Shown: piece after piece, positions 1-64,000 of the stretch
Numbering within the stretch: position 1 is the stretch's first letter
Layout: each line of letters opens with the position of its first letter
NCBI RefSeq assembly: GCF_000430645.1
Contig: NZ_KE387185.1
Coordinates: 1,337,780-1,401,779 of the forward strand
Direction: 5' to 3'
Source: Aquimarina latercula DSM 2041
GTDB taxonomy: Bacteria; Bacteroidota; Bacteroidia; Flavobacteriales; Flavobacteriaceae
DNA: 64,000 bases
The notes under the pieces: generated by a model
Database searches by the model: none
Seen by the model: only the letters and a program-made list of their open reading frames with translations
Told to the model about the DNA's origin: nothing
Position numbers and translations under genes: made by a program

Positions 1-329
1 AAAGAGTTCATAATTATATACTTCTGGCACTTGCCCGTAAAAGATTAATGGATGTAGAAAATGGATATGTTTTTGGAGATCAAGGCTGGATGGCAATTGA
101 TGATTTATTAAACGATATGAGCAAAGAATTTGGTAAAGAGTTAGATGCGTATTACTTGAATTTAAAGATTTATCGAATCAGAAAATTATTGTTGGAAACA
201 AAACCGTATGGATATCTTTTTGCTAATAGTGTTGAAAGGCGATATGGTGAAATTCGGTTTGCTCACAGATTTTTTCAAATTTTAAAAGAAGAACGATGCA
301 TTGGCGAAGTGCTCGCAATAGCTAATTAA
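1..329 (+). CDS. C-terminal fragment of FHA-associated winged-helix-like protein (5' end outside window)
   Basis: The reading frame is already open at base 3, so this is the tail of a longer protein and the ATG at 48 is probably internal. The visible part reads like the C-terminal domain that follows FHA domains in some bacterial signalling proteins: an opening stretch containing LLALARKRL, then GWMAIDDLL, a long helix with LNLKIYRIRKLL, and a closing VERR...GEIRFA strand. In known relatives this fold resembles a winged helix and the FHA domain binds phosphothreonine. That suits the kinase gene that follows 40 bp downstream on the same strand, so this protein could be a phospho-reader or output of that kinase. 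The FHA domain itself is not in view, so the assignment is tentative. Confidence 0.5.
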   Translation, partial: RVHNYILLALARKRLMDVENGYVFGDQGWMAIDDLLNDMSKEFGKELDAYYLNLKIYRIRKLLLETKPYGYLFANSVERRYGEIRFAHRFFQILKEERCIGEVLAIAN

Positions 330-369
330 AACTAAAGATTTATACATAAAACAACTATAAAACCTAATC

Positions 370-3300
370 ATGGAAAACCCCTCGACTAAAAATGCCCCAA
401 ATGTCGATATTCATTTAGAAAATTATACAATACTCGAAAAGATTGGAGAAGGAGGATATGGTATTGTGTACAAAGCGATCCAAGTAAGTACGGGTCAATC
501 AGTAGCAATCAAAATACTTAAGTTTAAAGAAGTACTAGATCAGAAATCTATAAAACAACAGACAGCACGCTTTGATAGAGAAACTAAATTATGTGCGGAA
601 ATTAATCACCCTAATATTGTTAAGCTTTTAGATAAAGGATATACTAACAATCAAGAACCTTTTGCTGTTTTTGAGTATATTTCTGGACAGACATTAAAGG
701 ACTTAATTACACTTCATAACGGAATTTCTGCAGAAGAAACAGGGTTTCTAATGGGACAAGTTCTAGACGCTTTAGTGTCAGCACATGCTAAAGGGATTAT
801 TCATCGGGATCTTAAACCTCATAATATCATGGTGACCAAAACAGGAACTAGGTCACATATAAAGATATTAGATTTTGGAATTGGAATTTTTACTCACGAT
901 TTTAGGACCAGTGATTATAAAGATATCACACTTACTCATGAAGTCATTGGAACTCCTGCGTATAGTGCTCCAGAACAATTAAGGGGAGATCCTCCTACAG
1001 TAAAATCAGATTTGTATGCTTGGGGACTTATTGTATTAGAATGTTTAATAGGGCAACCTGCAATTCAGGGTTCAAGCGTTGCAGAGGTTTTTCAGAAGCA
1101 ACTAAATCCATCGGATGTGCCTTTACCTCCTTCTATTTTTGGTCATTCTTTAGGGAAAGTATTAAGTCGTGTTTTAGACAAAAATCATAATAGAAGAATT
1201 GCTACTGCAGAATTGGTTTATGAAGAATTTTCTAAAATTAATTTTAATACCATAGTTGGAGATATACAACCGCAGAATGAGCTATTACTAAAGTCTGAAG
1301 ATGCTACAGAAGTCAATCAATTAGTTTGGCGCAGTGCTCATAGTGAGAAAAGACAAATTACAGTGCTTTGTGCAAAGCTAATTTTATCCGTATCGGACCA
1401 TGCTGTTATGGAAATGGAAACCTTAGAAACCATCCAAAAAGATCAGTTGTATTTATGTAAAGAAGTTGGTGTTCGTTTTGGGGCTCATATCTCAGGAATT
1501 ATTGCGGATACAATCGTAATGTGTTTTGGATATCCTCAAGGTAGTGATAATGATGCGCGTAGAGCGGGTAGAACTGCGTTAGAACTTATAGGACAATTAC
1601 AAAAGAGAAATACGTTACTTTTTGCAAAACATGGTGTAGGATTAGATATTAGAATTGCAATGAATTCGGGGACAGTACTTATAAAACATAATACTGCTCC
1701 AGAAGGTTTGGTAACAAATACGGCTTTTAATTTGTTATATTCTGCTCCCTCAGGACAGATTTTAGCGACAGAAACTACTCGAAAATTATTAGATGCGCAT
1801 TTAGAATTTGAAGAGTTTACAATGCCAGATTTTTCAGGTTTTATAAATACTACAAATGTATATTTACTTACAGGAGAACGTCAGACAGAAGCACTTTCTA
1901 ATTTAAGTCCACGTAGTGCTGATCAAAAAATGATTGGTCGTGAAAAAGAACAAAGTAAGATTTTTGAGACTTGGGAGTCCATTGATGCTAAAAACGGAAA
2001 AGCGATAATTATAAAAGGACAAGCAGGAATAGGAAAGTCCAAATTAATTTACGAAACCAAAAAACAATTTATCAATGGTGGGTTTAAGGTTCGAGAGTGT
2101 CGTTGTCTTCCTGAGCATCAAAATAACGCATTGCATCCTATTTTTGAAATGCTAAAAAGGCATATTGGAATTCATGATAATGAAACTATTATCTCCCAAT
2201 TAGAGGAGGCTTTGGAGAAGGTTGATTGTTCACCAAAAAAAGTGATACCAGTAATATGTTCTTGGTTTTCTATCCCTTTAGGAGATAATTATCAGATTTC
2301 GGAGGCTTCTCCAGCGGAACAGAAAGAGATTTTATTTGAAGGCTTAGGGCAACTTATTCTATATATTGATAAGGATAAAAAGTTCACACTTATTATAGAA
2401 GATTTACATTGGATTGACCCTACGAGTTTAGATTTTTTAGGGGCTGTTTTATCTAAAATAGATCAAGAAAGTATCTTTTTATTATTAACTGCTCGTCCTG
2501 AGTTTAGTCCAGAATGGGATTTTGAAAATTACTCGGAGATACTCTTGAAAACCCTTAATGAGACGGCAAGTGAATCCTTAGTTAAAGATATCTTGCAGCA
2601 AAAATCAATTGAACCAATAGCACTTGATTATATTACAGACAAAACTGATGGGATTCCTTTGTTTATAGAGGATTTTACTAGGATGTTGTTAGAAGAGAAA
2701 TATTTGGTACTTGAAGGAGAAAACTATGCGTTATCAAAAAACTTTGATGCTACATCAGTTCCAGTGACTTTAAAAGGATTATTAAATGCTAGATTAGATC
2801 ATATAGGTTTTGCTAAAGAAACAGCACAGCTAGCAGCAGCAATCGGAAGAGAGTTTACTTATGATTTGTTGGTGAAATCATCGTTACACGACGAGGCTAT
2901 GGTGCAAAACAATCTTACGGCATTAATGGACGCAAACCTTATCTATCATCATCGTAGAGTACAGAATGAAAAGTATATATTTCGTCACGCTTTGATTCGT
3001 GATGCTGCCTATGATAGTATGGTATCTTTATTAAAACAAGAAGTACACGGAAGGATTGCTGAAACCATAGAAAATGATTTTGAAGATATTGTTAGGGATA
3101 ATCCTTTTGAAATAGCAGAACATTATGCGAGTGCCAAAGATTACCAAAAAGCTATTGTTTATGGTCTGAAAAAAACAAACTTTTCGATACGTCGATCTTT
3201 AAATCAAGAAGCATATAATGAATCATTAAAATGCCTTGAGTGGATAGCTGAATGTGAAGAGGGAATAACATCCTGGAAACAAGAGTTAGAACTTAATCGA

Positions 3301-4380
3301 ATTATCATACCTGCTTTAATGGTATTAGAAGGTTATGGAAGTGAACAAATCGAAGTTTTTTCTAAAAAAGCAATGCAATTAGAAGAACTACTTAAGGATG
3401 ATGTTGATTTTATGGAGACATTCCAGTCTAGTGGTGCTGATCATACTAGTAACTGGGGATTAGCACAATACCACCATATGCGATCTAACAGAAAGGAAGC
3501 CTTGTATTTATGTAAATCGATTATACATAAAGCTCGGAAAACTAAAAACAGACAAAACATATTAGATAGCTTACCTCTTATGGGTATGTTTGTTTCAACT
3601 GACGGTTTTCTGTCTGATGCTTCTTCTTATTTTGAAGAAGCACTATCATTATATGATAAGGACTTAGATGTAGAGATTGCTTTTAGAAATGGAATTGATC
3701 CTAAAACTCATACGCATGCCAATTATGCTTTTAATCTTGCATTAAAAGGAAATATAGAAAAGGCAAAACACCATTTAAAAGAAGGCCGTGATTGGGCTTT
3801 GCAAATAGAGCATGTGCCCTCTATAGCGATTACTAATGTTTATTTTATGCAGATTGCATGGTTGATTAAAGATGAGAAATGGATACAAGAATTGAATAAT
3901 ATCAATTCTGCATTTTTTGAAGAATATCCGGAAATGGGATTTTTGGCAGAATATTCTAATGTATATAATTATTGGAGAATAGGAAATATTGATCCACAAA
4001 AAGGTTTTTCTGAAATGAGAATAGTTTCTAAACAAACATATTTGCATTCTTATTTGGAAGGGGTTTTAGTAGATACTTTAATCAACAAAAAATTGTATGA
4101 CCAAGCTATTGAAACATCAGAAAAGGCTATAAAATGGGCTAAAGAAAATAAAGAGATGGTCTTTTTATCTCCTTTATATCGAATGCTTGCGATAGCTATG
4201 TGTTCTAAGAATGAAAAATTATCTGATAATGAAATTCAACTATTTGAAACTTCTGTAGAAATTGCAAAAGATCAAGGAGCTCGAATTTTTGAATTGCAAG
4301 CATATGAAGCATACAAAAATTGGATTGAAGATAAACAAAAAAAACAAACAATATCTATACAGATACAATTGCTTAAATAA
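370..4380 (+). CDS. TOMM-type Ser/Thr kinase / cyclase-homology / ATPase fusion protein
   Basis: The 1336-aa protein opens with a complete Hanks-type kinase: glycine loop GEGGYG near residue 27, Lys48 in VAIK, HRDLKPHN at 145-152, DFG at 168-170 and APE at 200-202. A class III cyclase-like domain follows at about 325-500, starting EKRQITVL. A STAND/AAA-type ATPase comes next, with Walker A GQAGIGKS (Lys556) and Walker B LIIEDLHW near 677. The last 400 residues are helical and TPR-like. This order matches the kinase/cyclase fusion family found in TOMM peptide clusters, and the YcaO gene downstream supports that. In the cyclase domain the position of the first metal-binding Asp (usual VTVLFxD) is Lys (VLCAK), so cyclase activity is doubtful. 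It probably senses or gates the modification system; that role is inference. Confidence 0.88.
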   Translation: MENPSTKNAPNVDIHLENYTILEKIGEGGYGIVYKAIQVSTGQSVAIKILKFKEVLDQKSIKQQTARFDRETKLCAEINHPNIVKLLDKGYTNNQEPFAVFEYISGQTLKDLITLHNGISAEETGFLMGQVLDALVSAHAKGIIHRDLKPHNIMVTKTGTRSHIKILDFGIGIFTHDFRTSDYKDITLTHEVIGTPAYSAPEQLRGDPPTVKSDLYAWGLIVLECLIGQPAIQGSSVAEVFQKQLNPSDVPLPPSIFGHSLGKVLSRVLDKNHNRRIATAELVYEEFSKINFNTIVGDIQPQNELLLKSEDATEVNQLVWRSAHSEKRQITVLCAKLILSVSDHAVMEMETLETIQKDQLYLCKEVGVRFGAHISGIIADTIVMCFGYPQGSDNDARRAGRTALELIGQLQKRNTLLFAKHGVGLDIRIAMNSGTVLIKHNTAPEGLVTNTAFNLLYSAPSGQILATETTRKLLDAHLEFEEFTMPDFSGFINTTNVYLLTGERQTEALSNLSPRSADQKMIGREKEQSKIFETWESIDAKNGKAIIIKGQAGIGKSKLIYETKKQFINGGFKVRECRCLPEHQNNALHPIFEMLKRHIGIHDNETIISQLEEALEKVDCSPKKVIPVICSWFSIPLGDNYQISEASPAEQKEILFEGLGQLILYIDKDKKFTLIIEDLHWIDPTSLDFLGAVLSKIDQESIFLLLTARPEFSPEWDFENYSEILLKTLNETASESLVKDILQQKSIEPIALDYITDKTDGIPLFIEDFTRMLLEEKYLVLEGENYALSKNFDATSVPVTLKGLLNARLDHIGFAKETAQLAAAIGREFTYDLLVKSSLHDEAMVQNNLTALMDANLIYHHRRVQNEKYIFRHALIRDAAYDSMVSLLKQEVHGRIAETIENDFEDIVRDNPFEIAEHYASAKDYQKAIVYGLKKTNFSIRRSLNQEAYNESLKCLEWIAECEEGITSWKQELELNRIIIPALMVLEGYGSEQIEVFSKKAMQLEELLKDDVDFMETFQSSGADHTSNWGLAQYHHMRSNRKEALYLCKSIIHKARKTKNRQNILDSLPLMGMFVSTDGFLSDASSYFEEALSLYDKDLDVEIAFRNGIDPKTHTHANYAFNLALKGNIEKAKHHLKEGRDWALQIEHVPSIAITNVYFMQIAWLIKDEKWIQELNNINSAFFEEYPEMGFLAEYSNVYNYWRIGNIDPQKGFSEMRIVSKQTYLHSYLEGVLVDTLINKKLYDQAIETSEKAIKWAKENKEMVFLSPLYRMLAIAMCSKNEKLSDNEIQLFETSVEIAKDQGARIFELQAYEAYKNWIEDKQKKQTISIQIQLLK

Positions 4381-4405
4381 ATATTCACACCTAAATTAAC
4401 TAAAA

Positions 4406-5041
4406 ATGGGAAACGTAACAACAGATCAATTGCAGAATATTATTAACAAAACTGAACCAACGATAACGAAAAAAATATCTTGGGGAGATGATCAGGAAAA
4501 GATCTTTGAAATTTGTAAAAAATATTATGAATTGTGTTTAGCTTGTGCTAAGGATAGTGATTTATACGATTCTTTCACAAATCCGAAAAATACTATTGCT
4601 TTTTTAACAGATGGTAAATTACACGGAGAAAGTAAATATGTGTTTTATTTTGATCAAGAAGAAAAAATACCTTTTGAAGGTGTTGGTATGATCCTTCCAA
4701 AACAAGGGTTAGAAATTGTTCTAGATCATCATACAGCTTGGCCAACTTTATTAATCACTCCAAAAGATAAAATTGCGGATGATGAGAAACAAAAAATCAT
4801 TTCAATAAAAGAATCACCAATGGTGGTGGAAAAAGTAGTTTTAAGTGACAGAGGAGAAAGCCAAACAGTAGCAAAAGTTAATAAGGATGCCCCGACAGCA
4901 ACGATGAATCTTGGGATAGATAACTTGGATGATTATAATCAAACGTTGGTTATGCCAAACTACATACCGAATACAGATATGTTGTTAACCATAAAAGCCA
5001 ATGAAAAGGCAGATGCAGAGATTATTATGACCTGCTGCTAA
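4406..5041 (+). CDS. Putative TOMM precursor protein ending Thr-Cys-Cys
   Basis: I do not recognise a named family. The 211-aa protein lies 25 bp after the kinase/cyclase gene and 9 bp before the fused YcaO cyclodehydratase, the usual slot for the substrate. It has no signal peptide or membrane segment, an acidic soluble body, and ends MTCC, with the two cysteines as the last two residues (210 and 211). Two more cysteines occur in LCLACAK near residue 45. Cyclodehydratases of this class turn cysteines near the C-terminus into thiazolines, so the terminal CC is the obvious candidate core and the other 200 residues would be an unusually long leader. It could instead be an accessory protein; the function is inferred from position and the CC tail. 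Confidence 0.5.
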   Translation: MGNVTTDQLQNIINKTEPTITKKISWGDDQEKIFEICKKYYELCLACAKDSDLYDSFTNPKNTIAFLTDGKLHGESKYVFYFDQEEKIPFEGVGMILPKQGLEIVLDHHTAWPTLLITPKDKIADDEKQKIISIKESPMVVEKVVLSDRGESQTVAKVNKDAPTATMNLGIDNLDDYNQTLVMPNYIPNTDMLLTIKANEKADAEIIMTCC

Positions 5042-5050
5042 TTAAAATAT

Positions 5051-7288
5051 ATGATTGAAAACCCTAGGCTAAAGTCTAATATTTATATCACAAAAATTGA
5101 TCAGAAATTACTCTATGTAATTTCTGATCAAGATATAGTTCCGGTATCAGATCCATTAGAGATTGATATTTTACAAGAAATAAATAAAGGCACATTATCG
5201 ACACAAGAACTAGCTAAGTCTTTTTTAGACAGATCAGATTTTATTTCTACTTTTCAAATTATTTCATCTTTAGAATGGAGAGGATTTATTCGAGAAGATG
5301 ATTCTCCTTATTCGGTTCGAGAAACTGCTTATTGGGAAGAGTTAGGTTTTGATGTTAAAAAACTAAAAAAAGTATTAGACCATAAATCAATTAAGATTTA
5401 TAATGTTGGAAATATTGATGATACTGTTTTTCGGAATGCTTGTATAGAAACAGGTATTCAAATTACTAATGATAATCCTACACTTAATATTGTTTTAACA
5501 GATGATTACAGTAATGAGTCTTTGAATCAATTAAACTGTAAGTTTATTAGTGAACAAAAAAAGTGGTTGTTAATAAAACCGAATAGTAATGAGATTTTAA
5601 TTGGTCCACTTTTTATTCCTGATAATACTGCTTGTTGGGATTGTTTATATCATAGATTAACAATTAATCAACCATTTAAACAGTTTTGTAAATCAATTGG
5701 TTTTGAACAAGAAAATCAGGTAAAGTCTAATCATACTATTTCAAGTCATATAGCTAGTAATATGGCTATTTTAGAAATTATAAAATGGTTATATTCTGAA
5801 AAACAACATATACTTGAAGATACTATAATTTCGTTAGATGTAAGTGTTATGAATAGTTCTCATCATTCGGTAACTAAAAGACCTCAATGTAGGACTTGTG
5901 GTGATGAAAATATATTTAAAAAGAGGAGTGCTCCGATCACAATAGGTGAGAAAATTACTATAAGTAATAAGCTAGGTGGTTATAGAACGGTGTCAGCAGA
6001 AGAAACATTTGAAAAATATAAAAAACACATAAGTAACCTATCTGGAGTTGTACCAAAAGTATCACCTTATCATAAAAAAGAAGGAGCTCCTATATTTAAT
6101 TTTGCTTCTGGAAGAAACCGTGCCTTGCAAAGCACCTCTTTATTTTGGTTAAATCATCATTTGCGAAGTGGTAATGGTGGAAAAGGTAAAAATAGTATAC
6201 AAGCAAAAACCGGAGCCTTATGTGAGGCAATTGAGCGTTATAGTTTAATGTATCATGGTGATGAGTATAGTTTTACTGCATGCTATGAGGATTTGGAAGA
6301 TGCTATCTTACCTAATGAATGTATGAATTTTAGTGAAACTCAATTTAAAAAAAGAGAAGAGATTAATAAAAATACATCGAAGTTTTATGCTTTTATACCA
6401 CAACCTTTTGATATAAATGAGAAGATGGAGTGGACTTCATTCTATTCTTTGACATATCTAAAATATAAGCATGTACCATCCTGCTTTAGTTACTCTCAAT
6501 ATCCTGCTAATGATGAACAAAAATTGTATTCTTATCCTGATTCTAATGGTTGTGCTGCGGGAAATACCATTAAAGAGGCTATTTTGCAAGGTTTTTTTGA
6601 ATTAGTAGAAAGAGATGCTGCAGCAATATGGTGGTATAATAGAATTAGAATGCCAGAAGTAGATTTGTCAACTTCGGAAAACCCTTATATTGAAACTATA
6701 GAGAAGTATTACAAAAGTATACAACGCACTATTTATGTTTTAGATATTACTTCTGATCTTAATATTCCGACTTTTGTGGCTATTTCTTCTTTGATAAATA
6801 AGACTTCAAAAAGTAATATTATTTATGCTTTTGGCTCACATGTTGACGCTAATATTGCTATAGAAAGAGCTGTAATTGAATTAAATCAGTTACTTCCTAT
6901 TGTGAAATCAGAAAGTTATTTAACGAAGGATAAGGTTTTTATAGATTGGTTGGATATGGCAACATTTAAAACTGATCAATATTTAGTGCCTAAAAAAGTA
7001 GAAAAGAAAAATCTTCAAAAAGATTATCCAATTTTGTGCGATTCTAATATAGAAAGCGCACTTAGTTTTTGTGTAGAAACAGCAAAAAGAAATGACCTAG
7101 AAGTGTTATTCTTGGATTTAACAAAAGGTGATATCGGATTGCCAGTTGTTAAAGTGATAGCACCTGGACTTCGTCATTTTTGGAGAAGAACAGGACCAGG
7201 AAGACTCTATGATGTTCCAGTAAAAATGGGATGGCTGGATGAGAAATTGTTAGAAAACGAACTCAACCCTAAAAGTATTTTTATTTAA
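5051..7288 (+). CDS. Fused TOMM leader-binding / YcaO (SagD-type) cyclodehydratase
   Basis: The 745-aa protein joins the two halves of an azoline-forming cyclodehydratase. Residues 1 to about 290 look like the E1-like, leader-peptide-binding part, with a four-cysteine zinc site made by CWDC (195, 198) and CRTC (280, 283). Residues from about 300 are the YcaO domain that activates the peptide amide with ATP: CEAIER at 391-396, GCAAGNT at 500-506 and FELVERD at 516-522 are the usual nucleotide- and magnesium-binding segments. Length fits fused C/D enzymes such as TruD. The enzyme should convert Cys (or Ser/Thr) of a precursor to azolines, and the CC-ending protein 9 bp upstream is the likely substrate. 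No SagB-type dehydrogenase is nearby, so products may stay as thiazolines. The C-terminus (NPKSIFI) lacks an obvious proline-rich PxPxP tail. Confidence 0.9.
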   Translation: MIENPRLKSNIYITKIDQKLLYVISDQDIVPVSDPLEIDILQEINKGTLSTQELAKSFLDRSDFISTFQIISSLEWRGFIREDDSPYSVRETAYWEELGFDVKKLKKVLDHKSIKIYNVGNIDDTVFRNACIETGIQITNDNPTLNIVLTDDYSNESLNQLNCKFISEQKKWLLIKPNSNEILIGPLFIPDNTACWDCLYHRLTINQPFKQFCKSIGFEQENQVKSNHTISSHIASNMAILEIIKWLYSEKQHILEDTIISLDVSVMNSSHHSVTKRPQCRTCGDENIFKKRSAPITIGEKITISNKLGGYRTVSAEETFEKYKKHISNLSGVVPKVSPYHKKEGAPIFNFASGRNRALQSTSLFWLNHHLRSGNGGKGKNSIQAKTGALCEAIERYSLMYHGDEYSFTACYEDLEDAILPNECMNFSETQFKKREEINKNTSKFYAFIPQPFDINEKMEWTSFYSLTYLKYKHVPSCFSYSQYPANDEQKLYSYPDSNGCAAGNTIKEAILQGFFELVERDAAAIWWYNRIRMPEVDLSTSENPYIETIEKYYKSIQRTIYVLDITSDLNIPTFVAISSLINKTSKSNIIYAFGSHVDANIAIERAVIELNQLLPIVKSESYLTKDKVFIDWLDMATFKTDQYLVPKKVEKKNLQKDYPILCDSNIESALSFCVETAKRNDLEVLFLDLTKGDIGLPVVKVIAPGLRHFWRRTGPGRLYDVPVKMGWLDEKLLENELNPKSIFI

Positions 7289-7307
7289 AAAATTCACTCA
7301 ATTATTT

Positions 7308-8594
7308 ATGTTATTTAGATCCTATAATAATAAGTCTTTTAAACAAACAGAGTATTATAACATTTTACCAGAAGAAGAACGCGAGATATTCGATATACTA
7401 TCAAGTGTTTTTCATTTTAAGGTAAATAATTATGTGTTAGAGCATTTGATTAATTGGGCAGCCATTCCAGAAGATCCTATATACAGATTAATTTTTCCGA
7501 GGAAAGAAATGCTAAGTGCTTTTGATTATGAAAAATTAAAGCAATTATTTAAAATAGGACTGGATGAAAAAACTAGAATTGGTTTTGTTCAATCTGTAAA
7601 AAAAAAGATGCATCCAGAAGTAAAACATGCAGAAACTGGTTTTCCTAAGATGGATGGTAAAATTATTACAGGAGGCTATAGGAATTTTCCAACTATATTA
7701 AATCTATTTCCAGATCCAATGGTAAAGACCTGTCATGCCTATTGTTCATATTGTTTTAGATGGGTTGCATTTGATAATACAGAAGCACAGAAAAAAACAG
7801 CTTATAGAGATCCATATGATCCAATTCCATATTTAAAAGAAAATCCAGAAATTACAGATGTATTATTTACTGGAGCTGATCCTTTGGTGCTAAAAGCGTC
7901 TGCAATAAAAAAATATATTGATCCTGTTTTGGAAATTGAGTCTGTACAGGTAATACGAATTAATTCTAAGGCATTAGCTTGGTGGCCTTATCGTTTTACA
8001 ACGGATAAAGATGCTGATGCATTATTAGAACTTTTTCGATATATACAATCAAAGGGTAAACATCTTAATTTCTGTGCGCATTTTACTCATGCCAGAGAAT
8101 TAGAAAATGAAGTGGTAAAAGAAGCAATACAACGAATAAAAGAAACCGGAGCTGTAATCCGTTGCCAAGGACCTTTAGTTAAAGGGATTAATGATACACC
8201 AGAAGATCTTATAGCACTATGGAAAGAACAAATAGCCAATGGCTTAATACCTTATTATTTATTTGTAGAGGCAGATCATAATCCAGAATCTTGTTTTCGT
8301 GTTCCTTTAGCAAGAGCACTTCATGTTTTTCAAGAAGCTCAGAAAAAAACTTCAGGCTTAGCCAGAACTGTTAGAGGTCCTGTGTTTATGAATGACCTTA
8401 ATAGAGTTCTTTTAGATGGAATAACAGAGCTTAACGGAGAAAAATATTTTGTTCTTAAAAGTCTACAATCTCCTCCAGAAACTAATGGAGAGGGAAAAAT
8501 CAAGCTTATTCCTTTTGATGAGCACACCAAAGATGCAGGTGACTTATTTGAATTATTCAAAGAAGATAAGTTAGAAGTGAGTTCGGTATATTAG
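7308..8594 (+). CDS. KamA-like radical SAM protein lacking the PLP lysine motif
   Basis: The 428-aa protein carries the radical SAM cluster motif CHAYCSYC (Cys142, 146, 149) in the context typical of the lysine 2,3-aminomutase (KamA) family, with FTGADPL as the SAM-binding glycine segment. True aminomutases have a glycine-rich loop with the PLP-binding lysine (GGGGK) near the C-terminus; here the matching region reads RGPVFMNDLNRVLLDG and no such loop is visible. It is therefore probably not an aminomutase even though automated annotation may call it one. It starts 19 bp after the cyclodehydratase gene and is followed by a terminator, so it is likely the last gene of the TOMM operon and could modify the same peptide. 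The substrate is unknown. Confidence 0.72.
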   Translation: MLFRSYNNKSFKQTEYYNILPEEEREIFDILSSVFHFKVNNYVLEHLINWAAIPEDPIYRLIFPRKEMLSAFDYEKLKQLFKIGLDEKTRIGFVQSVKKKMHPEVKHAETGFPKMDGKIITGGYRNFPTILNLFPDPMVKTCHAYCSYCFRWVAFDNTEAQKKTAYRDPYDPIPYLKENPEITDVLFTGADPLVLKASAIKKYIDPVLEIESVQVIRINSKALAWWPYRFTTDKDADALLELFRYIQSKGKHLNFCAHFTHARELENEVVKEAIQRIKETGAVIRCQGPLVKGINDTPEDLIALWKEQIANGLIPYYLFVEADHNPESCFRVPLARALHVFQEAQKKTSGLARTVRGPVFMNDLNRVLLDGITELNGEKYFVLKSLQSPPETNGEGKIKLIPFDEHTKDAGDLFELFKEDKLEVSSVY

Positions 8595-8667
8595 GTTCAT
8601 AATAAGATCTTTTTTTCGTATCGTAGCGATACTTCTTAAAAATAGTGCCGAATAATATAGAATAAGT

Positions 8668-8693
8668 AGTAGTCTAATTAAAGACTACTTTTT
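8668..8693 (+). terminator. Terminator after the TOMM operon
   Basis: An 8-bp perfect stem, AGTAGTCT (8668-8675) with AGACTACT (8682-8689), is followed by a short T run and TTTGGCAT. It ends the TOMM operon. The same TTTTGGCAT string follows the terminal hairpins of the RNA units downstream. Confidence 0.6.
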
Positions 8694-8697
8694 GGCA

Positions 8698-8743
8698 TGA
8701 AATATGATGAAATATTATACCTTAAGTGTTAGGCATATATTTG
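8698..8743 (+). promoter_or_regulatory. Promoter A with direct-repeat activator-like site
   Basis: TGAAATATGATGAAATA (8698-8714) contains TGAAATA twice at a 10-bp period, one helical turn. It lies 21 bp upstream of TATATTTG (8736-8743), which matches the Bacteroidota -7 consensus TAnnTTTG. No TTG -33 element is found at normal spacing, which suits an activator-dependent promoter. Confidence 0.6.
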
Positions 8744-8749
8744 TCTCAT

Positions 8750-8902
8750 CAGAGCAAAATAACTGTAAACAATTATTAGGAATAACATCAGATCAATCTA
8801 TACTGGGGGTAAACATAAGTAGGGAAAACGATTTGATGTTAAGAAAAGCTAGAATCCGTTAAGTCGAAGGGGAAAGACTTTACGGATTTTGGCATTTTTT
8901 AT
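8750..8902 (+). ncRNA. Predicted structured RNA, unit A
   Basis: The transcript is predicted from promoter A to the T-rich stretch after the second hairpin. Hairpin 1 pairs AACATCAGAT (8784-8793) with ATTTGATGTT (8831-8840). Hairpin 2 pairs AATCCGT-AAGTC with GACTT-ACGGATT (8853-8888) around a loop holding GGGG, and is followed by TTGGCATTTTTT, which should work as a terminator. The ends are estimates. An 8-codon ORF (MLRKARIR) sits between the hairpins and is probably chance. Confidence 0.5.
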
Positions 8903-8932
8903 GTGTTCTACTAAAGTAATTAGAGGGCTTTG

Positions 8933-8978
8933 TGAAATATGATGAAATATTATTTTTTAAGTGTTCGGTATATATTTG
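8933..8978 (+). promoter_or_regulatory. Promoter B with direct-repeat activator-like site
   Basis: TGAAATATGATGAAATA (8933-8949) is followed after 21 bp by TATATTTG (8971-8978), the same geometry as promoter A. The initially transcribed region TCTCATCA is also identical to A. Confidence 0.6.
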
Positions 8979-8984
8979 TCTCAT

Positions 8985-9140
8985 CAAACAATAGATAATT
9001 AGAAAATACATCAAGTAGATTAATTGTGAAATTAAGATGTATTTGAAAGGTTATAATTTTTGGTGAATAGCCAGAATAATAGGTTAGATTATTGAGCTGT
9101 AGAATCAATGGGGTAGATTCTACAGCTCTTTTGGTATTTG
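8985..9140 (+). ncRNA. Predicted structured RNA, unit B
   Basis: Hairpin 1 pairs AAATACATC (9004-9012) with GATGTATTT (9036-9044) and includes an inner TTAATT/AATTAA stem. Hairpin 2 is a perfect 13-bp stem, GAGCTGTAGAATC (9094-9106) with GATTCTACAGCTC (9116-9128), closing the loop AATGGGGTA, followed by TTTTGGTATTTG. Compared with unit C, the second and sixth base pairs of hairpin 2 differ on both arms in a compensating way, which supports a selected RNA structure. Confidence 0.55.
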
Positions 9141-9166
9141 TAGCTTTTGATTAATAAATGAAGCAA

Positions 9167-9212
9167 TGAAATATGATGAAATATTATTTCGTATATGTTC
9201 AATATATATTTG
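9167..9212 (+). promoter_or_regulatory. Promoter C with direct-repeat activator-like site
   Basis: TGAAATATGATGAAATA (9167-9183) is again 21 bp upstream of TATATTTG (9205-9212), followed by TTTCATCA. Confidence 0.6.
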
Positions 9213-9218
9213 TTTCAT

Positions 9219-9485
9219 CAAACATTAAGAATTAATCATATACTATAAAATAATGACTGGAAACACACAAAACTCAGATAAAAAAAGTTTAGCATTTTGG
9301 ATGGTTAGAATATTCTTATTGTTTGTTAGGTAAAGTCAAAATATTAAGAAGTATTACATCAAATTAACCACAAGGGAAATTAGTACTTGTGAAAGTGATT
9401 TGATGTTCATAAAGCCAAGCAGATAATCCAAGATAATCGTGCTATAGAATCAATGGGGTAGATTCTATAGCACTTGGCATTTTAT
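9219..9485 (+). ncRNA. Predicted structured RNA, unit C (long form)
   Basis: Hairpin 1 pairs ACATCAAAT (9356-9364) with ATTTGATGT (9398-9406) and includes an inner ACAAG/CTTGT stem. Hairpin 2 is a perfect 13-bp stem, GTGCTATAGAATC (9439-9451) with GATTCTATAGCAC (9461-9473), and has the same AATGGGGTA loop as unit B, followed by TTGGCATTTTATGTAG. The unit is longer than A and B because a short ORF (9253-9333) lies between the promoter and hairpin 1. Confidence 0.55.
9253..9333 (+). CDS. Possible 26-aa membrane-active small peptide in RNA unit C
   Basis: An ATG ORF of 26 codons with a polar start (MTGNTQNSDKK) and a hydrophobic, lysine/arginine-flanked end (SLAFWMVRIFLLFVR). The layout recalls small membrane peptides or type I toxins, which are often encoded with structured RNAs. 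Units A and B have no equivalent, and such a short ORF can arise by chance, so confidence is low. Confidence 0.25.
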   Translation: MTGNTQNSDKKSLAFWMVRIFLLFVR

Positions 9486-9515
9486 GTAGTTTCTAAATGA
9501 TATATCTGAACCCGA

Positions 9516-9561
9516 TGAAATATGATGAAATAGTTTTGAAGAGAGGTATTTTTTAGTTTTA
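9516..9561 (+). promoter_or_regulatory. Promoter D, same site in front of the 154-aa gene
   Basis: TGAAATATGATGAAATA (9516-9532) recurs, and exactly 21 bp later lies TAGTTTTA (9554-9561), one mismatch from TAnnTTTG. Downstream is the 154-aa gene at 9609 instead of an RNA unit. The shared spacing suggests one regulator drives the RNAs and this gene. A GAGGTA/TACCTC hairpin (9543-9565) overlaps the -7 element. Confidence 0.5.
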
Positions 9562-9608
9562 CCTCAATGATTTGATACTGTATAATTATTAACGTAAAAC
9601 TTGAAAGT

Positions 9609-10073
9609 ATGAAATATTCTGTTGTTAATACAAAGACACAAAAAGTGAAGTTTGGTAGTTGGCCATTTCAAAAGCGTTTAAAAACAAAGCTTCAGTTAGT
9701 AAATTTGGGGGATGATTATTACAGAGTGTATTACTCAAGTGAATTCAATAATATAAATACAGGAAAGATTGAAAAAATTAAAGTGCCTTGTAATGGGTAT
9801 GTTAAAACGCAAATTAACAATGAACCAGGTATAAAAGTCGAAATATATAATTGTAGTTCTGAAGGTAATTACATTGCTATACATGTAAAGATAAAAGCAG
9901 ATATGGGCTCTTTAGGAGTTAGAACAATATATGATCAAATTTTAGACTGCTATACGGTACAATCCAAAAATTGGAATGCGCTTGATATTACAGGTATATG
10001 GAAAAACCTTGGTAAAATTAAAAAGCAAATCAGCTATACATTCGTAGAACAATATGCCCAAATTTTTAGTTAA
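9609..10073 (+). CDS. Unknown 154-aa protein co-regulated with the RNA array
   Basis: I do not recognise a family. The protein has no signal peptide or membrane span, is lysine-rich, and alternates short polar and hydrophobic stretches (for example YYRVYYSSEF and YIAIHVKIKAD), suggesting mostly beta structure. Three cysteines occur singly (VPCNGY, YNCSSE, LDCYTV). It is preceded by the fourth copy of the direct-repeat promoter and faces the LytTR regulator gene tail to tail, 66 bp away. Its link to the RNA array is by promoter sequence only; whether it binds the RNAs is speculation. Confidence 0.6.
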   Translation: MKYSVVNTKTQKVKFGSWPFQKRLKTKLQLVNLGDDYYRVYYSSEFNNINTGKIEKIKVPCNGYVKTQINNEPGIKVEIYNCSSEGNYIAIHVKIKADMGSLGVRTIYDQILDCYTVQSKNWNALDITGIWKNLGKIKKQISYTFVEQYAQIFS

Positions 10074-10139
10074 AATATGGACTAAAGGATAGAATAGTAG
10101 TAAAACGTATTTCGCTATAAAACAGTTGCTTGTTCTACA

Positions 10140-10889
10140 TTATCTATGCATGCGATCTAAGATCTCCATTACTTCTACCTTTTTTCTAACAGAAACTGGA
10201 ACATTTTCTCCATTTTTAAGCATTAGATAACCGCCATCTGCCTTAATAAAAGCACTAATACATTGGAGGTTAATTAAATGGCTTTGGTGTACACGTAAAA
10301 ATTGATAGTTTTTAAGCATATCAGCAAAATATTTTAAAGTTTTCGTTACAAATACCTTTTGGCCATCTTGTAGGTAAAAAATAGTATTATTACTATCGGA
10401 TTCACATCTAACAATATCATCTAAGCTTACAATAATAATTTTGTCTAAAGTGTGTAAAGATATTTTATCAGGTTTTTGCTCTGGTGCAGATAATGTATCT
10501 TTAAGAATATTGAGTCTTTCTTTATTAGGCTGAATTTGTTCTTTAGCTTTGGATATTGCTTGTGCTAGTTCTTCATTAGAGTATGGTTTTAGAACATAAT
10601 CAATAGCTGCAAATTTAAAAGCTCTTATAGCATACTCATCACTCGCAGTTACAAAGATAATTTTAGATTTTAATTCTGGAAATATCTCTAATACGTCAAA
10701 ACCTGTACCATCTCCTAGCATAATATCCAGAAATAAAATATCAGGAACATTGGTTCTAAGGGATTTTGCAGCTTCTACTACGCTTCTTGCTGTATCTATA
10801 ATTTTTATTTCGGGATGATTTGTTTCCAGGTCACTTTTTAAAAGTTGAAGTGCATCTGGCATATCTTCTACAATAATCGCTGTAAGCAT
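10140..10889 (-). CDS. LytTR-family response regulator
   Basis: The 249-aa protein has an N-terminal receiver domain (acidic pair VEDM at 8-10, phospho-acceptor Asp55 in ILFLDIML, TAS, and Lys in YVLKP) and a C-terminal LytTR DNA-binding domain from about residue 140, with VRCESDSNNT and FLRVHQSHLIN typical of that fold. It starts 7 bp after the stop of the histidine kinase gene on the same strand, so the two form one operon and a cognate pair. LytTR regulators usually bind two direct repeats about one helical turn apart, the geometry of the TGAAATA repeats in the nearby RNA array, making this gene the first candidate for their activator. That link is inference. Confidence 0.93.
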   Translation of the reverse strand: MLTAIIVEDMPDALQLLKSDLETNHPEIKIIDTARSVVEAAKSLRTNVPDILFLDIMLGDGTGFDVLEIFPELKSKIIFVTASDEYAIRAFKFAAIDYVLKPYSNEELAQAISKAKEQIQPNKERLNILKDTLSAPEQKPDKISLHTLDKIIIVSLDDIVRCESDSNNTIFYLQDGQKVFVTKTLKYFADMLKNYQFLRVHQSHLINLQCISAFIKADGGYLMLKNGENVPVSVRKKVEVMEILDRMHR

Positions 10890-10896
10890 AGTGTCT

Positions 10897-13800
10897 TTAA
10901 TAATCGGTTAATAATGGTATTTTAAACGATATCTCAGTTCCTTCTACAGAAGAGTCTTCATTTAGAATTTCTTTTATCTGTAATGCATCTTTTCCAGAGA
11001 TAGACTCCAGCCTTTCTCTAGTTACTGTTAATGCCATGGATTGATGATCCGTTTTGGTTTTGGTTTTTTGGGACTGGAAAATACCCATTCCGTTATCTAA
11101 TATTTTACAATGTAAGAATTCTTCATTAGTATCAAAAAATACTTTTAGTTTTCCATCTCTATTTCCTTTTAGGATCCCATGTCGTATTGCGTTTTCAACA
11201 AATGGTTGTATGAGCATTGGAGGAATTAATACTTCTTCTGGATCAAATTCCGAATCGATAGAAATGGTATATTCAAAAGGCTTATTTGCCATTAGTTTTT
11301 CTACCTCAATATAATGTTTCAGGGTTTTCATTTCCTGATCTAATGTAATATTGTCTTTTCTGGAGTTATATAATGTTTCTCTTAATAAAGTGGCAAAAGT
11401 GTTAATAGTACTATTCATTTTGGATGGGTTACTCGTTCCCATCGCTTTAATCCCATTAAGTACATTAAAAATGAAATGCGGATTCATTTGTAATCTTAAT
11501 GCCTTTTGTTCTAAAGAAAGCAAGTGATTTTGCATTTGCAATTTTTCTCGTTCTTCTTTATTCTTAAGCTTTACTTTTCTAATATATAACAATGTAATTA
11601 TTGTAAGTACCAGAAGAATAATCCCTAGTGTAGCAAGTTGAAACCAGAGTTTTTTGTAAATAGGGCTATCTATGAATATTTTAAAAGTAATAGGCTCACT
11701 TTCTTCCCATCTATAGTTTCTGGATTGTGCAGAAAATGAATGAGCACCATATGCTAATCCAGCTAAATTTTGCTTTTTTTCTGATGACCATGGACTCCAA
11801 GCTGTGTTATTTAGTTTATAACGATATTCTATGTCATTTGGATGATCTAGATCAATAGTTTTATAGTTAAATGAAAGCTCGGTTTGTTCTGGGGTTAGCT
11901 GTAGAACGTTGTCATTTTTGGCCCATATATCGGGATTTATAGAATCCAATGTTTGGTATGCGATTTCTATATTTTCAAAATGGATTTCTGGTTTTACAGT
12001 GGTTTTGTCAGTTTCTCCTGGTTCATATTTAGTAAGTCCATATATGGCTCCGAACCACAGGTTTCCTTCAATATCTTTACTTATAGCATTGAGACAAGTT
12101 TCTATACCTAAAAAGCCATCATTACGCCCAAAATGAAAAACATCTGTAATTTGGTTTATTAGGTTGATTTCTATTCGATCTACACCCCTTTCAGTACCAA
12201 CCCATAAATTATCCTCATTATCAAATATCATTTGATAGATATTGTTTGAGTATAAATTCTTTTCTCCTTTTATTTTTTTAAAAGAGAGTTTCTCTTCCTT
12301 TAAACTGGCCCACCAAATGCCTTGTCCAGCTGTACCTAGATACAAGTTATTATTTTTAAAAAGAAAGCAATTGATCGCAACTTTCTGATTGAGTACATTA
12401 CTAAGATGTGTAACTTTATTCCTTTTAATAAATCCAATACTTCCATTTTCTGTAGCATACCATATTTTGCCTTTTTTGTCAGAGGCCATATGTTTAATTT
12501 CAAGGTCTTTTATGCCACGCTTTTTAGTGAATCGTCTAACAGATCTTACTTTGTGTTTCTTGTAATCATATATAAATCTGGTAATTCCAGAAGAATAAGT
12601 GGCTGCCCAAATAGTGTCTCCAGAAATATGTATAGATCGAACCCAATTAGAAGATAAACCTCTTCTTTTATTAATGATGTAGTTCTTGATAACCTCTTTG
12701 GTTATTGTATCCTTTCTCCGTTTTTTGGACTTCTTATTACGAGTTACGATGCTGTCTTTAAATTTAATTTCTTTAAATAAGATTCCTTTTCCTTCGGTAC
12801 CTGCCCAGATATTTCCTTTGCTATCATGCGTGATAGTTTTGATTTTTATTTCAGATAACCTTTTGTCTTGCTTGACTTGAACTATTCCCGTAGAATCAAT
12901 TTTTATTAATCCAGCTTCCGAGTTTGAGGCCCAGATTTCTTCGTTAAAACTATGAACAGCATATACGCGATTACCTTTTAGTCCAGTATCTTGATTATAG
13001 TGGGTAAAATTATTTTGAGAATATTTATAGAACCCTCCTCCAGATGTTGCAATCCAAATATTGGACTGACGATCCGAAATGGTTTTTCTAATAGTAGAAA
13101 CTGCTAAACCGTTTTTTCGATTTATTTTTTTCTTTAATCGATAATTATTGGCATCCAATACAGTAATTCCTTCATTATTCGTAGAGAACCATAATTCTGT
13201 ATCTAGAACTGAAATGTTATTGACATTTAATGGTTTTTGGATCCATTTATTACCATAACTTTTAGCATTTGTATTTAAAACTAAAATTCCTTGATTTATA
13301 GCTGCCGCAAATACTTTTGTTTTGTGATATAATGCCGAAGTAAAATTATATGCACTATGACGTACCATAATGCTAGCATCTTTATGAATTTTATTTAATT
13401 TCCAAAGACCTTTATTTGTAGCTATCCAGAATAACTTACCATCAAACACAATTCCATTTACAATGCTGGTATTTATTTTAGGATCTAATTGTATTTTTTT
13501 TAATCCATCACTGCGGTTATATATATAGATGCCGACATTAGTAGCTAGATAAGTTTTATTGTGGATCCTAAATATTTTGTTTACTTGTAATCCTTCGAAA
13601 TTATGAAATTTCTTTTTTGTTTTTATCGATAATCCTCTTCTAGTTCCTATGAATAAACTGTCATTAGAAAAGAGTAAGGAGTGTATGTAGTTGGATAAGA
13701 GGCCATCATCTTCGTTCCAGGTTTCAAATTCTTCTCCATTAAATCTACTTATTCCACCTCCACGTGTACCTAGCCACAAATAACCAATATCATCTTGTAT

Positions 13801-13941
13801 AATATCATATACTTGAGATTGAGGAAGCCCGTCTTCTAATGTATATGCCCTAAGGCCATTATTTTGAGCAGATAATAAATGAATAGCACTTATCCATATA
13901 ATTGAAAAGGATAGTAGATATGAAAAGCATTTGGGGCTCAT
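10897..13941 (-). CDS. Two-component propeller sensor histidine kinase (LytS type)
   Basis: The 1014-aa sensor begins with a signal peptide ending near SAQ, followed by about 600 residues of repeated two-component-propeller strands (many IWAGTEGKG- or LWVGTERGV-like units). A Y_Y_Y domain follows at about 690-765 (YRYKLNNTAWSPWS), one membrane helix near 775-797, then the cytoplasmic LytS-type kinase with NPHFIFN as the phospho-acceptor His segment and an ATPase domain with DNGMGI. The propeller should sense a periplasmic ligand. No SusC/SusD or glycan genes are near, so this is not an obvious polysaccharide-utilisation sensor. It is the first gene of an operon with the LytTR regulator. Confidence 0.93.
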   Translation of the reverse strand: MSPKCFSYLLSFSIIWISAIHLLSAQNNGLRAYTLEDGLPQSQVYDIIQDDIGYLWLGTRGGGISRFNGEEFETWNEDDGLLSNYIHSLLFSNDSLFIGTRRGLSIKTKKKFHNFEGLQVNKIFRIHNKTYLATNVGIYIYNRSDGLKKIQLDPKINTSIVNGIVFDGKLFWIATNKGLWKLNKIHKDASIMVRHSAYNFTSALYHKTKVFAAAINQGILVLNTNAKSYGNKWIQKPLNVNNISVLDTELWFSTNNEGITVLDANNYRLKKKINRKNGLAVSTIRKTISDRQSNIWIATSGGGFYKYSQNNFTHYNQDTGLKGNRVYAVHSFNEEIWASNSEAGLIKIDSTGIVQVKQDKRLSEIKIKTITHDSKGNIWAGTEGKGILFKEIKFKDSIVTRNKKSKKRRKDTITKEVIKNYIINKRRGLSSNWVRSIHISGDTIWAATYSSGITRFIYDYKKHKVRSVRRFTKKRGIKDLEIKHMASDKKGKIWYATENGSIGFIKRNKVTHLSNVLNQKVAINCFLFKNNNLYLGTAGQGIWWASLKEEKLSFKKIKGEKNLYSNNIYQMIFDNEDNLWVGTERGVDRIEINLINQITDVFHFGRNDGFLGIETCLNAISKDIEGNLWFGAIYGLTKYEPGETDKTTVKPEIHFENIEIAYQTLDSINPDIWAKNDNVLQLTPEQTELSFNYKTIDLDHPNDIEYRYKLNNTAWSPWSSEKKQNLAGLAYGAHSFSAQSRNYRWEESEPITFKIFIDSPIYKKLWFQLATLGIILLVLTIITLLYIRKVKLKNKEEREKLQMQNHLLSLEQKALRLQMNPHFIFNVLNGIKAMGTSNPSKMNSTINTFATLLRETLYNSRKDNITLDQEMKTLKHYIEVEKLMANKPFEYTISIDSEFDPEEVLIPPMLIQPFVENAIRHGILKGNRDGKLKVFFDTNEEFLHCKILDNGMGIFQSQKTKTKTDHQSMALTVTRERLESISGKDALQIKEILNEDSSVEGTEISFKIPLLTDY

Positions 13942-13961
13942 AAAAAACTATGGTTTGATAA

Positions 13962-13969
13962 CAAATATA
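13962..13969 (-). promoter_or_regulatory. -7 promoter element for the sensor kinase operon
   Basis: CAAATATA on the plus strand reads TATATTTG on the minus strand, 20 bp before the kinase ATG. No clear -33 TTG was found at the right distance. Confidence 0.4.
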
Positions 13970-14038
13970 ATCAAACTGATTCTCTTGTTATGTGTACTCC
14001 CATTAAATAATTTGATGAAAATGATGTTGAGTAAAACC

Positions 14039-14105
14039 GTATACAAGCAGGCAGTTTTTTTGGGAAAAAACAAATTGGAAATAATTGGACGCGCCTGCCG
14101 TATAC
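14039..14105. repeat. Imperfect inverted repeat with GTATAC ends
   Basis: GTATAC-aa-GCAGG (14039-14051) pairs with CCTGC-c-GTATAC (14094-14105), with a T-rich/A-rich inner hairpin. It lies in the 282-bp gap after the 188-aa minus-strand gene and before the kinase gene. It may be that gene's terminator or the remnant of a small mobile element; the terminal GTATAC and GC-rich arms are unlike the surrounding sequence. Confidence 0.4.
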
Positions 14106-14223
14106 AATAGTTTTATTTTTTTAGAAAATATTAAAACTTACTAGGATTGTGAAAAAAAATAAAGCGATACAGTACAATAGAATAATTGAATAATAAATAG
14201 TGTTATTTTCTACACCAAATATT

Positions 14224-14790
14224 CTAGTAACTGGTGATTGCTGTATTCTTTGGAGTATTAACTTTGTTGTCATTCCAGGTAAAGCTTTGTTTTAGGTTTA
14301 CGTATTTAATTTCTGCTGTTTCTTTATATAAAGTTTCGGTTTCAAGAATGTTTCCTTCTATACCATATTGTTGATTAGGAAAAGTATATTGAGAATCTGT
14401 ATCTGAATTCTCACAATAAACATTTGTTAATTGTGGTAAGGATACAAGTTCATTTTTGTCTGTTATCATAAAGTAATGTGATTCTACCTGAGCACAACAA
14501 GCTAAGTATTCCACTTCCATCTTAATCACCTCAGAGATCCCTTCCAGACCAGGGTTCTCTAAGGTGGTGATAAAGATGTCCTCAAAAAGCTCAATATCAT
14601 TGAGTGTGAAAGTAAATACGTTTTCCGAAATTCCCCCCAAACGAATCAGATTAACAATGCAAGTCGGTTGTTCTGAACCATTCTCTTTAATTTCGGTAAC
14701 TGCTGTGTACTTTCCCGTCTTCTGAAAACTTTGTGCTTTCATAAACTGAAATCCTAATATTAGGATGAAAAAAACAATGATCTTTTTCAT
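14224..14790 (-). CDS. Secreted protein of unknown function (188 aa)
   Basis: A clear signal peptide (MKKIIVFFILILGFQFMKAQS) begins the protein, so it is exported to the periplasm or cell surface. No domain is recognised. The mature part has an ACCAQ cysteine pair and alternating strand-like segments. There is no T9SS tail and no lipobox. A TAAATTTG -7 element on the minus strand (14823-14830) lies 32 bp upstream of the start, so it probably has its own promoter. Neighbours give no functional hint. Confidence 0.7.
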   Translation of the reverse strand: MKKIIVFFILILGFQFMKAQSFQKTGKYTAVTEIKENGSEQPTCIVNLIRLGGISENVFTFTLNDIELFEDIFITTLENPGLEGISEVIKMEVEYLACCAQVESHYFMITDKNELVSLPQLTNVYCENSDTDSQYTFPNQQYGIEGNILETETLYKETAEIKYVNLKQSFTWNDNKVNTPKNTAITSY

Positions 14791-14953
14791 AACAGTATTA
14801 TTTTGAGGTTGATTATTTTGTACAAATTTATATGCTATAAACGGTTAAAATAAGTTGGTTTTAGAATTCGTTAGGATCAATTTAGAATTCGTACATCTCA
14901 TTACGGTTTTAACATAATTGAGGTGTCTGGGTTGGAGTATGAATCATTTTTTG

Positions 14954-14983
14954 TTGCTATTAAAGTGTTACTATTTACTTTTG
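14954..14983 (+). promoter_or_regulatory. Promoter of the TrmH-type gene, near-leaderless
   Basis: TTG (14954-14956), 19 bp, then TACTTTTG (14976-14983) fits the Bacteroidota TTG/TAnnTTTG promoter well. The -7 element ends only 4 bp before the ATG at 14988, so the mRNA should have almost no leader. Confidence 0.5.
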
Positions 14984-14987
14984 TAAT

Positions 14988-15458
14988 ATGATAGATAATT
15001 TTGAAAATGAATTTTTTGGTATCGGTATTCAGAATGGAAAAACTCCTGAGAATTTAGGAGTCCTCTGGAGAACTGCTCAGAATATGGGAGCGAATTATAT
15101 ATTTACAATTGGTAACAGATATGCAAAACAAGCAAGTGATACACATAATGCGGTAAAATCTATGCCATATTTTCATTATGATACTTTTCAAGATTTTTAT
15201 AAACATCTTCCAAAAGGAGCAATGCTAGTAGGTGTTGAATTAACGAATGATGCGGTGCCATTAGAAACTTTTAATCACCCTAAAAGATGTGTCTACTTGT
15301 TAGGAGCTGAGGATCATGGATTATCTAAAACTGCTGTAGAAAAGTCACATTTCTTAATTAAGTTTAAGTCAGAATTAAGTGTTAATGTTGCTGTGGCAGG
15401 AAGTATCGTAATGTATGATAGGGGAATTAATAAACCTAGATTTATAAGAGCTACATAA
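14988..15458 (+). CDS. SpoU/TrmH-family RNA methyltransferase
   Basis: The 156-aa protein is a single SPOUT domain. It shows the three family motifs: NLGVLWRTA (motif 1, with the conserved Arg), CVYLLGAEDHGLS (motif 2) and LSVNVAVAGSIVMYDR (motif 3), which form the trefoil knot that binds S-adenosylmethionine. It should methylate a ribose 2'-OH of tRNA or rRNA as a dimer. It lacks the N-terminal substrate-binding domain of RlmB, so the RNA target cannot be told from sequence alone; compact members of this size exist. It is a single gene with its own near-leaderless promoter. Confidence 0.88.
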   Translation: MIDNFENEFFGIGIQNGKTPENLGVLWRTAQNMGANYIFTIGNRYAKQASDTHNAVKSMPYFHYDTFQDFYKHLPKGAMLVGVELTNDAVPLETFNHPKRCVYLLGAEDHGLSKTAVEKSHFLIKFKSELSVNVAVAGSIVMYDRGINKPRFIRAT

Positions 15459-15550
15459 TAGTTTTGAGTAAAGTGGTTATTTTACTATAATAATTTACTA
15501 TTCATTTGTAATTAGAAATATATAGTACCTTTAGCATACTTACAAGGCCT

Positions 15551-16900
15551 ATGTTTAAAAAAATAGAAGAGAGTGTTGCAGTATTTAGTTCATGGATATG
15601 GGATTGGCCATTACTTATTCTATTAGTTGGAGGAGGCTTATTTTTTCTTATCTATTCTCGTTTTGCGCCATTTTTATATTTCCGACACGCAATAAACATC
15701 TTAAGAGGTAAATATGATAATGAAAATGATCCAGGTCAATTGACTCATTTTCAGGCATTATCATCAGCGATTGCGGCAACAGTCGGCATGGGGAATATTA
15801 GTGGAGTCGCTATAGCATTAGTAATGGGCGGTCCAGGAGCAATTTTCTGGATGTGGATTAGTGCATTAATTGGTATGGCTACTAAATTCTATACGTGCAC
15901 TCTTGCTGTTATGTATAGATCAGAGAGTAAAGAGGGTAAGACGCTTAGTGGCCCAATGTATGTTATTACAGCTGGATTGGGACGTCATTGGAGACCATTA
16001 GCCATTTTCTTTGCATTAGCTGGTTTAGTAGGGACATTACCTGCTTTTACTGTAAATCAACTTACTCAAACTTTAGTTGATGTTTTGGATTGGAACGAAG
16101 AAGCTAAATTATATATAGGGATCGTTTTGGCTATAATGGCATCATTTGTTATTCTTGGAGGGATTAAGAGGATTGGGTTAGTAGCTAGTAAGTTAGTCCC
16201 TTTTATGGTGGTTTTGTATTTTATTACAGTCTTTACCATATTGATTTTACGTATGGATTATGTACCCGAGATGTTTGTTTTAATTTTTTCGGATGCTTTC
16301 TCTGGGGAGGCTGCTGCAGGGGGAGTTTTGGGGTATTTGATTAAAACGGGAGTGAAAAGAGCTGCTTTTTCTAATGAAGCAGGAATTGGTACTGCACCTA
16401 TGATGCACGGGACAGCTAAAACTGATGAGCCTGTTAGAGAAGGACTTGTAGCTATGATTGGTCCTGCTATCGATACACTTCTTATATGTACACTAACTGC
16501 ATTAGCAATTTTATCTACTGGGGTATGGAGACATTCTGACGGTAATGGTATTTCACTTACTTTAGAGGCTTTTAATTCTGTTTTACCTTATGGGATGGGA
16601 GATGGTATAGTGATTGTTATGGTTCTTATTTTTGCCTTATCAACATTGTTTTCATTTTCTTATTATGGAGTAACATGTTTAGGTTTTTTAACTAAACCCA
16701 AATATGGTAAATATTATAATTATATTTATATAGGATCTATTATTGTTTCAGCTGTAGTGAAGATCGATTTTGCTATTAATTTAATAGATAGTGCTTTTGC
16801 ATTAATGGCTATACCTACAGTAATTTCTGGATTACTATTAGCGCCTAAAGTTAACGCTCAAGCTAAGGTTTACTTTCAGAAAATTACTTCCTTACGATAA
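15551..16900 (+). CDS. Sodium:alanine/glycine symporter (AGCS family)
   Basis: A 449-aa inner-membrane transporter with about ten hydrophobic helices. Family signatures are visible: AATVGMGNISGVAIAL near the start, SGPMYVITAGLG, and the AGIGTAPMMHGTAKTDEPVREG segment characteristic of alanine or glycine:cation symporters. Size is normal for the family. It should import alanine or glycine with sodium, in line with a marine lifestyle. Its 3' end overlaps the oppositely oriented OmpA-family gene by 17 bp. Confidence 0.92.
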   Translation: MFKKIEESVAVFSSWIWDWPLLILLVGGGLFFLIYSRFAPFLYFRHAINILRGKYDNENDPGQLTHFQALSSAIAATVGMGNISGVAIALVMGGPGAIFWMWISALIGMATKFYTCTLAVMYRSESKEGKTLSGPMYVITAGLGRHWRPLAIFFALAGLVGTLPAFTVNQLTQTLVDVLDWNEEAKLYIGIVLAIMASFVILGGIKRIGLVASKLVPFMVVLYFITVFTILILRMDYVPEMFVLIFSDAFSGEAAAGGVLGYLIKTGVKRAAFSNEAGIGTAPMMHGTAKTDEPVREGLVAMIGPAIDTLLICTLTALAILSTGVWRHSDGNGISLTLEAFNSVLPYGMGDGIVIVMVLIFALSTLFSFSYYGVTCLGFLTKPKYGKYYNYIYIGSIIVSAVVKIDFAINLIDSAFALMAIPTVISGLLLAPKVNAQAKVYFQKITSLR

Positions 16901-18896
16901 ATTCACTTCTTCTATTTTCTTGGTGTTCTTCTTCTGTACAAGGAATACCGTTTGCACATTTATTAATGAGTCTTCGTTCTCCATAAGCTTTTCCTTTAAT
17001 ACGTCTCCAATTGATTCCTCCTTTACGAATGATATATCTTACTGTAGCTCGCATCCGCTTTACACTAAGTTTTTTATTATACCAATAACTAGATCTACTA
17101 TCTGTATGAGAACGCACTTCAATTTTTAGATTAGGATTCTGTTTCATAACAGAAATAACCTTCTGTAAATCAGCAATTGCATCTGGTCTAATCTCGTCAG
17201 TATCTAGGTCAAAGAAAATAGTTCGTAACTGCAACGGGGCGACAATATCATCACCTATATTAACCGGTTCGGATGTAGTAGACAATAGTTTTTCTTTCTT
17301 AAAAGGTATCTGGACATTATTAATAGTTTCAAAAGTATTTTTTGATTTAAAAATAATATCATTGGGATTAAATCCTTCTATAGAGACACGAATAATATAT
17401 TGCTTGTCACAATCAACCTCAAAATTATAGGCTCCATCATAATCGGACTTAATTTCATTTATGATGTTCCCATCAGTATCTAATAATGTTACATTAGCAT
17501 TAGCAATAGTTTCATTTGTTTCATTATCTGTGATAATACCACTTAAGAATTCTCTACACTCAGTAATTAATTCCTCTGTTTGTCTAAAACTATAGATGTC
17601 ATCATTTCCTTTTCCACCCCTTCTATTGCTTGCAAAATAACCCGTATTGTTCTCTTCATCTAATACAAATGAGAAATCATCTTTTGGGCTATTTACTGGT
17701 TTCCCTACATTGAATATTTCATATAACCCTGTGTCTTTAATAATAGCAACGAATACGTCTAATCCACCTAGTCCAACGTGACCATCACTTGCAAAATATA
17801 ATCTTCCGCTCTCACTTACATATGGAAAAGTTTCTCTACCTTCTGTATTGATATTGTCTCCTAGGTTTTTGGGTTTCCCGTATTTTCCATTAGGAAGTAT
17901 ATTTACTACGAATAAATCAGACTTCCCTCTAGTTCCTTTCATATCACTAGCAAAATATAATTGTTTACCATCAGGACTTAAGGCAGGGTGGGAAACTGAG
18001 TAATTATCACTATTAAAAGGGAGTTCTTCAATATTAGACCATTTTTCGTTAGAAAGAGTAGCTTTATATAATTTTAATAAAACAACTCCTTTTCTACTTT
18101 TACCAAGTTTGTTATTGGTGAAATTATTTCGTGTAAAATACATTGTCTTTCCATCTTTAGTAAAACTTGTAGAAGATTCATGAAATTTGGTATTTATTTT
18201 ACCTTTTAATTTTTTTGATTCTTGTGTAGAAATATTATCGTTATTTATTTTTGAAGAAAAAAGATCTAAGAATGGCATTTTATTCCATTCATGAAGCTTG
18301 GAGTTTTTACTTCTGGAGGAAGCAAATACTATGTTTCCTTTGTGATCAAAACTTGGAGCGTAATCAGAATATTCAGAATTTATGATAAGAGTGTATAAAT
18401 CATATTTACCAGATTGCATTTCTATGAAATCTAAATAATCGCGTTTATTTATAAAAGATTTTGCTCTTTTGTCATTTCCTGTAATTGTATTAAACCTTTC
18501 CATAACATCGTCTGCTTCATTATATCGCTCTGTACTTTTAAGGCTTTGAGCATATCTAAACAAATACTCCGGTTTTATTTCTTCAGAAAAATTTGAGATT
18601 AATTTTTCGTACCATTGAATAGATTCTTCTGGTTCTCCTGTGAAATAATAGGAGTCTGCTAATTTTCGATAAAGATCTGAAGAGGAATATCCTTGTTTTG
18701 CAACATCTAGATAGATGTCACGAGCGTTTATATAAGCTAATGCTTCAAAACTTTCGTCAGCCTTGGTAAGCAGTTTATCTGTGTTTTGTGCAAAACTGAA
18801 CTGTGATAACATGAGTAGTACCATCACAGATACACATGTGCGTATGGTGTGATATGTTTTCGAAATAGTTAAAAAAGAGATAGAATAATTTCCCAA
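16884..18896 (-). CDS. OmpA-family protein with TPR, PD40 repeats and CarboxypepD_reg domain
   Basis: This 670-aa protein has an N-terminal hydrophobic segment ending FSFAQ (the true start may be an internal Met near residue 25), a TPR-like helical part to about 150, PD40/WD40-like strands at about 175-440 (SPDGKQLYFASD, SESGRLYFASDG), a carboxypeptidase-regulatory-like beta domain at about 450-530, and a C-terminal OmpA peptidoglycan-binding domain with HTDSR and LSVKRMRAT. The same order is known from PorE and its flavobacterial paralogues, which link outer-membrane complexes to peptidoglycan. No PorP/SprF partner lies next to it, so it is called only a family member. Confidence 0.87.
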   Translation of the reverse strand: MGNYSISFLTISKTYHTIRTCVSVMVLLMLSQFSFAQNTDKLLTKADESFEALAYINARDIYLDVAKQGYSSSDLYRKLADSYYFTGEPEESIQWYEKLISNFSEEIKPEYLFRYAQSLKSTERYNEADDVMERFNTITGNDKRAKSFINKRDYLDFIEMQSGKYDLYTLIINSEYSDYAPSFDHKGNIVFASSRSKNSKLHEWNKMPFLDLFSSKINNDNISTQESKKLKGKINTKFHESSTSFTKDGKTMYFTRNNFTNNKLGKSRKGVVLLKLYKATLSNEKWSNIEELPFNSDNYSVSHPALSPDGKQLYFASDMKGTRGKSDLFVVNILPNGKYGKPKNLGDNINTEGRETFPYVSESGRLYFASDGHVGLGGLDVFVAIIKDTGLYEIFNVGKPVNSPKDDFSFVLDEENNTGYFASNRRGGKGNDDIYSFRQTEELITECREFLSGIITDNETNETIANANVTLLDTDGNIINEIKSDYDGAYNFEVDCDKQYIIRVSIEGFNPNDIIFKSKNTFETINNVQIPFKKEKLLSTTSEPVNIGDDIVAPLQLRTIFFDLDTDEIRPDAIADLQKVISVMKQNPNLKIEVRSHTDSRSSYWYNKKLSVKRMRATVRYIIRKGGINWRRIKGKAYGERRLINKCANGIPCTEEEHQENRRSEFIVRK

Positions 18897-19111
18897 AATA
18901 ATCCCAGTATTTATAAAATAAATTATCTGTTTTTGTGGGGTTTTAAAAACATACTGGAATTAAATTTACGAAAAATTAACAAAAGGTTTACGGATATAAT
19001 ATTTTTCATGTGTCTTAAATACTGTTTTGTAAAGCTGAAATTGTATGTCTAAATCTATTTTAGTATAAAATATTCCTTCTCTAGATTGGACAATTTTGTG
19101 TAATAATGGAC

Positions 19112-19119
19112 TAACTTTG
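19112..19119 (+). promoter_or_regulatory. -7 element for era
   Basis: TAACTTTG matches TAnnTTTG and lies 16 bp before the era ATG, giving a very short leader. No well-spaced -33 TTG was found. Confidence 0.4.
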
Positions 19120-19135
19120 CAACAAAATCATATAT

Positions 19136-20017
19136 ATGGCTCATAAAGCAGGTTTTGTAAATATCATTGGTAATCCAAATGTTGGAAAATCAACATTGAT
19201 GAATGCTTTCATTGGAGAAAGGTTGTCCATAATCACGTCTAAAGCGCAAACAACTAGGCATAGGATTTTGGGAATTGTAAATGGAGATGATTTTCAAGTT
19301 ATTTTATCTGATACTCCAGGAATTATAAAACCAGCATATGAATTACAAGAATCTATGATGGGATTTGTAAAGTCGGCTTTTGAGGATGCAGATATTCTTA
19401 TCTATATGGTTGAGATAGGTGAAAAGGAGCTGAAAGACGAAGCATTTTTTAATAAGATTACAAGTGCTAAAATCCCAGTTTTCTTATTATTAAATAAGAT
19501 AGATAAATCTAACCAAGAGCAATTAGAGCAGCAAGTGCAGTTTTGGGCAGAAAAAGTTCCTAATGCAGAATTATATCCAATCTCTGCTTTAGAAAACTTT
19601 AATGTTAAAGAAGTTTTTGGAAGAATTGTAGAGTTATTACCAGATTCACCCGCCTTTTATCCAAAGGATCAATTGACCGATAAACCAGAGCGATTTTTTG
19701 TAAACGAAGCGATTCGCGAAAAGATATTAATGCACTATAAAAAAGAGATTCCATATTCCGTAGAGGTAGAGACTGAAGAGTTTTTTGAAGACGAAAAAAT
19801 TATCAGAATAAGATCTGTAATTATGGTAGAAAGAGAGTCTCAAAAAGGTATTGTTATAGGTCATAAAGGATCGGCACTTAAAAGAGTTGGAGTAGAAGCT
19901 AGAAAGGAATTAGAGAAGTTTTTTGGAAAGCAAATTCATATCGAGCTCTATGTAAAAGTTAATAAAAATTGGCGAAATAATGAACGTCAATTAAAACGTT
20001 TTGGTTACAACCGTTAA
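19136..20017 (+). CDS. era: GTPase Era
   Basis: The 293-aa protein has all Era hallmarks: G1 GNPNVGKST at 12-20, switch region ending TTRHRILG, G3 DTPG, G4 NKID near 120, and a C-terminal KH domain with GIVIGHKGSALKRVG that binds the 3' end of 16S rRNA. Era assists 30S subunit maturation at the membrane. Length is normal. It sits alone between the divergent OmpA-family gene and the large adhesin gene; the second ribosome-assembly GTPase gene der lies 7 kb downstream. Confidence 0.97.
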   Translation: MAHKAGFVNIIGNPNVGKSTLMNAFIGERLSIITSKAQTTRHRILGIVNGDDFQVILSDTPGIIKPAYELQESMMGFVKSAFEDADILIYMVEIGEKELKDEAFFNKITSAKIPVFLLLNKIDKSNQEQLEQQVQFWAEKVPNAELYPISALENFNVKEVFGRIVELLPDSPAFYPKDQLTDKPERFFVNEAIREKILMHYKKEIPYSVEVETEEFFEDEKIIRIRSVIMVERESQKGIVIGHKGSALKRVGVEARKELEKFFGKQIHIELYVKVNKNWRNNERQLKRFGYNR

Positions 20018-20406
20018 TTCTTTTAGATAAAATTTTCCCTTACTTTGTTTGTAGGATTTTTGTGAGTTTTTAAATTTCGACAATTACGGGAAAACTGTAT
20101 TTGGAAGATAAAATGCTACAGTTAAACGTTTTTACATCTTTTTTTGTGTTTTTTTAGAGGGAAACATATAGTTTTGCGTAGCTAACATATTTAAAACGCC
20201 CTAAAATATGATATGAACAATACTTTATCTTCACACACTTTTTAATAAACGCTTAACTCTAAAATCTAAATAAATTACAAAGGATTTGTTGACTCTTGTA
20301 GTCTGGAATCAATATGTGATTTCCTGTCCCGTGTATTTATTTTTAAAACCCAAAATAAATTAACCAGTTTGAGCTTCTGAAACTCGAACGAAAAAACAAC
20401 TACACA
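20018..20406 (+). other. Long intergenic leader before the adhesin gene
   Basis: This 389-bp stretch has no credible gene. TAGTTTTG (20169-20176) is a plausible -7 element with TTG at 20144-20146, spacing 22. If used, the adhesin mRNA would have a leader of about 220 nt. A small hairpin, GTTTGAG with CTCGAAC, lies about 15-40 bases before the adhesin ATG. No riboswitch was recognised. Confidence 0.4.
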
Positions 20407-23400
20407 ATGTCTAAAACTACTAACAAGCTTAACTCATTGAGCGGTAAAGGGAGAGTGACTTCTATTAGTTCTTCTTTACTTAGCTTAGCAATGATCGTCA
20501 TTTTTATGTTGACTTCGGGGTTTAATACCGCAGTTGATAAGAATAAAAAAAGTTTTGATTCAACAACATCTGTTTGTAATAACCCATTAGAAAAAGCATT
20601 GGGTTATAATGCATTTGTTAGATATAATACTACAGTTAATGGCGGAGATACGGAAGGTCCTATTGCATTAGGAGGAGATTTGACGATTGATGGAATCATC
20701 ACAATAGCTGCTCAAACGCCAGGAACTAATTTTTTTAATGGAGATGACCAAGCTTCATCCTTAGTAGTGAATGGTAAAGTAATTTACACCTCAGGAGAAG
20801 GAATACATCTTAATCAAGGATACACCAAAGTAGGTGATTTAAATGGCTCTTCAGTTTTTGATGTAGATTTTAATTTAGCATCAGTTAATACAAGAGTTAC
20901 TGCTGGAGATTACGACGCTAAGCCAAGGATTCAAGTGCAAAGAAAACAAGGTCAAAGTTCAGTTGGTCAGGCTAATTTGATTGATTTTGAAGCAGCTTTT
21001 GCATTGTTCGAATCAAAGTCTATTTCTTATAGTAATATGCTATCTAATGTCCAAATAAGTAGTGATAATAAAATGTTACTTTCTGAAAATACAGTAAACG
21101 TTTTGCATATTACTGGGACAGAGTTGCAGAACCTTCCTTACCTAACTTTTGAGAATACTCCAAGTCAGAATACGCCATTAATTATAAATGTTGATGCGGC
21201 AGGTGATTTTGAATGGAATATTCTAAATCTTAGTGGAATTGGGGATCAGCAAGGAGCCTTTATTATTTGGAATTTTTATAATAATTCAAGTATAACATTA
21301 AAAGGAGGTTCAACGATCATAGGTAGTTTATTTGCTCCTAAATCAGATGTGATAAAGGATTCCTCAGGAAATATTAATGGACAGGTTATCGCAGCAAATT
21401 ATCACCATGTTCAAGGAGAGTTACATCAACATATATTTGATTCTTGTACGGAAGATGATGTAAGTTGTGCTTTAACAGTAGAAGCTGGTGATGATTCAGA
21501 ATTTTGCGGAGAAGGAGAAGTAACACTTACTGCAATAGTTTCTGGAGCATCGGAATGTGTAGATTGCATAGGAGAATATAGTGTATTAAACACTAATAAT
21601 TGTAAAAGAGATCAAGACTACGTAATGTGGTTAACGGATGGTAATAATCCAAGATGGTTTTCTAATGTTGATTTAGAATGGAATGAATTGTCAGATGGTA
21701 CAGCAACATTGACAGGAACAATTTTTGATCATACCTTAACACAAACTACATACGAAGTAAATGCGATCTATTCAGGAAGAACAGATACCACACCAACAAA
21801 TAGCCCAAAAGGACACGAATGTAATAATGAAGACGAATCTGCTTGGATTTATTATACAGAATTAACGGGTACTGTAACAAGCTCTGATGGATCTTGGTCA
21901 ATTGATTTATCAAGAAGAGGGCCTGCTTTTCAATTAGGAAATGGAGCTAATGTTACAGAAACTGAGGAAGGGAAATTCGGAGCCTGTGGTTGGTTTAACA
22001 CCACAGATAATCAGTATAATAGAGGAGATTTTAACTTTAACCTTGGAGACTGTGTTACAACTTCAACAACAGAGGTAAGCTATCTATGGTCTACTGGAGA
22101 AACTACTCCGTCTATTACGGTAAGTGAAGGAGGAATTTATACAGTGACAGTTAAGGATTGCGAAAATTGTGATGCGTCAGATTCGGTAGAGGTTATAATA
22201 AATGATGTTCCGCAGGTAGATGCTGGAGAAGATCAAGAGATTTGTTTAGGAGATGAGGTTACTTTAACTGCTATTACTGATGGAAATGAAAGTTGTGAGA
22301 GCTGTATCGAATATGGTATACAAAATACTGACTATTGTAAGGGGAATCAAAACTATGTGTTGTGGTTAGATGGCGGAAGATTCTTTTCTAATGTAGATTT
22401 AGAGTGGAACGAACTTGCAGATGGAACTGCAACTCTTAAAGGTACTGTTTTTGATTATACAAATACACAATCAAACTATGAAGTTGATGCAGTGTTTACA
22501 GGGAAAACAGCAATTGTTCCTGCCAATAGTCCAAAATCACATTTATGTAATGATGAAGATGAATCAGCTTGGCAATATTACACAGAGTTTACTGGAACTA
22601 TTACTAGTGAGGATGGATCTTGGTCTACTACTTTAACTAGAAGGGGGCCAGCATTCCAGATGGGTAATGGAGCTAACCAAACTGAAAAAGAATTAGGTAA
22701 GTTTGGAGCTTGTGGATGGTTTGATACTAATGATAGTGAATATCCAGTAGGAGATTTCAATTTTAATTTTGGAGATTGCATTACTTCCGAGACAAATAAT
22801 ACTAGTTTCTTATGGTCTAATGGAGAGACTACAGAAAGTATTACTGTATCGCCAGAAGAAGATACAACATATTCTGTAACAGTAACTAATTGTAATGGTT
22901 GTTCTGCAACAGATGAAGTAACGGTAACCGTTAAATCCGCTGTTGTTGACGCTGGAGATGATCAAAATATATGTTTAGGAGAAACAGTTACATTAACTGC
23001 TATTGGAGAAGGTACATTTAGCTGGTCTAACGGAGAAACTACTGAAACAATTACAGTATCTCCAACTGAAACAACAACATATGTAGTTACTGCAACAAGC
23101 GGTAGTTGCGAGGCATCTGATTCAGTTACTGTTGTAGTAAATGATCCAGTTATAGTAGATGCAGGAGATGATCAAGAAATATGTTTAGGAGAAGAGGTTA
23201 CATTGACTGCTCAGGCCACAGGTGTTAATTGTGGTGATTGTGTAGAGTATGGTGTTAAAGATACAGACTATTGTAGAGGAAGACAGCATCAATTTGTTGT
23301 TTTTATAAATGATAATGGTACCAGACTATGGTTTAGAAATGTAGATCTTGTTTGGAATGATAATACCACAGATGGAACAGCTACATTAAAAGGTGAAGTA

Positions 23401-25215
23401 TTTGAGTATAATTCTACAAATACATCGTTCTTAGTGGATGCTACATTCTCTGGTTTAACTAATACTCCACCTGTTGATAGTCCTAAAGATAGTTTTTGTC
23501 AATCAGAAGATGCAACCGGTTGGGAGTATTACACAGAAATTAGTGGAACTATTACTCAAATTGGAGGCACATTAAGTTATGATATTTCTAGAAGAGGAGA
23601 GGCATTTCAAGTAGGAAATGGAGCTAATGTGTTTGAATATACACCTCAAGTTTATGGAGCTTCAGGATGGTTTAATCTAGAAGGAGATCCTGATTCTTTT
23701 GGAGATTTTAATATAAACATAGGAGATTGTATTTCTCAAGAAGAAGGGCAGGTTCAGTATTTGTGGTCTAACGGAGAAACTACACAAAGTATTACTGTAT
23801 CCCCAGAAGAAGATACAACCTATTCTGTAACTGTTACAAGTTGTACTGATTGTGTTGGAGAAGATGAAGTAGTTGTAACTGTAAGTTCTGCTGCAGCAAA
23901 TGCGGGAGATGATCAAGATATTTGCGAAGGAGAAACAGCAATGCTTACAGTAGTAGGAGAAGGTGATGTTTTATGGTCAACAGGAGAGACTACACCTACT
24001 ATTGAAGTTTCACCATTAGAGACTACAACATATACTGTAGAAGTGACTAATGGTAATTGTTCTGCTGCAGATGAAGTGGTTGTAACTGTAAATTCTGCTA
24101 CTGCAAATGCGGGAGATGATCAAGATATTTGTGAAGGAGAAACCGCAACGCTTACAGTAGTTGGAGAAGGTGATGTTTTATGGTCAACAGGAGAGACTAC
24201 TGCTACTATTGAAGTTTCGCCATCTGATACTACTACATATACTGTAGAAGTTACAAACGGTAGTTGTTCTGCTGCAGATGAGGTAACTGTTACAGTAAAA
24301 TCGGTAACTGCTGATGCTGGCGATGATCAAACTATTGCAGTAGGAGAGGCTACTATGCTTACCGCTACAGGAGGTGACACTTATGTGTGGTCAACAGGAG
24401 AAACTACTGCGACAATTGAGGTTTCTCCAGAAGAAACTACTACATATACTGTTACTGTTTCCGCAAATGGATGTTCTGCTGAGGATGAAGTGACTGTTTC
24501 GGTAGAAGGTTGTACTCTTGTTGCAGATGCTGGAGATGATCAAGAAATATGTTTGGGAGAAGAAGTAGTGCTTACAGTGGCAGGAGAAGGAGATGTTCTT
24601 TGGTCTACTGGAGAAACTACAACAAGTATAACTGTATCACCTACGGAAACAACTACATATTCTGTTATTTTAACAAGTGGTAGTTGTGAAGCCATAGATG
24701 AGGTTGTTGTTGGAGTTACTATTGTAGAAGTGAATGCTGGAAGAGATAAATTTTTATGTGAAGGTTTTGGAGAAGAAGCAACTTTAACTTCTACTATTGC
24801 TGATACCTATTTATGGTCAACAGGAGAGACAACAAGAAGTATTGTGGTGTCACCAAGTACTACCACAACTTATACATTAACTATTACTGTAGGTAGTTGT
24901 AGTGATATGGATGAAGTAACAGTTTTTGTTCAAGATTGTGATGAATCAATTATATCATCCACTGTATATCCAACAGTATTGAGATCAGGAGAAACACTGA
25001 CGGTTGATGTAGCATCTAAGAAAGATCAAAAAGTATATGTGTCTTTTTATAGTTTGTCTGGTTCAACTATGATTCCTGAAACTGCTGAGAATGAAATTAA
25101 GAAGGGTAAAACATCGTTAACTTTTGATACATTAAGTTCAATGCCTTCAGGTATGTATTTAATGAAGATTGATAAAGAAGAAGGAACAGAATACAAGAAG
25201 TTTATTGTCAAATAA
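20407..25215 (+). CDS. Large T9SS-secreted repeat adhesin with choice-of-anchor A domain
   Basis: The 1602-aa surface protein begins with an export signal (hydrophobic stretch near residues 22-40), then a choice-of-anchor A-type domain (NPLEKALGYNAFVRYN...GPIALGGDL) to about 330. The middle alternates three cysteine-rich modules of about 165 aa (21556-22053, 22293-22779, 23230-23730) with nine Ig/PKD-like repeats starting DAGDDQEICLGE or close variants and carrying LWSTGETT. The seventh copy has lost the usual cysteine (TIAVG). The last 80 residues form a T9SS type A sorting domain (SMPSGMYLMKI...KKFIVK), so it crosses the outer membrane by the gliding-linked system and is anchored at the surface. 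A role in adhesion is inferred. It is followed by a strong terminator. Confidence 0.85.
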   Translation: MSKTTNKLNSLSGKGRVTSISSSLLSLAMIVIFMLTSGFNTAVDKNKKSFDSTTSVCNNPLEKALGYNAFVRYNTTVNGGDTEGPIALGGDLTIDGIITIAAQTPGTNFFNGDDQASSLVVNGKVIYTSGEGIHLNQGYTKVGDLNGSSVFDVDFNLASVNTRVTAGDYDAKPRIQVQRKQGQSSVGQANLIDFEAAFALFESKSISYSNMLSNVQISSDNKMLLSENTVNVLHITGTELQNLPYLTFENTPSQNTPLIINVDAAGDFEWNILNLSGIGDQQGAFIIWNFYNNSSITLKGGSTIIGSLFAPKSDVIKDSSGNINGQVIAANYHHVQGELHQHIFDSCTEDDVSCALTVEAGDDSEFCGEGEVTLTAIVSGASECVDCIGEYSVLNTNNCKRDQDYVMWLTDGNNPRWFSNVDLEWNELSDGTATLTGTIFDHTLTQTTYEVNAIYSGRTDTTPTNSPKGHECNNEDESAWIYYTELTGTVTSSDGSWSIDLSRRGPAFQLGNGANVTETEEGKFGACGWFNTTDNQYNRGDFNFNLGDCVTTSTTEVSYLWSTGETTPSITVSEGGIYTVTVKDCENCDASDSVEVIINDVPQVDAGEDQEICLGDEVTLTAITDGNESCESCIEYGIQNTDYCKGNQNYVLWLDGGRFFSNVDLEWNELADGTATLKGTVFDYTNTQSNYEVDAVFTGKTAIVPANSPKSHLCNDEDESAWQYYTEFTGTITSEDGSWSTTLTRRGPAFQMGNGANQTEKELGKFGACGWFDTNDSEYPVGDFNFNFGDCITSETNNTSFLWSNGETTESITVSPEEDTTYSVTVTNCNGCSATDEVTVTVKSAVVDAGDDQNICLGETVTLTAIGEGTFSWSNGETTETITVSPTETTTYVVTATSGSCEASDSVTVVVNDPVIVDAGDDQEICLGEEVTLTAQATGVNCGDCVEYGVKDTDYCRGRQHQFVVFINDNGTRLWFRNVDLVWNDNTTDGTATLKGEVFEYNSTNTSFLVDATFSGLTNTPPVDSPKDSFCQSEDATGWEYYTEISGTITQIGGTLSYDISRRGEAFQVGNGANVFEYTPQVYGASGWFNLEGDPDSFGDFNINIGDCISQEEGQVQYLWSNGETTQSITVSPEEDTTYSVTVTSCTDCVGEDEVVVTVSSAAANAGDDQDICEGETAMLTVVGEGDVLWSTGETTPTIEVSPLETTTYTVEVTNGNCSAADEVVVTVNSATANAGDDQDICEGETATLTVVGEGDVLWSTGETTATIEVSPSDTTTYTVEVTNGSCSAADEVTVTVKSVTADAGDDQTIAVGEATMLTATGGDTYVWSTGETTATIEVSPEETTTYTVTVSANGCSAEDEVTVSVEGCTLVADAGDDQEICLGEEVVLTVAGEGDVLWSTGETTTSITVSPTETTTYSVILTSGSCEAIDEVVVGVTIVEVNAGRDKFLCEGFGEEATLTSTIADTYLWSTGETTRSIVVSPSTTTTYTLTITVGSCSDMDEVTVFVQDCDESIISSTVYPTVLRSGETLTVDVASKKDQKVYVSFYSLSGSTMIPETAENEIKKGKTSLTFDTLSSMPSGMYLMKIDKEEGTEYKKFIVK
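23896..24309 (+). repeat. 207-bp tandem duplication inside the adhesin gene
   Basis: Two adjacent copies (about 23896-24102 and 24103-24309) encode almost identical 69-aa Ig-like units beginning NAGDDQDICEGET. The period is a multiple of three, so the frame is kept. High nucleotide identity suggests a recent duplication and a site prone to copy-number change. Confidence 0.8.
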
Positions 25216-25243
25216 ATAGTATTTTTAAAATAATTTAATATAA

Positions 25244-25279
25244 AACTGTCTAAAGAGTATTCTTTAGACAGTTTTTTTT
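25244..25279 (+). terminator. Rho-independent terminator after the adhesin
   Basis: A perfect 13-bp stem, AACTGTCTAAAGA (25244-25256) with TCTTTAGACAGTT (25261-25273), has a GTAT loop and is followed by a T run. Confidence 0.9.
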
Positions 25280-25370
25280 GAAGTTTAAGTTATTTATAAT
25301 TTATTCTTTTCATAACATTAAAGATATATACATTATTGAATTTAGCTAGCTAACGCAAATCAAATTAATA

Positions 25371-26897
25371 ATGAAAATCTTTAACAAATCAAGTCTAGTT
25401 GTAATTGGGGCTTTAGGGTTATTTTATTCTTGTAATCTTGATGATTATCAAGGGGGAGGTAGCAGTACTGATGATCTTACGTTTAACAAAATCGGAGGTT
25501 TTATAAATGGAACCGGAGACGAAGGTTTTGCAGAAATTTCTGCCTTTGATCCAGAGACAGCTAAGTTATTTGTAGTAAACCCAAATGATGTGGAACTTTC
25601 TGTTTGGGATATATCTAACCCTTCCAATCCTATAGCGGGGACAGATATTGCTTTAAATGGAATTCCAAATAGTGTAACTGTGCATGAAGGAATTGTGGCT
25701 GTCGCGCTAGAAAATGCAGCTAATAAACAAGCAAATGGTACGATTGTAACCTATGATGCAGCATCACAAACTCTTTTAAATACTTATCCTGCAGGAGCAC
25801 TACCTGATATGGTGACTTTTAGCCCTAATGGTAAATATATTGTTGCAGCTAATGAAGGAGAGCCTAATGATGAATATACTTTTGATCCAGAGGGATCGGT
25901 TACAATAGTTGAAGTCCGTACTGGAGAAGTAAATCAAGTAAGTTTTACCGGCTTTAATGGGAGGACTATAGGTAATGACTTTAGAGTATTTAGTCCTGGG
26001 GCAACGTTAGCTCAGGATATAGAACCAGAGTATATTGCAGTTTCAGATGATTCTAAAACTGCTTATGTTGCATTGCAAGAAAATAATGGTATTGCGACAA
26101 TAGATTTAAGATCTAAAACACTTAGGGATATTACAGGTTTAGGGGTAAAAAATTATGCCCTTCCAGAAAATCAAATAGATGCTAGCGATAGGGATGATAT
26201 TGTAGGGAATTTCCAAAATTGGCCTGTATTGGGATACTATCATCCTGATGCCATGATTTTTACTACAATACAAGGAGCTAGATTTTTAATTACTGCTAAT
26301 GAAGGAGATGCAAGAGATTATGATGGATATTCAGAAGAAGAAAGAGTAAAGGACTTAGTTTTAGATCCTACTGCATATCCCGATGCAGAAACTTTACAGT
26401 TAGATGAAAATTTAGGAAGACTAAAGACTACAACCGCTAATGGAGATATAGATGGTGATGGTGATGTAGATCAAATTTATGCTTATGGAGGAAGGTCTTT
26501 TACAATTTGGTCCACCACCGGAGTTAAGGTATACGATAGTGGAGATCAAATAGCAAAAACTGTATTTGAATTAGATCCTAGCACATTTAATAGTAACGAG
26601 GGTGATGGAGTAGATAATAGATCAGATGATAAAGGTGCAGAACCAGAAGCGGTAGAGACCTTGAGTATAGGTAGAAGTACATTGTTATTTGTAGGTTTAG
26701 AGAGAACAGGAGGGATCATGGTATATGATATCTCTAATCCAGTTAATCCTAGGTTTATAGAATGGCTAAGAGATGCGTCAGATATCTCACCAGAAGGTTT
26801 AATCACTATAAAAGCCGAAGATAGTCCAACAGGCGAAGCATTAGTAATAGTTACTAACGAAGTTTCTAATACAGTAGCAATTTATGAAGTGAAGTAA
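25371..26897 (+). CDS. Choice-of-anchor I family lipoprotein
   Basis: The 508-aa protein opens with a lipoprotein signal (LGLFYSCNLDD, Cys at about 21) and lacks a T9SS tail, so it is membrane-anchored by lipid. The body is a beta-propeller-like repeat protein with segments typical of the choice-of-anchor I family, including SPNGKYIVAANEGEPNDEY, ITANEGDARDYDGYSEEERV and a C-terminal SPEGL segment. Related proteins are often annotated alkaline-phosphatase-like, but no phosphatase residues are evident here. It follows the adhesin gene after a terminator, so it is probably transcribed separately. Function unknown. Confidence 0.82.
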   Translation: MKIFNKSSLVVIGALGLFYSCNLDDYQGGGSSTDDLTFNKIGGFINGTGDEGFAEISAFDPETAKLFVVNPNDVELSVWDISNPSNPIAGTDIALNGIPNSVTVHEGIVAVALENAANKQANGTIVTYDAASQTLLNTYPAGALPDMVTFSPNGKYIVAANEGEPNDEYTFDPEGSVTIVEVRTGEVNQVSFTGFNGRTIGNDFRVFSPGATLAQDIEPEYIAVSDDSKTAYVALQENNGIATIDLRSKTLRDITGLGVKNYALPENQIDASDRDDIVGNFQNWPVLGYYHPDAMIFTTIQGARFLITANEGDARDYDGYSEEERVKDLVLDPTAYPDAETLQLDENLGRLKTTTANGDIDGDGDVDQIYAYGGRSFTIWSTTGVKVYDSGDQIAKTVFELDPSTFNSNEGDGVDNRSDDKGAEPEAVETLSIGRSTLLFVGLERTGGIMVYDISNPVNPRFIEWLRDASDISPEGLITIKAEDSPTGEALVIVTNEVSNTVAIYEVK

Positions 26898-26999
26898 TCA
26901 CGTCCATAAAAAGTTTGTTGTTTTACAGTAACCAACTTATATAGAATTGTTTTTATCTTTGAAATAAGTAATTATTTCACTGACTGACTATCAATTATG

Positions 27000-27040
27000 A
27001 AAAAGTTCAATAGGTCGATGCGCTGACCGTTGAGCTTTTT
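27000..27040 (+). terminator. Terminator before der
   Basis: An 11-bp stem, AAAAAGTTCAA (27000-27010) with TTGAGCTTTTT (27030-27040) including one G-U, carries an inner GGTC/GACC stem and is followed by a T-rich stretch. Confidence 0.75.
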
Positions 27041-27114
27041 CGTTTTTATTACCTTCCTCTTTATTTTTATTTACTTCATATTACGGTTCAATAGTTTAGG
27101 AAGAATAAAAAGAC

Positions 27115-27122
27115 TAATTTTG
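27115..27122 (+). promoter_or_regulatory. -7 element for der
   Basis: TAATTTTG fits TAnnTTTG and ends 23 bp before the der ATG. Confidence 0.45.
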
Positions 27123-27145
27123 CACAAATTTTAGAATTCAGGATA

Positions 27146-28453
27146 ATGAGCAATATAGTGGCAATTGTAGGGCGACCTAATGTAGGAAAATCTACTTTTT
27201 TTAATAGACTGATCCAGAGAAGAGAAGCAATCGTAGATGCGGTTAGCGGCGTTACTCGAGATCGTCACTATGGTAAAAGTGATTGGAATGGTAAAGAGTT
27301 CTCACTTATAGATACAGGTGGTTATGTAGTAGGAAGTGATGATATTTTTGAGGCTGAAATTGATAAACAGGTTGAGCTAGCTATTGATGAAGCGGATGCA
27401 ATCATTTTTATGGTAGACGTGGAGTCAGGTGTAACAGGTATGGATGAAGAAGTTGCTAATTTGCTTCGTAAAGTTGATAAGCCAGTTTTTTTAGCAGTGA
27501 ATAAGGTAGATAATGGTAAGAGAGCTGAAAATGCTGTAGAGTTTTATAGTCTGGGTCTTGGAGAGTATTATACGATTGCTAGCATTAATGGAAGCGGTAC
27601 AGGAGAATTGTTAGATGCTTTGGTAGAGGCCCTGCCAGAACAGGAAGAAGAAGAAGTTTCGGAATTACCGCGTTTTGCAGTAGTAGGAAGACCTAATGCA
27701 GGAAAATCATCTTTTATTAATGCGCTTATTGGCGAGGATCGATACATCGTTACAGATATTGCAGGAACCACTAGAGATGCCATTGATACTAAATATAATC
27801 GTTTTGGTTTTGAGTTTAACTTAGTAGATACTGCTGGAATAAGGCGTAAATCTAAGGTCAAAGAAGATTTAGAGTTTTATTCTGTTATGAGATCCGTTCG
27901 TGCTATAGAACATAGTGACGTATGTTTATTACTAGTGGATGCTACTCGCGGATTTGATGCTCAGGTTCAAAATATATTTTGGTTAGCAGAACGTAACCGC
28001 AAGGGTATTGTGATTTTAGTGAATAAGTGGGATTTAATCGAAAATAAAGAAAGTAATACTTTAAAAGATTTTGAGAAGTACATCCGTAAGCAGATAGAGC
28101 CTTTTACAGATGTACCTATTGTTTTTATTTCAGCATTAACTAAACAAAGGCTTTTCAAAGCTATAGAGACTGCTGTAGATGTATATAAAAATCGTTCTAA
28201 AAAGATCAAAACGAGTGTAATGAATGATACAATGCTTCCTATTATAGAGAGGAATCCACCTCCAGCATATAAGGGAAAGTATGTAAAAATAAAGTATTGC
28301 ATGCAGTTACCTACACCTCAACCACAATTTGCGTTTTTCTGTAATTTGCCTCAATATATTCGAGAACCATATAAACGATTTTTGGAAAATAAACTGCGTA
28401 AAGAGTTTGATTTTCATGGAGTGCCCGTAGCGGTTTATTTTAGAAAGAAGTAA
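27146..28453 (+). CDS. der: Ribosome-assembly GTPase Der (EngA)
   Basis: The 435-aa protein has the unique double-GTPase layout of Der: a first G domain with [13 protein letters not shown] and NKVD, a second with [19 protein letters not shown] and NKWD, and a C-terminal KH-like domain rich in basic residues. Der acts in 50S subunit assembly. Length and motifs are normal. The next gene, encoding a GldM-like fragment, begins 10 bp after its stop, so the two are probably co-transcribed. Confidence 0.97.
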
Positions 28454-28463
28454 AGTTCTGAAT

Positions 28464-29072
28464 ATGAAAAAACCTCTTTTGATAATACTATTGTTGCTAA
28501 TATTTATAATTTCAGGGATTAGTTTTCTTGTGGTTAAGAGTAGTAGAGATGTTGTTTCTGCATTCGGTAAAATGGATGAAGCTTTGCAACAAAAGAATTA
28601 TTCAGTTCAAAAAAACAATGATTCTTTATTAGCATTAATAGAGAATGAAGAACTTTTGGTTAAAGCATTACGTGTAGATTCTATAACAACTAGTTTTAAA
28701 GAATATATAGAGTCCATAAAACAGGAGATGTTAGGTGAAAAGGACCCTCAGAATTATGAACTAATGGGGGAACCAAATACTATTTTTTTTACGGGAAACG
28801 GTTTTTCAGAAAAAGGGAAAGAGTTTGTTGAGAAAATAGATCAACTTAGAGAAACACTTTTGATAATGGCAGAAACATCTGAATTAAAATCCGAAATAAC
28901 TAATGCTTTAAGTACTGGACAAGTGCGTGATAGAGATGGTAGAAGAAGGGATTGGTTAATGTTTAATTTTAAGGATTTTCCGTTAGTAGCAAGTATAACA
29001 AAACTCACACAAATGCAATCTGATGTTACTTCGATTGAGTCAAGTATATTTCTAGGTTATATAGAGAAATAA
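28464..29072 (+). CDS. Orphan GldM N-terminal-domain protein with single membrane anchor
   Basis: The 202-aa protein starts with one hydrophobic helix (PLLIILLLLIFIISGISFLVV) and continues with a helical periplasmic part that strongly resembles the first periplasmic domain of GldM/PorM: SAFGKMDEAL after the helix, FFTGNGFSEKGKEFVEKI in the middle, and VRDRDG...FNFKDFPLVASITKLTQMQSDV near the end. GldM is the long T9SS motor shaft of about 510-530 aa; here the protein stops after the first domain. It is therefore a stand-alone homologue and not the motor component itself, and the charged residues of the GldM membrane helix are not seen. It may bind GldL or GldM or act elsewhere. It is located 10 bp after der. 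Confidence 0.7.
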   Translation: MKKPLLIILLLLIFIISGISFLVVKSSRDVVSAFGKMDEALQQKNYSVQKNNDSLLALIENEELLVKALRVDSITTSFKEYIESIKQEMLGEKDPQNYELMGEPNTIFFTGNGFSEKGKEFVEKIDQLRETLLIMAETSELKSEITNALSTGQVRDRDGRRRDWLMFNFKDFPLVASITKLTQMQSDVTSIESSIFLGYIEK

Positions 29073-29094
29073 AGTACTTTCGTAGTATGAAAAA

Positions 29095-29424
29095 TTAAAG
29101 TTGTTCCTTAATCTTTAATAATTGACCTCTAATAGATTCCAGCTTCCTAATAATATCAAAGCTGTCTAAAGCTTCTTGTTTTTGTTCTTTTAGATGAATT
29201 TTGGCCCCTTCTAGGGTAAACCCGCGTTCTTTTACTAAATGATAAATCAGTTCTAGGTTTTTGATGTCTTCTGGAGTGAATTTTCTATTTCCTTTAGCGT
29301 TCTTTTTTGGCTTAAGGATGTCAAATTCTTTTTCCCAAAAACGAATCAGAGAAGCATTCACGTCAAATGCATCGGCTACTTCGCCAATACCATAGTACAT
29401 TTTTTTCGGTAAGTCAACATACAT
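29095..29424 (-). CDS. MerR-family transcriptional regulator
   Basis: A 109-aa protein with an N-terminal winged HTH of the MerR type (YYGIGEVADAFDVNASLIRFWEKEFDIL...RKFTPEDIKNLELIYHLVKERGFTLEGAKIHL) and a short coiled-coil tail for dimerisation. No effector domain or metal-binding cysteines are present. It is the last gene of a minus-strand run after capA-like and M23 genes with gaps of 2 and 5 bp. Short MerR proteins of this kind are common beside cell-envelope genes in Flavobacteria; the target is unknown. Confidence 0.9.
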   Translation of the reverse strand: MYVDLPKKMYYGIGEVADAFDVNASLIRFWEKEFDILKPKKNAKGNRKFTPEDIKNLELIYHLVKERGFTLEGAKIHLKEQKQEALDSFDIIRKLESIRGQLLKIKEQL

Positions 29425-29426
29425 AG

Positions 29427-30545
29427 TTAATTCTCGTTTTTTTGAGTAAAAGTTCCATCTTGTTCAAAAACCAAATTACTTTCAGGAAAATCTTCGCCAG
29501 TTAATTTTTTAATTTCCTTTAAAGCTCTTTTCTTATCATCCATAAAAGGATATATCTCATCAATCTGTTTTGCAGAATGCAGTTTTCCTTTTATGAAATT
29601 ACCTTTAGGGTCTACTTCAATTTCAGCAATAGGTGCATATCCCTTTATTCCAGTTAGATTAAATCTAGAGTAGGTGCAAAAATTACCTAAACTATAAGCA
29701 ATGAACTTATTGTTATATACTTCAAACGCTCTTGATACATGCGGTCCATGTCCAAGAATAATATCTGCTCCAGCATCTATTAAAGTATGTGCAAAAAGAT
29801 ATACATTACCTCGATCTTCACCATAAAAACGTTCAGTTTTTCTTGTTACGTGTGTGTGATCAGCTCCTTCTGCTCCTCCGTGAAAAGAAACAATTACAAT
29901 GTCTACTTTCTCCTTTAGTTCCTTAACAATTCTTTTTGCTTTGGTTAAGTTATGAATTTTTACGCAATCTTTATTTGGGGCAAAGGCACAAAATCCATAC
30001 GTGATTCCATTTTTTTCGAATATAGTAGATTCTTGTGCAAAAATACCGGCATATGCAATGTTATGTTTTTCGAGAGTTTTGGCTGTGTTTTTAATGCCAA
30101 TGGCTCCAAAATCACCAATATGATTATTTGCAATACTCATTACATCAAAACCTGTTTCTTCTAGATATTTACCAAAATACTCCGGAGAACGAAAGGAGTA
30201 ACATTTAGAAGGGTCAGAACATCGTTTCGCATTTTCTCCAACATCAGTAAGTGTGCCTTCTAAGTTTCCGAAAAGAATATCTGCTTGTTGTAAAACAATA
30301 TTAACATCATCAAATGGACCTTTATCTTTTGGTGGTAAATAACTTTCGTTAGGAAAATTAGTTCCCATCATAATATCTCCAACCGCCATTAGCTTAATGC
30401 TTTTGGGGGTTGAAAGTTTTTCCATTTCTAGTTTGAAATCCTCAACGATAGTAATCATTGAGTCAATAGTTTCTTTAGAAAATTTCTGTGCTTGTATACT
30501 AAAATTAAAACCAATTAAAAATACAAGAAGAAGTGCTTTGCGCAT
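29427..30545 (-). CDS. CapA-family metallophosphatase-like protein
   Basis: The 372-aa protein has a signal peptide (MRKALLLVFLIGFNFSIQAQ) and the CapA fold of the calcineurin-like superfamily: MAVGDIMMGTNFP, NLEGTLTD, SIANNHIGDFG, VSFHGGAEG and ILGHGPHVSRAFE supply the usual Asp, Asn and His ligands. CapA relatives take part in poly-gamma-glutamate capsule synthesis in Bacillus, but no capB/capC genes are here, so a cell-envelope phosphoesterase role is more likely. It lies 5 bp after the M23 peptidase gene in the same minus-strand operon. Confidence 0.88.
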   Translation of the reverse strand: MRKALLLVFLIGFNFSIQAQKFSKETIDSMITIVEDFKLEMEKLSTPKSIKLMAVGDIMMGTNFPNESYLPPKDKGPFDDVNIVLQQADILFGNLEGTLTDVGENAKRCSDPSKCYSFRSPEYFGKYLEETGFDVMSIANNHIGDFGAIGIKNTAKTLEKHNIAYAGIFAQESTIFEKNGITYGFCAFAPNKDCVKIHNLTKAKRIVKELKEKVDIVIVSFHGGAEGADHTHVTRKTERFYGEDRGNVYLFAHTLIDAGADIILGHGPHVSRAFEVYNNKFIAYSLGNFCTYSRFNLTGIKGYAPIAEIEVDPKGNFIKGKLHSAKQIDEIYPFMDDKKRALKEIKKLTGEDFPESNLVFEQDGTFTQKNEN

Positions 30546-30550
30546 AGGAA

Positions 30551-31528
30551 TTAATCTAGAGTTTCATTAATTAAAGAAGAAGCTTTTAGCATTTCATTAA
30601 ATTCTTCAGAAGTTAAACTTCCATAATAAAAATTACGTGGATTAATACGTTCTCCATCTTTAAATATTTCGTAATGAAGATGAGGAGCTACCGATCTACC
30701 CGTACTTCCTACATAACCAATAACATCACCACGCTTTACTTTTTGACCCTTTTTAACATTGTACTTGCTAAGATGTGCATAGAGACTTACATAATTAAAG
30801 CCATGGTCTATCCTAATATGTTTACCATAACCGCTAGAATTTGCATCAGCTCTTGTTACTGTTCCATTCCCAGATGCATATATTGGTGTTCCTGTGGCGG
30901 CAGAAAAATCCATTCCGTAATGAAATTTTCTAGCCTTAGTAAAAGGATCACTTCTCCATCCATATCCAGATGCCATTCTTTTTAAATCAGAATTTTGAAT
31001 TGGTTGGATTGCTGGAATTGTTGATAGTAATTCTTCTTTTTGCTCTGCTAAATTTTTAATTTCATCTAATGAAATAGATTGCACAGCTATTTGTTTTGTA
31101 AGCTTGTCTATTTGTTTTTGACTTTCGATAATCATTTCAGAATTATCATAACCTTCATAGCCTTTATATCTATTAACACCTCCATAACCAGCACCTCTCA
31201 CTTCTTCAGGAATTGGTGGCGCACCAAAGTATAATCTGTAAATATTATCATCTCTTTCAGCAATTTCGGCAAGAACAGCGTGATCTTTTTTTAACTGTTT
31301 GTTCATAAGCTCATACTGCAGCTTCATATTATCCAGTTCCCTTTTGTAAGCCTTTTCTTTTGGAGTTTCTAGTTGAGGAATGTTTAGATAGATTAATAAA
31401 AGCACAAAACCAGCCAAAAAAGCACCAAGAATTCCTAAAATGGCGAAACCAAATTTACGTCCTTTCTTTTGCTCAATTCTACGATAAGATAGCGTCTCGC
31501 TATCGTAGTAATATTTAACCTTTGACAT
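30551..31528 (-). CDS. M23-family peptidoglycan metallopeptidase, membrane anchored
   Basis: The 325-aa protein has an N-terminal cytoplasmic tail, one membrane helix (about 27-49), a coiled coil to about 110 and again near 130-170, and a C-terminal LytM/M23 domain with FHYGMDFSA (His and Asp zinc ligands), SLYAHLS and PHLHYEIF (HxH). The zinc site looks complete, so it should cleave peptidoglycan cross-links in the periplasm. It begins a three-gene minus-strand operon with capA-like and merR genes and is divergent from alaS, whose promoter overlaps its start. Confidence 0.92.
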   Translation of the reverse strand: MSKVKYYYDSETLSYRRIEQKKGRKFGFAILGILGAFLAGFVLLLIYLNIPQLETPKEKAYKRELDNMKLQYELMNKQLKKDHAVLAEIAERDDNIYRLYFGAPPIPEEVRGAGYGGVNRYKGYEGYDNSEMIIESQKQIDKLTKQIAVQSISLDEIKNLAEQKEELLSTIPAIQPIQNSDLKRMASGYGWRSDPFTKARKFHYGMDFSAATGTPIYASGNGTVTRADANSSGYGKHIRIDHGFNYVSLYAHLSKYNVKKGQKVKRGDVIGYVGSTGRSVAPHLHYEIFKDGERINPRNFYYGSLTSEEFNEMLKASSLINETLD

Positions 31529-31550
31529 AATCTAAAATATACTATTTTTG
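31522..31550 (+). promoter_or_regulatory. Promoter for alaS
   Basis: TTG (31522-31524), 18 bp, then TATTTTTG (31543-31550) on the plus strand. It overlaps the first codons of the divergent M23 gene and would give alaS a leader of about 145 nt. A CAAATATA string at 31597-31604 could be the minus-strand -7 for the M23 operon. Confidence 0.45.
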
Positions 31551-31702
31551 CAGGATATTAGCCAAAAATAGGCTTGTTTATACTTTGAGGCGAGAACAAA
31601 TATAATAAATTGTCACAAAGTCCAGAAAAAACTGACAAATATCGATAGCACATCTTTAGGTTGCTTGCGGTAATTAATTGATTATAAAGAAAATATAAAA
31701 AA

Positions 31703-34333
31703 ATGAAATCCCAAGACATCAGAAACCAATTTTTAGCGTTTTTTGAATCCAAAAAACACAGTATAGTGCCTTCTGCGCCTATGGTTATTAAGGACGATCC
31801 TACTTTGATGTTCACCAATGCCGGGATGAATCAATTTAAAGAATACTTTCTAGGAAATGGAATTCCTAAGAATAATCGGTTGACCGATACTCAAAAATGC
31901 CTTAGAGTTAGTGGTAAGCATAATGATCTAGAAGAAGTAGGGATGGATACGTATCATCATACCATGTTCGAGATGTTAGGGAATTGGAGCTTTGGTGATT
32001 ATTTTAAGAAAGAGGCAATCGAGTGGGCTTGGGAATTGTTAACCGAGGTTTACGGTATAGATAAAAACATTCTATATGTTTCAGTTTTTGAAGGAGCAAA
32101 AGATGAAAATCTAGAGATGGACCAAGAAGCGTATAATTTATGGAAAAAAATTGTTCCAGAAGATCGTATTATCATGGGAAATAAAAAAGATAATTTCTGG
32201 GAAATGGGAGATCAAGGGCCTTGTGGACCATGTTCAGAAATTCATGTAGATCTAAGATCGGAAGAAGAAAAAGCTAAAATACCGGGTCGTGATTTGGTAA
32301 ATCAAGATGATCCATTAGTGGTAGAAATATGGAATCTCGTATTTATGCAATTTAATCGTAAAGCTGATAGTTCTTTAGAAAAATTACCAGCACAACATGT
32401 GGATACGGGAATGGGGTTTGAAAGATTGTGTATGGCTTTACAAGGTGTAAAATCTAACTATGACACTGATGTATTTACACCTTTAATTAGGGAAATAGAA
32501 ACGATTACAAATGCTGCATATGATAAAGATAGTTTACCAACAGATGAGAATGGTAAAGTTAGTGTAGCAATTCGGGTGATTGCAGATCATCTTAGAGCAG
32601 TATCATTTTCTATAGCGGATGGGCAATTGCCAAGTAATACTGGAGCTGGATATGTAATACGTAGGATTTTAAGAAGAGCAATTAGATATGGTTTTACGTT
32701 TTTAAATACAAAAGAACCTTTTATATATAAGCTGGTAGATACACTTAGTGGTCAAATGGGTGGAGCTTTTCCAGAATTAAAATCCCAGAAAAACCTAATT
32801 GTAAATGTTATTAAAGAAGAAGAGAATTCATTTTTAAGAACATTAGATCAAGGGCTAGTATTGCTTGATAATGTAATTAAAGGTACCAAGGGTAAAGTAG
32901 TTTCTGGAGAAAAAGTTTTTGAATTGTATGATACTTTTGGTTTTCCAGAAGATCTTACAGCATTGATATTATCTGAGCAAGGATATGAGTATGAAGAAGA
33001 TGTGTTTAAAGCTGAGTTGCAGAAACAAAAAGATCGTTCTAGAGCAGCTTCTGAGGTAAAAGCTGGAGATTGGGAAATATTAATTCCTGGTGCTGCAGAA
33101 GAATTTATCGGATATGATCATACTTCGGGAGAAACGAGAATTTCTCGTTACCGAAAAGTAAATAGTAAAAAAGATGGAGAATTATATCAGTTAGTTCTAG
33201 ATAAGACCCCTTTTTATCCAGAAGGTGGAGGGCAAGTTGGTGACAAAGGATATTTAGAAGTAGCTAATGGGGATGTGGTTTATATTGTTGATACTAAAAA
33301 AGAAAACAATTTAATCATTCATTTTGCAAAAACGTTACCAAAGCATATTAATGAAACCCATAAGGCTGTTGTAGATGTTAAACAGCGATCTAGAACAGCA
33401 TCTAATCATACAGCAACTCATTTATTACATCAAGCGTTGCGTACCATTCTTGGTACGCATGTAGAACAAAAAGGTTCTATGGTGCATAGTGGAAATTTAA
33501 GATTTGATTTTTCTCATTTTTCAAAAGTTTCTTCTGATGAATTACAACAAGTAGAGGATTTTGTAAATGCTAGAATAAGAGAGGCGTTGCCATTAGAAGA
33601 AAAGCGCAATATATCATACGATCAGGCTATTGCAGAAGGAGCGATTGCTTTATTTGGAGAGAAATATGGAGATGATGTTAGGGCAATACGCTTTGGAGAA
33701 TCTATGGAGTTATGTGGAGGAATTCATGTCCAAAACACAAGTGATATATGGCATTTTAAAATAACATCCGAAAGTGCAGTTGCAGCTGGGATAAGAAGAG
33801 TTGAAGCGATCACTAGTGATGCTGCAAAGGATTATTTTACAAATCAATCTGAAGCATTTTCGGAAGTAAAAGCAATTTTGAAAAACCCTAAAGATCCTAT
33901 TAAAGCAATAACTAATTTACAGGATGAGAATGCGAATCTTAAAAAGCAAATAGAAGTATTATTGAAAGATAAGGCTAAAAACCTAAAAGGAGATCTTAAA
34001 TCAGAATTTGAAGAAATAAATGGAATTCAATTTTTAGGTAAAAAAGTAGATCTTGACCCAGCAGGAATAAAAGATTTATCTTTTGAGCTAGGAGGAGAAA
34101 TAGAAAATGCTTTTATGATCTTTGGAGCAGATAATAATGGTAAAGCATTATTGTCGTGCTACATTTCTAAAAACTTAGTAGAAGAAAAAGGATTGAATGC
34201 TGGTCAAGTAGTTCGTGAGCTTGGAAAGTATATCCAAGGTGGAGGAGGTGGGCAACCATTTTTTGCCACTGCAGGAGGTAAAAATCCAAAAGGAATTGAG
34301 GAAGCTTTAGAAAAAGCAAAACAATATGTTTAA
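31703..34333 (+). CDS. alaS: Alanyl-tRNA synthetase
   Basis: An 876-aa class II synthetase of normal length. The N-terminal catalytic domain starts [26 protein letters not shown] and contains [14 protein letters not shown] and the class II motif 3-like DTGMGFERL. The editing domain carries [12 protein letters not shown] and the zinc/editing segment ELCGGIHV, and the C-Ala part ends with the glycine-rich [14 protein letters not shown]. It charges tRNA(Ala) and edits Ser and Gly mischarging. The gene stands alone and is divergent from the M23 operon. Confidence 0.98.
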
Positions 34334-34383
34334 TTAAAAACCAATACCCCTCTTACCAATTAAGGTGAGAGTTGGTACTATGT

Positions 34384-35331
34384 ATGAATTTACAAACCAA
34401 AATACCCTTAAAGCCTCAGCAACCGAAGATTGATTATAACTCAGAGTTATTGTTGATAGGATCTTGTTTTGCTGAAAATATTGGAGAAAAATTTTCATAC
34501 TTTAAATATAAATCTTTAGTAAATCCTTTCGGAATACTTTTTCATCCCAAAGCAATTGAAACTTTTCTATGGATGGCTACTCAACGAGAGTCGTATACAG
34601 AAACGGATTTGTTTTATCATAATGAACAGTGGCATTGTTTTGACGCGCATTCTAGATTAAGTCATTCGGATAAGGAGTATTTGTTACAATCTCTAAATGG
34701 AGCATTAGAACAGACGTATATGAAGATTCAATCGGCAACTCATATATATATTACTTTGGGCACAGCTTGGGTCTATCGTTTACAATCGCTGGATATGGTG
34801 GTGGCAAACTGTCATAAAGTATCTCAAAAGGAGTTTAGTAAAGAGCTCCTGTCTGTAGAAGAAGTAACTCAATGTTTGTTAAACAGTGTTGGATTAATAA
34901 AAAGCCTGAATCCTAATGTAAAAGTGATATTTACCGTTTCTCCGGTAAGACATAGTAAAGATGGTTTTGTAGAAAATAATCTTAGTAAATCACATTTAAT
35001 CGCTGGGATTCATCAGGTAATAAAAAACGATACTACAGCTGTTTATTTTCCTTCTTATGAAATAATGATGGATGAGTTAAGGGATTATAGGTTTTATAAT
35101 GCAGATATGATTCATCCAAGTGATGTAACAATTGACTATATATGGGAATACTTTAAACAAACTTGGATTTCTAATGAAGCACTAATTGTTATGAACAAAG
35201 TTAAAGAAGTGCAAAGTGCCATATCACATAGACCTTTTAATCCGAATAGTCAGCAACATCAGCAATTTCTTGAGAGACTAGAACAGAAAAAAAAAGAAAT
35301 TCAAAAAGAATATGCTTTTATTACATTCTGA
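34384..35331 (+). CDS. GSCFA-domain protein (SGNH-like)
   Basis: The protein carries the name-giving motif LIGSCFAENIG near its start, then FGILFHPKAIE, ITLGTAWVY and FTVSPVRH, as in GSCFA proteins, which resemble SGNH hydrolases (Ser in GSCF, later Asp/His in NADMIHPSD). An open frame reaches back to a TTG at 34372, but the ATG at 34384 (MNLQTKIPLKPQQ) gives the usual family start and is preferred, giving 315 aa. There is no signal peptide. The biochemical role of the family is not established. It follows alaS by about 50 bp and may be co-transcribed. Confidence 0.88.
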   Translation: MNLQTKIPLKPQQPKIDYNSELLLIGSCFAENIGEKFSYFKYKSLVNPFGILFHPKAIETFLWMATQRESYTETDLFYHNEQWHCFDAHSRLSHSDKEYLLQSLNGALEQTYMKIQSATHIYITLGTAWVYRLQSLDMVVANCHKVSQKEFSKELLSVEEVTQCLLNSVGLIKSLNPNVKVIFTVSPVRHSKDGFVENNLSKSHLIAGIHQVIKNDTTAVYFPSYEIMMDELRDYRFYNADMIHPSDVTIDYIWEYFKQTWISNEALIVMNKVKEVQSAISHRPFNPNSQQHQQFLERLEQKKKEIQKEYAFITF

Positions 35332-35365
35332 TCTTCAGGATATTGAATAATTAACAAAGAGGTTT

Positions 35366-35794
35366 TTAATTAAAGAAACCAGATAGTAAATGTAAACTAC
35401 CAGCTATTACTCCTGCTCCGAACGAGTCAGAATTTAATGGATTATCCCAAGATTGGTTTTGTAATGAGATGTTTGCTACTGGATCAAATAGGGATTTATG
35501 AGTGAATGCATTGTTTCTTACTACTAAATAAGGGCGAGTTCTGGAAATTCCAAAAGAAGGATAGTCCGTAAATCGAGAAATTCCAAAAAACAACCTGTAA
35601 TCATTACTTTTATTATTAATTCCGGGTAAATGATAGCTTTTAGTGATTTCCACTGGAATAGAGTCTATGATCAACGTCTTAGGGGACTTTTTCTTACTTA
35701 AAGACGGAGACTTTATTGATTGAGAATATATTACGCCAAAACCCATAAAAAGAATAACAGAAAGTAAAATTTTAAAATTCTTCATAATTAGCAA
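35366..35794 (-). CDS. Small secreted protein of unknown function (142 aa)
   Basis: A signal peptide (ILLSVILFMGFGVIYSQS) starts the protein; the Met at residue 4 is an equally good start. The mature part is serine- and lysine-rich at first, then has aromatic strand-like segments (YRLFFGISRFTDYPSFGISRTRPYLVV) and a glycine-rich hydrophobic end (FGAGVIAGSLHLLSGFFN). No family is recognised and there is no T9SS tail. It lies downstream of the S24 repressor gene but is separated from it by a strong terminator hairpin. Confidence 0.6.
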   Translation of the reverse strand: MLIMKNFKILLSVILFMGFGVIYSQSIKSPSLSKKKSPKTLIIDSIPVEITKSYHLPGINNKSNDYRLFFGISRFTDYPSFGISRTRPYLVVRNNAFTHKSLFDPVANISLQNQSWDNPLNSDSFGAGVIAGSLHLLSGFFN

Positions 35795-35929
35795 ACTGAT
35801 TTACTTCATTGCATCAAAAAACATTCCATAAATATACGTTTTAAAATGTTAACCTATTGATTGTTAGTCTCACTAATGTGTGGGATAGATATATGTATAG
35901 AAAACTTTATTGTGAGGTTTTTTTACGTG

Positions 35930-35965
35930 AGATCGGGTTATAACTATAAAAGTTATGCCCGATCT
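35930..35965 (-). terminator. Terminator hairpin after the S24 repressor gene
   Basis: AGATCGGG (35930-35937) pairs with CCCGATCT (35958-35965), with an inner ATAACT/AGTTAT stem. On the minus strand it is followed by a stretch that becomes T-rich, just after the repressor stop codon. Confidence 0.7.
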
Positions 35966-35969
35966 TTAT

Positions 35970-36773
35970 TTAGTTATTCCTTCTTAATTCTTCTTCTAAC
36001 AAAACAATTTTAGTTTCCAAGTCATGTAAACGATCGTAAACATCAACAGGTTCAGGCATTTGTTTAGAAGCAAACATAGTGACATACCAGGCTTCCATGA
36101 TTTCTTCAGAATTTATAGTATATGTGGGGTAATTGCCATCTTTATTGTCAGATTTTAGAATAAGCTTACCTCGTTCTTCAATTCTATTGATAATTCGTTT
36201 TAAAACAATACCATCATTTTTACTAACGATTACGTAGATCCTTCCATCTTTTATGTCATTTAGGTCTTCTACATATTTTCCAAAAACAAGATCTCCATCA
36301 AAAAATGTTCTGACCATAGAATTACCTTGTACTTCGAAACATCTAAAAGTGCCGTTACTCAGATGAGGCATATTGAATGTAGGAAGAGTTTCTATATATT
36401 CTGTGTCACCATAACCATCTAGGTATCCCGCTCTTGCTTTTATGGGGACATAAACTACATTTTCATCTCCTTCTTGATTTACAGCGACTACTTGTGGGAT
36501 TCCACCATATGTTGTAGTTTCCTCTTTTTTGTTTATTAATATATTGCTGCTTTTTCCAAAAAGATATTCTGGGTTAATAGAGAATTCATTAATAATGCGT
36601 TCTAGTAAATCGTAACCAGGTTTGGTCCTTTTTCTAGAGCCATCTGGTTGGAGTCTTCCTGTAGTAATACTATCTATTGTAGTACTGGTGACTCCTATTT
36701 TTTTAGCGAAAGAATGATTGTTTAAACTAAAAAAATCTATTATTTCCCTAATTTTTTCATCAATTGCTATCAT
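35970..36773 (-). CDS. Phage-type repressor, HTH plus S24 peptidase (LexA/CI-like)
   Basis: The 267-aa protein has an N-terminal helix-turn-helix (SFAKKIGVTSTTIDSITTGR) and a C-terminal S24 autoprotease domain. The catalytic pair is visible as Ser152 in VQGNSMV and Lys192 in GIVLKRI, and a likely self-cleavage bond lies at Ala115-Gly116 in KARAGYL. Such proteins repress phage or damage-inducible genes until RecA triggers cleavage. The gene is divergent from a 51-codon gene in the position of cro, and the region between holds an inverted-repeat operator over a promoter. An endolysin/holin pair 4.4 kb downstream is a possible target set. Confidence 0.85.
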   Translation of the reverse strand: MIAIDEKIREIIDFFSLNNHSFAKKIGVTSTTIDSITTGRLQPDGSRKRTKPGYDLLERIINEFSINPEYLFGKSSNILINKKEETTTYGGIPQVVAVNQEGDENVVYVPIKARAGYLDGYGDTEYIETLPTFNMPHLSNGTFRCFEVQGNSMVRTFFDGDLVFGKYVEDLNDIKDGRIYVIVSKNDGIVLKRIINRIEERGKLILKSDNKDGNYPTYTINSEEIMEAWYVTMFASKQMPEPVDVYDRLHDLETKIVLLEEELRRNN

Positions 36774-36819
36774 TATGTTGATTTTTTAATTTAAAACTTC
36801 TAAAATAAATAAATTCAAA

Positions 36820-36877
36820 CAAAATACATAAAACATCTGTATTTTGTTGGTAATTTCTGTAAAATGTTGTATATTTG
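36820..36877 (+). promoter_or_regulatory. Operator-promoter between repressor and the Cro-positioned gene
   Basis: A perfect 9-bp inverted repeat, CAAAATACA (36820-36828) and TGTATTTTG (36838-36846), covers the -33 region of a textbook promoter: TTG (36847-36849), 20 bp, TATATTTG (36870-36877), reading rightward. A related TGTAAAATGT half-site lies between the two elements. This is the layout expected for repression by the adjacent S24 protein. Confidence 0.6.
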
Positions 36878-37002
36878 TGCTATAATTAGTTGCTAAAATA
36901 GGAAAAATTATTCATAATCAAACATTTGTGTTAATTCTATTGCAACATTTTCGGGTAACATAGCATAAGACGTCGTGCTAGAGTCACTTTAGAAGGATAA
37001 CT

Positions 37003-37022
37003 ATTCAAACTTTTGTTTGAAT
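37003..37022 (+). promoter_or_regulatory. Leader hairpin before the 51-aa gene
   Basis: ATTCAAAC (37003-37010) and GTTTGAAT (37015-37022) form a perfect 8-bp stem with a TTTT loop. It lies 40 bp before the ATG at 37063 and is a candidate leader structure or second regulator site; no clean T run follows. Confidence 0.4.
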
Positions 37023-37062
37023 AAGGTGGTGTTTTTATGTTTAATTTAAAATTAAATGGCTT

Positions 37063-37218
37063 ATGCAGCGAAGTAAACTGTTATTAGAAAAGCGTAAACA
37101 GTTTGTTCAGAATTATGTCGAAAGCAATTCGGAAAAACAAATGAAGGTTATTGTAGAAGAGTTGATAGAACAACTTTTTATTTCAGAAAAAACAATTTAT
37201 AATATTCTAAAAAACTAA
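37063..37218 (+). CDS. 51-aa helix-turn-helix-like protein in Cro position
   Basis: This short ORF encodes a charged, fully helical protein (MQRSKLLLEKRKQFVQNYV...) whose end, EELIEQLFISEKTIYNILKN, reads like a compact helix-turn-helix. It is divergent from the S24 repressor and follows the operator-promoter region, the position held by cro or an early activator in phage switches. The leader is about 180 nt and holds a perfect hairpin. Function is inferred from position only. Confidence 0.55.
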   Translation: MQRSKLLLEKRKQFVQNYVESNSEKQMKVIVEELIEQLFISEKTIYNILKN

Positions 37219-37495
37219 GGATGAGTCGTGATATTAAGAACTTATAATGCAGATTTAAGATTAGATTATTTCCAAAATTATATAAATAATGCTTTTGTAA
37301 GAAGGTTCGTTTTAGGTTTATAGAAAATCAAAATAAGGACTGGTTTAGGATATTTTTTACTAGTTAATCTATTGATAAACTGGAGTATTACAAAGGGGAA
37401 AAGATCTGATTTTGCATCACTGTTTTGATGTTTTTTAACTTATCTTTATAATTATTAAAACCAATTTAACTATAAAGACTGCTTATAACCAAAGT

Positions 37496-40400
37496 ATGTC
37501 TTACACAAACACTCTTAAAACCATGAAGAACAAACGAATACTTGCCTTATGGGTCTGTCTGATCCTAGGTGTGTCGCTATTTGCGCAGAAAACTCAAAAA
37601 GAACAGGCAATTGAGTATATAAACCTCAAAGGAGAGGTGATATTCGATATTAAGATAGAAAGCCCGTCTCAGCTACAAACCTTTACAAAAGGATTATCCA
37701 TTGTCCATTATGATCAGGTGACAGGTGTTGTAAAGTTAATGGCTAATAAGTCTCAATTTGATGAATTTCTAGATAAGGAGATTCCTTTTACTACAACCGA
37801 AGATGATAATATCATCGGGTATAGAACAATGACATCGGATCTTTCTATTAAAGCTGCAACATTTCCTTTAACTGCTTACCCAACATATGCTGATTATGTG
37901 AGTATGATGAATGATTTTGCTACCAATAACCCAACGATATGTCAAATCCAAAATATTGGCGCCACCACAGAAGGGGATAAAGCATTGCTTTTTGTGAAAT
38001 TGTCTGATAATGTAGGTGCAAATGAACAAGAGCCACGTGTTATGTATACGTCTTCTATGCACGGAGATGAGATTGCTGGATATCCAATGATGCTTAATCT
38101 TATTGATTTTTTATTAACTGCTTATAATGATACCTCTCATCCAAGGCATGTAGAAATTAAGCAGCTTTTGGATAATAATGAAGTATGGATTAATCCATTA
38201 GCGAATCCTGATGGAACGTATAGAAATAGTGCTAGTAATACATCGGTAGCTAATGCTACTCGTGGTAATGCTAACAATGTAGATCTTAATCGTAATTACC
38301 CTGATCCAGATGATGGAGCGAATCCTGACGGAAATAGTTATCAAATAGAAACACAACATTTTATGAATTTTGCTGCATCAACACACTTCGTACTGTCAGC
38401 TAACTTTCATGGCGGTATTGAGTTGATTAATTATCCTTGGGATACTTATGCTGGAGCGCATCCTGATGAGGATTATTTTGTTCATGTTTCCGAAGAATAT
38501 AGAGATTTCTGTCAGCAGAATAGTCCAAGTGGATATTTTGATGCCTTAAATAATGGAGTTACTAATGGATATGATTGGTATGAGGTACAAGGAGGAAGAC
38601 AGGATTATCAAATACATTTTCATAAAGGGAGAGAAGTAACTGTAGAGCTTTCTAACGCAAAAACTCCTCCTGCAAATCAATTAGTGAATTTCTGGAATTA
38701 TAATCAAGAAGCACTTATTGGTTTTTTAAAACAAGTAAATTATGGAATACGTGGTATTGTTACTGATGCTGCAACGAATCAACCTATAGATGCAAAAGTG
38801 ACTGTTGTTGGGAAAGAGGCGTATGAAACATGGACACCTACCGAATTGCCAGAAGGGGATTATTATAGACCAATTAAAGCAGGAACGTATACCGTTCTTT
38901 ATGAAGCAGAATGTTATGAGTCAAAAACTATAACAGGTGTCGTAATTGCAGATGGTCAATCGGTAATACAAGATGTTCAACTTACCCCATTAGTAGCAAC
39001 TGCTCCAACAGGATTAACGGTTTCTTCTGTGCAATCGACTAGTGCTGATTTAAATTGGTCAGGTAGTGTCGGAGCTAGTTTTGATCTTCGGTATAGGGAG
39101 ATAGGCGCTGTTAATTGGACGGTAGTTTCAGTAAATACTAGTACGACTAGTATTTCCGGTTTAATGGTCGATACTGATTACGAAGCTCAGGTTCGTAGTA
39201 TATGTACAGCAACAATTGTTTCTCCCTATAGTGATTCTGTATCCTTTACTACAACTACTACACCTGCTTGCACTGGGATTACTATATTTCCATATGCAGA
39301 AGGTTTTGAGTCGAATATTGGACTATGGACGAATAATACTAATGATGATATTAATTGGACTCGAGATAGTAATGGAACACCTTCTAGTGGAACAGGACCA
39401 TCTTCTGCTCAAGAAGGCTCATTTTATATGTTTATAGAAGCTTCAGGAAATGGTACTGGATATCCTGGGAAAATAGCGTTATTTGATAGTCCTTGTGTCG
39501 ACCTTTCGGTATTAACGGGTGCAACGTTAGAGTTTGGATATCATATGAATGGGACTAATATGGGATCTTTAGAAGTTTTGGTTAGTAACAATGATGGATC
39601 AAGTTATGCATCGATTTGGAGTAAGAGTGGAAGTCAAGGAGATCAATGGAATCAGGTCTCATTAGATATTTCTGCATATGCTGGTTCGGTGATGCAGCTC
39701 AGGTTTAAGGGAACTACGGGAAATGGATTTCGAAGTGATATAGCTATTGATGATTTAAAAATTATTTCCACAACACCTGATTCTCAAGCTCCGTCAACAC
39801 CGACGAATCTAATTGCGTCTAATATTACAGGAACTACTGTGGATTTATCTTGGAATGCATCTACTGATGACATAGGTGTTTCTGAATATGAAGTATATCA
39901 AGGAGCAACTTTAATAGGAACTTCGGCAGCTACGAATACTACTATTGGTGGATTAAACCCAGATTCAGAATATACTTTTGTGGTGATAGCAAAAGATGCT
40001 GCTGGGAATAGTTCTTCTGCAAGTGATTCTGTGACTTTTACCACAACTGGTGTTGTAATTACATATTGTAATAGTCAAGGTACTAATGTAAATGATGAAT
40101 ATATTGATTATGTAGGTATAGGAGGTATAGATAATGTTTCTGCTGCAACGAGCGGATATACGGATTACACAAGCCAAACTGGTGCTGTGTCTTATGGACA
40201 AAATACTATTGTGTTAAGTCTTAATTATACAGGGACAGTATATACAGAATATTGGAATGTTTGGATTGATTATAATAAAAATGGAGCTTTTGAGAGTTCG
40301 GAGTTAATAGTTTCCGAATCTACACGTAGTGATGCAAATCAATCATATGATTTTACGATACCTTCTAGTGCATTGTCAGGAGCAACAAGAATGCGAGTAA

Positions 40401-40756
40401 CTTTAAAGTATAATGCAACAGCTACACCTTGTGAGACTTTTACATATGGAGAAGTAGAAGATTATACTATAAATATTGGAGGAGCTACTGCTTCCCGAGA
40501 AAGTAATGTTTTAAGTTTTGGGACGAATGAAAAATTACAGTTATATCCTAACCCCGTTAGCAAAGGAGTTTTATTTGTTAGAGGAGTTTCTGATGAAGAG
40601 TCAAAAGTTACTATTTATAATTATGCCGGACAGAAAGTAATAAATACTAAAATCATTAATGGTAATATTGATGTAAGTAGTTTGTCTAGTGGATTATATC
40701 TTTTACAATTAGGGAACAATGATCATAAAAGAATGAAAAGATTTATAGTTCAATAA
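37496..40756 (+). CDS. T9SS-sorted M14 zinc carboxypeptidase, multidomain
   Basis: The frame begins at 37496, but the ATG at 37523 (MKNKRILALWVCLILG) places the signal peptide correctly and is the likelier start. Domain order in the 1086-aa product: M14 carboxypeptidase at about 110-410, with zinc ligands in MHGDE and FHGG and a NLNR-like VDLNRNYPDPD segment; a CarboxypepD_reg beta domain (about 415-490); a fibronectin III domain (about 500-590); a MAM-like domain (about 600-755); a second fibronectin III domain; a GEVED domain (VWIDYNKNGAFE...YGEVEDYTI) to about 990; and a T9SS type A tail (LYPNPVSKGVL...LSSGLYLLQL). It is a secreted or surface peptidase. A strong terminator follows. Confidence 0.93.
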   Translation: MSYTNTLKTMKNKRILALWVCLILGVSLFAQKTQKEQAIEYINLKGEVIFDIKIESPSQLQTFTKGLSIVHYDQVTGVVKLMANKSQFDEFLDKEIPFTTTEDDNIIGYRTMTSDLSIKAATFPLTAYPTYADYVSMMNDFATNNPTICQIQNIGATTEGDKALLFVKLSDNVGANEQEPRVMYTSSMHGDEIAGYPMMLNLIDFLLTAYNDTSHPRHVEIKQLLDNNEVWINPLANPDGTYRNSASNTSVANATRGNANNVDLNRNYPDPDDGANPDGNSYQIETQHFMNFAASTHFVLSANFHGGIELINYPWDTYAGAHPDEDYFVHVSEEYRDFCQQNSPSGYFDALNNGVTNGYDWYEVQGGRQDYQIHFHKGREVTVELSNAKTPPANQLVNFWNYNQEALIGFLKQVNYGIRGIVTDAATNQPIDAKVTVVGKEAYETWTPTELPEGDYYRPIKAGTYTVLYEAECYESKTITGVVIADGQSVIQDVQLTPLVATAPTGLTVSSVQSTSADLNWSGSVGASFDLRYREIGAVNWTVVSVNTSTTSISGLMVDTDYEAQVRSICTATIVSPYSDSVSFTTTTTPACTGITIFPYAEGFESNIGLWTNNTNDDINWTRDSNGTPSSGTGPSSAQEGSFYMFIEASGNGTGYPGKIALFDSPCVDLSVLTGATLEFGYHMNGTNMGSLEVLVSNNDGSSYASIWSKSGSQGDQWNQVSLDISAYAGSVMQLRFKGTTGNGFRSDIAIDDLKIISTTPDSQAPSTPTNLIASNITGTTVDLSWNASTDDIGVSEYEVYQGATLIGTSAATNTTIGGLNPDSEYTFVVIAKDAAGNSSSASDSVTFTTTGVVITYCNSQGTNVNDEYIDYVGIGGIDNVSAATSGYTDYTSQTGAVSYGQNTIVLSLNYTGTVYTEYWNVWIDYNKNGAFESSELIVSESTRSDANQSYDFTIPSSALSGATRMRVTLKYNATATPCETFTYGEVEDYTINIGGATASRESNVLSFGTNEKLQLYPNPVSKGVLFVRGVSDEESKVTIYNYAGQKVINTKIINGNIDVSSLSSGLYLLQLGNNDHKRMKRFIVQ

Positions 40757-40789
40757 ATATAGTTTTGAAATAACAAAATATAAAATTAT

Positions 40790-40839
40790 AAGAAGGTTAA
40801 ATCAAGAGGTTTTCCTCCGAAAGTTTAGCCTTCTTTTTT
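40790..40839 (+). terminator. Terminator after the carboxypeptidase gene
   Basis: AAGAAGGTTAAA (40790-40801) pairs with TTTAGCCTTCTT (40824-40835), with one G-U and an inner GAGG/CCTC hairpin, and is followed by a T run. Confidence 0.85.
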
Positions 40840-41179
40840 ACTCCCGTAGTTGCAGTATTTGCCAATAAAAAACCTTTAGAAATCTTTACTGTTTTCGTAT
40901 ATTTATATATGCTTTTCAACGCGCTGTATGTATTGGTTTTATTGTAAAATCTATGACAAAAGTGTGCAAATGGTTTACTGTAATTATGTGCAAAAAAGAA
41001 AAAAATTCTGGGTTCCTGCAGGTTCATAATTAAGCCTTGGAATTTTAACTTTTAGTACTCTTAATCAAGCTCTAGATGATGATTTAAATTCAAGAAAAAG
41101 TCTGAGAAATTTAGTTATATGGATAAAGGTTTTTTCGAATAAAGTAATTCTTGTAGAGGTAATCAAATTTTTTTAACGT
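40840..41179. other. Intergenic region before the lysis genes, nothing clear
   Basis: A 340-bp stretch follows the terminator. A 76-codon minus-strand ORF spans 40797-41027, but it runs through the terminator hairpin and its protein looks random, so it is not called. No good TAnnTTTG promoter for the endolysin gene was found. Confidence 0.5.
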
Positions 41180-41608
41180 ATGAATATTTTAGAAATGGCG
41201 CTATCTCAGTATGGCGTTACAGAGATTAATGGTTCTAAAGATCACCCACAGATCGTTTCTTATTTTAATGAAATTGGTTTTGACGGTCCCCAATTACGTA
41301 ATGACACTGCTTGGTGCAGTGCATTTGCTAATTGGGTAGCAAAAAAGACTGGATATTCCTATTCAGGACAGCTTAATGCTCGTAGTTGGCTTAATGTAGG
41401 TGAATCTACAGATACACCGACTGCTGGTGATATAGTGGTTTTGTGGAAAGAAAAGCCGTGCAGTAGAAAAGGTCATGTAGGTTTTTTTATTAAAGAAACT
41501 AGAGGGTTTGTATACGTTCTGGGAGGAAATCAAGATAATAGAGTATGTATAAGAGCATATCCTAAAAATCGAGTATTAGATTACAAAAAATTAATGAAAC
41601 ATGGATAA
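41180..41608 (+). CDS. Phage-type endolysin, TIGR02594-like NlpC/P60-CHAP peptidase
   Basis: The 142-aa protein matches the compact cysteine amidase/peptidase type found in phage lysis and tailocin modules: an N-terminal substrate segment (ILEMALSQYGVTEINGSKDHPQIV), catalytic Cys46 in DTAWCSAFANWVAKKTG, His99 in RKGHVGFF and a GGNQDN loop. There is no signal peptide, so it needs a holin to reach the wall. Its stop overlaps the start of the holin-like gene by 8 bp, a classic translationally coupled lysis pair. The rest of a phage is not in the window. Confidence 0.82.
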   Translation: MNILEMALSQYGVTEINGSKDHPQIVSYFNEIGFDGPQLRNDTAWCSAFANWVAKKTGYSYSGQLNARSWLNVGESTDTPTAGDIVVLWKEKPCSRKGHVGFFIKETRGFVYVLGGNQDNRVCIRAYPKNRVLDYKKLMKHG

Positions 41609-42011
41609 AATTATAAGTATGGTATTTTGGTTGCTTACGATTCTTTCACCAGTTAATGGAGTAATGATGACAATGGTCTTCCTTATTTTGGTAGACTTTA
41701 TTACAGGTTCGTATGCGGCTTATAAAAATAAAATCCCAATAAGTAGCGAACGAATTGGGAATACGATCTCTAAGTTTTTTATATATAACTTAGTAATTCT
41801 AGCATCGTTCTTATTAGAAGAGTATATTGTAAATGAGGTTCCCTTTCTTAAGATAATAGCAGGTTTTGTTGCTATTACAGAGATAAAATCTATTTTAGAA
41901 AATTTTAATAAAATTTATGGTCTTGACCTTTTTAGAGCTTTAGTAAGTTTATTAAAGTCCGGAGACCTTTCAGATACAATACGAGCTATCTCAAAAGAGG
42001 GAAAAAAGTAA
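41601..42011 (+). CDS. Phage holin-like membrane protein
   Basis: This 136-aa protein has three hydrophobic segments (SMVFWLLTILSPVNGVMMTMVFLILVD, FFIYNLVILASFLLEEYIV and FLKIIAGFVAITEI), a charged loop between the first two and a polar C-terminus. Size, topology and the 8-bp overlap with the endolysin gene fit toxin-secretion/phage-lysis holins. It should make the membrane lesion that releases the endolysin. A long inverted repeat follows the gene. Confidence 0.75.
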   Translation: MDKIISMVFWLLTILSPVNGVMMTMVFLILVDFITGSYAAYKNKIPISSERIGNTISKFFIYNLVILASFLLEEYIVNEVPFLKIIAGFVAITEIKSILENFNKIYGLDLFRALVSLLKSGDLSDTIRAISKEGKK

Positions 42012-42025
42012 TTAAATAAAAAACT

Positions 42026-42136
42026 GGTATATTCTGATTATTTCTTCATCAAAATTACAACAACCGCTATTTTGATAATATCGTGATAAACGAATGCTTG
42101 GGTAATGTCAAAATCAAGAAATAATCAGAGTATATC
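42026..42136. repeat. Long 21-bp inverted repeat between convergent genes
   Basis: Arms at 42026-42046 and 42116-42136 pair over 21 bp with two G-U wobbles. Inside, ATCAAAAT and ATTTTGAT form an 8-bp hairpin, leaving a partly unstructured loop. It lies between the holin-like gene (plus) and the aromatic hydroxylase gene (minus), so it may end transcription from both sides; its size is large for a terminator and there is no long T run. Confidence 0.6.
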
Positions 42137-42168
42137 TTATTTACTAGACTAAAAGTAAAACTTTAAAG

Positions 42169-43929
42169 TTAAGCTATTAAAGTCTTTTGGTTAATAATTT
42201 TAATCCCGCTATCTATTAGGTGTCTTATTTCTGTCTTTTTTGTTTTAATATGATCTAAATGATTTAATATTTCAGTTGCAAATTTAGGTTCTCTGTCATG
42301 AACTAATTCGTAAATCTCAATAGATAATAACCAATCCTCTGAATGATCTTTTTTTATAATGTCAAATACCGATTCTAGGGAAAATTTAGAATTTTCTCCA
42401 TTTCGTATATTTTTAACCGCTTGATATAAGGAATGTAATTCTTGCTCTTTTGTAGAGTATGTTCGTTTTATTGTATTCATATCTGGGTTATGAGTAATCA
42501 TGTCAAATGAGTAATCATCAGCAGGTCCAGAGAATGCTGAAAGAATCTCTTTTCCTACAGCTAAATCAAATGTCCCCCATTCAGGTTTAAACAAATATTC
42601 ATTTTGATATTTAATAGTACATTCTTTAAACTGAATTAAAATAAGTTCTCCTTTAATGTTTCTCATTCCGGTAATATTTATTCCTGCAATTGTAATCCCA
42701 CTTTCGAACTCAAATTCTATATATTCTCCATCATAGAAATTATAGGCTTTTAAATCTCTCGGTGACATGTTTTCAATAGCTAAATTGATACCTTTAAGTT
42801 TACCAAGAGGTGATCTAAAACCATTAGGGTGTATGTCAATACCTTGGCCAATTAATTCTTTTTCTCTAAACGAAAGTGCAGTAGGACCTTCAGTTTCAAA
42901 ATAAATTACTTCATTATCTTCGTTTTTGATCATTCTTGTAAAAACGCCAGAAATTTGTAAACCAGTACTTAATTCTATAGTTCCTAAATTCTGAGACTCA
43001 ATAAGTTTGGCTAGTCCACGATGCCCTCCTTTTCTTAAAGCCATGGTATCCGCAAATTCTTCTAATACCTGACATAGATAGGCAAAATCTGGAGTGACGA
43101 ATAATTGGGGTTGAGGTTTTGTAATATCAAAATCACGGAACGCAGCATCAGGTGTGTAAGAAAGTTTTTCTACATTATCAGTCATGCACCATTCGCTTTC
43201 TCCAATAGAGGAGAGTAATCCTGCGCCATAAATTTTAGGATCCTCTACAGTGCCAATAAGACCGTATTCCACTGTCCACCAATGTAGATTACGAATTAAA
43301 GCCATTTCCGAAGGCTCTGATTTTTGATTTTGTAGTTCATTTACTCTGTTTTCAGCGTCTTTAATAGCTTCTGGATCGGTATCTGGTGATTCTTTAAGAA
43401 TTGACAATGTCCGCACTGCATCATACATATCGTAGTCTCTCTTAGAGGAAATAGCTTTGCAGCCAATTTTTCCAAATCGTCGCAAATATTCGGCATAATC
43501 TGGATTAGCAATAATGGGAGCATGTCCTGCTGCTTCATGGATAATATCTGGAGCAGGAGTATATTCTATGTTTTCTAACTGTCTTATATCAGATGCTATA
43601 ACTAGTATGTTATATGCTTGAAATTCCATAAAAGCATTGGGAGGAATAAATCCGTCTACAGCAACTGCTGCCCAGCCAATTTCTTTTAGGATTCTATTCA
43701 TGCCATACATACTTGGAATTTCATCGATAGAAATTCCTGTTTTTTCTAACCCTTTTAAATAAGATTTATGAGCCACTTTGCTTAATGAAACTATGTTTTT
43801 TCGCATCACATATCTCCAGACGGCTTGATCAATAGCAGTGTATTCATCGTAATTCTGAGGTTTGATAAATTGCTTGAGGTGTGGGGGTAACCTGTCAAGT
43901 AATGGATTGGATTCTATTTGTGATGACAT
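42169..43929 (-). CDS. Aromatic amino acid hydroxylase (phenylalanine 4-monooxygenase type), long form
   Basis: The N-terminal part of this 586-aa protein is a pterin-dependent hydroxylase: iron ligands His131 and His136 in DIIHEAAGHAP and Glu221 in WWTVEYGLIG are all present, with DVLEF-like and substrate-pocket segments around them. Bacterial PhhA enzymes are about 260-300 aa; here a C-terminal extension of about 280 residues of beta-rich then helical sequence follows, as known from Flavobacteriaceae homologues, with no recognised domain. It should convert phenylalanine to tyrosine using tetrahydrobiopterin, the first catabolic step. No pterin dehydratase is adjacent. It lies 2.4 kb upstream of the phenylacetate gene cluster, on the opposite strand. 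Confidence 0.88.
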   Translation of the reverse strand: MSSQIESNPLLDRLPPHLKQFIKPQNYDEYTAIDQAVWRYVMRKNIVSLSKVAHKSYLKGLEKTGISIDEIPSMYGMNRILKEIGWAAVAVDGFIPPNAFMEFQAYNILVIASDIRQLENIEYTPAPDIIHEAAGHAPIIANPDYAEYLRRFGKIGCKAISSKRDYDMYDAVRTLSILKESPDTDPEAIKDAENRVNELQNQKSEPSEMALIRNLHWWTVEYGLIGTVEDPKIYGAGLLSSIGESEWCMTDNVEKLSYTPDAAFRDFDITKPQPQLFVTPDFAYLCQVLEEFADTMALRKGGHRGLAKLIESQNLGTIELSTGLQISGVFTRMIKNEDNEVIYFETEGPTALSFREKELIGQGIDIHPNGFRSPLGKLKGINLAIENMSPRDLKAYNFYDGEYIEFEFESGITIAGINITGMRNIKGELILIQFKECTIKYQNEYLFKPEWGTFDLAVGKEILSAFSGPADDYSFDMITHNPDMNTIKRTYSTKEQELHSLYQAVKNIRNGENSKFSLESVFDIIKKDHSEDWLLSIEIYELVHDREPKFATEILNHLDHIKTKKTEIRHLIDSGIKIINQKTLIA

Positions 43930-44136
43930 TTTTAAATCAAATTTTGATGCTAAATTCTACAAGCCGAAAAGTACTAGTTTTAATGCTAAGATTAGAATTA
44001 ATTAACTAATTTTGTTTAGATAGTGTAGGGTTTTAAGCAGATATGTTGTTATTATTACAAGTGATTTTGAGATCTTTATCTCGTCTAAAGTAATACATCT
44101 TAAAATCATAACAATTTAATGGATTAGACAAATATT

Positions 44137-45801
44137 ATGAAAAAATTTATTTCTTATGTTCTTATATTGTTTTTTAATGCTGCCATTTTTGGTCAAGTAA
44201 CTAATGAACTTCCTAAGAGTTTAGATGTTAATCTAGTTAAAACAATAAATGAGGTTAAAGTACCATCAGTTAGAATGCCGTATTTTGATTTCCAAAAATT
44301 AAAAGAAGAAGATAAAATCAATGATAAGGACAAGTCGAAAGTGTATAGGTTTGGTCATGAGTTTAAAGTAGATCTTGGGATTACAAATGCTGGATTATGG
44401 ACGGATTTGCCTAATGGCGATAGAATATGGAGAATAAATGTTATCTCTGAAGGTGCAAACACACTAAATTTTGTTTTTAATTCTTTTAGATTGCCAAAAG
44501 GAGGTAAAGTGTATTTGTATAATGAGGAGAAAACATTTCATTTAGGAGCCTATACGGATAAGATGAATAATCCTGATGAAACAATTGGTACGTGGCTTGC
44601 TGATGGAGAAAGTATTATAGTCGAGTATTATGAGCCTAAGGCAGTTAAAGGAGAAGGGAAGTTAAATATAGGTTCTGTTGTACATGGATATAGAAGTGTT
44701 AGTAATTACAAAGCGTATCAAAAGGGTTTAAATACATCCGGTGATTGTAATCAGGATGTAAATTGCCCTGTAGGATCAGATTTTGATAATATAAAAGATA
44801 TCATCAAAAAAGCTGTAGGAATTACTCTTGTTGGAAATAGTGGATTTTGTTCTGGAACTTTAATTAATAACACTAGTAATGATAAAGCTCCTTATTTTCT
44901 TACGGCAAATCATTGTGGAACAGCCAATGCCAATTGGGCATTTCGATTTAATTGGATAAGTACAAATGCGGTTTGTGCAACTTCCGACAATAGTACCGAC
45001 AATGGTCCATCTAATTATTTTCAAACAACTAGTGGCGCTATTTCTAGAGCTAGTAACCCAGAATCTGATGTGCAACTTGTAGAAATTACAGGTGGTTTGG
45101 ATGAAGACTGGGATATTGATTGGGCAGGTTGGGATAGAACGGGTAATACTCCAAGTTTTGTTGTTGGGATTCATCATCCTGATGGAGATATCATGAAAGT
45201 GTGTAGAGAAAATATAAGCCCTACTATCGCTGATAATATAAATATTGGAGGAATACCAGATCCTGTTGATACTTGGAGAGTAGATGATTGGGATTTGGGA
45301 GTTACAGAAGGAGGATCTTCTGGGTCTGCTATTTTTGATCCTTCGGGTCGAATTGTGGGACAGCTTGCTGGAGGAGGTGCTGCCTGTTTTGGAACTAATG
45401 ATAATGGTGCGCCTGATTTTTATGGAAGATTTAGTATTTCTTGGGATTTTGGAACTACGGATAGTACTAGGTTGTCCAACTGGCTTGATCCAGAAAATAC
45501 TGGGAGGACAACACTTAATGCACTTTCGCAAGGGGATGACCCAGGAGATGGTGGTGGAGAAACTTCAGAAGAAATAGTTCTTTTTCCTAATCCAACAGAA
45601 GGTGTATTGATGATTTCTGATGGAGATGAAAGTGAATTCAGTTATATGGTTTTTGATATATTTGGTCAATTAGTTTTAGAAGGACAAGTTAACGATAATA
45701 GGGAAATAGACTTATCTTCAATGTCTTCGGGAATGTACTTTGTGTGTATGGAAAATCTTTCAGTCGGAGGTAGCTTTACTAAAAAAGTGATAGTACGATA
45801 A
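44137..45801 (+). CDS. T9SS-sorted trypsin-like serine endopeptidase (lysyl endopeptidase type)
   Basis: The 554-aa precursor has a signal peptide (ISYVLILFFNAAIFGQ), a propeptide-like region of about 200 aa, then an S1-type protease domain with SGFCSGTLINN, His in FLTANHCGTA, Asp in ESDVQLVEI and Ser in TEGGSSGSAIF. Several cysteines fit the disulfide pattern of lysyl endopeptidases. The end is a T9SS type A tail (LFPNPTEGVLMI...LSSMSSGMYFVCM...KKVIVR). It is a secreted protease, likely for external protein degradation. It is convergent with the META lipoprotein gene with a 5-bp gap. Confidence 0.9.
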   Translation: MKKFISYVLILFFNAAIFGQVTNELPKSLDVNLVKTINEVKVPSVRMPYFDFQKLKEEDKINDKDKSKVYRFGHEFKVDLGITNAGLWTDLPNGDRIWRINVISEGANTLNFVFNSFRLPKGGKVYLYNEEKTFHLGAYTDKMNNPDETIGTWLADGESIIVEYYEPKAVKGEGKLNIGSVVHGYRSVSNYKAYQKGLNTSGDCNQDVNCPVGSDFDNIKDIIKKAVGITLVGNSGFCSGTLINNTSNDKAPYFLTANHCGTANANWAFRFNWISTNAVCATSDNSTDNGPSNYFQTTSGAISRASNPESDVQLVEITGGLDEDWDIDWAGWDRTGNTPSFVVGIHHPDGDIMKVCRENISPTIADNINIGGIPDPVDTWRVDDWDLGVTEGGSSGSAIFDPSGRIVGQLAGGGAACFGTNDNGAPDFYGRFSISWDFGTTDSTRLSNWLDPENTGRTTLNALSQGDDPGDGGGETSEEIVLFPNPTEGVLMISDGDESEFSYMVFDIFGQLVLEGQVNDNREIDLSSMSSGMYFVCMENLSVGGSFTKKVIVR

Positions 45802-45806
45802 TAGTA

Positions 45807-46235
45807 TTAAAAGGTTTTTTTTGCTACAATAATTTTTTGATCATTTTGATTAATTAAATGAAGAGTATTTCCATCTAGTTTTGGGTTTTTCTCATCAGAG
45901 AAGATCTTAAAAAAATCTTTTTCAACAGCACTAGTTTCTTCACAATGTATTTTAGTACCAATTGGAAAACTAGTTGTTAGAGAATTTCCCTCCACATTGT
46001 AATTGCAAGAGTAGGAATTACATCCAGCAAAACCAGAAAGCGTCTTTTTAGAAGGGTTAAAAATTAAAGTTAGTTTGTATTCAGAGACATCATTTCCGTA
46101 AAGTGATGTTACGGCATATGTACCTTCGAGTTCTGATTGTGTGACTGCTTTAGTATCATTAGAATTAACAGCGTTTATAGTGTTACAGTTGCCAAATAAT
46201 AATAAAGAAATTAAAAATAAACCTGCATATTTCAT
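45807..46235 (-). CDS. META-domain lipoprotein (HslJ-like)
   Basis: The 142-aa protein starts with a lipoprotein signal (LLLFGNCNT, Cys at about 17). The mature part fits the META/HslJ fold: LEGTYAVTSLYG, LTLIFNPSKKTLSGFAGCNSYSCNY and a C-terminal HLINQNDQKIIVAKK. META proteins are small periplasmic or outer-membrane proteins tied to stress or antibiotic tolerance, with no known catalytic activity. A TAAATTTG -7 element on the minus strand (46292-46299) lies 57 bp upstream. It is divergent from the tetR-type gene. Confidence 0.85.
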   Translation of the reverse strand: MKYAGLFLISLLLFGNCNTINAVNSNDTKAVTQSELEGTYAVTSLYGNDVSEYKLTLIFNPSKKTLSGFAGCNSYSCNYNVEGNSLTTSFPIGTKIHCEETSAVEKDFFKIFSDEKNPKLDGNTLHLINQNDQKIIVAKKTF

Positions 46236-46379
46236 AGTAATTTATATTTCGTGTAAAATATCAAAGAGATGTAGTAATGTTTCCAATATAACAAATTTAT
46301 TATATTTTTAGTCTTTAATCTCTAAAGAAGGTTTTTGTTAGAGTTTAATGTTTTTATCAATAAGTAAACCCCATTTCCA

Positions 46380-46949
46380 ATGAAACAAGAAAGTAGAAAA
46401 CAAGAAATTGTAAACGCTGCAGCCATTCTTTTTAAAGAAAAAGGATATAGCGCGGTTACAATGAGAGATTTGGCAACCGCTATGGGGATCAAAGCTGCTA
46501 GTTTGTATAATCATATCCAATCCAAACAAGAAATTTTATCTACAATTATTATTGAACTTGCAGAAGAATTTACTACAGGAATGAACCTTATAGTAAAATC
46601 TGATCAAAATGCTATTCAGAAGTTAGAAAACATAATAAGTCTTCATATCGATGTTACTTTAAGAAATGCTGATGGGTTGGCATCACTTAATAATGATTGG
46701 ATGCATTTAGAAGAAGATAATCTTTTGTCATTTGAAAAAATGCGAAATGATTATGAGGAAAATTTTAGACGAATAGTGAAAAAGGGAGTGGATGCAAAAG
46801 AGATTAAATCCAACAATATTGAAATTATAGTATTCTCTACTTTATCTACCTTAAGAACTCTTTATTTATGGTATCCGAAGCAAAAAAATATTGATGCTGG
46901 GATACTAAAAAAAGATATGATTGAAGTATTACTAAAAGGTGTAGTTTAA
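46380..46949 (+). CDS. TetR/AcrR-family regulator of the phenylacetate operon
   Basis: The 189-aa protein has the TetR helix-turn-helix at about 10-55 (REIVNAAAILFKEKGYSAVTMRDLATAMGIKAASLYNHIQSKQEIL is its span) and an all-helical ligand-binding part. It lies directly upstream of paaE, 78 bp apart, and the gap holds two perfect palindromes at a promoter. By position it is the local repressor of the paa genes, probably released by phenylacetyl-CoA as for other PaaR-type TetR proteins; the effector is inferred. It shares no sequence signature that proves ligand identity. Confidence 0.88.
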   Translation: MKQESRKQEIVNAAAILFKEKGYSAVTMRDLATAMGIKAASLYNHIQSKQEILSTIIIELAEEFTTGMNLIVKSDQNAIQKLENIISLHIDVTLRNADGLASLNNDWMHLEEDNLLSFEKMRNDYEENFRRIVKKGVDAKEIKSNNIEIIVFSTLSTLRTLYLWYPKQKNIDAGILKKDMIEVLLKGVV

Positions 46950-46966
46950 AATTAACTGTTAATTAA

Positions 46967-47021
46967 TTGCTTATCAAACTAACAATTGTTAGTTTTGTTA
47001 TACTATAACGTTATAGTATAA
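46967..47021 (+). promoter_or_regulatory. paa promoter with two perfect palindromic operators
   Basis: A TTG (46967-46969), 20-bp spacer and TAGTTTTG (46990-46997) form a good Bacteroidota promoter. Palindrome 1, AAACTAACAATTGTTAGTTT (46976-46995), covers the spacer and -7. Palindrome 2 (46998-47021, 24 bp, centre AACGTT) covers the predicted start site. Both arms are perfect. A TetR-type dimer bound at either would block transcription. Confidence 0.75.
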
Positions 47022-47027
47022 TATTTC

Positions 47028-48101
47028 ATGAGTGATTTTCATACCATAAAAATAGCTGAGGTTCTTAAAGAAACTAAGGACTGTACTTCAATAACTTTTG
47101 ACATTCCTCAAAGTTTAAAGGAGGAATTTGCATATAAACAAGGTCAGTATTTAACTTTAAGAACCGAATTAGATGGGCAAGATGTAAGGCGTAACTATTC
47201 CTTATGCTCAAGTCCTATTGATGATGAGTGGAAAGTTGCTGTTAAAAGAATAGAGGGAGGCCTTTTTTCCAATTATGCTTGTAATGTTTTAAAAGCTGGA
47301 GATGAATTAGAAGTCTTGCCTCCCAATGGGAGTTTTTTTACAGACGTAGATACAACAAGATCTAAGAATTATATTGTTTTCGCTGCAGGTAGTGGGATTA
47401 CTCCAATTCTTTCGATCATAAAAACTCATTTAGCTTTAGAACCCGATAGTACATTCAAGTTATTTTACTTGAATCGAACTGTTAAATCTATTATCTTTAA
47501 AGAAGAGATAGAAGCATTGAGAAACACTTATTTTGGAAGGTTTGAGATATTTTATTTTCTAACAAAAGAGCATAGGGATATTCCTTTGTTAAATGGAAGA
47601 TTTACCTCGGATAAGTTAAAAGAACTTACTAATAAGATTATTAATGTTCCTGAAGTAGATGAGTGTTTTATTTGTGGTCCAGAAGAGATGATTTTTCTTA
47701 TTAGAGATGAATTAGTTGATGCGGGACTATCTAAGGATAATATTCATTACGAGTTGTTTTTTTCAGGAGCTTCAGAAGAAGATAAGAAACAAGCTGCAAT
47801 TGCTGTAGAACATAAGTTCGAGGGGACTGAAGTTACAATAATTGATGGTGGAAAAGAATTCCATTTCGGAATGGATGATGAATATGATAATATTCTAGAT
47901 GGAGCATTGGCTGCTGGAGCCGACCTTCCATTTGCTTGTAAAGGTGGTGTTTGTAGTACTTGTAAATGTAAATTGATAGAAGGAGAAGTAGCAATGAAAA
48001 TAAATTATGCACTCGAAGAAGATGAAGTGGCAAAGGGCTTAGTGTTATCTTGTCAAGCAGTGCCAACTACAGAAAAGGTAGTAGTTGATTTTGATGTGTA
48101 A
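47028..48101 (+). CDS. paaE: Phenylacetyl-CoA epoxidase reductase subunit PaaE
   Basis: The 357-aa protein is a ferredoxin-NADP reductase-type flavoprotein with a C-terminal plant-type ferredoxin domain. Visible are the FAD segment RRNYSLCSSP, the NADPH region FAAGSGITPILS, and the 2Fe-2S ligands in CKGGVCSTCKC with a later Cys in LSCQA. It passes electrons from NADPH to the PaaABC di-iron oxygenase. Here paaE is the first gene of the operon, ahead of paaA, as in other Bacteroidota. The start is the ATG at 47028, 6 bp after the second palindrome. Confidence 0.95.
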   Translation: MSDFHTIKIAEVLKETKDCTSITFDIPQSLKEEFAYKQGQYLTLRTELDGQDVRRNYSLCSSPIDDEWKVAVKRIEGGLFSNYACNVLKAGDELEVLPPNGSFFTDVDTTRSKNYIVFAAGSGITPILSIIKTHLALEPDSTFKLFYLNRTVKSIIFKEEIEALRNTYFGRFEIFYFLTKEHRDIPLLNGRFTSDKLKELTNKIINVPEVDECFICGPEEMIFLIRDELVDAGLSKDNIHYELFFSGASEEDKKQAAIAVEHKFEGTEVTIIDGGKEFHFGMDDEYDNILDGALAAGADLPFACKGGVCSTCKCKLIEGEVAMKINYALEEDEVAKGLVLSCQAVPTTEKVVVDFDV

Positions 48102-48167
48102 TCAGGATATTTTGTAGTTCTGATAAGAAAACTGAACTTGGTTTCAGAATAATAAAACTCCAATGTT

Positions 48168-49124
48168 ATGAGTGAAAAAGAAATAAAAAATCTGGAAGAA
48201 CTTTTTGACCAAAGAATTGCCAGAGATGAAAAAATCGAACCTAAAGATTGGATGCCAGAAAAGTATCGAAAGACTCATATAAGGCAGATATCGCAACATG
48301 CACATTCGGAAATAGTAGGAATGCTACCAGAAGGTAACTGGATATCTAGAGCTCCTTCTATGAGACGTAAAGTAGCATTATTAGCTAAAGTACAGGATGA
48401 AGCTGGACATGGATTATACTTATATAGTGCTTGTGAAACTTTAGGGATTTCTAGAGAGGAATTATACGAGCAATTACACTCTGGAAAAGCTAAATATTCT
48501 AGTATTTTCAATTATCCTACATTAACTTGGGCAGATATAGGTGCAATAGGATGGTTGGTTGATGGTGCAGCAATAATTAATCAAGTACCGCTTTGTAGTA
48601 CTTCATATGGTCCTTATGCAAGAGCCATGATTCGTGTTTGTAAAGAAGAAAGTTTCCATCAACGTCAAGGATATGAAATTATGATGACATTGGCTAAAGG
48701 AACACCAGAACAAAAAGAATTAGCTCAGGATGCTTTAAATAGATGGTGGTGGCCATCTCTTATGATGCTTGGTCCTACCGATGCAGAATCTGTACATACA
48801 GAACAATCCATGAAATGGAAGTTAAAAAGAAAAACAAATGATGAACTACGTCAGCAATTTATAGATCAAACTGTTCCTCAGGCAGACCTTATTGGTTTAA
48901 CGGTACCGGATCCAGATTTAAAATGGAATGAGAAAACTAAGCATTATGATTTTGGAGAAATTGATTGGGATGAGTTTTGGCAGGTAGTTAAAGGTCACGG
49001 ACCTTGTAATAAAGAAAGGTTGTCAGCTAGAGTCAATGCTTGGGAAGAAGGAGAATGGGTACGTGATGCTGCTATGGCTTATGCAGAAAAACAACAGAAT
49101 AATAAAATAAAGAAAGCAATTTAA
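48168..49124 (+). CDS. paaA: Phenylacetyl-CoA epoxidase catalytic subunit PaaA
   Basis: The 318-aa protein matches PaaA over its full length. The di-iron ligands appear as DEAGHG and [10 protein letters not shown], in the ferritin-like fold, with [29 protein letters not shown] near the start as its signature segment. With PaaC it forms the oxygenase that adds an epoxide to the ring of phenylacetyl-CoA. It starts 66 bp after paaE. Confidence 0.97.
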
Positions 49125-49188
49125 TAAATACCTTATTAACTCACTTCTTTCTTTTTTGAGAATTAATGAGAATAAGGGCTTAATGATT

Positions 49189-49473
49189 ATGAAAAAAAAT
49201 TGGCCACTTTGGGAAGTCTTTGTAAGAAGTAAAAATGGATTAGAACACCGACATTTCGGGAGTTTACATGCTGCTGATGAGGAAATGGCATTAGAAAATG
49301 CTAGAGATGTATATACTCGTAGAAGCGAAGGAGTTAGTATATGGGTTGTAGAATCTAAACATATAACTGCTTCTAATCCAGAGAATAATGGAGAGTTGTT
49401 CGAGCCTGCTCAGGATAAAGTATATAGGCATCCTACATTTTATACATTGCCGGATGAGGTAAAGCATATGTAA
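49189..49473 (+). CDS. paaB: Phenylacetyl-CoA epoxidase subunit PaaB
   Basis: The open frame reaches back to 49156, but the ATG at 49189 (MKKNWPLWEVFVRSKNGLEHRHFGSLHAADEE by its span) gives the normal 94-aa PaaB; the ATG at 49183 is the alternative. Conserved HVGSLHA-like and ARDVYTRRSEGVSIWVV segments are clear. PaaB bridges PaaA-PaaC dimers in the epoxidase complex. Confidence 0.93.
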   Translation: MKKNWPLWEVFVRSKNGLEHRHFGSLHAADEEMALENARDVYTRRSEGVSIWVVESKHITASNPENNGELFEPAQDKVYRHPTFYTLPDEVKHM

Positions 49474-49521
49474 TGCATAAAAGGCAATAGTATATCTGTA
49501 AAATGGCAATTTGCTTAATTA

Positions 49522-50292
49522 ATGCGATTTTTTAAAATGGAAAAAGAAAATTTAATACAATATATCTACGGAATTGCGGATAATGCTCTAATCTTAGGAC
49601 AACGACTTTCTGAATTATGTGGCCATGGGCCAAATTTAGAGACAGATATTGCATGTACTAATATAGCATTAGACTTATTAGGACAAACACGTAGTTATTA
49701 TCAATACGCTGCACAACTTTCTGGAGATAAGGTAACAGAAGACGATATTGCTTTTTTGAGAACAGAAAGACAATATAAAAATGTACTACTAGTAGAGCAA
49801 CCAAATGTTAATTTTGGATATGTTATCACTCGTCAGTTTTTTTACGATGTTTTTCATTTGTTACTACTACAAGAGTTACAAAAAAGTAAAGATGAAACAC
49901 TTTCTGCGATAGCTAAAAAATCGATAAAAGAAGTTAGTTATCATCAACGTTTTTCGTCGGACTGGATCAAAAGATTGGGGGATGGAACAGAGGTTAGTAG
50001 AAATAAGGTTCAAGAGGCGGTGAATGATCTTTGGAAGTTTACTGATGAATTATTTCATATGACAGAAGATGATAAAAAGATGCTTGAAAATGAAGTTGGA
50101 GTGGATGTTAGTCTTTTAAAAGAAAAATACTACCAGGTTATAAACGAAATTTTAGAAGAAGCAACTTTAGTGATTCCTGAACTAAAATGGTTTAGAAAAG
50201 GAGGCAAAGAAGGAATTCATAGTGAACATATGGGATATCTTCTTTCAGATCTTCAGTATATGCAGAGAACTTACCCAAATATGAAGTGGTGA
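49522..50292 (+). CDS. paaC: Phenylacetyl-CoA epoxidase structural subunit PaaC
   Basis: The 256-aa protein (ATG at 49537, MEKENLIQYIYG, is a likely alternative start) is a ferritin-like helical protein with the PaaC segments IADNALILGQRLSELCGHGP, EVSYHQRFSSDWIKRLGDGT and HMGYLLSDLQYMQRTYP. PaaC pairs with PaaA and supports its fold but does not carry the catalytic iron site. Confidence 0.95.
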   Translation: MRFFKMEKENLIQYIYGIADNALILGQRLSELCGHGPNLETDIACTNIALDLLGQTRSYYQYAAQLSGDKVTEDDIAFLRTERQYKNVLLVEQPNVNFGYVITRQFFYDVFHLLLLQELQKSKDETLSAIAKKSIKEVSYHQRFSSDWIKRLGDGTEVSRNKVQEAVNDLWKFTDELFHMTEDDKKMLENEVGVDVSLLKEKYYQVINEILEEATLVIPELKWFRKGGKEGIHSEHMGYLLSDLQYMQRTYPNMKW

Positions 50293-50361
50293 TGATATAT
50301 TAGACATCATTCAAACGATTTATCAAAAGGGTTGTTTTTCAAGAGTAATATTAAAAGTAAT

Positions 50362-50865
50362 ATGACAATCACATTAGAACAACATATTGATCCAAAATTA
50401 TACGAGATTCTACAGAAAGTTAGTGATCCAGAGATTCCCGTATTATCTATTATGGATATGGGAGTGGTAAGATCTGCCAAAATCGTTGATGATACTGTGT
50501 ATGTTAATATTACTCCCACATATAGTGGGTGCCCAGCAATGGATGTTATAGGAGATGATATTGTAAGTGCTTTTCAAAAAGAACGGATGGATGCTAAGGT
50601 GTCATTAGTACTCTCTCCTGCCTGGACTACAGATTGGATAACACCTAGAGGACGAAAAGCCCTTGAGGATTATGGGATTGCTGCTCCTTTAGAAGAAGAA
50701 GCTGATAAAGAAGTTTTATTAGGGAATAAGCGAATAGTAAAATGTCCTCAATGTGGATCTAATAATACCAAGATGATAAGCCAGTTTGGATCTACTGCTT
50801 GTAAAGCTTTGTTTCAGTGTGATGATTGTTTAGAACCTTTTGATTATTTCAAATGTCTTAAATAA
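50362..50865 (+). CDS. paaD: PaaD, iron-sulfur maturation protein for the epoxidase
   Basis: The frame opens at 50332, but ATG 50362 (MTITLEQHIDPKLYEILQ) is the better start and gives 167 aa. The N-terminal MIP18/DUF59 domain shows VSDPEIPVLSIMDMGVVR and TPTYSGCPAMD with its Cys, and a C-terminal zinc-ribbon has KCPQCGSNNT and FQCDDC. PaaD is needed for an active epoxidase, probably by inserting Fe or Fe-S. The VOC gene begins 1 bp after its stop. Confidence 0.93.
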   Translation: MTITLEQHIDPKLYEILQKVSDPEIPVLSIMDMGVVRSAKIVDDTVYVNITPTYSGCPAMDVIGDDIVSAFQKERMDAKVSLVLSPAWTTDWITPRGRKALEDYGIAAPLEEEADKEVLLGNKRIVKCPQCGSNNTKMISQFGSTACKALFQCDDCLEPFDYFKCLK

Positions 50866-50866
50866 T

Positions 50867-51235
50867 ATGCTAGGATTAAGAACAACTATATATAAAGTAA
50901 CTGATTTAGAAAAAGCTAAAGAATGGTATGCTAAAGCTTTTGATACAAAACAATATTTTGATGAACCCTTTTACGTAGGTTTCAATATTGGAGGATATGA
51001 ATTAGGGTTGTTACCAGAAGAGGATGTAGTAGAAAACAAAACCGATAATGTGCTTTCTTATTGGGGAGTGAATGATATTCATAAAACCTATGAGAAACTT
51101 CTAAAGTTAGGAGCTATAGAACACGAAAAACCAACTAATGTTGGAGGAGAATTAATGGTTGCTTCGGTAAAAGATCCTTGGAGCAATGTTATCGGAATTA
51201 TATACAATCCGCAGTTTAAATTAATAGAAAAATAA
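50867..51235 (+). CDS. VOC-superfamily (glyoxalase-like) protein inside the paa operon
   Basis: Starting at ATG 50867, right behind paaD, the 122-aa protein has the paired beta-alpha-beta fold of the VOC family: LRTTIYKVTDLEKAKEWYAKAF, GYELGLLPE, and VASVKDPWSNVIGIIYNP near the end. Possible metal ligands are scattered (Glu in YELGL, His in AIEHEK), but the full set cannot be proven. It is not a standard paa gene. Its tight coupling to paaD suggests it serves the pathway, perhaps handling a reactive epoxide or aldehyde; this is a guess. Confidence 0.83.
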   Translation: MLGLRTTIYKVTDLEKAKEWYAKAFDTKQYFDEPFYVGFNIGGYELGLLPEEDVVENKTDNVLSYWGVNDIHKTYEKLLKLGAIEHEKPTNVGGELMVASVKDPWSNVIGIIYNPQFKLIEK

Positions 51236-51280
51236 TTCCTTAGAGAAGTTGTAGTATTTAAGGTAATAAAAACATAAAGT

Positions 51281-52060
51281 GTGAACTCAATAGAATTAAA
51301 AATAGAAAATAATATAGCTAAGATAACTTTAAACCGTCCTGAAACTTTTAATAGTTTCGATAGAGAAATGGCATTAAGACTTCAGGATACTTTAGATACT
51401 TGTGAAGCTAACGATGAGGTCAGAGCGATACTGTTAATTGGTAATGGTAAAGCGTTTTGTGCGGGTCAGGATTTAAATGAAGTTACCTCTCCGGAACTAA
51501 ACCCAGGATTCAGAAAAATATTAGAAGAACATTATAATCCAATAGTACAGAGAATACGAAATATAGAAAAACCAGTTATTGCAGCCGTTAATGGAGTTGC
51601 TGCTGGAGCAGGAGCAAATATTGCTTTGGCTTGCGATATTGTTGTAGCATCAGAAGTAGCAAGTTTTATTCAGGCTTTCAGTAAAATTGGTTTAATTCCT
51701 GATAGTGCAGGGACTTTTTTCTTACCAAGGTTGATTGGTTTTCAAAAAGCTTCAGCCCTAATGATGTTGGGTGATAAAGTGAGTGCAGAGCAAGCCGAAG
51801 ATTTAGGAATGTTATATAAGGTATTTCCAGTTGACACTTTTGAAGATCAAGTTCTTAAACTAGCAAGTAAAGTTGCGCAAATGCCAACTAAGGCTTTAGG
51901 GCTTACCAAAAGATTATTAAATCAATCGATGGTAAATACATTAGATCAGCAATTAGCGATGGAGTCTGATCTACAAATAGAAGCAGCTGAAAGTAATGAT
52001 TATGCAGAAGGAGTAAATGCTTTTATAGAAAAAAGAAAACCTGTTTTTAAAGGAAATTAA
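51281..52060 (+). CDS. paaG: PaaG, epoxide-to-oxepin-CoA isomerase
   Basis: A crotonase-fold protein of 259 aa that starts with GTG (NSIELKIENN follows). It shows GKAFCAGQDLNEV, AAVNGVAAGAGANIALACDIV (oxyanion-hole segment) and SAGTFFLPRLIG, as in PaaG, which isomerises 1,2-epoxyphenylacetyl-CoA to oxepin-CoA. Its position after paaABCD and 3 bp before paaH supports PaaG rather than PaaF. Confidence 0.88.
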   Translation: MNSIELKIENNIAKITLNRPETFNSFDREMALRLQDTLDTCEANDEVRAILLIGNGKAFCAGQDLNEVTSPELNPGFRKILEEHYNPIVQRIRNIEKPVIAAVNGVAAGAGANIALACDIVVASEVASFIQAFSKIGLIPDSAGTFFLPRLIGFQKASALMMLGDKVSAEQAEDLGMLYKVFPVDTFEDQVLKLASKVAQMPTKALGLTKRLLNQSMVNTLDQQLAMESDLQIEAAESNDYAEGVNAFIEKRKPVFKGN

Positions 52061-52063
52061 GAT

Positions 52064-53266
52064 ATGGTGGTAGGAGTTATAGGGTCCGGAACAATGGGTA
52101 GTGGGATAGCGCAAGTTGCCGCAACAGCCGGATGCAAAGTAAAAGTGTTTGACACAAAACAAGAAGCACTTGATAAAAGTCAAAAAGCTTTGGAAAAAAT
52201 TCTTTCTCGTTTAATTGAAAAAGGAAGGATTGATAAAGAAGAAAAGGATCGGATTCAAACAAATATTACATATGTAAACGAGCTAAAAGAGTTGAGTGAT
52301 GCCAATCTAACTATAGAGGCTATCATCGAAGATTTATCAATTAAGCAACGTGTGTTTTCTGAATTAGAAACCTATGTTTCTGATGATACTATTATAGCAT
52401 CAAATACATCTTCATTATCTATAGCTTCTATAGCTTCTTCGTTAAAAAGACCTGAACGTTGTATCGGAATTCATTTCTTTAATCCTGCTCCCTTAATGAA
52501 ATTAGTAGAGGTGATACCGGCTGTACAAACGTCGGATGCCGTAATAAATGAAGTGACTGATACTATTAGGGATTGGAAAAAAGTAGTAGCCATTGCTAAG
52601 GATACTCCTGGTTTTATTGTGAATCGTGTAGCGAGACCTTTTTATGGAGAATCACTTCGTATTTATGAAGAAGGACTGGCAGACCTAGCAACCATAGATA
52701 GTAGCTTAAAGGAATTGGGAGGTTTTAGAATGGGACCTTTTGAATTGATGGATTTTATAGGGAATGATGTTAATTATACGGTAACTGAAACCGTATTCAA
52801 AGCATTTTACTACGACCCTAGATACAAACCATCCTTTACTCAAAAAAGACTGTCAGAAGCAGGATACCTTGGAAGAAAATCTGGTAAAGGATACTATAAT
52901 TATGATGAACAAGGAAAAATAACATCTCCGAATATTGGTAGTTCAGTTACTCCCAACGGAGCTGAAAAGTTATCCAAAGAAGAACTCTCACAGTATATAT
53001 TTAATCGTGTATTAGTGATGTTGATTAATGAAGCTGCAGATGCACTATTTTGGAATATCGCTTCTCCAGAAGATATTGATAATGCAATGACTAAAGGTGT
53101 TAACTACCCTAAGGGTTTACTTGCTTGGGCCGATAAAAAAGGAATTGACTGGTGTGTAAACAAACTTGATAAATTATATGATGAATACCGAGAAGATAGG
53201 TATCGATGTAGCCCATTATTAAGAAGAATGGATAGAGAGAATAGAACATTTTTTCCAGTTAATTAA
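52064..53266 (+). CDS. paaH: PaaH, 3-hydroxyadipyl-CoA dehydrogenase
   Basis: The 400-aa protein has an N-terminal Rossmann domain (VGVIGSGTMGSGIAQVAATAG) and 3-hydroxyacyl-CoA dehydrogenase signatures IASNTSSLSI, GIHFFNPAPLMKLVEVI and KDTPGFIVNRVARPF, followed by two C-terminal helical domains. It oxidises 3-hydroxyadipyl-CoA with NAD. It begins 3 bp after paaG. Confidence 0.92.
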   Translation: MVVGVIGSGTMGSGIAQVAATAGCKVKVFDTKQEALDKSQKALEKILSRLIEKGRIDKEEKDRIQTNITYVNELKELSDANLTIEAIIEDLSIKQRVFSELETYVSDDTIIASNTSSLSIASIASSLKRPERCIGIHFFNPAPLMKLVEVIPAVQTSDAVINEVTDTIRDWKKVVAIAKDTPGFIVNRVARPFYGESLRIYEEGLADLATIDSSLKELGGFRMGPFELMDFIGNDVNYTVTETVFKAFYYDPRYKPSFTQKRLSEAGYLGRKSGKGYYNYDEQGKITSPNIGSSVTPNGAEKLSKEELSQYIFNRVLVMLINEAADALFWNIASPEDIDNAMTKGVNYPKGLLAWADKKGIDWCVNKLDKLYDEYREDRYRCSPLLRRMDRENRTFFPVN

Positions 53267-53286
53267 TTAGAAAAAGATCTAAGATT

Positions 53287-53694
53287 ATGATTGACTCTCA
53301 AAAAATACCTCAAAAAATGCTAGACCAAGACCCTTTTAGTCAATGGTTAGGGATAGAAGTTATACAAGTAGAAGTAGGAAGATGTAAAGTGGGAATGACG
53401 GTACGAAAAGAGATGCTTAATAGTATGGGTAAAGCTCATGGAGGGATATCATATAGTTTGGCAGATACAGCATTTGGTTTTTCTGCAAATACCCATGGTA
53501 AGTATGCAGTTTCTATAGAAACATCGATCAACCATATTGAAGCTTTAGAAGAAGGAGATTATCTTACTGCCGAGGCAGTTACCGATATAGCAAAGACTAA
53601 AATAGGGTTTAATATTGTTGAGGTTAAAAGAGGTGATCAAATAGTAGCACTATTCAAAGGAGTAGTATACAGAACCAATAAAGATTGGCAATAA
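53287..53694 (+). CDS. paaI: PaaI, hotdog thioesterase
   Basis: A 135-aa single hotdog domain with MLNSMGKAHGGISYSLADTAFGFSAN, holding the catalytic-region HGG and Asp, and a typical length. PaaI removes CoA from dead-end ring-hydroxylated phenylacetyl-CoA or septanoid products, so protecting the CoA pool. It sits between paaH and a small lipoprotein gene. Confidence 0.93.
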   Translation: MIDSQKIPQKMLDQDPFSQWLGIEVIQVEVGRCKVGMTVRKEMLNSMGKAHGGISYSLADTAFGFSANTHGKYAVSIETSINHIEALEEGDYLTAEAVTDIAKTKIGFNIVEVKRGDQIVALFKGVVYRTNKDWQ

Positions 53695-53717
53695 TTAATC
53701 AACTAATACACAGATCA

Positions 53718-54266
53718 ATGAGAATATTTTTAGTATCCATCTTATGTTTGTCAATTTTTTCTTGTGGAAAAGAGACGAAATCAAAAAAAGAAACTTTAGA
53801 AGGCACAGAACCAATTGTTACAGAAACTAAAGAAGAAATATCCGAGGGTGTTCAAAATGCTATGGGTGATCTTTTTAACGATCAAGTAATAATGGAAGTA
53901 GATGAAACCGTTTTTGTTATCGATAATGGCACTAATCGGGCGAACGAGGATATGTCTGCGGGAATTATGAAAATGGTAGCTCCTCAATCTTATGATGCCT
54001 TTAAAGTAAAGATGATGCAAGAACCAGAAGAACAAAATGGAGTTACTTCATTAGGAATTAAAGAAGTTGAATTGGAAGGTAAAAAAGTACTTGTTCAGAA
54101 GTCAATGACTTTAGACGAGACAGGTGATAAAATGATTATGATGATGTATGCAATGCCTGCAGGAGAAAAAACAATAATGATATCTTCCTATTTTATGGAA
54201 AAGGAAGAATCTAAATACTTACCACTAATTGAAAAATCAGTGGTAACGGCAAAATTGAAAGAATAA
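53718..54266 (+). CDS. Lipoprotein of unknown function inside the paa operon
   Basis: The open frame starts at 53685, overlapping paaI, but ATG 53718 (MRIFLVSILCLSIFSCGKE) gives a clean lipoprotein signal with Cys at 16 and a 182-aa product. The mature part is acidic and lysine-rich with no known domain; it ends with MISSYFMEKEESKYLPLIEKSVVTAKLKE, like small periplasmic proteins of unknown role in Bacteroidota. It is plainly in the operon (24 bp after paaI, 42 bp before paaJ). A surface lipoprotein in a cytosolic CoA pathway is unexpected. Confidence 0.7.
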   Translation: MRIFLVSILCLSIFSCGKETKSKKETLEGTEPIVTETKEEISEGVQNAMGDLFNDQVIMEVDETVFVIDNGTNRANEDMSAGIMKMVAPQSYDAFKVKMMQEPEEQNGVTSLGIKEVELEGKKVLVQKSMTLDETGDKMIMMMYAMPAGEKTIMISSYFMEKEESKYLPLIEKSVVTAKLKE

Positions 54267-54308
54267 AATAGTGATTAAAGTACTATAACCAGATACGCAC
54301 ATATCAAA

Positions 54309-55520
54309 ATGAAAGAAGCATATATAATAGATGGAGTTAGAACTCCTATTGGAAATTATAAAGGAACATTATCTGCGGTAAGAACAGATGATTTAGGAGC
54401 TTTAGTTATTAAAGAATTAGTAAAAAAGAATCCAAATATTCCTAAGGAAGATTATGATGATGTGATTATGGGATGTGCTAATCAAGCAGGAGAAGATAAT
54501 AGAAATGTAGCTAGAATGTGTTCTTTATTAGCTGGACTTCCTTTTACAGTTCCAGGAGAAACAGTAAATCGTCTTTGTAGTTCTGGACTTTCGGCAATAA
54601 TACATGCAAACAGAGCTATAAAAGCTGATGATGGAGATATCTTTATTTCTGGAGGAGTTGAGAATATGACACGTGGTCCATACGTAATTGCAAAACCATC
54701 TTCGGCATTTGGTAATGATTCCAAAATGTATGATTCAAGTTTTGGATGGAGGTTTGTAAACCAAAAGATGCATGAGTTATATGGTACGGATGGAATGGGA
54801 AATACAGCTGAGAATTTGGTAGAGAAGTATAATATCTCTAGAGAGGATCAGGATGCTTTTGCATACTGGAGCCAGATGAAAGCTACTAAAGCGCAAGAAT
54901 CTGGGAGATTAGCAAAAGAAATTACTACTGTAGAGATACCGCAACGAAAAAAAGATCCTATTAAGTTTGTTAATGATGAGTTTGTAAAACCTGCTACGAG
55001 CAAAGAAGTTTTAGCAAAGCTACGTCCTGCTTTTAAGAAAGATGGGAGTGTAACCGCAGGAAATTCTTCAGGACTAAATGATGGAGCAGCTGCTACAATT
55101 ATTGCTTCTTCAGATGCAGTCAAAAAATACAACCTTACACCCATTGCACGAATTGTTAGTTCTGCAGTGGTTGGAGTAGAGCCCAGAATTATGGGAATTG
55201 GTCCGGTTCAGGCATCTAATAGGGCATTAGAAAAAGCAGGTATTACTATGGATGATATTGATATCATAGAATTAAATGAAGCTTTTGCTTCTCAAGCATT
55301 GGCTTGTATAAGAGAATGGGGATTAAAAGATGATGATCCTAGAATCAACCCTAATGGAGGCTCTATAGCAATTGGACATCCACTTGGAGTTACAGGAACT
55401 AGAATCACATATTCAGCTGCTTTAGAGTTACAAGAACGAAATAAAAGATATGCATTAATCACTATGTGTGTAGGTGTAGGACAAGGATATGCTTGTGTAA
55501 TAGAAAACACGAATCTATAA
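54309..55520 (+). CDS. paaJ: PaaJ, 3-oxoadipyl-CoA thiolase
   Basis: The 403-aa thiolase shows the active-site Cys in VNRLCSSGLSAI, His in SIAIGHPLGVTGTR and the second Cys in MCVGVGQGYACV, plus NLNEAF-like IELNEAFASQ. PaaJ cleaves 3-oxoadipyl-CoA to succinyl-CoA and acetyl-CoA and also 3-oxo-5,6-dehydrosuberyl-CoA. It lies 3 bp before paaZ. Confidence 0.94.
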   Translation: MKEAYIIDGVRTPIGNYKGTLSAVRTDDLGALVIKELVKKNPNIPKEDYDDVIMGCANQAGEDNRNVARMCSLLAGLPFTVPGETVNRLCSSGLSAIIHANRAIKADDGDIFISGGVENMTRGPYVIAKPSSAFGNDSKMYDSSFGWRFVNQKMHELYGTDGMGNTAENLVEKYNISREDQDAFAYWSQMKATKAQESGRLAKEITTVEIPQRKKDPIKFVNDEFVKPATSKEVLAKLRPAFKKDGSVTAGNSSGLNDGAAATIIASSDAVKKYNLTPIARIVSSAVVGVEPRIMGIGPVQASNRALEKAGITMDDIDIIELNEAFASQALACIREWGLKDDDPRINPNGGSIAIGHPLGVTGTRITYSAALELQERNKRYALITMCVGVGQGYACVIENTNL

Positions 55521-55523
55521 TTT

Positions 55524-58019
55524 ATGAAAACACTAGAAAGCTATATAACTGGAAAATGGGTAACAGGTTCAGGTGATGGTATTGTGATGAACGATGCAGT
55601 TACTGGAGAAATAATTGGTACATCCACAACAGATGGTCTAGATATTCCAGAAGTTTTACATTATGGTAGAACCAAAGGAGGAGAAGTACTTAGAAAAATG
55701 ACTTTTCAGGAGCGTGGAAATATGCTAAAGTCATTAGCTTTATATCTTACTAAAAGAAAAGAGCAATTTTATGAGCTTAGTTATAGAACAGGAGCAACTA
55801 GAGTTGATAGTTGGATTGATATTGAAGGTGGTTTTGGTAATCTTTTTGCAAATGCATCTTTACGTAAATTATTTCCGAATCAATCTTATCATGTAGAGGG
55901 AGATCCTATTGATTTATCGAGAGGAGGAAGGTTTATGGCGCATCATATTTTAGTGCCAAAACGAGGTGTGGCAGTTCATATTAACGCTTTTAATTTTCCA
56001 ATTTGGGGGATGTTAGAAAAATGTGCGGTTAATTGGATGGCTGGAATGCCGGCAGTAGTTCTACCAGCTCCGCAAACTGCTTACCTTACGGAAGCAGTGG
56101 TACGAGTAATTGTAGATTCAGGAATTTTACCAGAAGGAGCATTACAGCTTTTAAGCGGAATGACTAAAAATATCTTAGATACTGTTGGATCACAAGATGT
56201 GGTAACATTTACAGGTTCGGCACATACTGGAAGAGTTTTAAAAGCACACCCAAGGTTGATAGAAGAATCTGTACCGTTTACTATGGAAGCAGATTCACTA
56301 AACGCTTGTGTGCTTGGAGAAGATGCAGTACCAGGAACACCAGAATTTGATTTGTTTGTAAAAGAAGTTAGAAAAGAAATGACCGTTAAGACAGGTCAGA
56401 AATGTACTGCTATTCGTAGAATCATAGTTCCTTCAAAATTAGTCGAAGATGTTCAGATTGCTTTAGGTAAACAATTAGATAAGGTAACTATTGGGGATCC
56501 TAGATTGAAAGAAGTGAGAATGGGGGCTTTGGCAAGTAAAAAACAAGTCGAAAGCTTTAAAAATAATGTTGCAGAAATAGCTAAAACAGCTCAAATAGTT
56601 TATGGAAATTTAGATACAATAGAAACTGTTGGTGCTGATGCACAAAAAGGAGCTTTTGTAAGTCCAATTCTGATGAGACAAGATAACCCGTTTCAGCATA
56701 AAGGTGTTCATGAGATAGAAGCTTTTGGGCCAGTTTCTACAATTATGCCTTATGATACACTTGATGATGCTATAACATTATCTCAGATGGGTAAAGGATC
56801 TTTAGTATCCTCTATATTTACTTATGATGATCAGATTGCGAAAGAATACGTAGTAGGAGCAGCTTCTCATCACGGACGTATTTTGATTGGTAATAGAGAA
56901 AATGCTAAACAAAGTACAGGGCACGGTTCTCCGCTACCAATGCTTACTCACGGAGGTCCAGGAAGAGCAGGAGGAGGAGAAGAAATGGGCGGAATGCGCG
57001 GAATCAAGCATTACATGCAACGTTGTGCAATACAAGGAACACCAACAACTTTAACAGAGGTTACTGGAATTTATCAAGCAAATTCTAAATATAAAGAGTC
57101 GGATAAACATCCGTTTGCATATCATTGGGAAGATATCGAACCAGGAATGTCTCTTAAAACTCATAAAAGAACAATTACAGATACAGATATTATCAATTTT
57201 GGTAATCTTACTTGGGATCATTTTTACGCACATACGGATATAACTTCTCTTGATGGAAGTATTTTCGAAAAAAGAACTGCGCACGGATATTTCATTCTTG
57301 CTGCAGCAGCTGGATTGTTTGTATATCCAAATAAAGGACCGGTTGCTGCGAATTACGGATTAGAAGAATGTAGATTCTTGCGTCCAATTTATCATAACGA
57401 TACTGTGTATGTAAGATTAACTTGTAAACAAAAAATTGATCGTGATCATCGAGGAAAAGAATTGCCAAGTGGTATTGTAAAGTGGTTTGTAGAAGTATTT
57501 GATCAAGAAGATGAGTTGACTGCTATCGCAACGATTTTAACGATGGTACAAAAAAAATCACCATTTGTACAAGTAAATCGAGCAAATATTGAGGGATATT
57601 TAGCAAGGCTAAAAGAGGATACCAAAGCTACATGGGGATTGATGACCGCTCAGCATATGATAGAACATATAGAGAAAACCATTAGAATTGGTGCCGGAGA
57701 GATTCAAGATTTTGAAATAGCTACACCAGAGCAGTATTTAGAAAAAGTACAAGAAATGGTGTATAACCATAAACCAATGCCTAAAGGTCATAAACATCCT
57801 TTAATGAAAGAAGATTCGTTGGAAGCGTTAGTTCACGAAGATCTAATAACTGCTAAAAAGAAGTTGTTGGAAGCAATGGATGAATTTGAAATTTATTTTA
57901 AAGAAAATCCTGACGCGATTACGAAAAATGCCGTATTTGGTGAGATGAACAAGTTTGAATGGGATTTGTTAAATGTAAAACATTTGAATCATCATTTCGA
58001 ACAGTTTGGATTATTGTAA
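55524..58019 (+). CDS. paaZ: PaaZ, bifunctional oxepin-CoA hydrolase/aldehyde dehydrogenase with extra C-terminal domain
   Basis: This 831-aa protein has the two PaaZ parts: an N-terminal aldehyde dehydrogenase (about 1-510) with Glu in FTMEADSLN and catalytic Cys in KTGQKCTAIRR, and a MaoC-type hotdog hydratase (about 535-685) with NFGNLTWDHFYAHTD and AHGYFILA. These open oxepin-CoA and oxidise the aldehyde. A further 145 residues follow (TWGLMTAQHMIEHIEKTIRIG... to ...EWDLLNVKHLNHHFEQFGLL), resembling the DUF1569/DinB-like four-helix domain with conserved His. E. coli PaaZ is about 680 aa and lacks it. The domain's role is unknown. Confidence 0.95.
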   Translation: MKTLESYITGKWVTGSGDGIVMNDAVTGEIIGTSTTDGLDIPEVLHYGRTKGGEVLRKMTFQERGNMLKSLALYLTKRKEQFYELSYRTGATRVDSWIDIEGGFGNLFANASLRKLFPNQSYHVEGDPIDLSRGGRFMAHHILVPKRGVAVHINAFNFPIWGMLEKCAVNWMAGMPAVVLPAPQTAYLTEAVVRVIVDSGILPEGALQLLSGMTKNILDTVGSQDVVTFTGSAHTGRVLKAHPRLIEESVPFTMEADSLNACVLGEDAVPGTPEFDLFVKEVRKEMTVKTGQKCTAIRRIIVPSKLVEDVQIALGKQLDKVTIGDPRLKEVRMGALASKKQVESFKNNVAEIAKTAQIVYGNLDTIETVGADAQKGAFVSPILMRQDNPFQHKGVHEIEAFGPVSTIMPYDTLDDAITLSQMGKGSLVSSIFTYDDQIAKEYVVGAASHHGRILIGNRENAKQSTGHGSPLPMLTHGGPGRAGGGEEMGGMRGIKHYMQRCAIQGTPTTLTEVTGIYQANSKYKESDKHPFAYHWEDIEPGMSLKTHKRTITDTDIINFGNLTWDHFYAHTDITSLDGSIFEKRTAHGYFILAAAAGLFVYPNKGPVAANYGLEECRFLRPIYHNDTVYVRLTCKQKIDRDHRGKELPSGIVKWFVEVFDQEDELTAIATILTMVQKKSPFVQVNRANIEGYLARLKEDTKATWGLMTAQHMIEHIEKTIRIGAGEIQDFEIATPEQYLEKVQEMVYNHKPMPKGHKHPLMKEDSLEALVHEDLITAKKKLLEAMDEFEIYFKENPDAITKNAVFGEMNKFEWDLLNVKHLNHHFEQFGLL

Positions 58020-58037
58020 AACATTTAAGAATAAACA

Positions 58038-58790
58038 TTGACACAACCATACGTAAATATAACAACAGAAAATGGAGTAGGAACCATAGAGTTTTTTCAT
58101 CCAGCACATAATTCTTTACCTGGTGATATTTTAGCCAAATTAGCTAAAACTATAACAGAAGCAGGAGATAATGATGATATTAAAGTAATTGTCTTGAAAA
58201 GTGGAGGAAATAGAACATTTTGTGCAGGTGCAAGTTTTAAGGAGTTAATAAATATTAACGATGCAGAAACTGGTAAGATATTTTTCTCTGGTTTTGCAAA
58301 TGTAATTAATGCAATGCGTACCTGTCCAAAATTTATTATTGGACGCGTACAAGGTAAAACTGTAGGAGGTGGAGTTGGAGTGGCGTCTGCAACAGATTAT
58401 TGTATGGCTACAAAATTTGCCGCTATTAAATTAAGTGAATTGAATGTGGGAATAGGTCCTTTTGTTGTGGGACCCGCGGTGGAACGTAAAATAGGATTGT
58501 CAGCAATGACGCAAATAGCCATTGATGCTAATTCTTTTTATGATGCAGAATGGGCAAGAGATAAAGGGTTATTTACTAAAGTTTTTGAAGATACAGAGGC
58601 ATTGGATATTGCGGTAAAAGAATTTGCCGAACATTTATGTACCTATAACCCCGAGGCGATGAAAGATATGAAAAAGGCATTTTGGGAAGGAACAGAACAT
58701 TGGGATACATTGTTAGCAGAGAGAGCAATCATCAGTGGTAGATTAGTGTTAAGCGATTTTACCAAAGAAACGCTTAAAAGATTTAAATAA
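58038..58790 (+). CDS. Enoyl-CoA hydratase/isomerase, PaaF-like
   Basis: The 250-aa crotonase-fold protein begins with a TTG codon (TQPYVNITTENGVGTIEFF follows) and has NRTFCAGASFKEL, GRVQGKTVGGGVGVASATDY and the ELNVGIGPFVVGPAVERKIG region. In a complete paa pathway the 2,3-dehydroadipyl-CoA hydratase PaaF is needed, and no other candidate is in the window apart from PaaG. It therefore probably fills the PaaF step, though the family is hard to separate by sequence and I leave the symbol blank. Confidence 0.83.
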   Translation: MTQPYVNITTENGVGTIEFFHPAHNSLPGDILAKLAKTITEAGDNDDIKVIVLKSGGNRTFCAGASFKELININDAETGKIFFSGFANVINAMRTCPKFIIGRVQGKTVGGGVGVASATDYCMATKFAAIKLSELNVGIGPFVVGPAVERKIGLSAMTQIAIDANSFYDAEWARDKGLFTKVFEDTEALDIAVKEFAEHLCTYNPEAMKDMKKAFWEGTEHWDTLLAERAIISGRLVLSDFTKETLKRFK

Positions 58791-58836
58791 AACGCTTTGT
58801 TATTTCAGCTCAGGCTGGAATCCATATAATATAATA

Positions 58837-59436
58837 ATGATTTATAGTTTTAAAGGATACATACCAGTAGTGCACGAAAGTAGTTTTGTACACCCGTTAG
58901 CAGCGGTAACAGGTAATGTTATTATAGGTAAAAATTGTTATATAGGTCCTGGAGCTGCTATCAGAGGAGATTGGGGCGAGATTATTCTTGAAGATGGAGT
59001 AAATGTTCAAGAAAACTGTACCGTACATATGTTTCCTGGGAAATCTATAGTGTTAAAAGAAAGTGCGCATGTAGGTCATGGCGCTGTTATTCACGGAGCT
59101 AATTTGGGTCGTAATTGTCTTATAGGAATGAATACAGTGATAATGGATGATGCGGAGATTGGTGATGAGTGTATTGTTGGAGCAATGTCTTTTGTAAAAG
59201 CAAATACTATTTTTCCAAAGAGAAGTTTGATAGTAGGAAATCCGGCGAAAGTAATAAAAACTGTTAGCGATGAGATGATTGGGTGGAAAACAAAAGGGAC
59301 TAAGTTGTACCAACAATTACCTGAAGATTGCTTTGATTATTTAGAAGAAGTGGAGCCTTTAAGAGAGATTCCGAAAGATCGACCAACACAAGAAGCTTTC
59401 TATAAAACTTTAGAAGAATTTAAAGATAAAAAGTGA
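58837..59436 (+). CDS. paaY: PaaY, hexapeptide-repeat thioesterase
   Basis: The 199-aa protein is a left-handed beta-helix with many (IVL)GxxxxI-type repeats and gamma-carbonic-anhydrase-like His residues (TVHMFPGKS, HVGHGAVIHGANLGRNCLIGMN). PaaY hydrolyses unwanted CoA thioesters formed in phenylacetate breakdown. Position at the end of the paa run and length support PaaY over other hexapeptide proteins. Confidence 0.9.
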   Translation: MIYSFKGYIPVVHESSFVHPLAAVTGNVIIGKNCYIGPGAAIRGDWGEIILEDGVNVQENCTVHMFPGKSIVLKESAHVGHGAVIHGANLGRNCLIGMNTVIMDDAEIGDECIVGAMSFVKANTIFPKRSLIVGNPAKVIKTVSDEMIGWKTKGTKLYQQLPEDCFDYLEEVEPLREIPKDRPTQEAFYKTLEEFKDKK

Positions 59437-59511
59437 TCCCTAAGGGTTGAACAAATAGTATAAATATCTAAGAAGTAATAATAACAAACTAACTAACATT
59501 AGTTAATTAAA

Positions 59512-60828
59512 ATGTCAAGAGTAGAACTAAAAATGCCCAAAATGGGTGAAAGTATATCAGAAGCAACCATTCTTAATTGGTTAAAGAATGTAGGAGATAC
59601 TGTAGAAGAAGATGAAACTATTTTGGAAGTGGCTACTGATAAAGTAGATTCTGAAGTACCTTCTCCTTGTGATGGTATCATTACAGAATTACTTTTTCAA
59701 TCTAATGATGTGGTAGAAGTTGGCAAAGTAATAGCTGTTATTGATTCTAATAATAATTCTGGATCAAGTGAAAAAAAATCACAATCAGAAGTAAAAGAAT
59801 TATCTAATAATAATCCTAATGTAAAATCGAAATCATCAATTAAATCAGAGGTTAAGCCGAATGTTAAATCCGATTTTAAAATCCAAAATACAGGAGATAA
59901 TGATGGTTTTCTTTCTCCTTTGGTAATTAGTATCGCTCAAAAAGAAAACTTGACAATAGAAGAGGTTCAAAGTATCTCTGGAACTGGCGATGGTGGCAGG
60001 ATTCGTAAGAGTGATGTTATGTTGTACCTTAAACACAGAAAATATCCTTTACCAAGTAGACCGCAACCAACTGCACCAAAACCATCATATAACACACCTC
60101 CAATTTCCTATATAGAAGGAAAGGATCGCATTGTAGAAATGGATCGTATGAGAACGATGATAGCAGACCATATGGTGTATTCTAAACATACATCACCACA
60201 TGTAACAAGTTATATAGAAGTGGATGTTACCAATATGGTGAATTGGCGTAATAAGATGAAACTAGAATTTTTAGAAAAACATGGAGAAAAGTTAACGTTT
60301 ACTCCAATTTTTATAGAAGCAGTTTCAAAAGCAATCCAAGAATACCCTATGATTAATGTTTCTGTAGACGGAAAGAAGATTGTGGTCCATAAAGATATTA
60401 ATGTAGGTATGGCTACGGCATTACCTAGTGGTAATTTAATTGTTCCCGTAGTAAGAAATGCTGATGAAAAAGACTTACTAGGTTTAGCGCAACGTGTAAA
60501 TCATTTAGCGAATAATGCTAGAAATAATGCATTAAAACCTGATGAAATAGGAGGAAGTACGTTTACAATTTCTAATGTAGGAACATTTGGTAGTCTCATG
60601 GGGACACCTATCATTAATCAACCAGAGGTAGCTATTCTAGCCTTGGGGATTATTAAGAAACGACCAGAAGTTATTACAACAGATAGCGGAGATGAAATTG
60701 CAATTAGAAGTATGATGTACTTATCGTTATCATTTGATCATCGAGTTGTAGATGGGTTTTTAGGAGGATCTTTTTTAAGAAAGGTTGGGGACGAATTAGA
60801 AGCTTTTGATAGTAATAGAGAAATATAA
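59512..60828 (+). CDS. Dihydrolipoamide acyltransferase (E2) of a branched-chain 2-oxo acid dehydrogenase
   Basis: The 438-aa protein has an N-terminal lipoyl domain with lipoylated Lys in EVATDKVDSEVPSP, a linker rich in Ser, Lys and Asn, a peripheral-subunit-binding domain (LSPLVISIAQKENLTIEEVQ), and a catalytic domain with MRTMIADHMVYSKHTSPHVTSY and the active-site His in SFDHRVVDGFLGG. The neighbouring aminotransferase and E1 genes point to branched-chain 2-oxo acids rather than pyruvate. A 7-2-7 inverted repeat, TAACTAA-CA-TTAGTTA, at 59490-59505 just before the start is a weak operator candidate. Confidence 0.9.
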   Translation: MSRVELKMPKMGESISEATILNWLKNVGDTVEEDETILEVATDKVDSEVPSPCDGIITELLFQSNDVVEVGKVIAVIDSNNNSGSSEKKSQSEVKELSNNNPNVKSKSSIKSEVKPNVKSDFKIQNTGDNDGFLSPLVISIAQKENLTIEEVQSISGTGDGGRIRKSDVMLYLKHRKYPLPSRPQPTAPKPSYNTPPISYIEGKDRIVEMDRMRTMIADHMVYSKHTSPHVTSYIEVDVTNMVNWRNKMKLEFLEKHGEKLTFTPIFIEAVSKAIQEYPMINVSVDGKKIVVHKDINVGMATALPSGNLIVPVVRNADEKDLLGLAQRVNHLANNARNNALKPDEIGGSTFTISNVGTFGSLMGTPIINQPEVAILALGIIKKRPEVITTDSGDEIAIRSMMYLSLSFDHRVVDGFLGGSFLRKVGDELEAFDSNREI

Positions 60829-60902
60829 TAAATGCACAATGGATAGCATATACCCAACAATAGTGTTTATCCAATAGTTTGTGTGATTAAAATAAAATAA
60901 GA

Positions 60903-61976
60903 ATGGAACAACAAATCAAAATTACAAAAACCGCAAATTCAAAACTTAAGGATATTGATTTTGATAATATTCCTTTAGGAACAACTTTTACAGACCATAT
61001 GTTTATCTGTGAATATGAAAATGGCGCTTGGAACAATCCCAGAATAGAACCATTAGAATTAATTCCAACACATCCTGCTGCAATGGCATTGCATTACGGA
61101 CAAGCAATTTTTGAAGGAATGAAAGCTACCGTAGGTAAGGAGAATACACCATTACTTTTTAGACCAGAAGAGAATGCAAAACGTTTTAATTATAGTGCTG
61201 CGAGATTAGGAATGCCTTTAGTTCCGGTGGATTTATTTGTAGAAGCGGTAAAACAAATTGTTGGGGTAGAACACAGTTGGATTCCTCCAAAAGATGGAAG
61301 CGCTTTGTATCTAAGACCTTTCATGTATGCAGATGAACCTTTTATAGGTATGAGAGCTGCTACAAGTTACAAGTTCATAGTGATCTGTTCTCCTGCAGGA
61401 CCATTTTTCACAAAAAAGATAAGATTATATGCAGAAACAGAGTATATAAGAGCTGCAGATGGTGGTACAGGAGAAGCAAAAGCTGCGGGTAATTATGCAG
61501 CAGCAATTCTACCAACAGAAAAAGCCAAGGCAAAGGGATATGATCAAGTATTATGGTTAGATGCTAACGAGCATAAGTATATCCAGGAAGTAGGGACCAT
61601 GAATATATTTTTCAAAATAGGAGGCAAATTTATTACACCTTCTACAGACGGTTCTATATTAAAAGGAATTACAAGGGATAGTGTTATCACTTTATTGAAA
61701 GATAAAGGTTTTGAGGTAGAAGAGCGTCCAATTACAATTGATGAGTTAATAACATGTGCTAACGAAGGACAATTAGAAGAAGCCTTTGGTACAGGAACAG
61801 CAGTAGCTATTGCTATGATAGAAGCTATAGGGTATAAAGATGAGGTACTTACTTTATCCGACAACAACCCCGTGAGCCAAGATGTAAAAAATACACTTGA
61901 TAATATCAAGACTCAAAAAATGGAAGATACGTTTAATTGGATAATACCGGTATCAATAACAGAGAAGGTAGGATAA
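60903..61976 (+). CDS. ilvE: Branched-chain amino acid aminotransferase
   Basis: The 357-aa fold-type IV PLP enzyme shows AMALHYGQAIFEGMKA, the PLP-Lys in GEAKAAGNYAAAI (Lys in the GxAKAxGNY motif), QVLWLDANEHKYIQEVGTMNIFF and GTGTAVAI. Length and motifs match the branched-chain aminotransferase II type. Lying between the E2 and E1 genes of an oxo-acid dehydrogenase, it probably works in breakdown of Leu, Ile and Val, making the 2-oxo acids the complex then oxidises. Confidence 0.93.
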   Translation: MEQQIKITKTANSKLKDIDFDNIPLGTTFTDHMFICEYENGAWNNPRIEPLELIPTHPAAMALHYGQAIFEGMKATVGKENTPLLFRPEENAKRFNYSAARLGMPLVPVDLFVEAVKQIVGVEHSWIPPKDGSALYLRPFMYADEPFIGMRAATSYKFIVICSPAGPFFTKKIRLYAETEYIRAADGGTGEAKAAGNYAAAILPTEKAKAKGYDQVLWLDANEHKYIQEVGTMNIFFKIGGKFITPSTDGSILKGITRDSVITLLKDKGFEVEERPITIDELITCANEGQLEEAFGTGTAVAIAMIEAIGYKDEVLTLSDNNPVSQDVKNTLDNIKTQKMEDTFNWIIPVSITEKVG

Positions 61977-62032
61977 TAGTTATCGCCAATACTGGTGATT
62001 CGTAGATTGTAGATCAAAAAAATAAGGGATAT

Positions 62033-64000
62033 ATGGTAGCCTCAACAACTATAGAAAAAGAAGTTCTTAAAAAAGCATTTAGCACACTTTGTACTGCTAA
62101 AAGCATGACAGAACTATATGAAGAAAATTTTAAAACAGTTTCAAAATATGTTCATGCGACATCAAGAGGTCATGAAGCAATTCAGATAGCAGTAGCTATG
62201 CAATTATTGCCTCAAGATTATGTTTTTCCTTATTATAGAGATGATTCAATGTTATTAGGAATAGGGATGAGACCTTATGACTTAATGTTACAACTGTTAG
62301 CAAAGAAAGATGATCCTTTTTCTGGTGGAAGAACCTATTACTCACATCCAAGTTTAAATGAGGATGATAAACCAAAAATCCCTCATCAATCCTCTGCTAC
62401 AGGTATGCAGGCGATTCCTTCTACTGGTGTAGCACTGGGAATGCAGTATAAAGAGTTATTAAATATTCCACATAATGATTCCAGCAAGAGTGAGATAATA
62501 AAAGCACCACTAGTGGTGTGTTCGTTAGGTGATGCTTCGGTAACAGAAGGAGAGATTGCAGAAGCTTTTCAAATGGCAGCTTTAAAGCAGTTACCAATAT
62601 TATACGTTGTACAAGATAATGGATGGGATATTTCTGCCAATGAGAAAGAAACCAGAGCACAAAGTGCGTACGAATATGCTGCAGGATTTCATGGGTTAGA
62701 AGCGATTACAATTGATGGAGCTAATTTTACAGAGAGTTATATAGCTGTTCAAAATGCTATTCGAATTATAAGAGAAGAACGAAGACCAATTTTAGTTCAC
62801 GCAAGAGTACCTTTACTAAATCATCATACATCTGGAGTACGCATGGAATGGTATAGGGATGACCTGGAAGAAGCTCGTTCTAGAGACCCTTATCCGGTAT
62901 TGCGAAATCAATTATTAGAAGCTGGTTTTACAGGTGATGAGTTAGATAGTTTGGAAGAGGAGGCTAAACAAACCGTTACTACAGATCTTCAGGAAGCAAT
63001 GAAAGCAGAAGATCCAAAACCAGAAGATTTGTTTACCCATGATTTCGCGCCTACTCCAATTACTGAAGAAAAAGGAGAACGATCTCCTTCTGATAAGGAT
63101 GAGGTAGTAATGGTAGATTGTGCTCTGTTTGCAGTAGAAGAGCTAATGAAGAAACATAAAGAGTGTTTATTATATGGACAAGACGTAGGAGGAAGATTAG
63201 GTGGAGTATTTAGAGAGGCAGCAACATTAGCGCAAAAGTTTGGTGATGAACGAGTTTTTAATACACCTATACAAGAAGCATTTATTGTAGGGTCTACTGT
63301 AGGAATGTCTGCTGTAGGCTTAAAACCAATTGTAGAAGTACAGTTTGCGGACTATATATGGCCAGGATTGAATCAGTTATTTACAGAAGTAAGTAGATCT
63401 TGTTATTTATCTAATGGTAAATGGCCTGTTTCTATGATTCTAAGAGTTCCGATAGGGGCATATGGAAGTGGAGGACCTTATCATTCCTCATCGGTAGAAT
63501 CCGTTGTTACTAATATAAGAGGTATTAAAATAGCTTATCCAAGTAACGGAGCAGACCTAAAAGGTTTAATGAAAGCGGCATATTACGATCCTAATCCCGT
63601 GGTGATTTTAGAACATAAAGGATTGTATTGGTCTAAGGTAAAAGGTACAGACGCTGCAAGAACTATAGAACCAGCAGAAGATTATATACTACCTTTTGGC
63701 AAAGCTAATGTAGTACAACAAATATGGCCTGAAGATGAGAAGGAGACGTTAACGGTAGTTACTTACGGAATGGGTGTACACTGGGCGCTGAATGCTTCTA
63801 AGGAGTTAAAAGAAGTTGTAGAAATAATAGATTTGCGAACACTATATCCATTAGATGAAGAAACTATAATGGAATCAGTAAAAAAGACAAAGAAGTGTTT
63901 GGTGGTAACAGAAGAACCAACTAATAATTCCTTCGCAAGAGCATTATCGGGAAAAATTCAGGAAGAATGTTTCCGATATCTTGATGCACCGGTGATGACT
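62033..64000 (+). CDS. Fused alpha/beta E1 component of a 2-oxo acid dehydrogenase (3' end outside window)
   Basis: From ATG 62033 the frame stays open to the window edge (656 codons), so the stop lies beyond. The first half is E1 alpha, with the thiamine-diphosphate region GDASVTEGEIAEAFQMAAL...DNGWDIS and the conserved TSRGHEAIQ; the second half is E1 beta, with GQDVGGRLGGVFREAATL, FNTPIQEAFIVGSTVGM and GAYGSGGPYHSSS. One-chain E1 proteins of about 660-690 aa are common in Bacteroidota, so only a few codons may be missing. It should decarboxylate branched-chain 2-oxo acids and load the E2 lipoyl group. No E3 gene is in the window. Confidence 0.92.
   Translation, partial: MVASTTIEKEVLKKAFSTLCTAKSMTELYEENFKTVSKYVHATSRGHEAIQIAVAMQLLPQDYVFPYYRDDSMLLGIGMRPYDLMLQLLAKKDDPFSGGRTYYSHPSLNEDDKPKIPHQSSATGMQAIPSTGVALGMQYKELLNIPHNDSSKSEIIKAPLVVCSLGDASVTEGEIAEAFQMAALKQLPILYVVQDNGWDISANEKETRAQSAYEYAAGFHGLEAITIDGANFTESYIAVQNAIRIIREERRPILVHARVPLLNHHTSGVRMEWYRDDLEEARSRDPYPVLRNQLLEAGFTGDELDSLEEEAKQTVTTDLQEAMKAEDPKPEDLFTHDFAPTPITEEKGERSPSDKDEVVMVDCALFAVEELMKKHKECLLYGQDVGGRLGGVFREAATLAQKFGDERVFNTPIQEAFIVGSTVGMSAVGLKPIVEVQFADYIWPGLNQLFTEVSRSCYLSNGKWPVSMILRVPIGAYGSGGPYHSSSVESVVTNIRGIKIAYPSNGADLKGLMKAAYYDPNPVVILEHKGLYWSKVKGTDAARTIEPAEDYILPFGKANVVQQIWPEDEKETLTVVTYGMGVHWALNASKELKEVVEIIDLRTLYPLDEETIMESVKKTKKCLVVTEEPTNNSFARALSGKIQEECFRYLDAPVMT

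What the first reader, a model, noticed from the sequence alone, without database searches (positions are those of the whole stretch)
8698..9485. Tandem array of three structured RNA units, each with its own promoter and terminator hairpin
Seen in the sequence: three consecutive units (period 235, 234 and 349 bp) share the order direct-repeat box, TATATTTG, CATCA, a hairpin on CATC/GATG, a second hairpin and TTTTGGCAT or a close variant. The interiors have diverged while the pairing is kept. This looks like a family of duplicated small RNAs rather than decayed genes. I know of no described RNA family with this pattern, but could not search.
Basis: seen in the sequence. Interest (0 to 1): 0.82.

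Follow-up and report, generated by a model that had tools for sequence, protein, structure and literature searches.

The report
Co-regulated RNA array with hidden peptide
A marine bacterium carries a row of three small structured RNA genes, one of which also encodes a tiny peptide, all apparently switched on by one regulator that sits in a neighbouring peptide-antibiotic-like gene cluster.

Summary
Three tandem units (8698-9478) each carry the same 17-bp box, a Bacteroidota -7 element (TATATTTG) exactly 38 bp from the box start, and two hairpins. The hairpin parts have diverged to 55-61% identity, yet across 12 of 14 known units from six Aquimarina genomes 98.1% of pair cells hold and 12 of 23 pairs show changes on both sides. 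A covariance model found an unseen member in another Aquimarina. No Rfam family reaches its threshold.

Two corrections. Unit 3 is not a plain sRNA: it encodes a 26-aa peptide kept under purifying selection in six genomes, with the hairpins as its 3' UTR. The box marks a regulon: a fourth copy, same spacing, precedes the adjacent 154-aa gene. In 52 genomes of the genus, exact box-promoters occur in 13, all among the 15 that carry a 319-aa FHA-domain protein, encoded here upstream of the TOMM kinase/cyclase.

Best reading: multicopy sRNAs plus a peptide mRNA, activated by the kinase-linked FHA protein, probably acting through G-rich loops (GGGG in 15 of 15 H2 loops). Transcription, activator identity and targets are inferred. 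New RNA family; variant of a known kind.

The parts
8668..8698 (+). terminator-like hairpin between the radical-SAM gene and the first unit
   Evidence: AGTAGTC...GACTACT then TTTTTGGCAT; a terminator-like site is flagged here on the - strand; by eye, a hairpin stands at the same place in four of the five other spans printed (not seen in G044)
8698..8714 (+). regulatory box of unit 1 (TGAAATATGATGAAATA, two half-sites 10 bp apart)
8736..8743 (+). -7 element TATATTTG of unit 1; predicted start of transcription about 8748
   Evidence: 38 bp from box start; -7 consensus TAnnTTTG at -12 to -5 in F. psychrophilum (PMC9723704, passage)
8748..8890 (+). unit 1, type A noncoding RNA: H1 8785-8839, H2 about 8851-8890, G-rich loops
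8933..8949 (+). regulatory box of unit 2
8971..8978 (+). -7 element of unit 2; predicted start about 8983
8983..9133 (+). unit 2, type A noncoding RNA: divergent H1 at about 9006-9042, H2 9094-9128 (13 perfect pairs, loop AATGGGGTA)
9167..9183 (+). regulatory box of unit 3
9205..9212 (+). -7 element of unit 3; predicted start about 9217
9253..9333 (+). small ORF, 26 aa, MTGNTQNSDKKSLAFWMVRIFLLFVR, conserved in six genomes
9354..9478 (+). structured 3' UTR of unit 3 (type B): H1 9356-9406, H2 9439-9473, outer pairing GCCAA(G) (9414-9419) with (C)TTGGC (9473-9478)
9516..9532 (+). fourth box, promoter of the 154-aa gene; -7 element TAGTTTTA at 9554-9561
9609..10073 (+). 154-aa protein of unknown family, downstream neighbour of the array in six genomes
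   Evidence: proteins that look related by eye are box-driven elsewhere in the genus
1..329 (+). 3' end of the 319-aa FHA-domain protein, the candidate activator (starts upstream of the window)
370..4380 (+). TOMM system kinase/cyclase fusion protein, candidate kinase for the FHA protein
   Evidence: TIGR03903, 997 bits

Best explanation
The array is a set of separate transcription units read from activator-dependent promoters of the Bacteroidota housekeeping type. One DNA-binding activator occupies the tandem half-sites TGAAATA-N3-TGAAATA immediately upstream of the -33 region (about -50 to -34) and recruits RNA polymerase; the fixed 38-bp phasing says that the box works as part of the promoter. 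The activator is most likely the FHA-domain protein encoded just upstream of the TOMM kinase/cyclase, switched by threonine phosphorylation. When it is on, it makes (A) noncoding RNAs of about 140-150 nt with two hairpins that present G-rich loops, (B) a short mRNA for a 26-27-aa amphipathic peptide whose 3' UTR carries the same two hairpins, and (C) the mRNA of the 154-aa protein. The A RNAs probably act in trans through their G-rich loops, as multicopy base-pairing sRNAs in the manner of Listeria LhrC, or compete with the 3' UTR of B for a common binding partner. Shown from sequence: units, promoter phasing, stem covariation, loop conservation, coding constraint on the peptide, co-occurrence with the FHA protein. 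Inferred: transcription, activator identity, phosphorylation, targets.
For: Phasing: 20 of 20 boxes in the six rSAM-to-154-aa spans have TAnnTT at +38. Counting also loci fetched with the promoter already in the query, 51 of 55 boxes do, and no other offset exceeds 3. Structure: 98.1% of cells paired, 12 of 23 pairs changed on both sides, 0 of 500 shuffles as high on four of five measures; unseen member L101 at E 1.3e-11. Loops: GGGG in the H2 loop of 15 of 15 units, GGG in the H1 loop of 11 of 15. Peptide: dN/dS 0.13-0.55 in the 11 of 15 pairs where it could be computed; in the other 4 synonymous sites are saturated. Regulator: exact box-promoters in 13 of 52 genomes, 13 of 13 with the FHA protein, Fisher p 1.7e-10; with up to one mismatch, 64 sites against 4 for the reversed control pattern. 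FHA protein in 7 of 7 further genomes reached through rSAM loci, one of which seems to be G047 again, with a phased box near the FHA gene in two Bacteroidales MAGs (L160, L163). FHA residues G22, R23, S38, H41, N59, G60 are invariant in 26 of 26 (that these bind the phosphopeptide is recalled).
Against: No transcript data. The FHA protein's C-terminal half has no firm DNA-binding match: Trans_reg_C hits 1 of 26 members at E 0.013, and a piece of about 23 residues hits OST-HTH/LOTUS in 14 of 26 at best E 0.0042, below that family's cut-off where scores were shown; profile comparison with own OmpR-type domains is no better than shuffled controls; the structure job never ran. Co-occurrence does not correct for common descent. 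Two FHA genomes (G021, 55% complete; G050) have no exact box, and seven genomes without the FHA protein have one 1-mismatch site each. The RNA itself is in only 6 of the 15 FHA genomes sampled plus L101. One of the five covariation measures (further pair types) was reached by 34 of 500 shuffles. G-run enrichment in other box-driven units without a long ORF is weak: 8 runs in 7 of 13 units, about 3 expected (derived). H1 of unit 2 has diverged. No target was identified.
Confidence: 0.6

Rival explanations
1. The hairpins are only the transcription ends of short mRNAs; unit 3 (peptide) is the functional gene and units 1 and 2 are decayed copies that lost the ORF.
For: Units 1 and 2 carry no counterpart of the peptide ORF after their predicted starts; one type-B unit is present in each of the six genomes and in L101, while type A varies from 0 to 3 copies. 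H1 of unit 2 has diverged.
Against: Type-A units keep the box, exact promoter phasing, covarying stems and the GGGG loop; decayed copies would not be expected to. In G012 three type-A copies are about 90% identical with intact promoters.
Confidence: 0.15
2. The G-rich loops titrate an RNA-binding protein, as CsrB/RsmZ RNAs do.
For: G-rich motifs stand in both loops of 11 of 15 units; loop sequence is kept while stems covary.
Against: CsrA was not found in any of 52 genomes of the genus, while the control rang in 3 of 14 named genomes. Another RNA-binding protein remains possible; none was tested.
Confidence: 0.2
3. A type I toxin-antitoxin module: the hydrophobic peptide is the toxin and the type-A RNAs are its antitoxin.
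For: 26-27-aa basic amphipathic peptide next to noncoding RNAs.
Against: A and B RNAs are same-sense paralogues, not antisense; all share one box, so they would be co-induced; G033 and G044 have B and no A by the model over the whole genome, and the 13 kb read of L101 shows B only.
Confidence: 0.06
4. The box belongs to another regulator, for instance the neighbouring LytTR response regulator, and the FHA link is hitch-hiking with the TOMM locus.
For: A LytTR response regulator lies beside the array in this genome, G026 and G033, and one with about 33% identity to it in G012 and G045.
Against: The LytTR genes of G012 and G045 are only distantly related to the one here and differ in orientation; exact boxes track the FHA gene even in G008, which has no TOMM kinase hit at E 1e-100; LytTR sites are recalled as direct repeats about 21 bp apart, not 10.
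Confidence: 0.2

Closest known systems
LhrC1-5 multicopy sRNAs of Listeria (PMC4132741, passages read)
   Same: Several paralogous RNAs under one regulator (LisR); the same short motif repeated in loop A and the terminator loop
   Different: LhrC motifs are CU-rich and pair with a target region that includes the Shine-Dalgarno sequence; here loops are G-rich, the candidate activator is an FHA protein, and one unit is a peptide mRNA
FopS/GibS sRNAs of Bacteroides (PMC11697453, passages read)
   Same: Multicopy sRNA family in the same phylum
   Different: FopS genes are spread over several loci and have a single-stranded seed plus terminator; small ORFs were excluded there; no Rfam family matched here at gathering score
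EmbR/PknH of mycobacteria (PMC4601284, passages read)
   Same: FHA-domain transcription factor controlled by a Ser/Thr kinase
   Different: EmbR has its DNA-binding domain first, then a BTA domain and a C-terminal FHA; here FHA is N-terminal, no BTA domain was found and the DNA-binding domain is unproven
Dual-function RNAs such as SgrS or RNAIII (recalled)
   Same: Regulatory hairpins and a very short peptide in one transcript
   Different: Here noncoding and coding versions sit side by side as paralogous units

Membership tests
any Rfam 15 family | score above the family's gathering threshold | tested here: not met
   0 matches in the window; at E up to 1 in 8600-9620 only mir-2813 and U7, far below threshold
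LhrC-like multicopy sRNA | several paralogous sRNA genes, each with its own promoter | tested here: met
   (sequence evidence; transcription not tested)
LhrC-like multicopy sRNA | one common transcription regulator | tested here: inconclusive
   shared box at fixed phase; regulator inferred from co-occurrence
LhrC-like multicopy sRNA | CU-rich UCCC loop motifs | tested here: not met
   loops are G-rich
CsrB/RsmZ sponge | CsrA/RsmA present in the genome | tested here: not met
   0 of 52 genomes at E 0.001
type I toxin-antitoxin | antitoxin RNA antisense to the toxin mRNA | tested here: not met
   same-sense paralogues
SARP/EmbR regulator | FHA domain | tested here: met
   26 of 26
SARP/EmbR regulator | OmpR-type winged helix | tested here: inconclusive
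   1 of 26 at E 0.013; profile comparison at control level; structure prediction not available
SARP/EmbR regulator | BTA domain | tested here: not met
   not among the 21 families matched by the 26 members at E up to 1
FopS | match to the FopS family deposited in Rfam | tested here: inconclusive
   no Rfam match, but whether this Rfam copy holds FopS was not checked

The most novel reading that the evidence does not exclude
A eukaryote-like Ser/Thr kinase and its FHA-domain transcription factor, embedded in a RiPP (TOMM) locus, control a small regulon whose main output in this genome is RNA: paralogous sRNAs with G-rich loops and a peptide mRNA carrying the same loops as its 3' UTR, so that sRNA and mRNA tail compete for one partner and set the dose of a 26-aa peptide.
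Probability: 0.3. Interest if true: 0.78.

Novelty: new variant of a known kind. Interest (0 to 1): 0.6.

Why it matters
As far as I know, few sRNA families are characterised in Flavobacteriia and what switches TOMM kinase/cyclase loci is open. This gives a defined RNA family, a hidden conserved peptide, a DNA motif with strict promoter phasing and a named candidate activator, so the pathway from kinase to RNA can be tested directly. The motif also predicts a wider regulon in relatives (by my reading of the sequences, lectin-like, tail-collar-like and other genes), which may show what these loci are for.

Tried and rejected
Dispersed repeat or mobile element: rejected. The model finds only three copies in the genome, and a DNA query over unit 1 and the start of unit 2 finds only this locus. 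No match of the 1014-bp array span in plasmids or of a 21-nt box pattern in viral contigs. tRNA/tmRNA: none. CsrA sponge: CsrA not found. G021:C144 hit of the model (E 0.028): an ordinary terminator after a gene, no box. Other Flavobacteriaceae: in 397 genomes sampled only the own genome is positive for the RNA (E 0.01, strict filters) and two, own and G373, for the FHA protein (E 1e-15). Target search by loop complement TCTACCCCATT in the window: the two exact hits are the hairpins' own opposite strands; the total at up to 2 mismatches (31) exceeds all 100 shuffles (mean 17.2), but the hits were not placed against start codons and no target is claimed. Winged helix by profile comparison: no better than shuffled controls. 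PDB search with the C-terminal half: two chance-level hits (E 0.56 and 0.7); with the whole protein, two chains over the FHA region only. Model E-values are rough by the tool's own warning. Literature: searches listed nothing that I recognised as this RNA family, box or FHA protein; only listings and abstract starts were seen, except passages of PMC9723704, PMC4601284, PMC11697453 and PMC4132741.

Full report
Where it is. The window lies in a 6.2-Mb genome of a genus that named loci identify as Aquimarina (the link between numbered and named genomes rests on equal contig lengths). Upstream is a TOMM-type RiPP locus: TOMM kinase/cyclase (370-4380), a 211-aa ORF ending in Cys-Cys that may be the precursor (4406-5041), a SagD-like YcaO protein (5051-7288) and a KamA-like radical SAM protein (7308-8594). 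Downstream is a 154-aa protein of no known family (9609-10073), then a LytTR response regulator and a large protein that I read as a propeller sensor kinase (10140-13941, minus strand; the kinase name is from its sequence, not from a family search).

The observation. The 61-nt repeat recurs at 8698, 8933 and 9167, with a 23-nt copy at 9515. Each full unit is box, 21 nt, TATATTTG, short leader, hairpin H1, linker, hairpin H2. Folding z-scores are -6.4, -5.8 and -6.6 for unit 1, unit 2 and the 3' part of unit 3. Nothing in Rfam reaches threshold.

The family. BLAST in 91 genomes (14 with some match) and reading the spans between the radical SAM and 154-aa genes gave 14 units in six genomes: eight of type A (no ORF) and six of type B. 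Type B occurs once per genome and is the last unit in each. On 12 of the 14 (the two divergent unit-2 copies left out), 98.1% of pair cells hold, 12 of 23 pairs have changes on both sides, and 0 of 500 shuffles reach this; a fifth measure, further pair types, was reached by 34 of 500; sliding the partners drops pairing to 33-38%. With all 14 plus L101, on an alignment fitted to the model, the figures are 94.7% and 12 of 23. A model built from the 14 finds, in 52 genomes of the genus, those 14 and one false positive, and one unseen member in another Aquimarina, L101, at E 1.3e-11, with box, phasing and a following box-driven gene that resembles the 154-aa gene by eye. In 397 genomes of the family only the own genome is positive.

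The peptide. Type-B units contain a 26-27-aa ORF that begins 30-36 nt after the predicted start of transcription. dN/dS is 0.13-0.55 in the 11 of 15 pairs where it could be computed; in the other 4 synonymous sites are saturated. L101 has a shorter 20-aa version. The C-terminal half is hydrophobic with basic residues. This explains the longer third unit.

The promoter. In F. psychrophilum TAnnTTTG lies at -12 to -5 (PMC9723704, passage). The box therefore spans about -50 to -34, next to where a -33 element would lie, as at activator-dependent promoters. All 20 boxes in the six spans have TAnnTT exactly 38 bp from the box start, including those of the 154-aa gene; 14 of the 20 read TATATTTG.

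The regulon. Box plus phased -7 element with at most one mismatch gives 64 sites in 20 of 52 genomes against 4 for the reversed control pattern. In the own genome all four sites lie here. In relatives they precede proteins that look like paralogues of the 154-aa protein, lectin-like, tail-collar-like and other genes, and some units without a long ORF that hold G-runs (these names are my reading of the sequences, not family hits). Exact sites occur in 13 genomes; all 13 carry the 319-aa FHA protein found in 15 of 52, Fisher p 1.7e-10, against 12 of 13 for the TOMM kinase. The other seven genomes with a site have one each, with a mismatch, and no FHA protein, which is near the control rate. The test treats genomes as independent, which they are not. 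The FHA protein is in 7 of 7 further genomes reached through radical SAM loci, one of which (G093) seems to be G047 again, and two Bacteroidales MAGs have a phased box within about 1 kb of it.

The FHA protein. The FHA domain is clear in 26 of 26. The C-terminal half looks to me like an OmpR-type winged helix (pattern ...NLxIYRxRKxL...IERRxGxIRF), but only 1 of 26 members hits Trans_reg_C at E 0.013, 14 of 26 give a short weak OST-HTH/LOTUS match at best E 0.0042, and profile comparison does not support the OmpR reading. PDB search gave two chains over the FHA region for the whole protein and only chance-level hits for the C-terminal half. Structure prediction was never available. DNA binding is thus inferred from co-occurrence and from the 10-bp half-site spacing.

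How it may work. GGGG stands in the H2 loop of 15 of 15 units while the stem below it covaries; GGG stands in the H1 loop of 11 of 15. A loop motif repeated in a stem-loop and in the terminator loop, in several co-regulated RNAs, is how LhrC works (PMC4132741, passages), there with CU-rich motifs. A CsrA sponge is made unlikely by the absence of CsrA. G-runs in the other box-driven units with no ORF of 100 aa within 250 nt are only mildly enriched: 8 runs in 7 of 13 units, about 3 expected at the intergenic rate (derived, which counted one of two identical unit-1 copies).

Verdict. What it works like: a multicopy sRNA set. Membership of the named families considered: not met or not settled.

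Noticed in passing
L039:14479-18488: The TOMM kinase/cyclase of G012 is split by a TAG stop, so the locus may be decaying there although its array is intact.
   Followed up: no
L106: Contig labelled Limnohabitans MAG carries an Aquimarina-like radical SAM gene (66% identity) and a phased box, and its genome an FHA gene; perhaps a mis-binned Bacteroidota contig.
   Followed up: partly
L045:10033-17628: A gene behind a one-mismatch box in G013 with SpvB and TcdB-mid domains; described only.
   Followed up: no
L107:7282 and L108:7270: Variant box TGATATA-N3-TGATATA with a TAnnTT element at +38, beginning at the end of the radical SAM gene in two Bacteroidales MAGs.
   Followed up: partly
L078, L079: Box-driven proteins of 144-147 aa that resemble the 154-aa protein by eye, near box-driven units without a long ORF that have GGGG in a possible hairpin.
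   Followed up: partly
window 4406-5041: 211-aa ORF ending in MTCC inside the TOMM locus, a possible RiPP precursor; no family hit.
   Followed up: no
L160, L161, L163-L166: Two to four FHA-protein paralogues in each of three distant MAG genomes (G095, G096, G097), suggesting parallel kinase-FHA systems.
   Followed up: no
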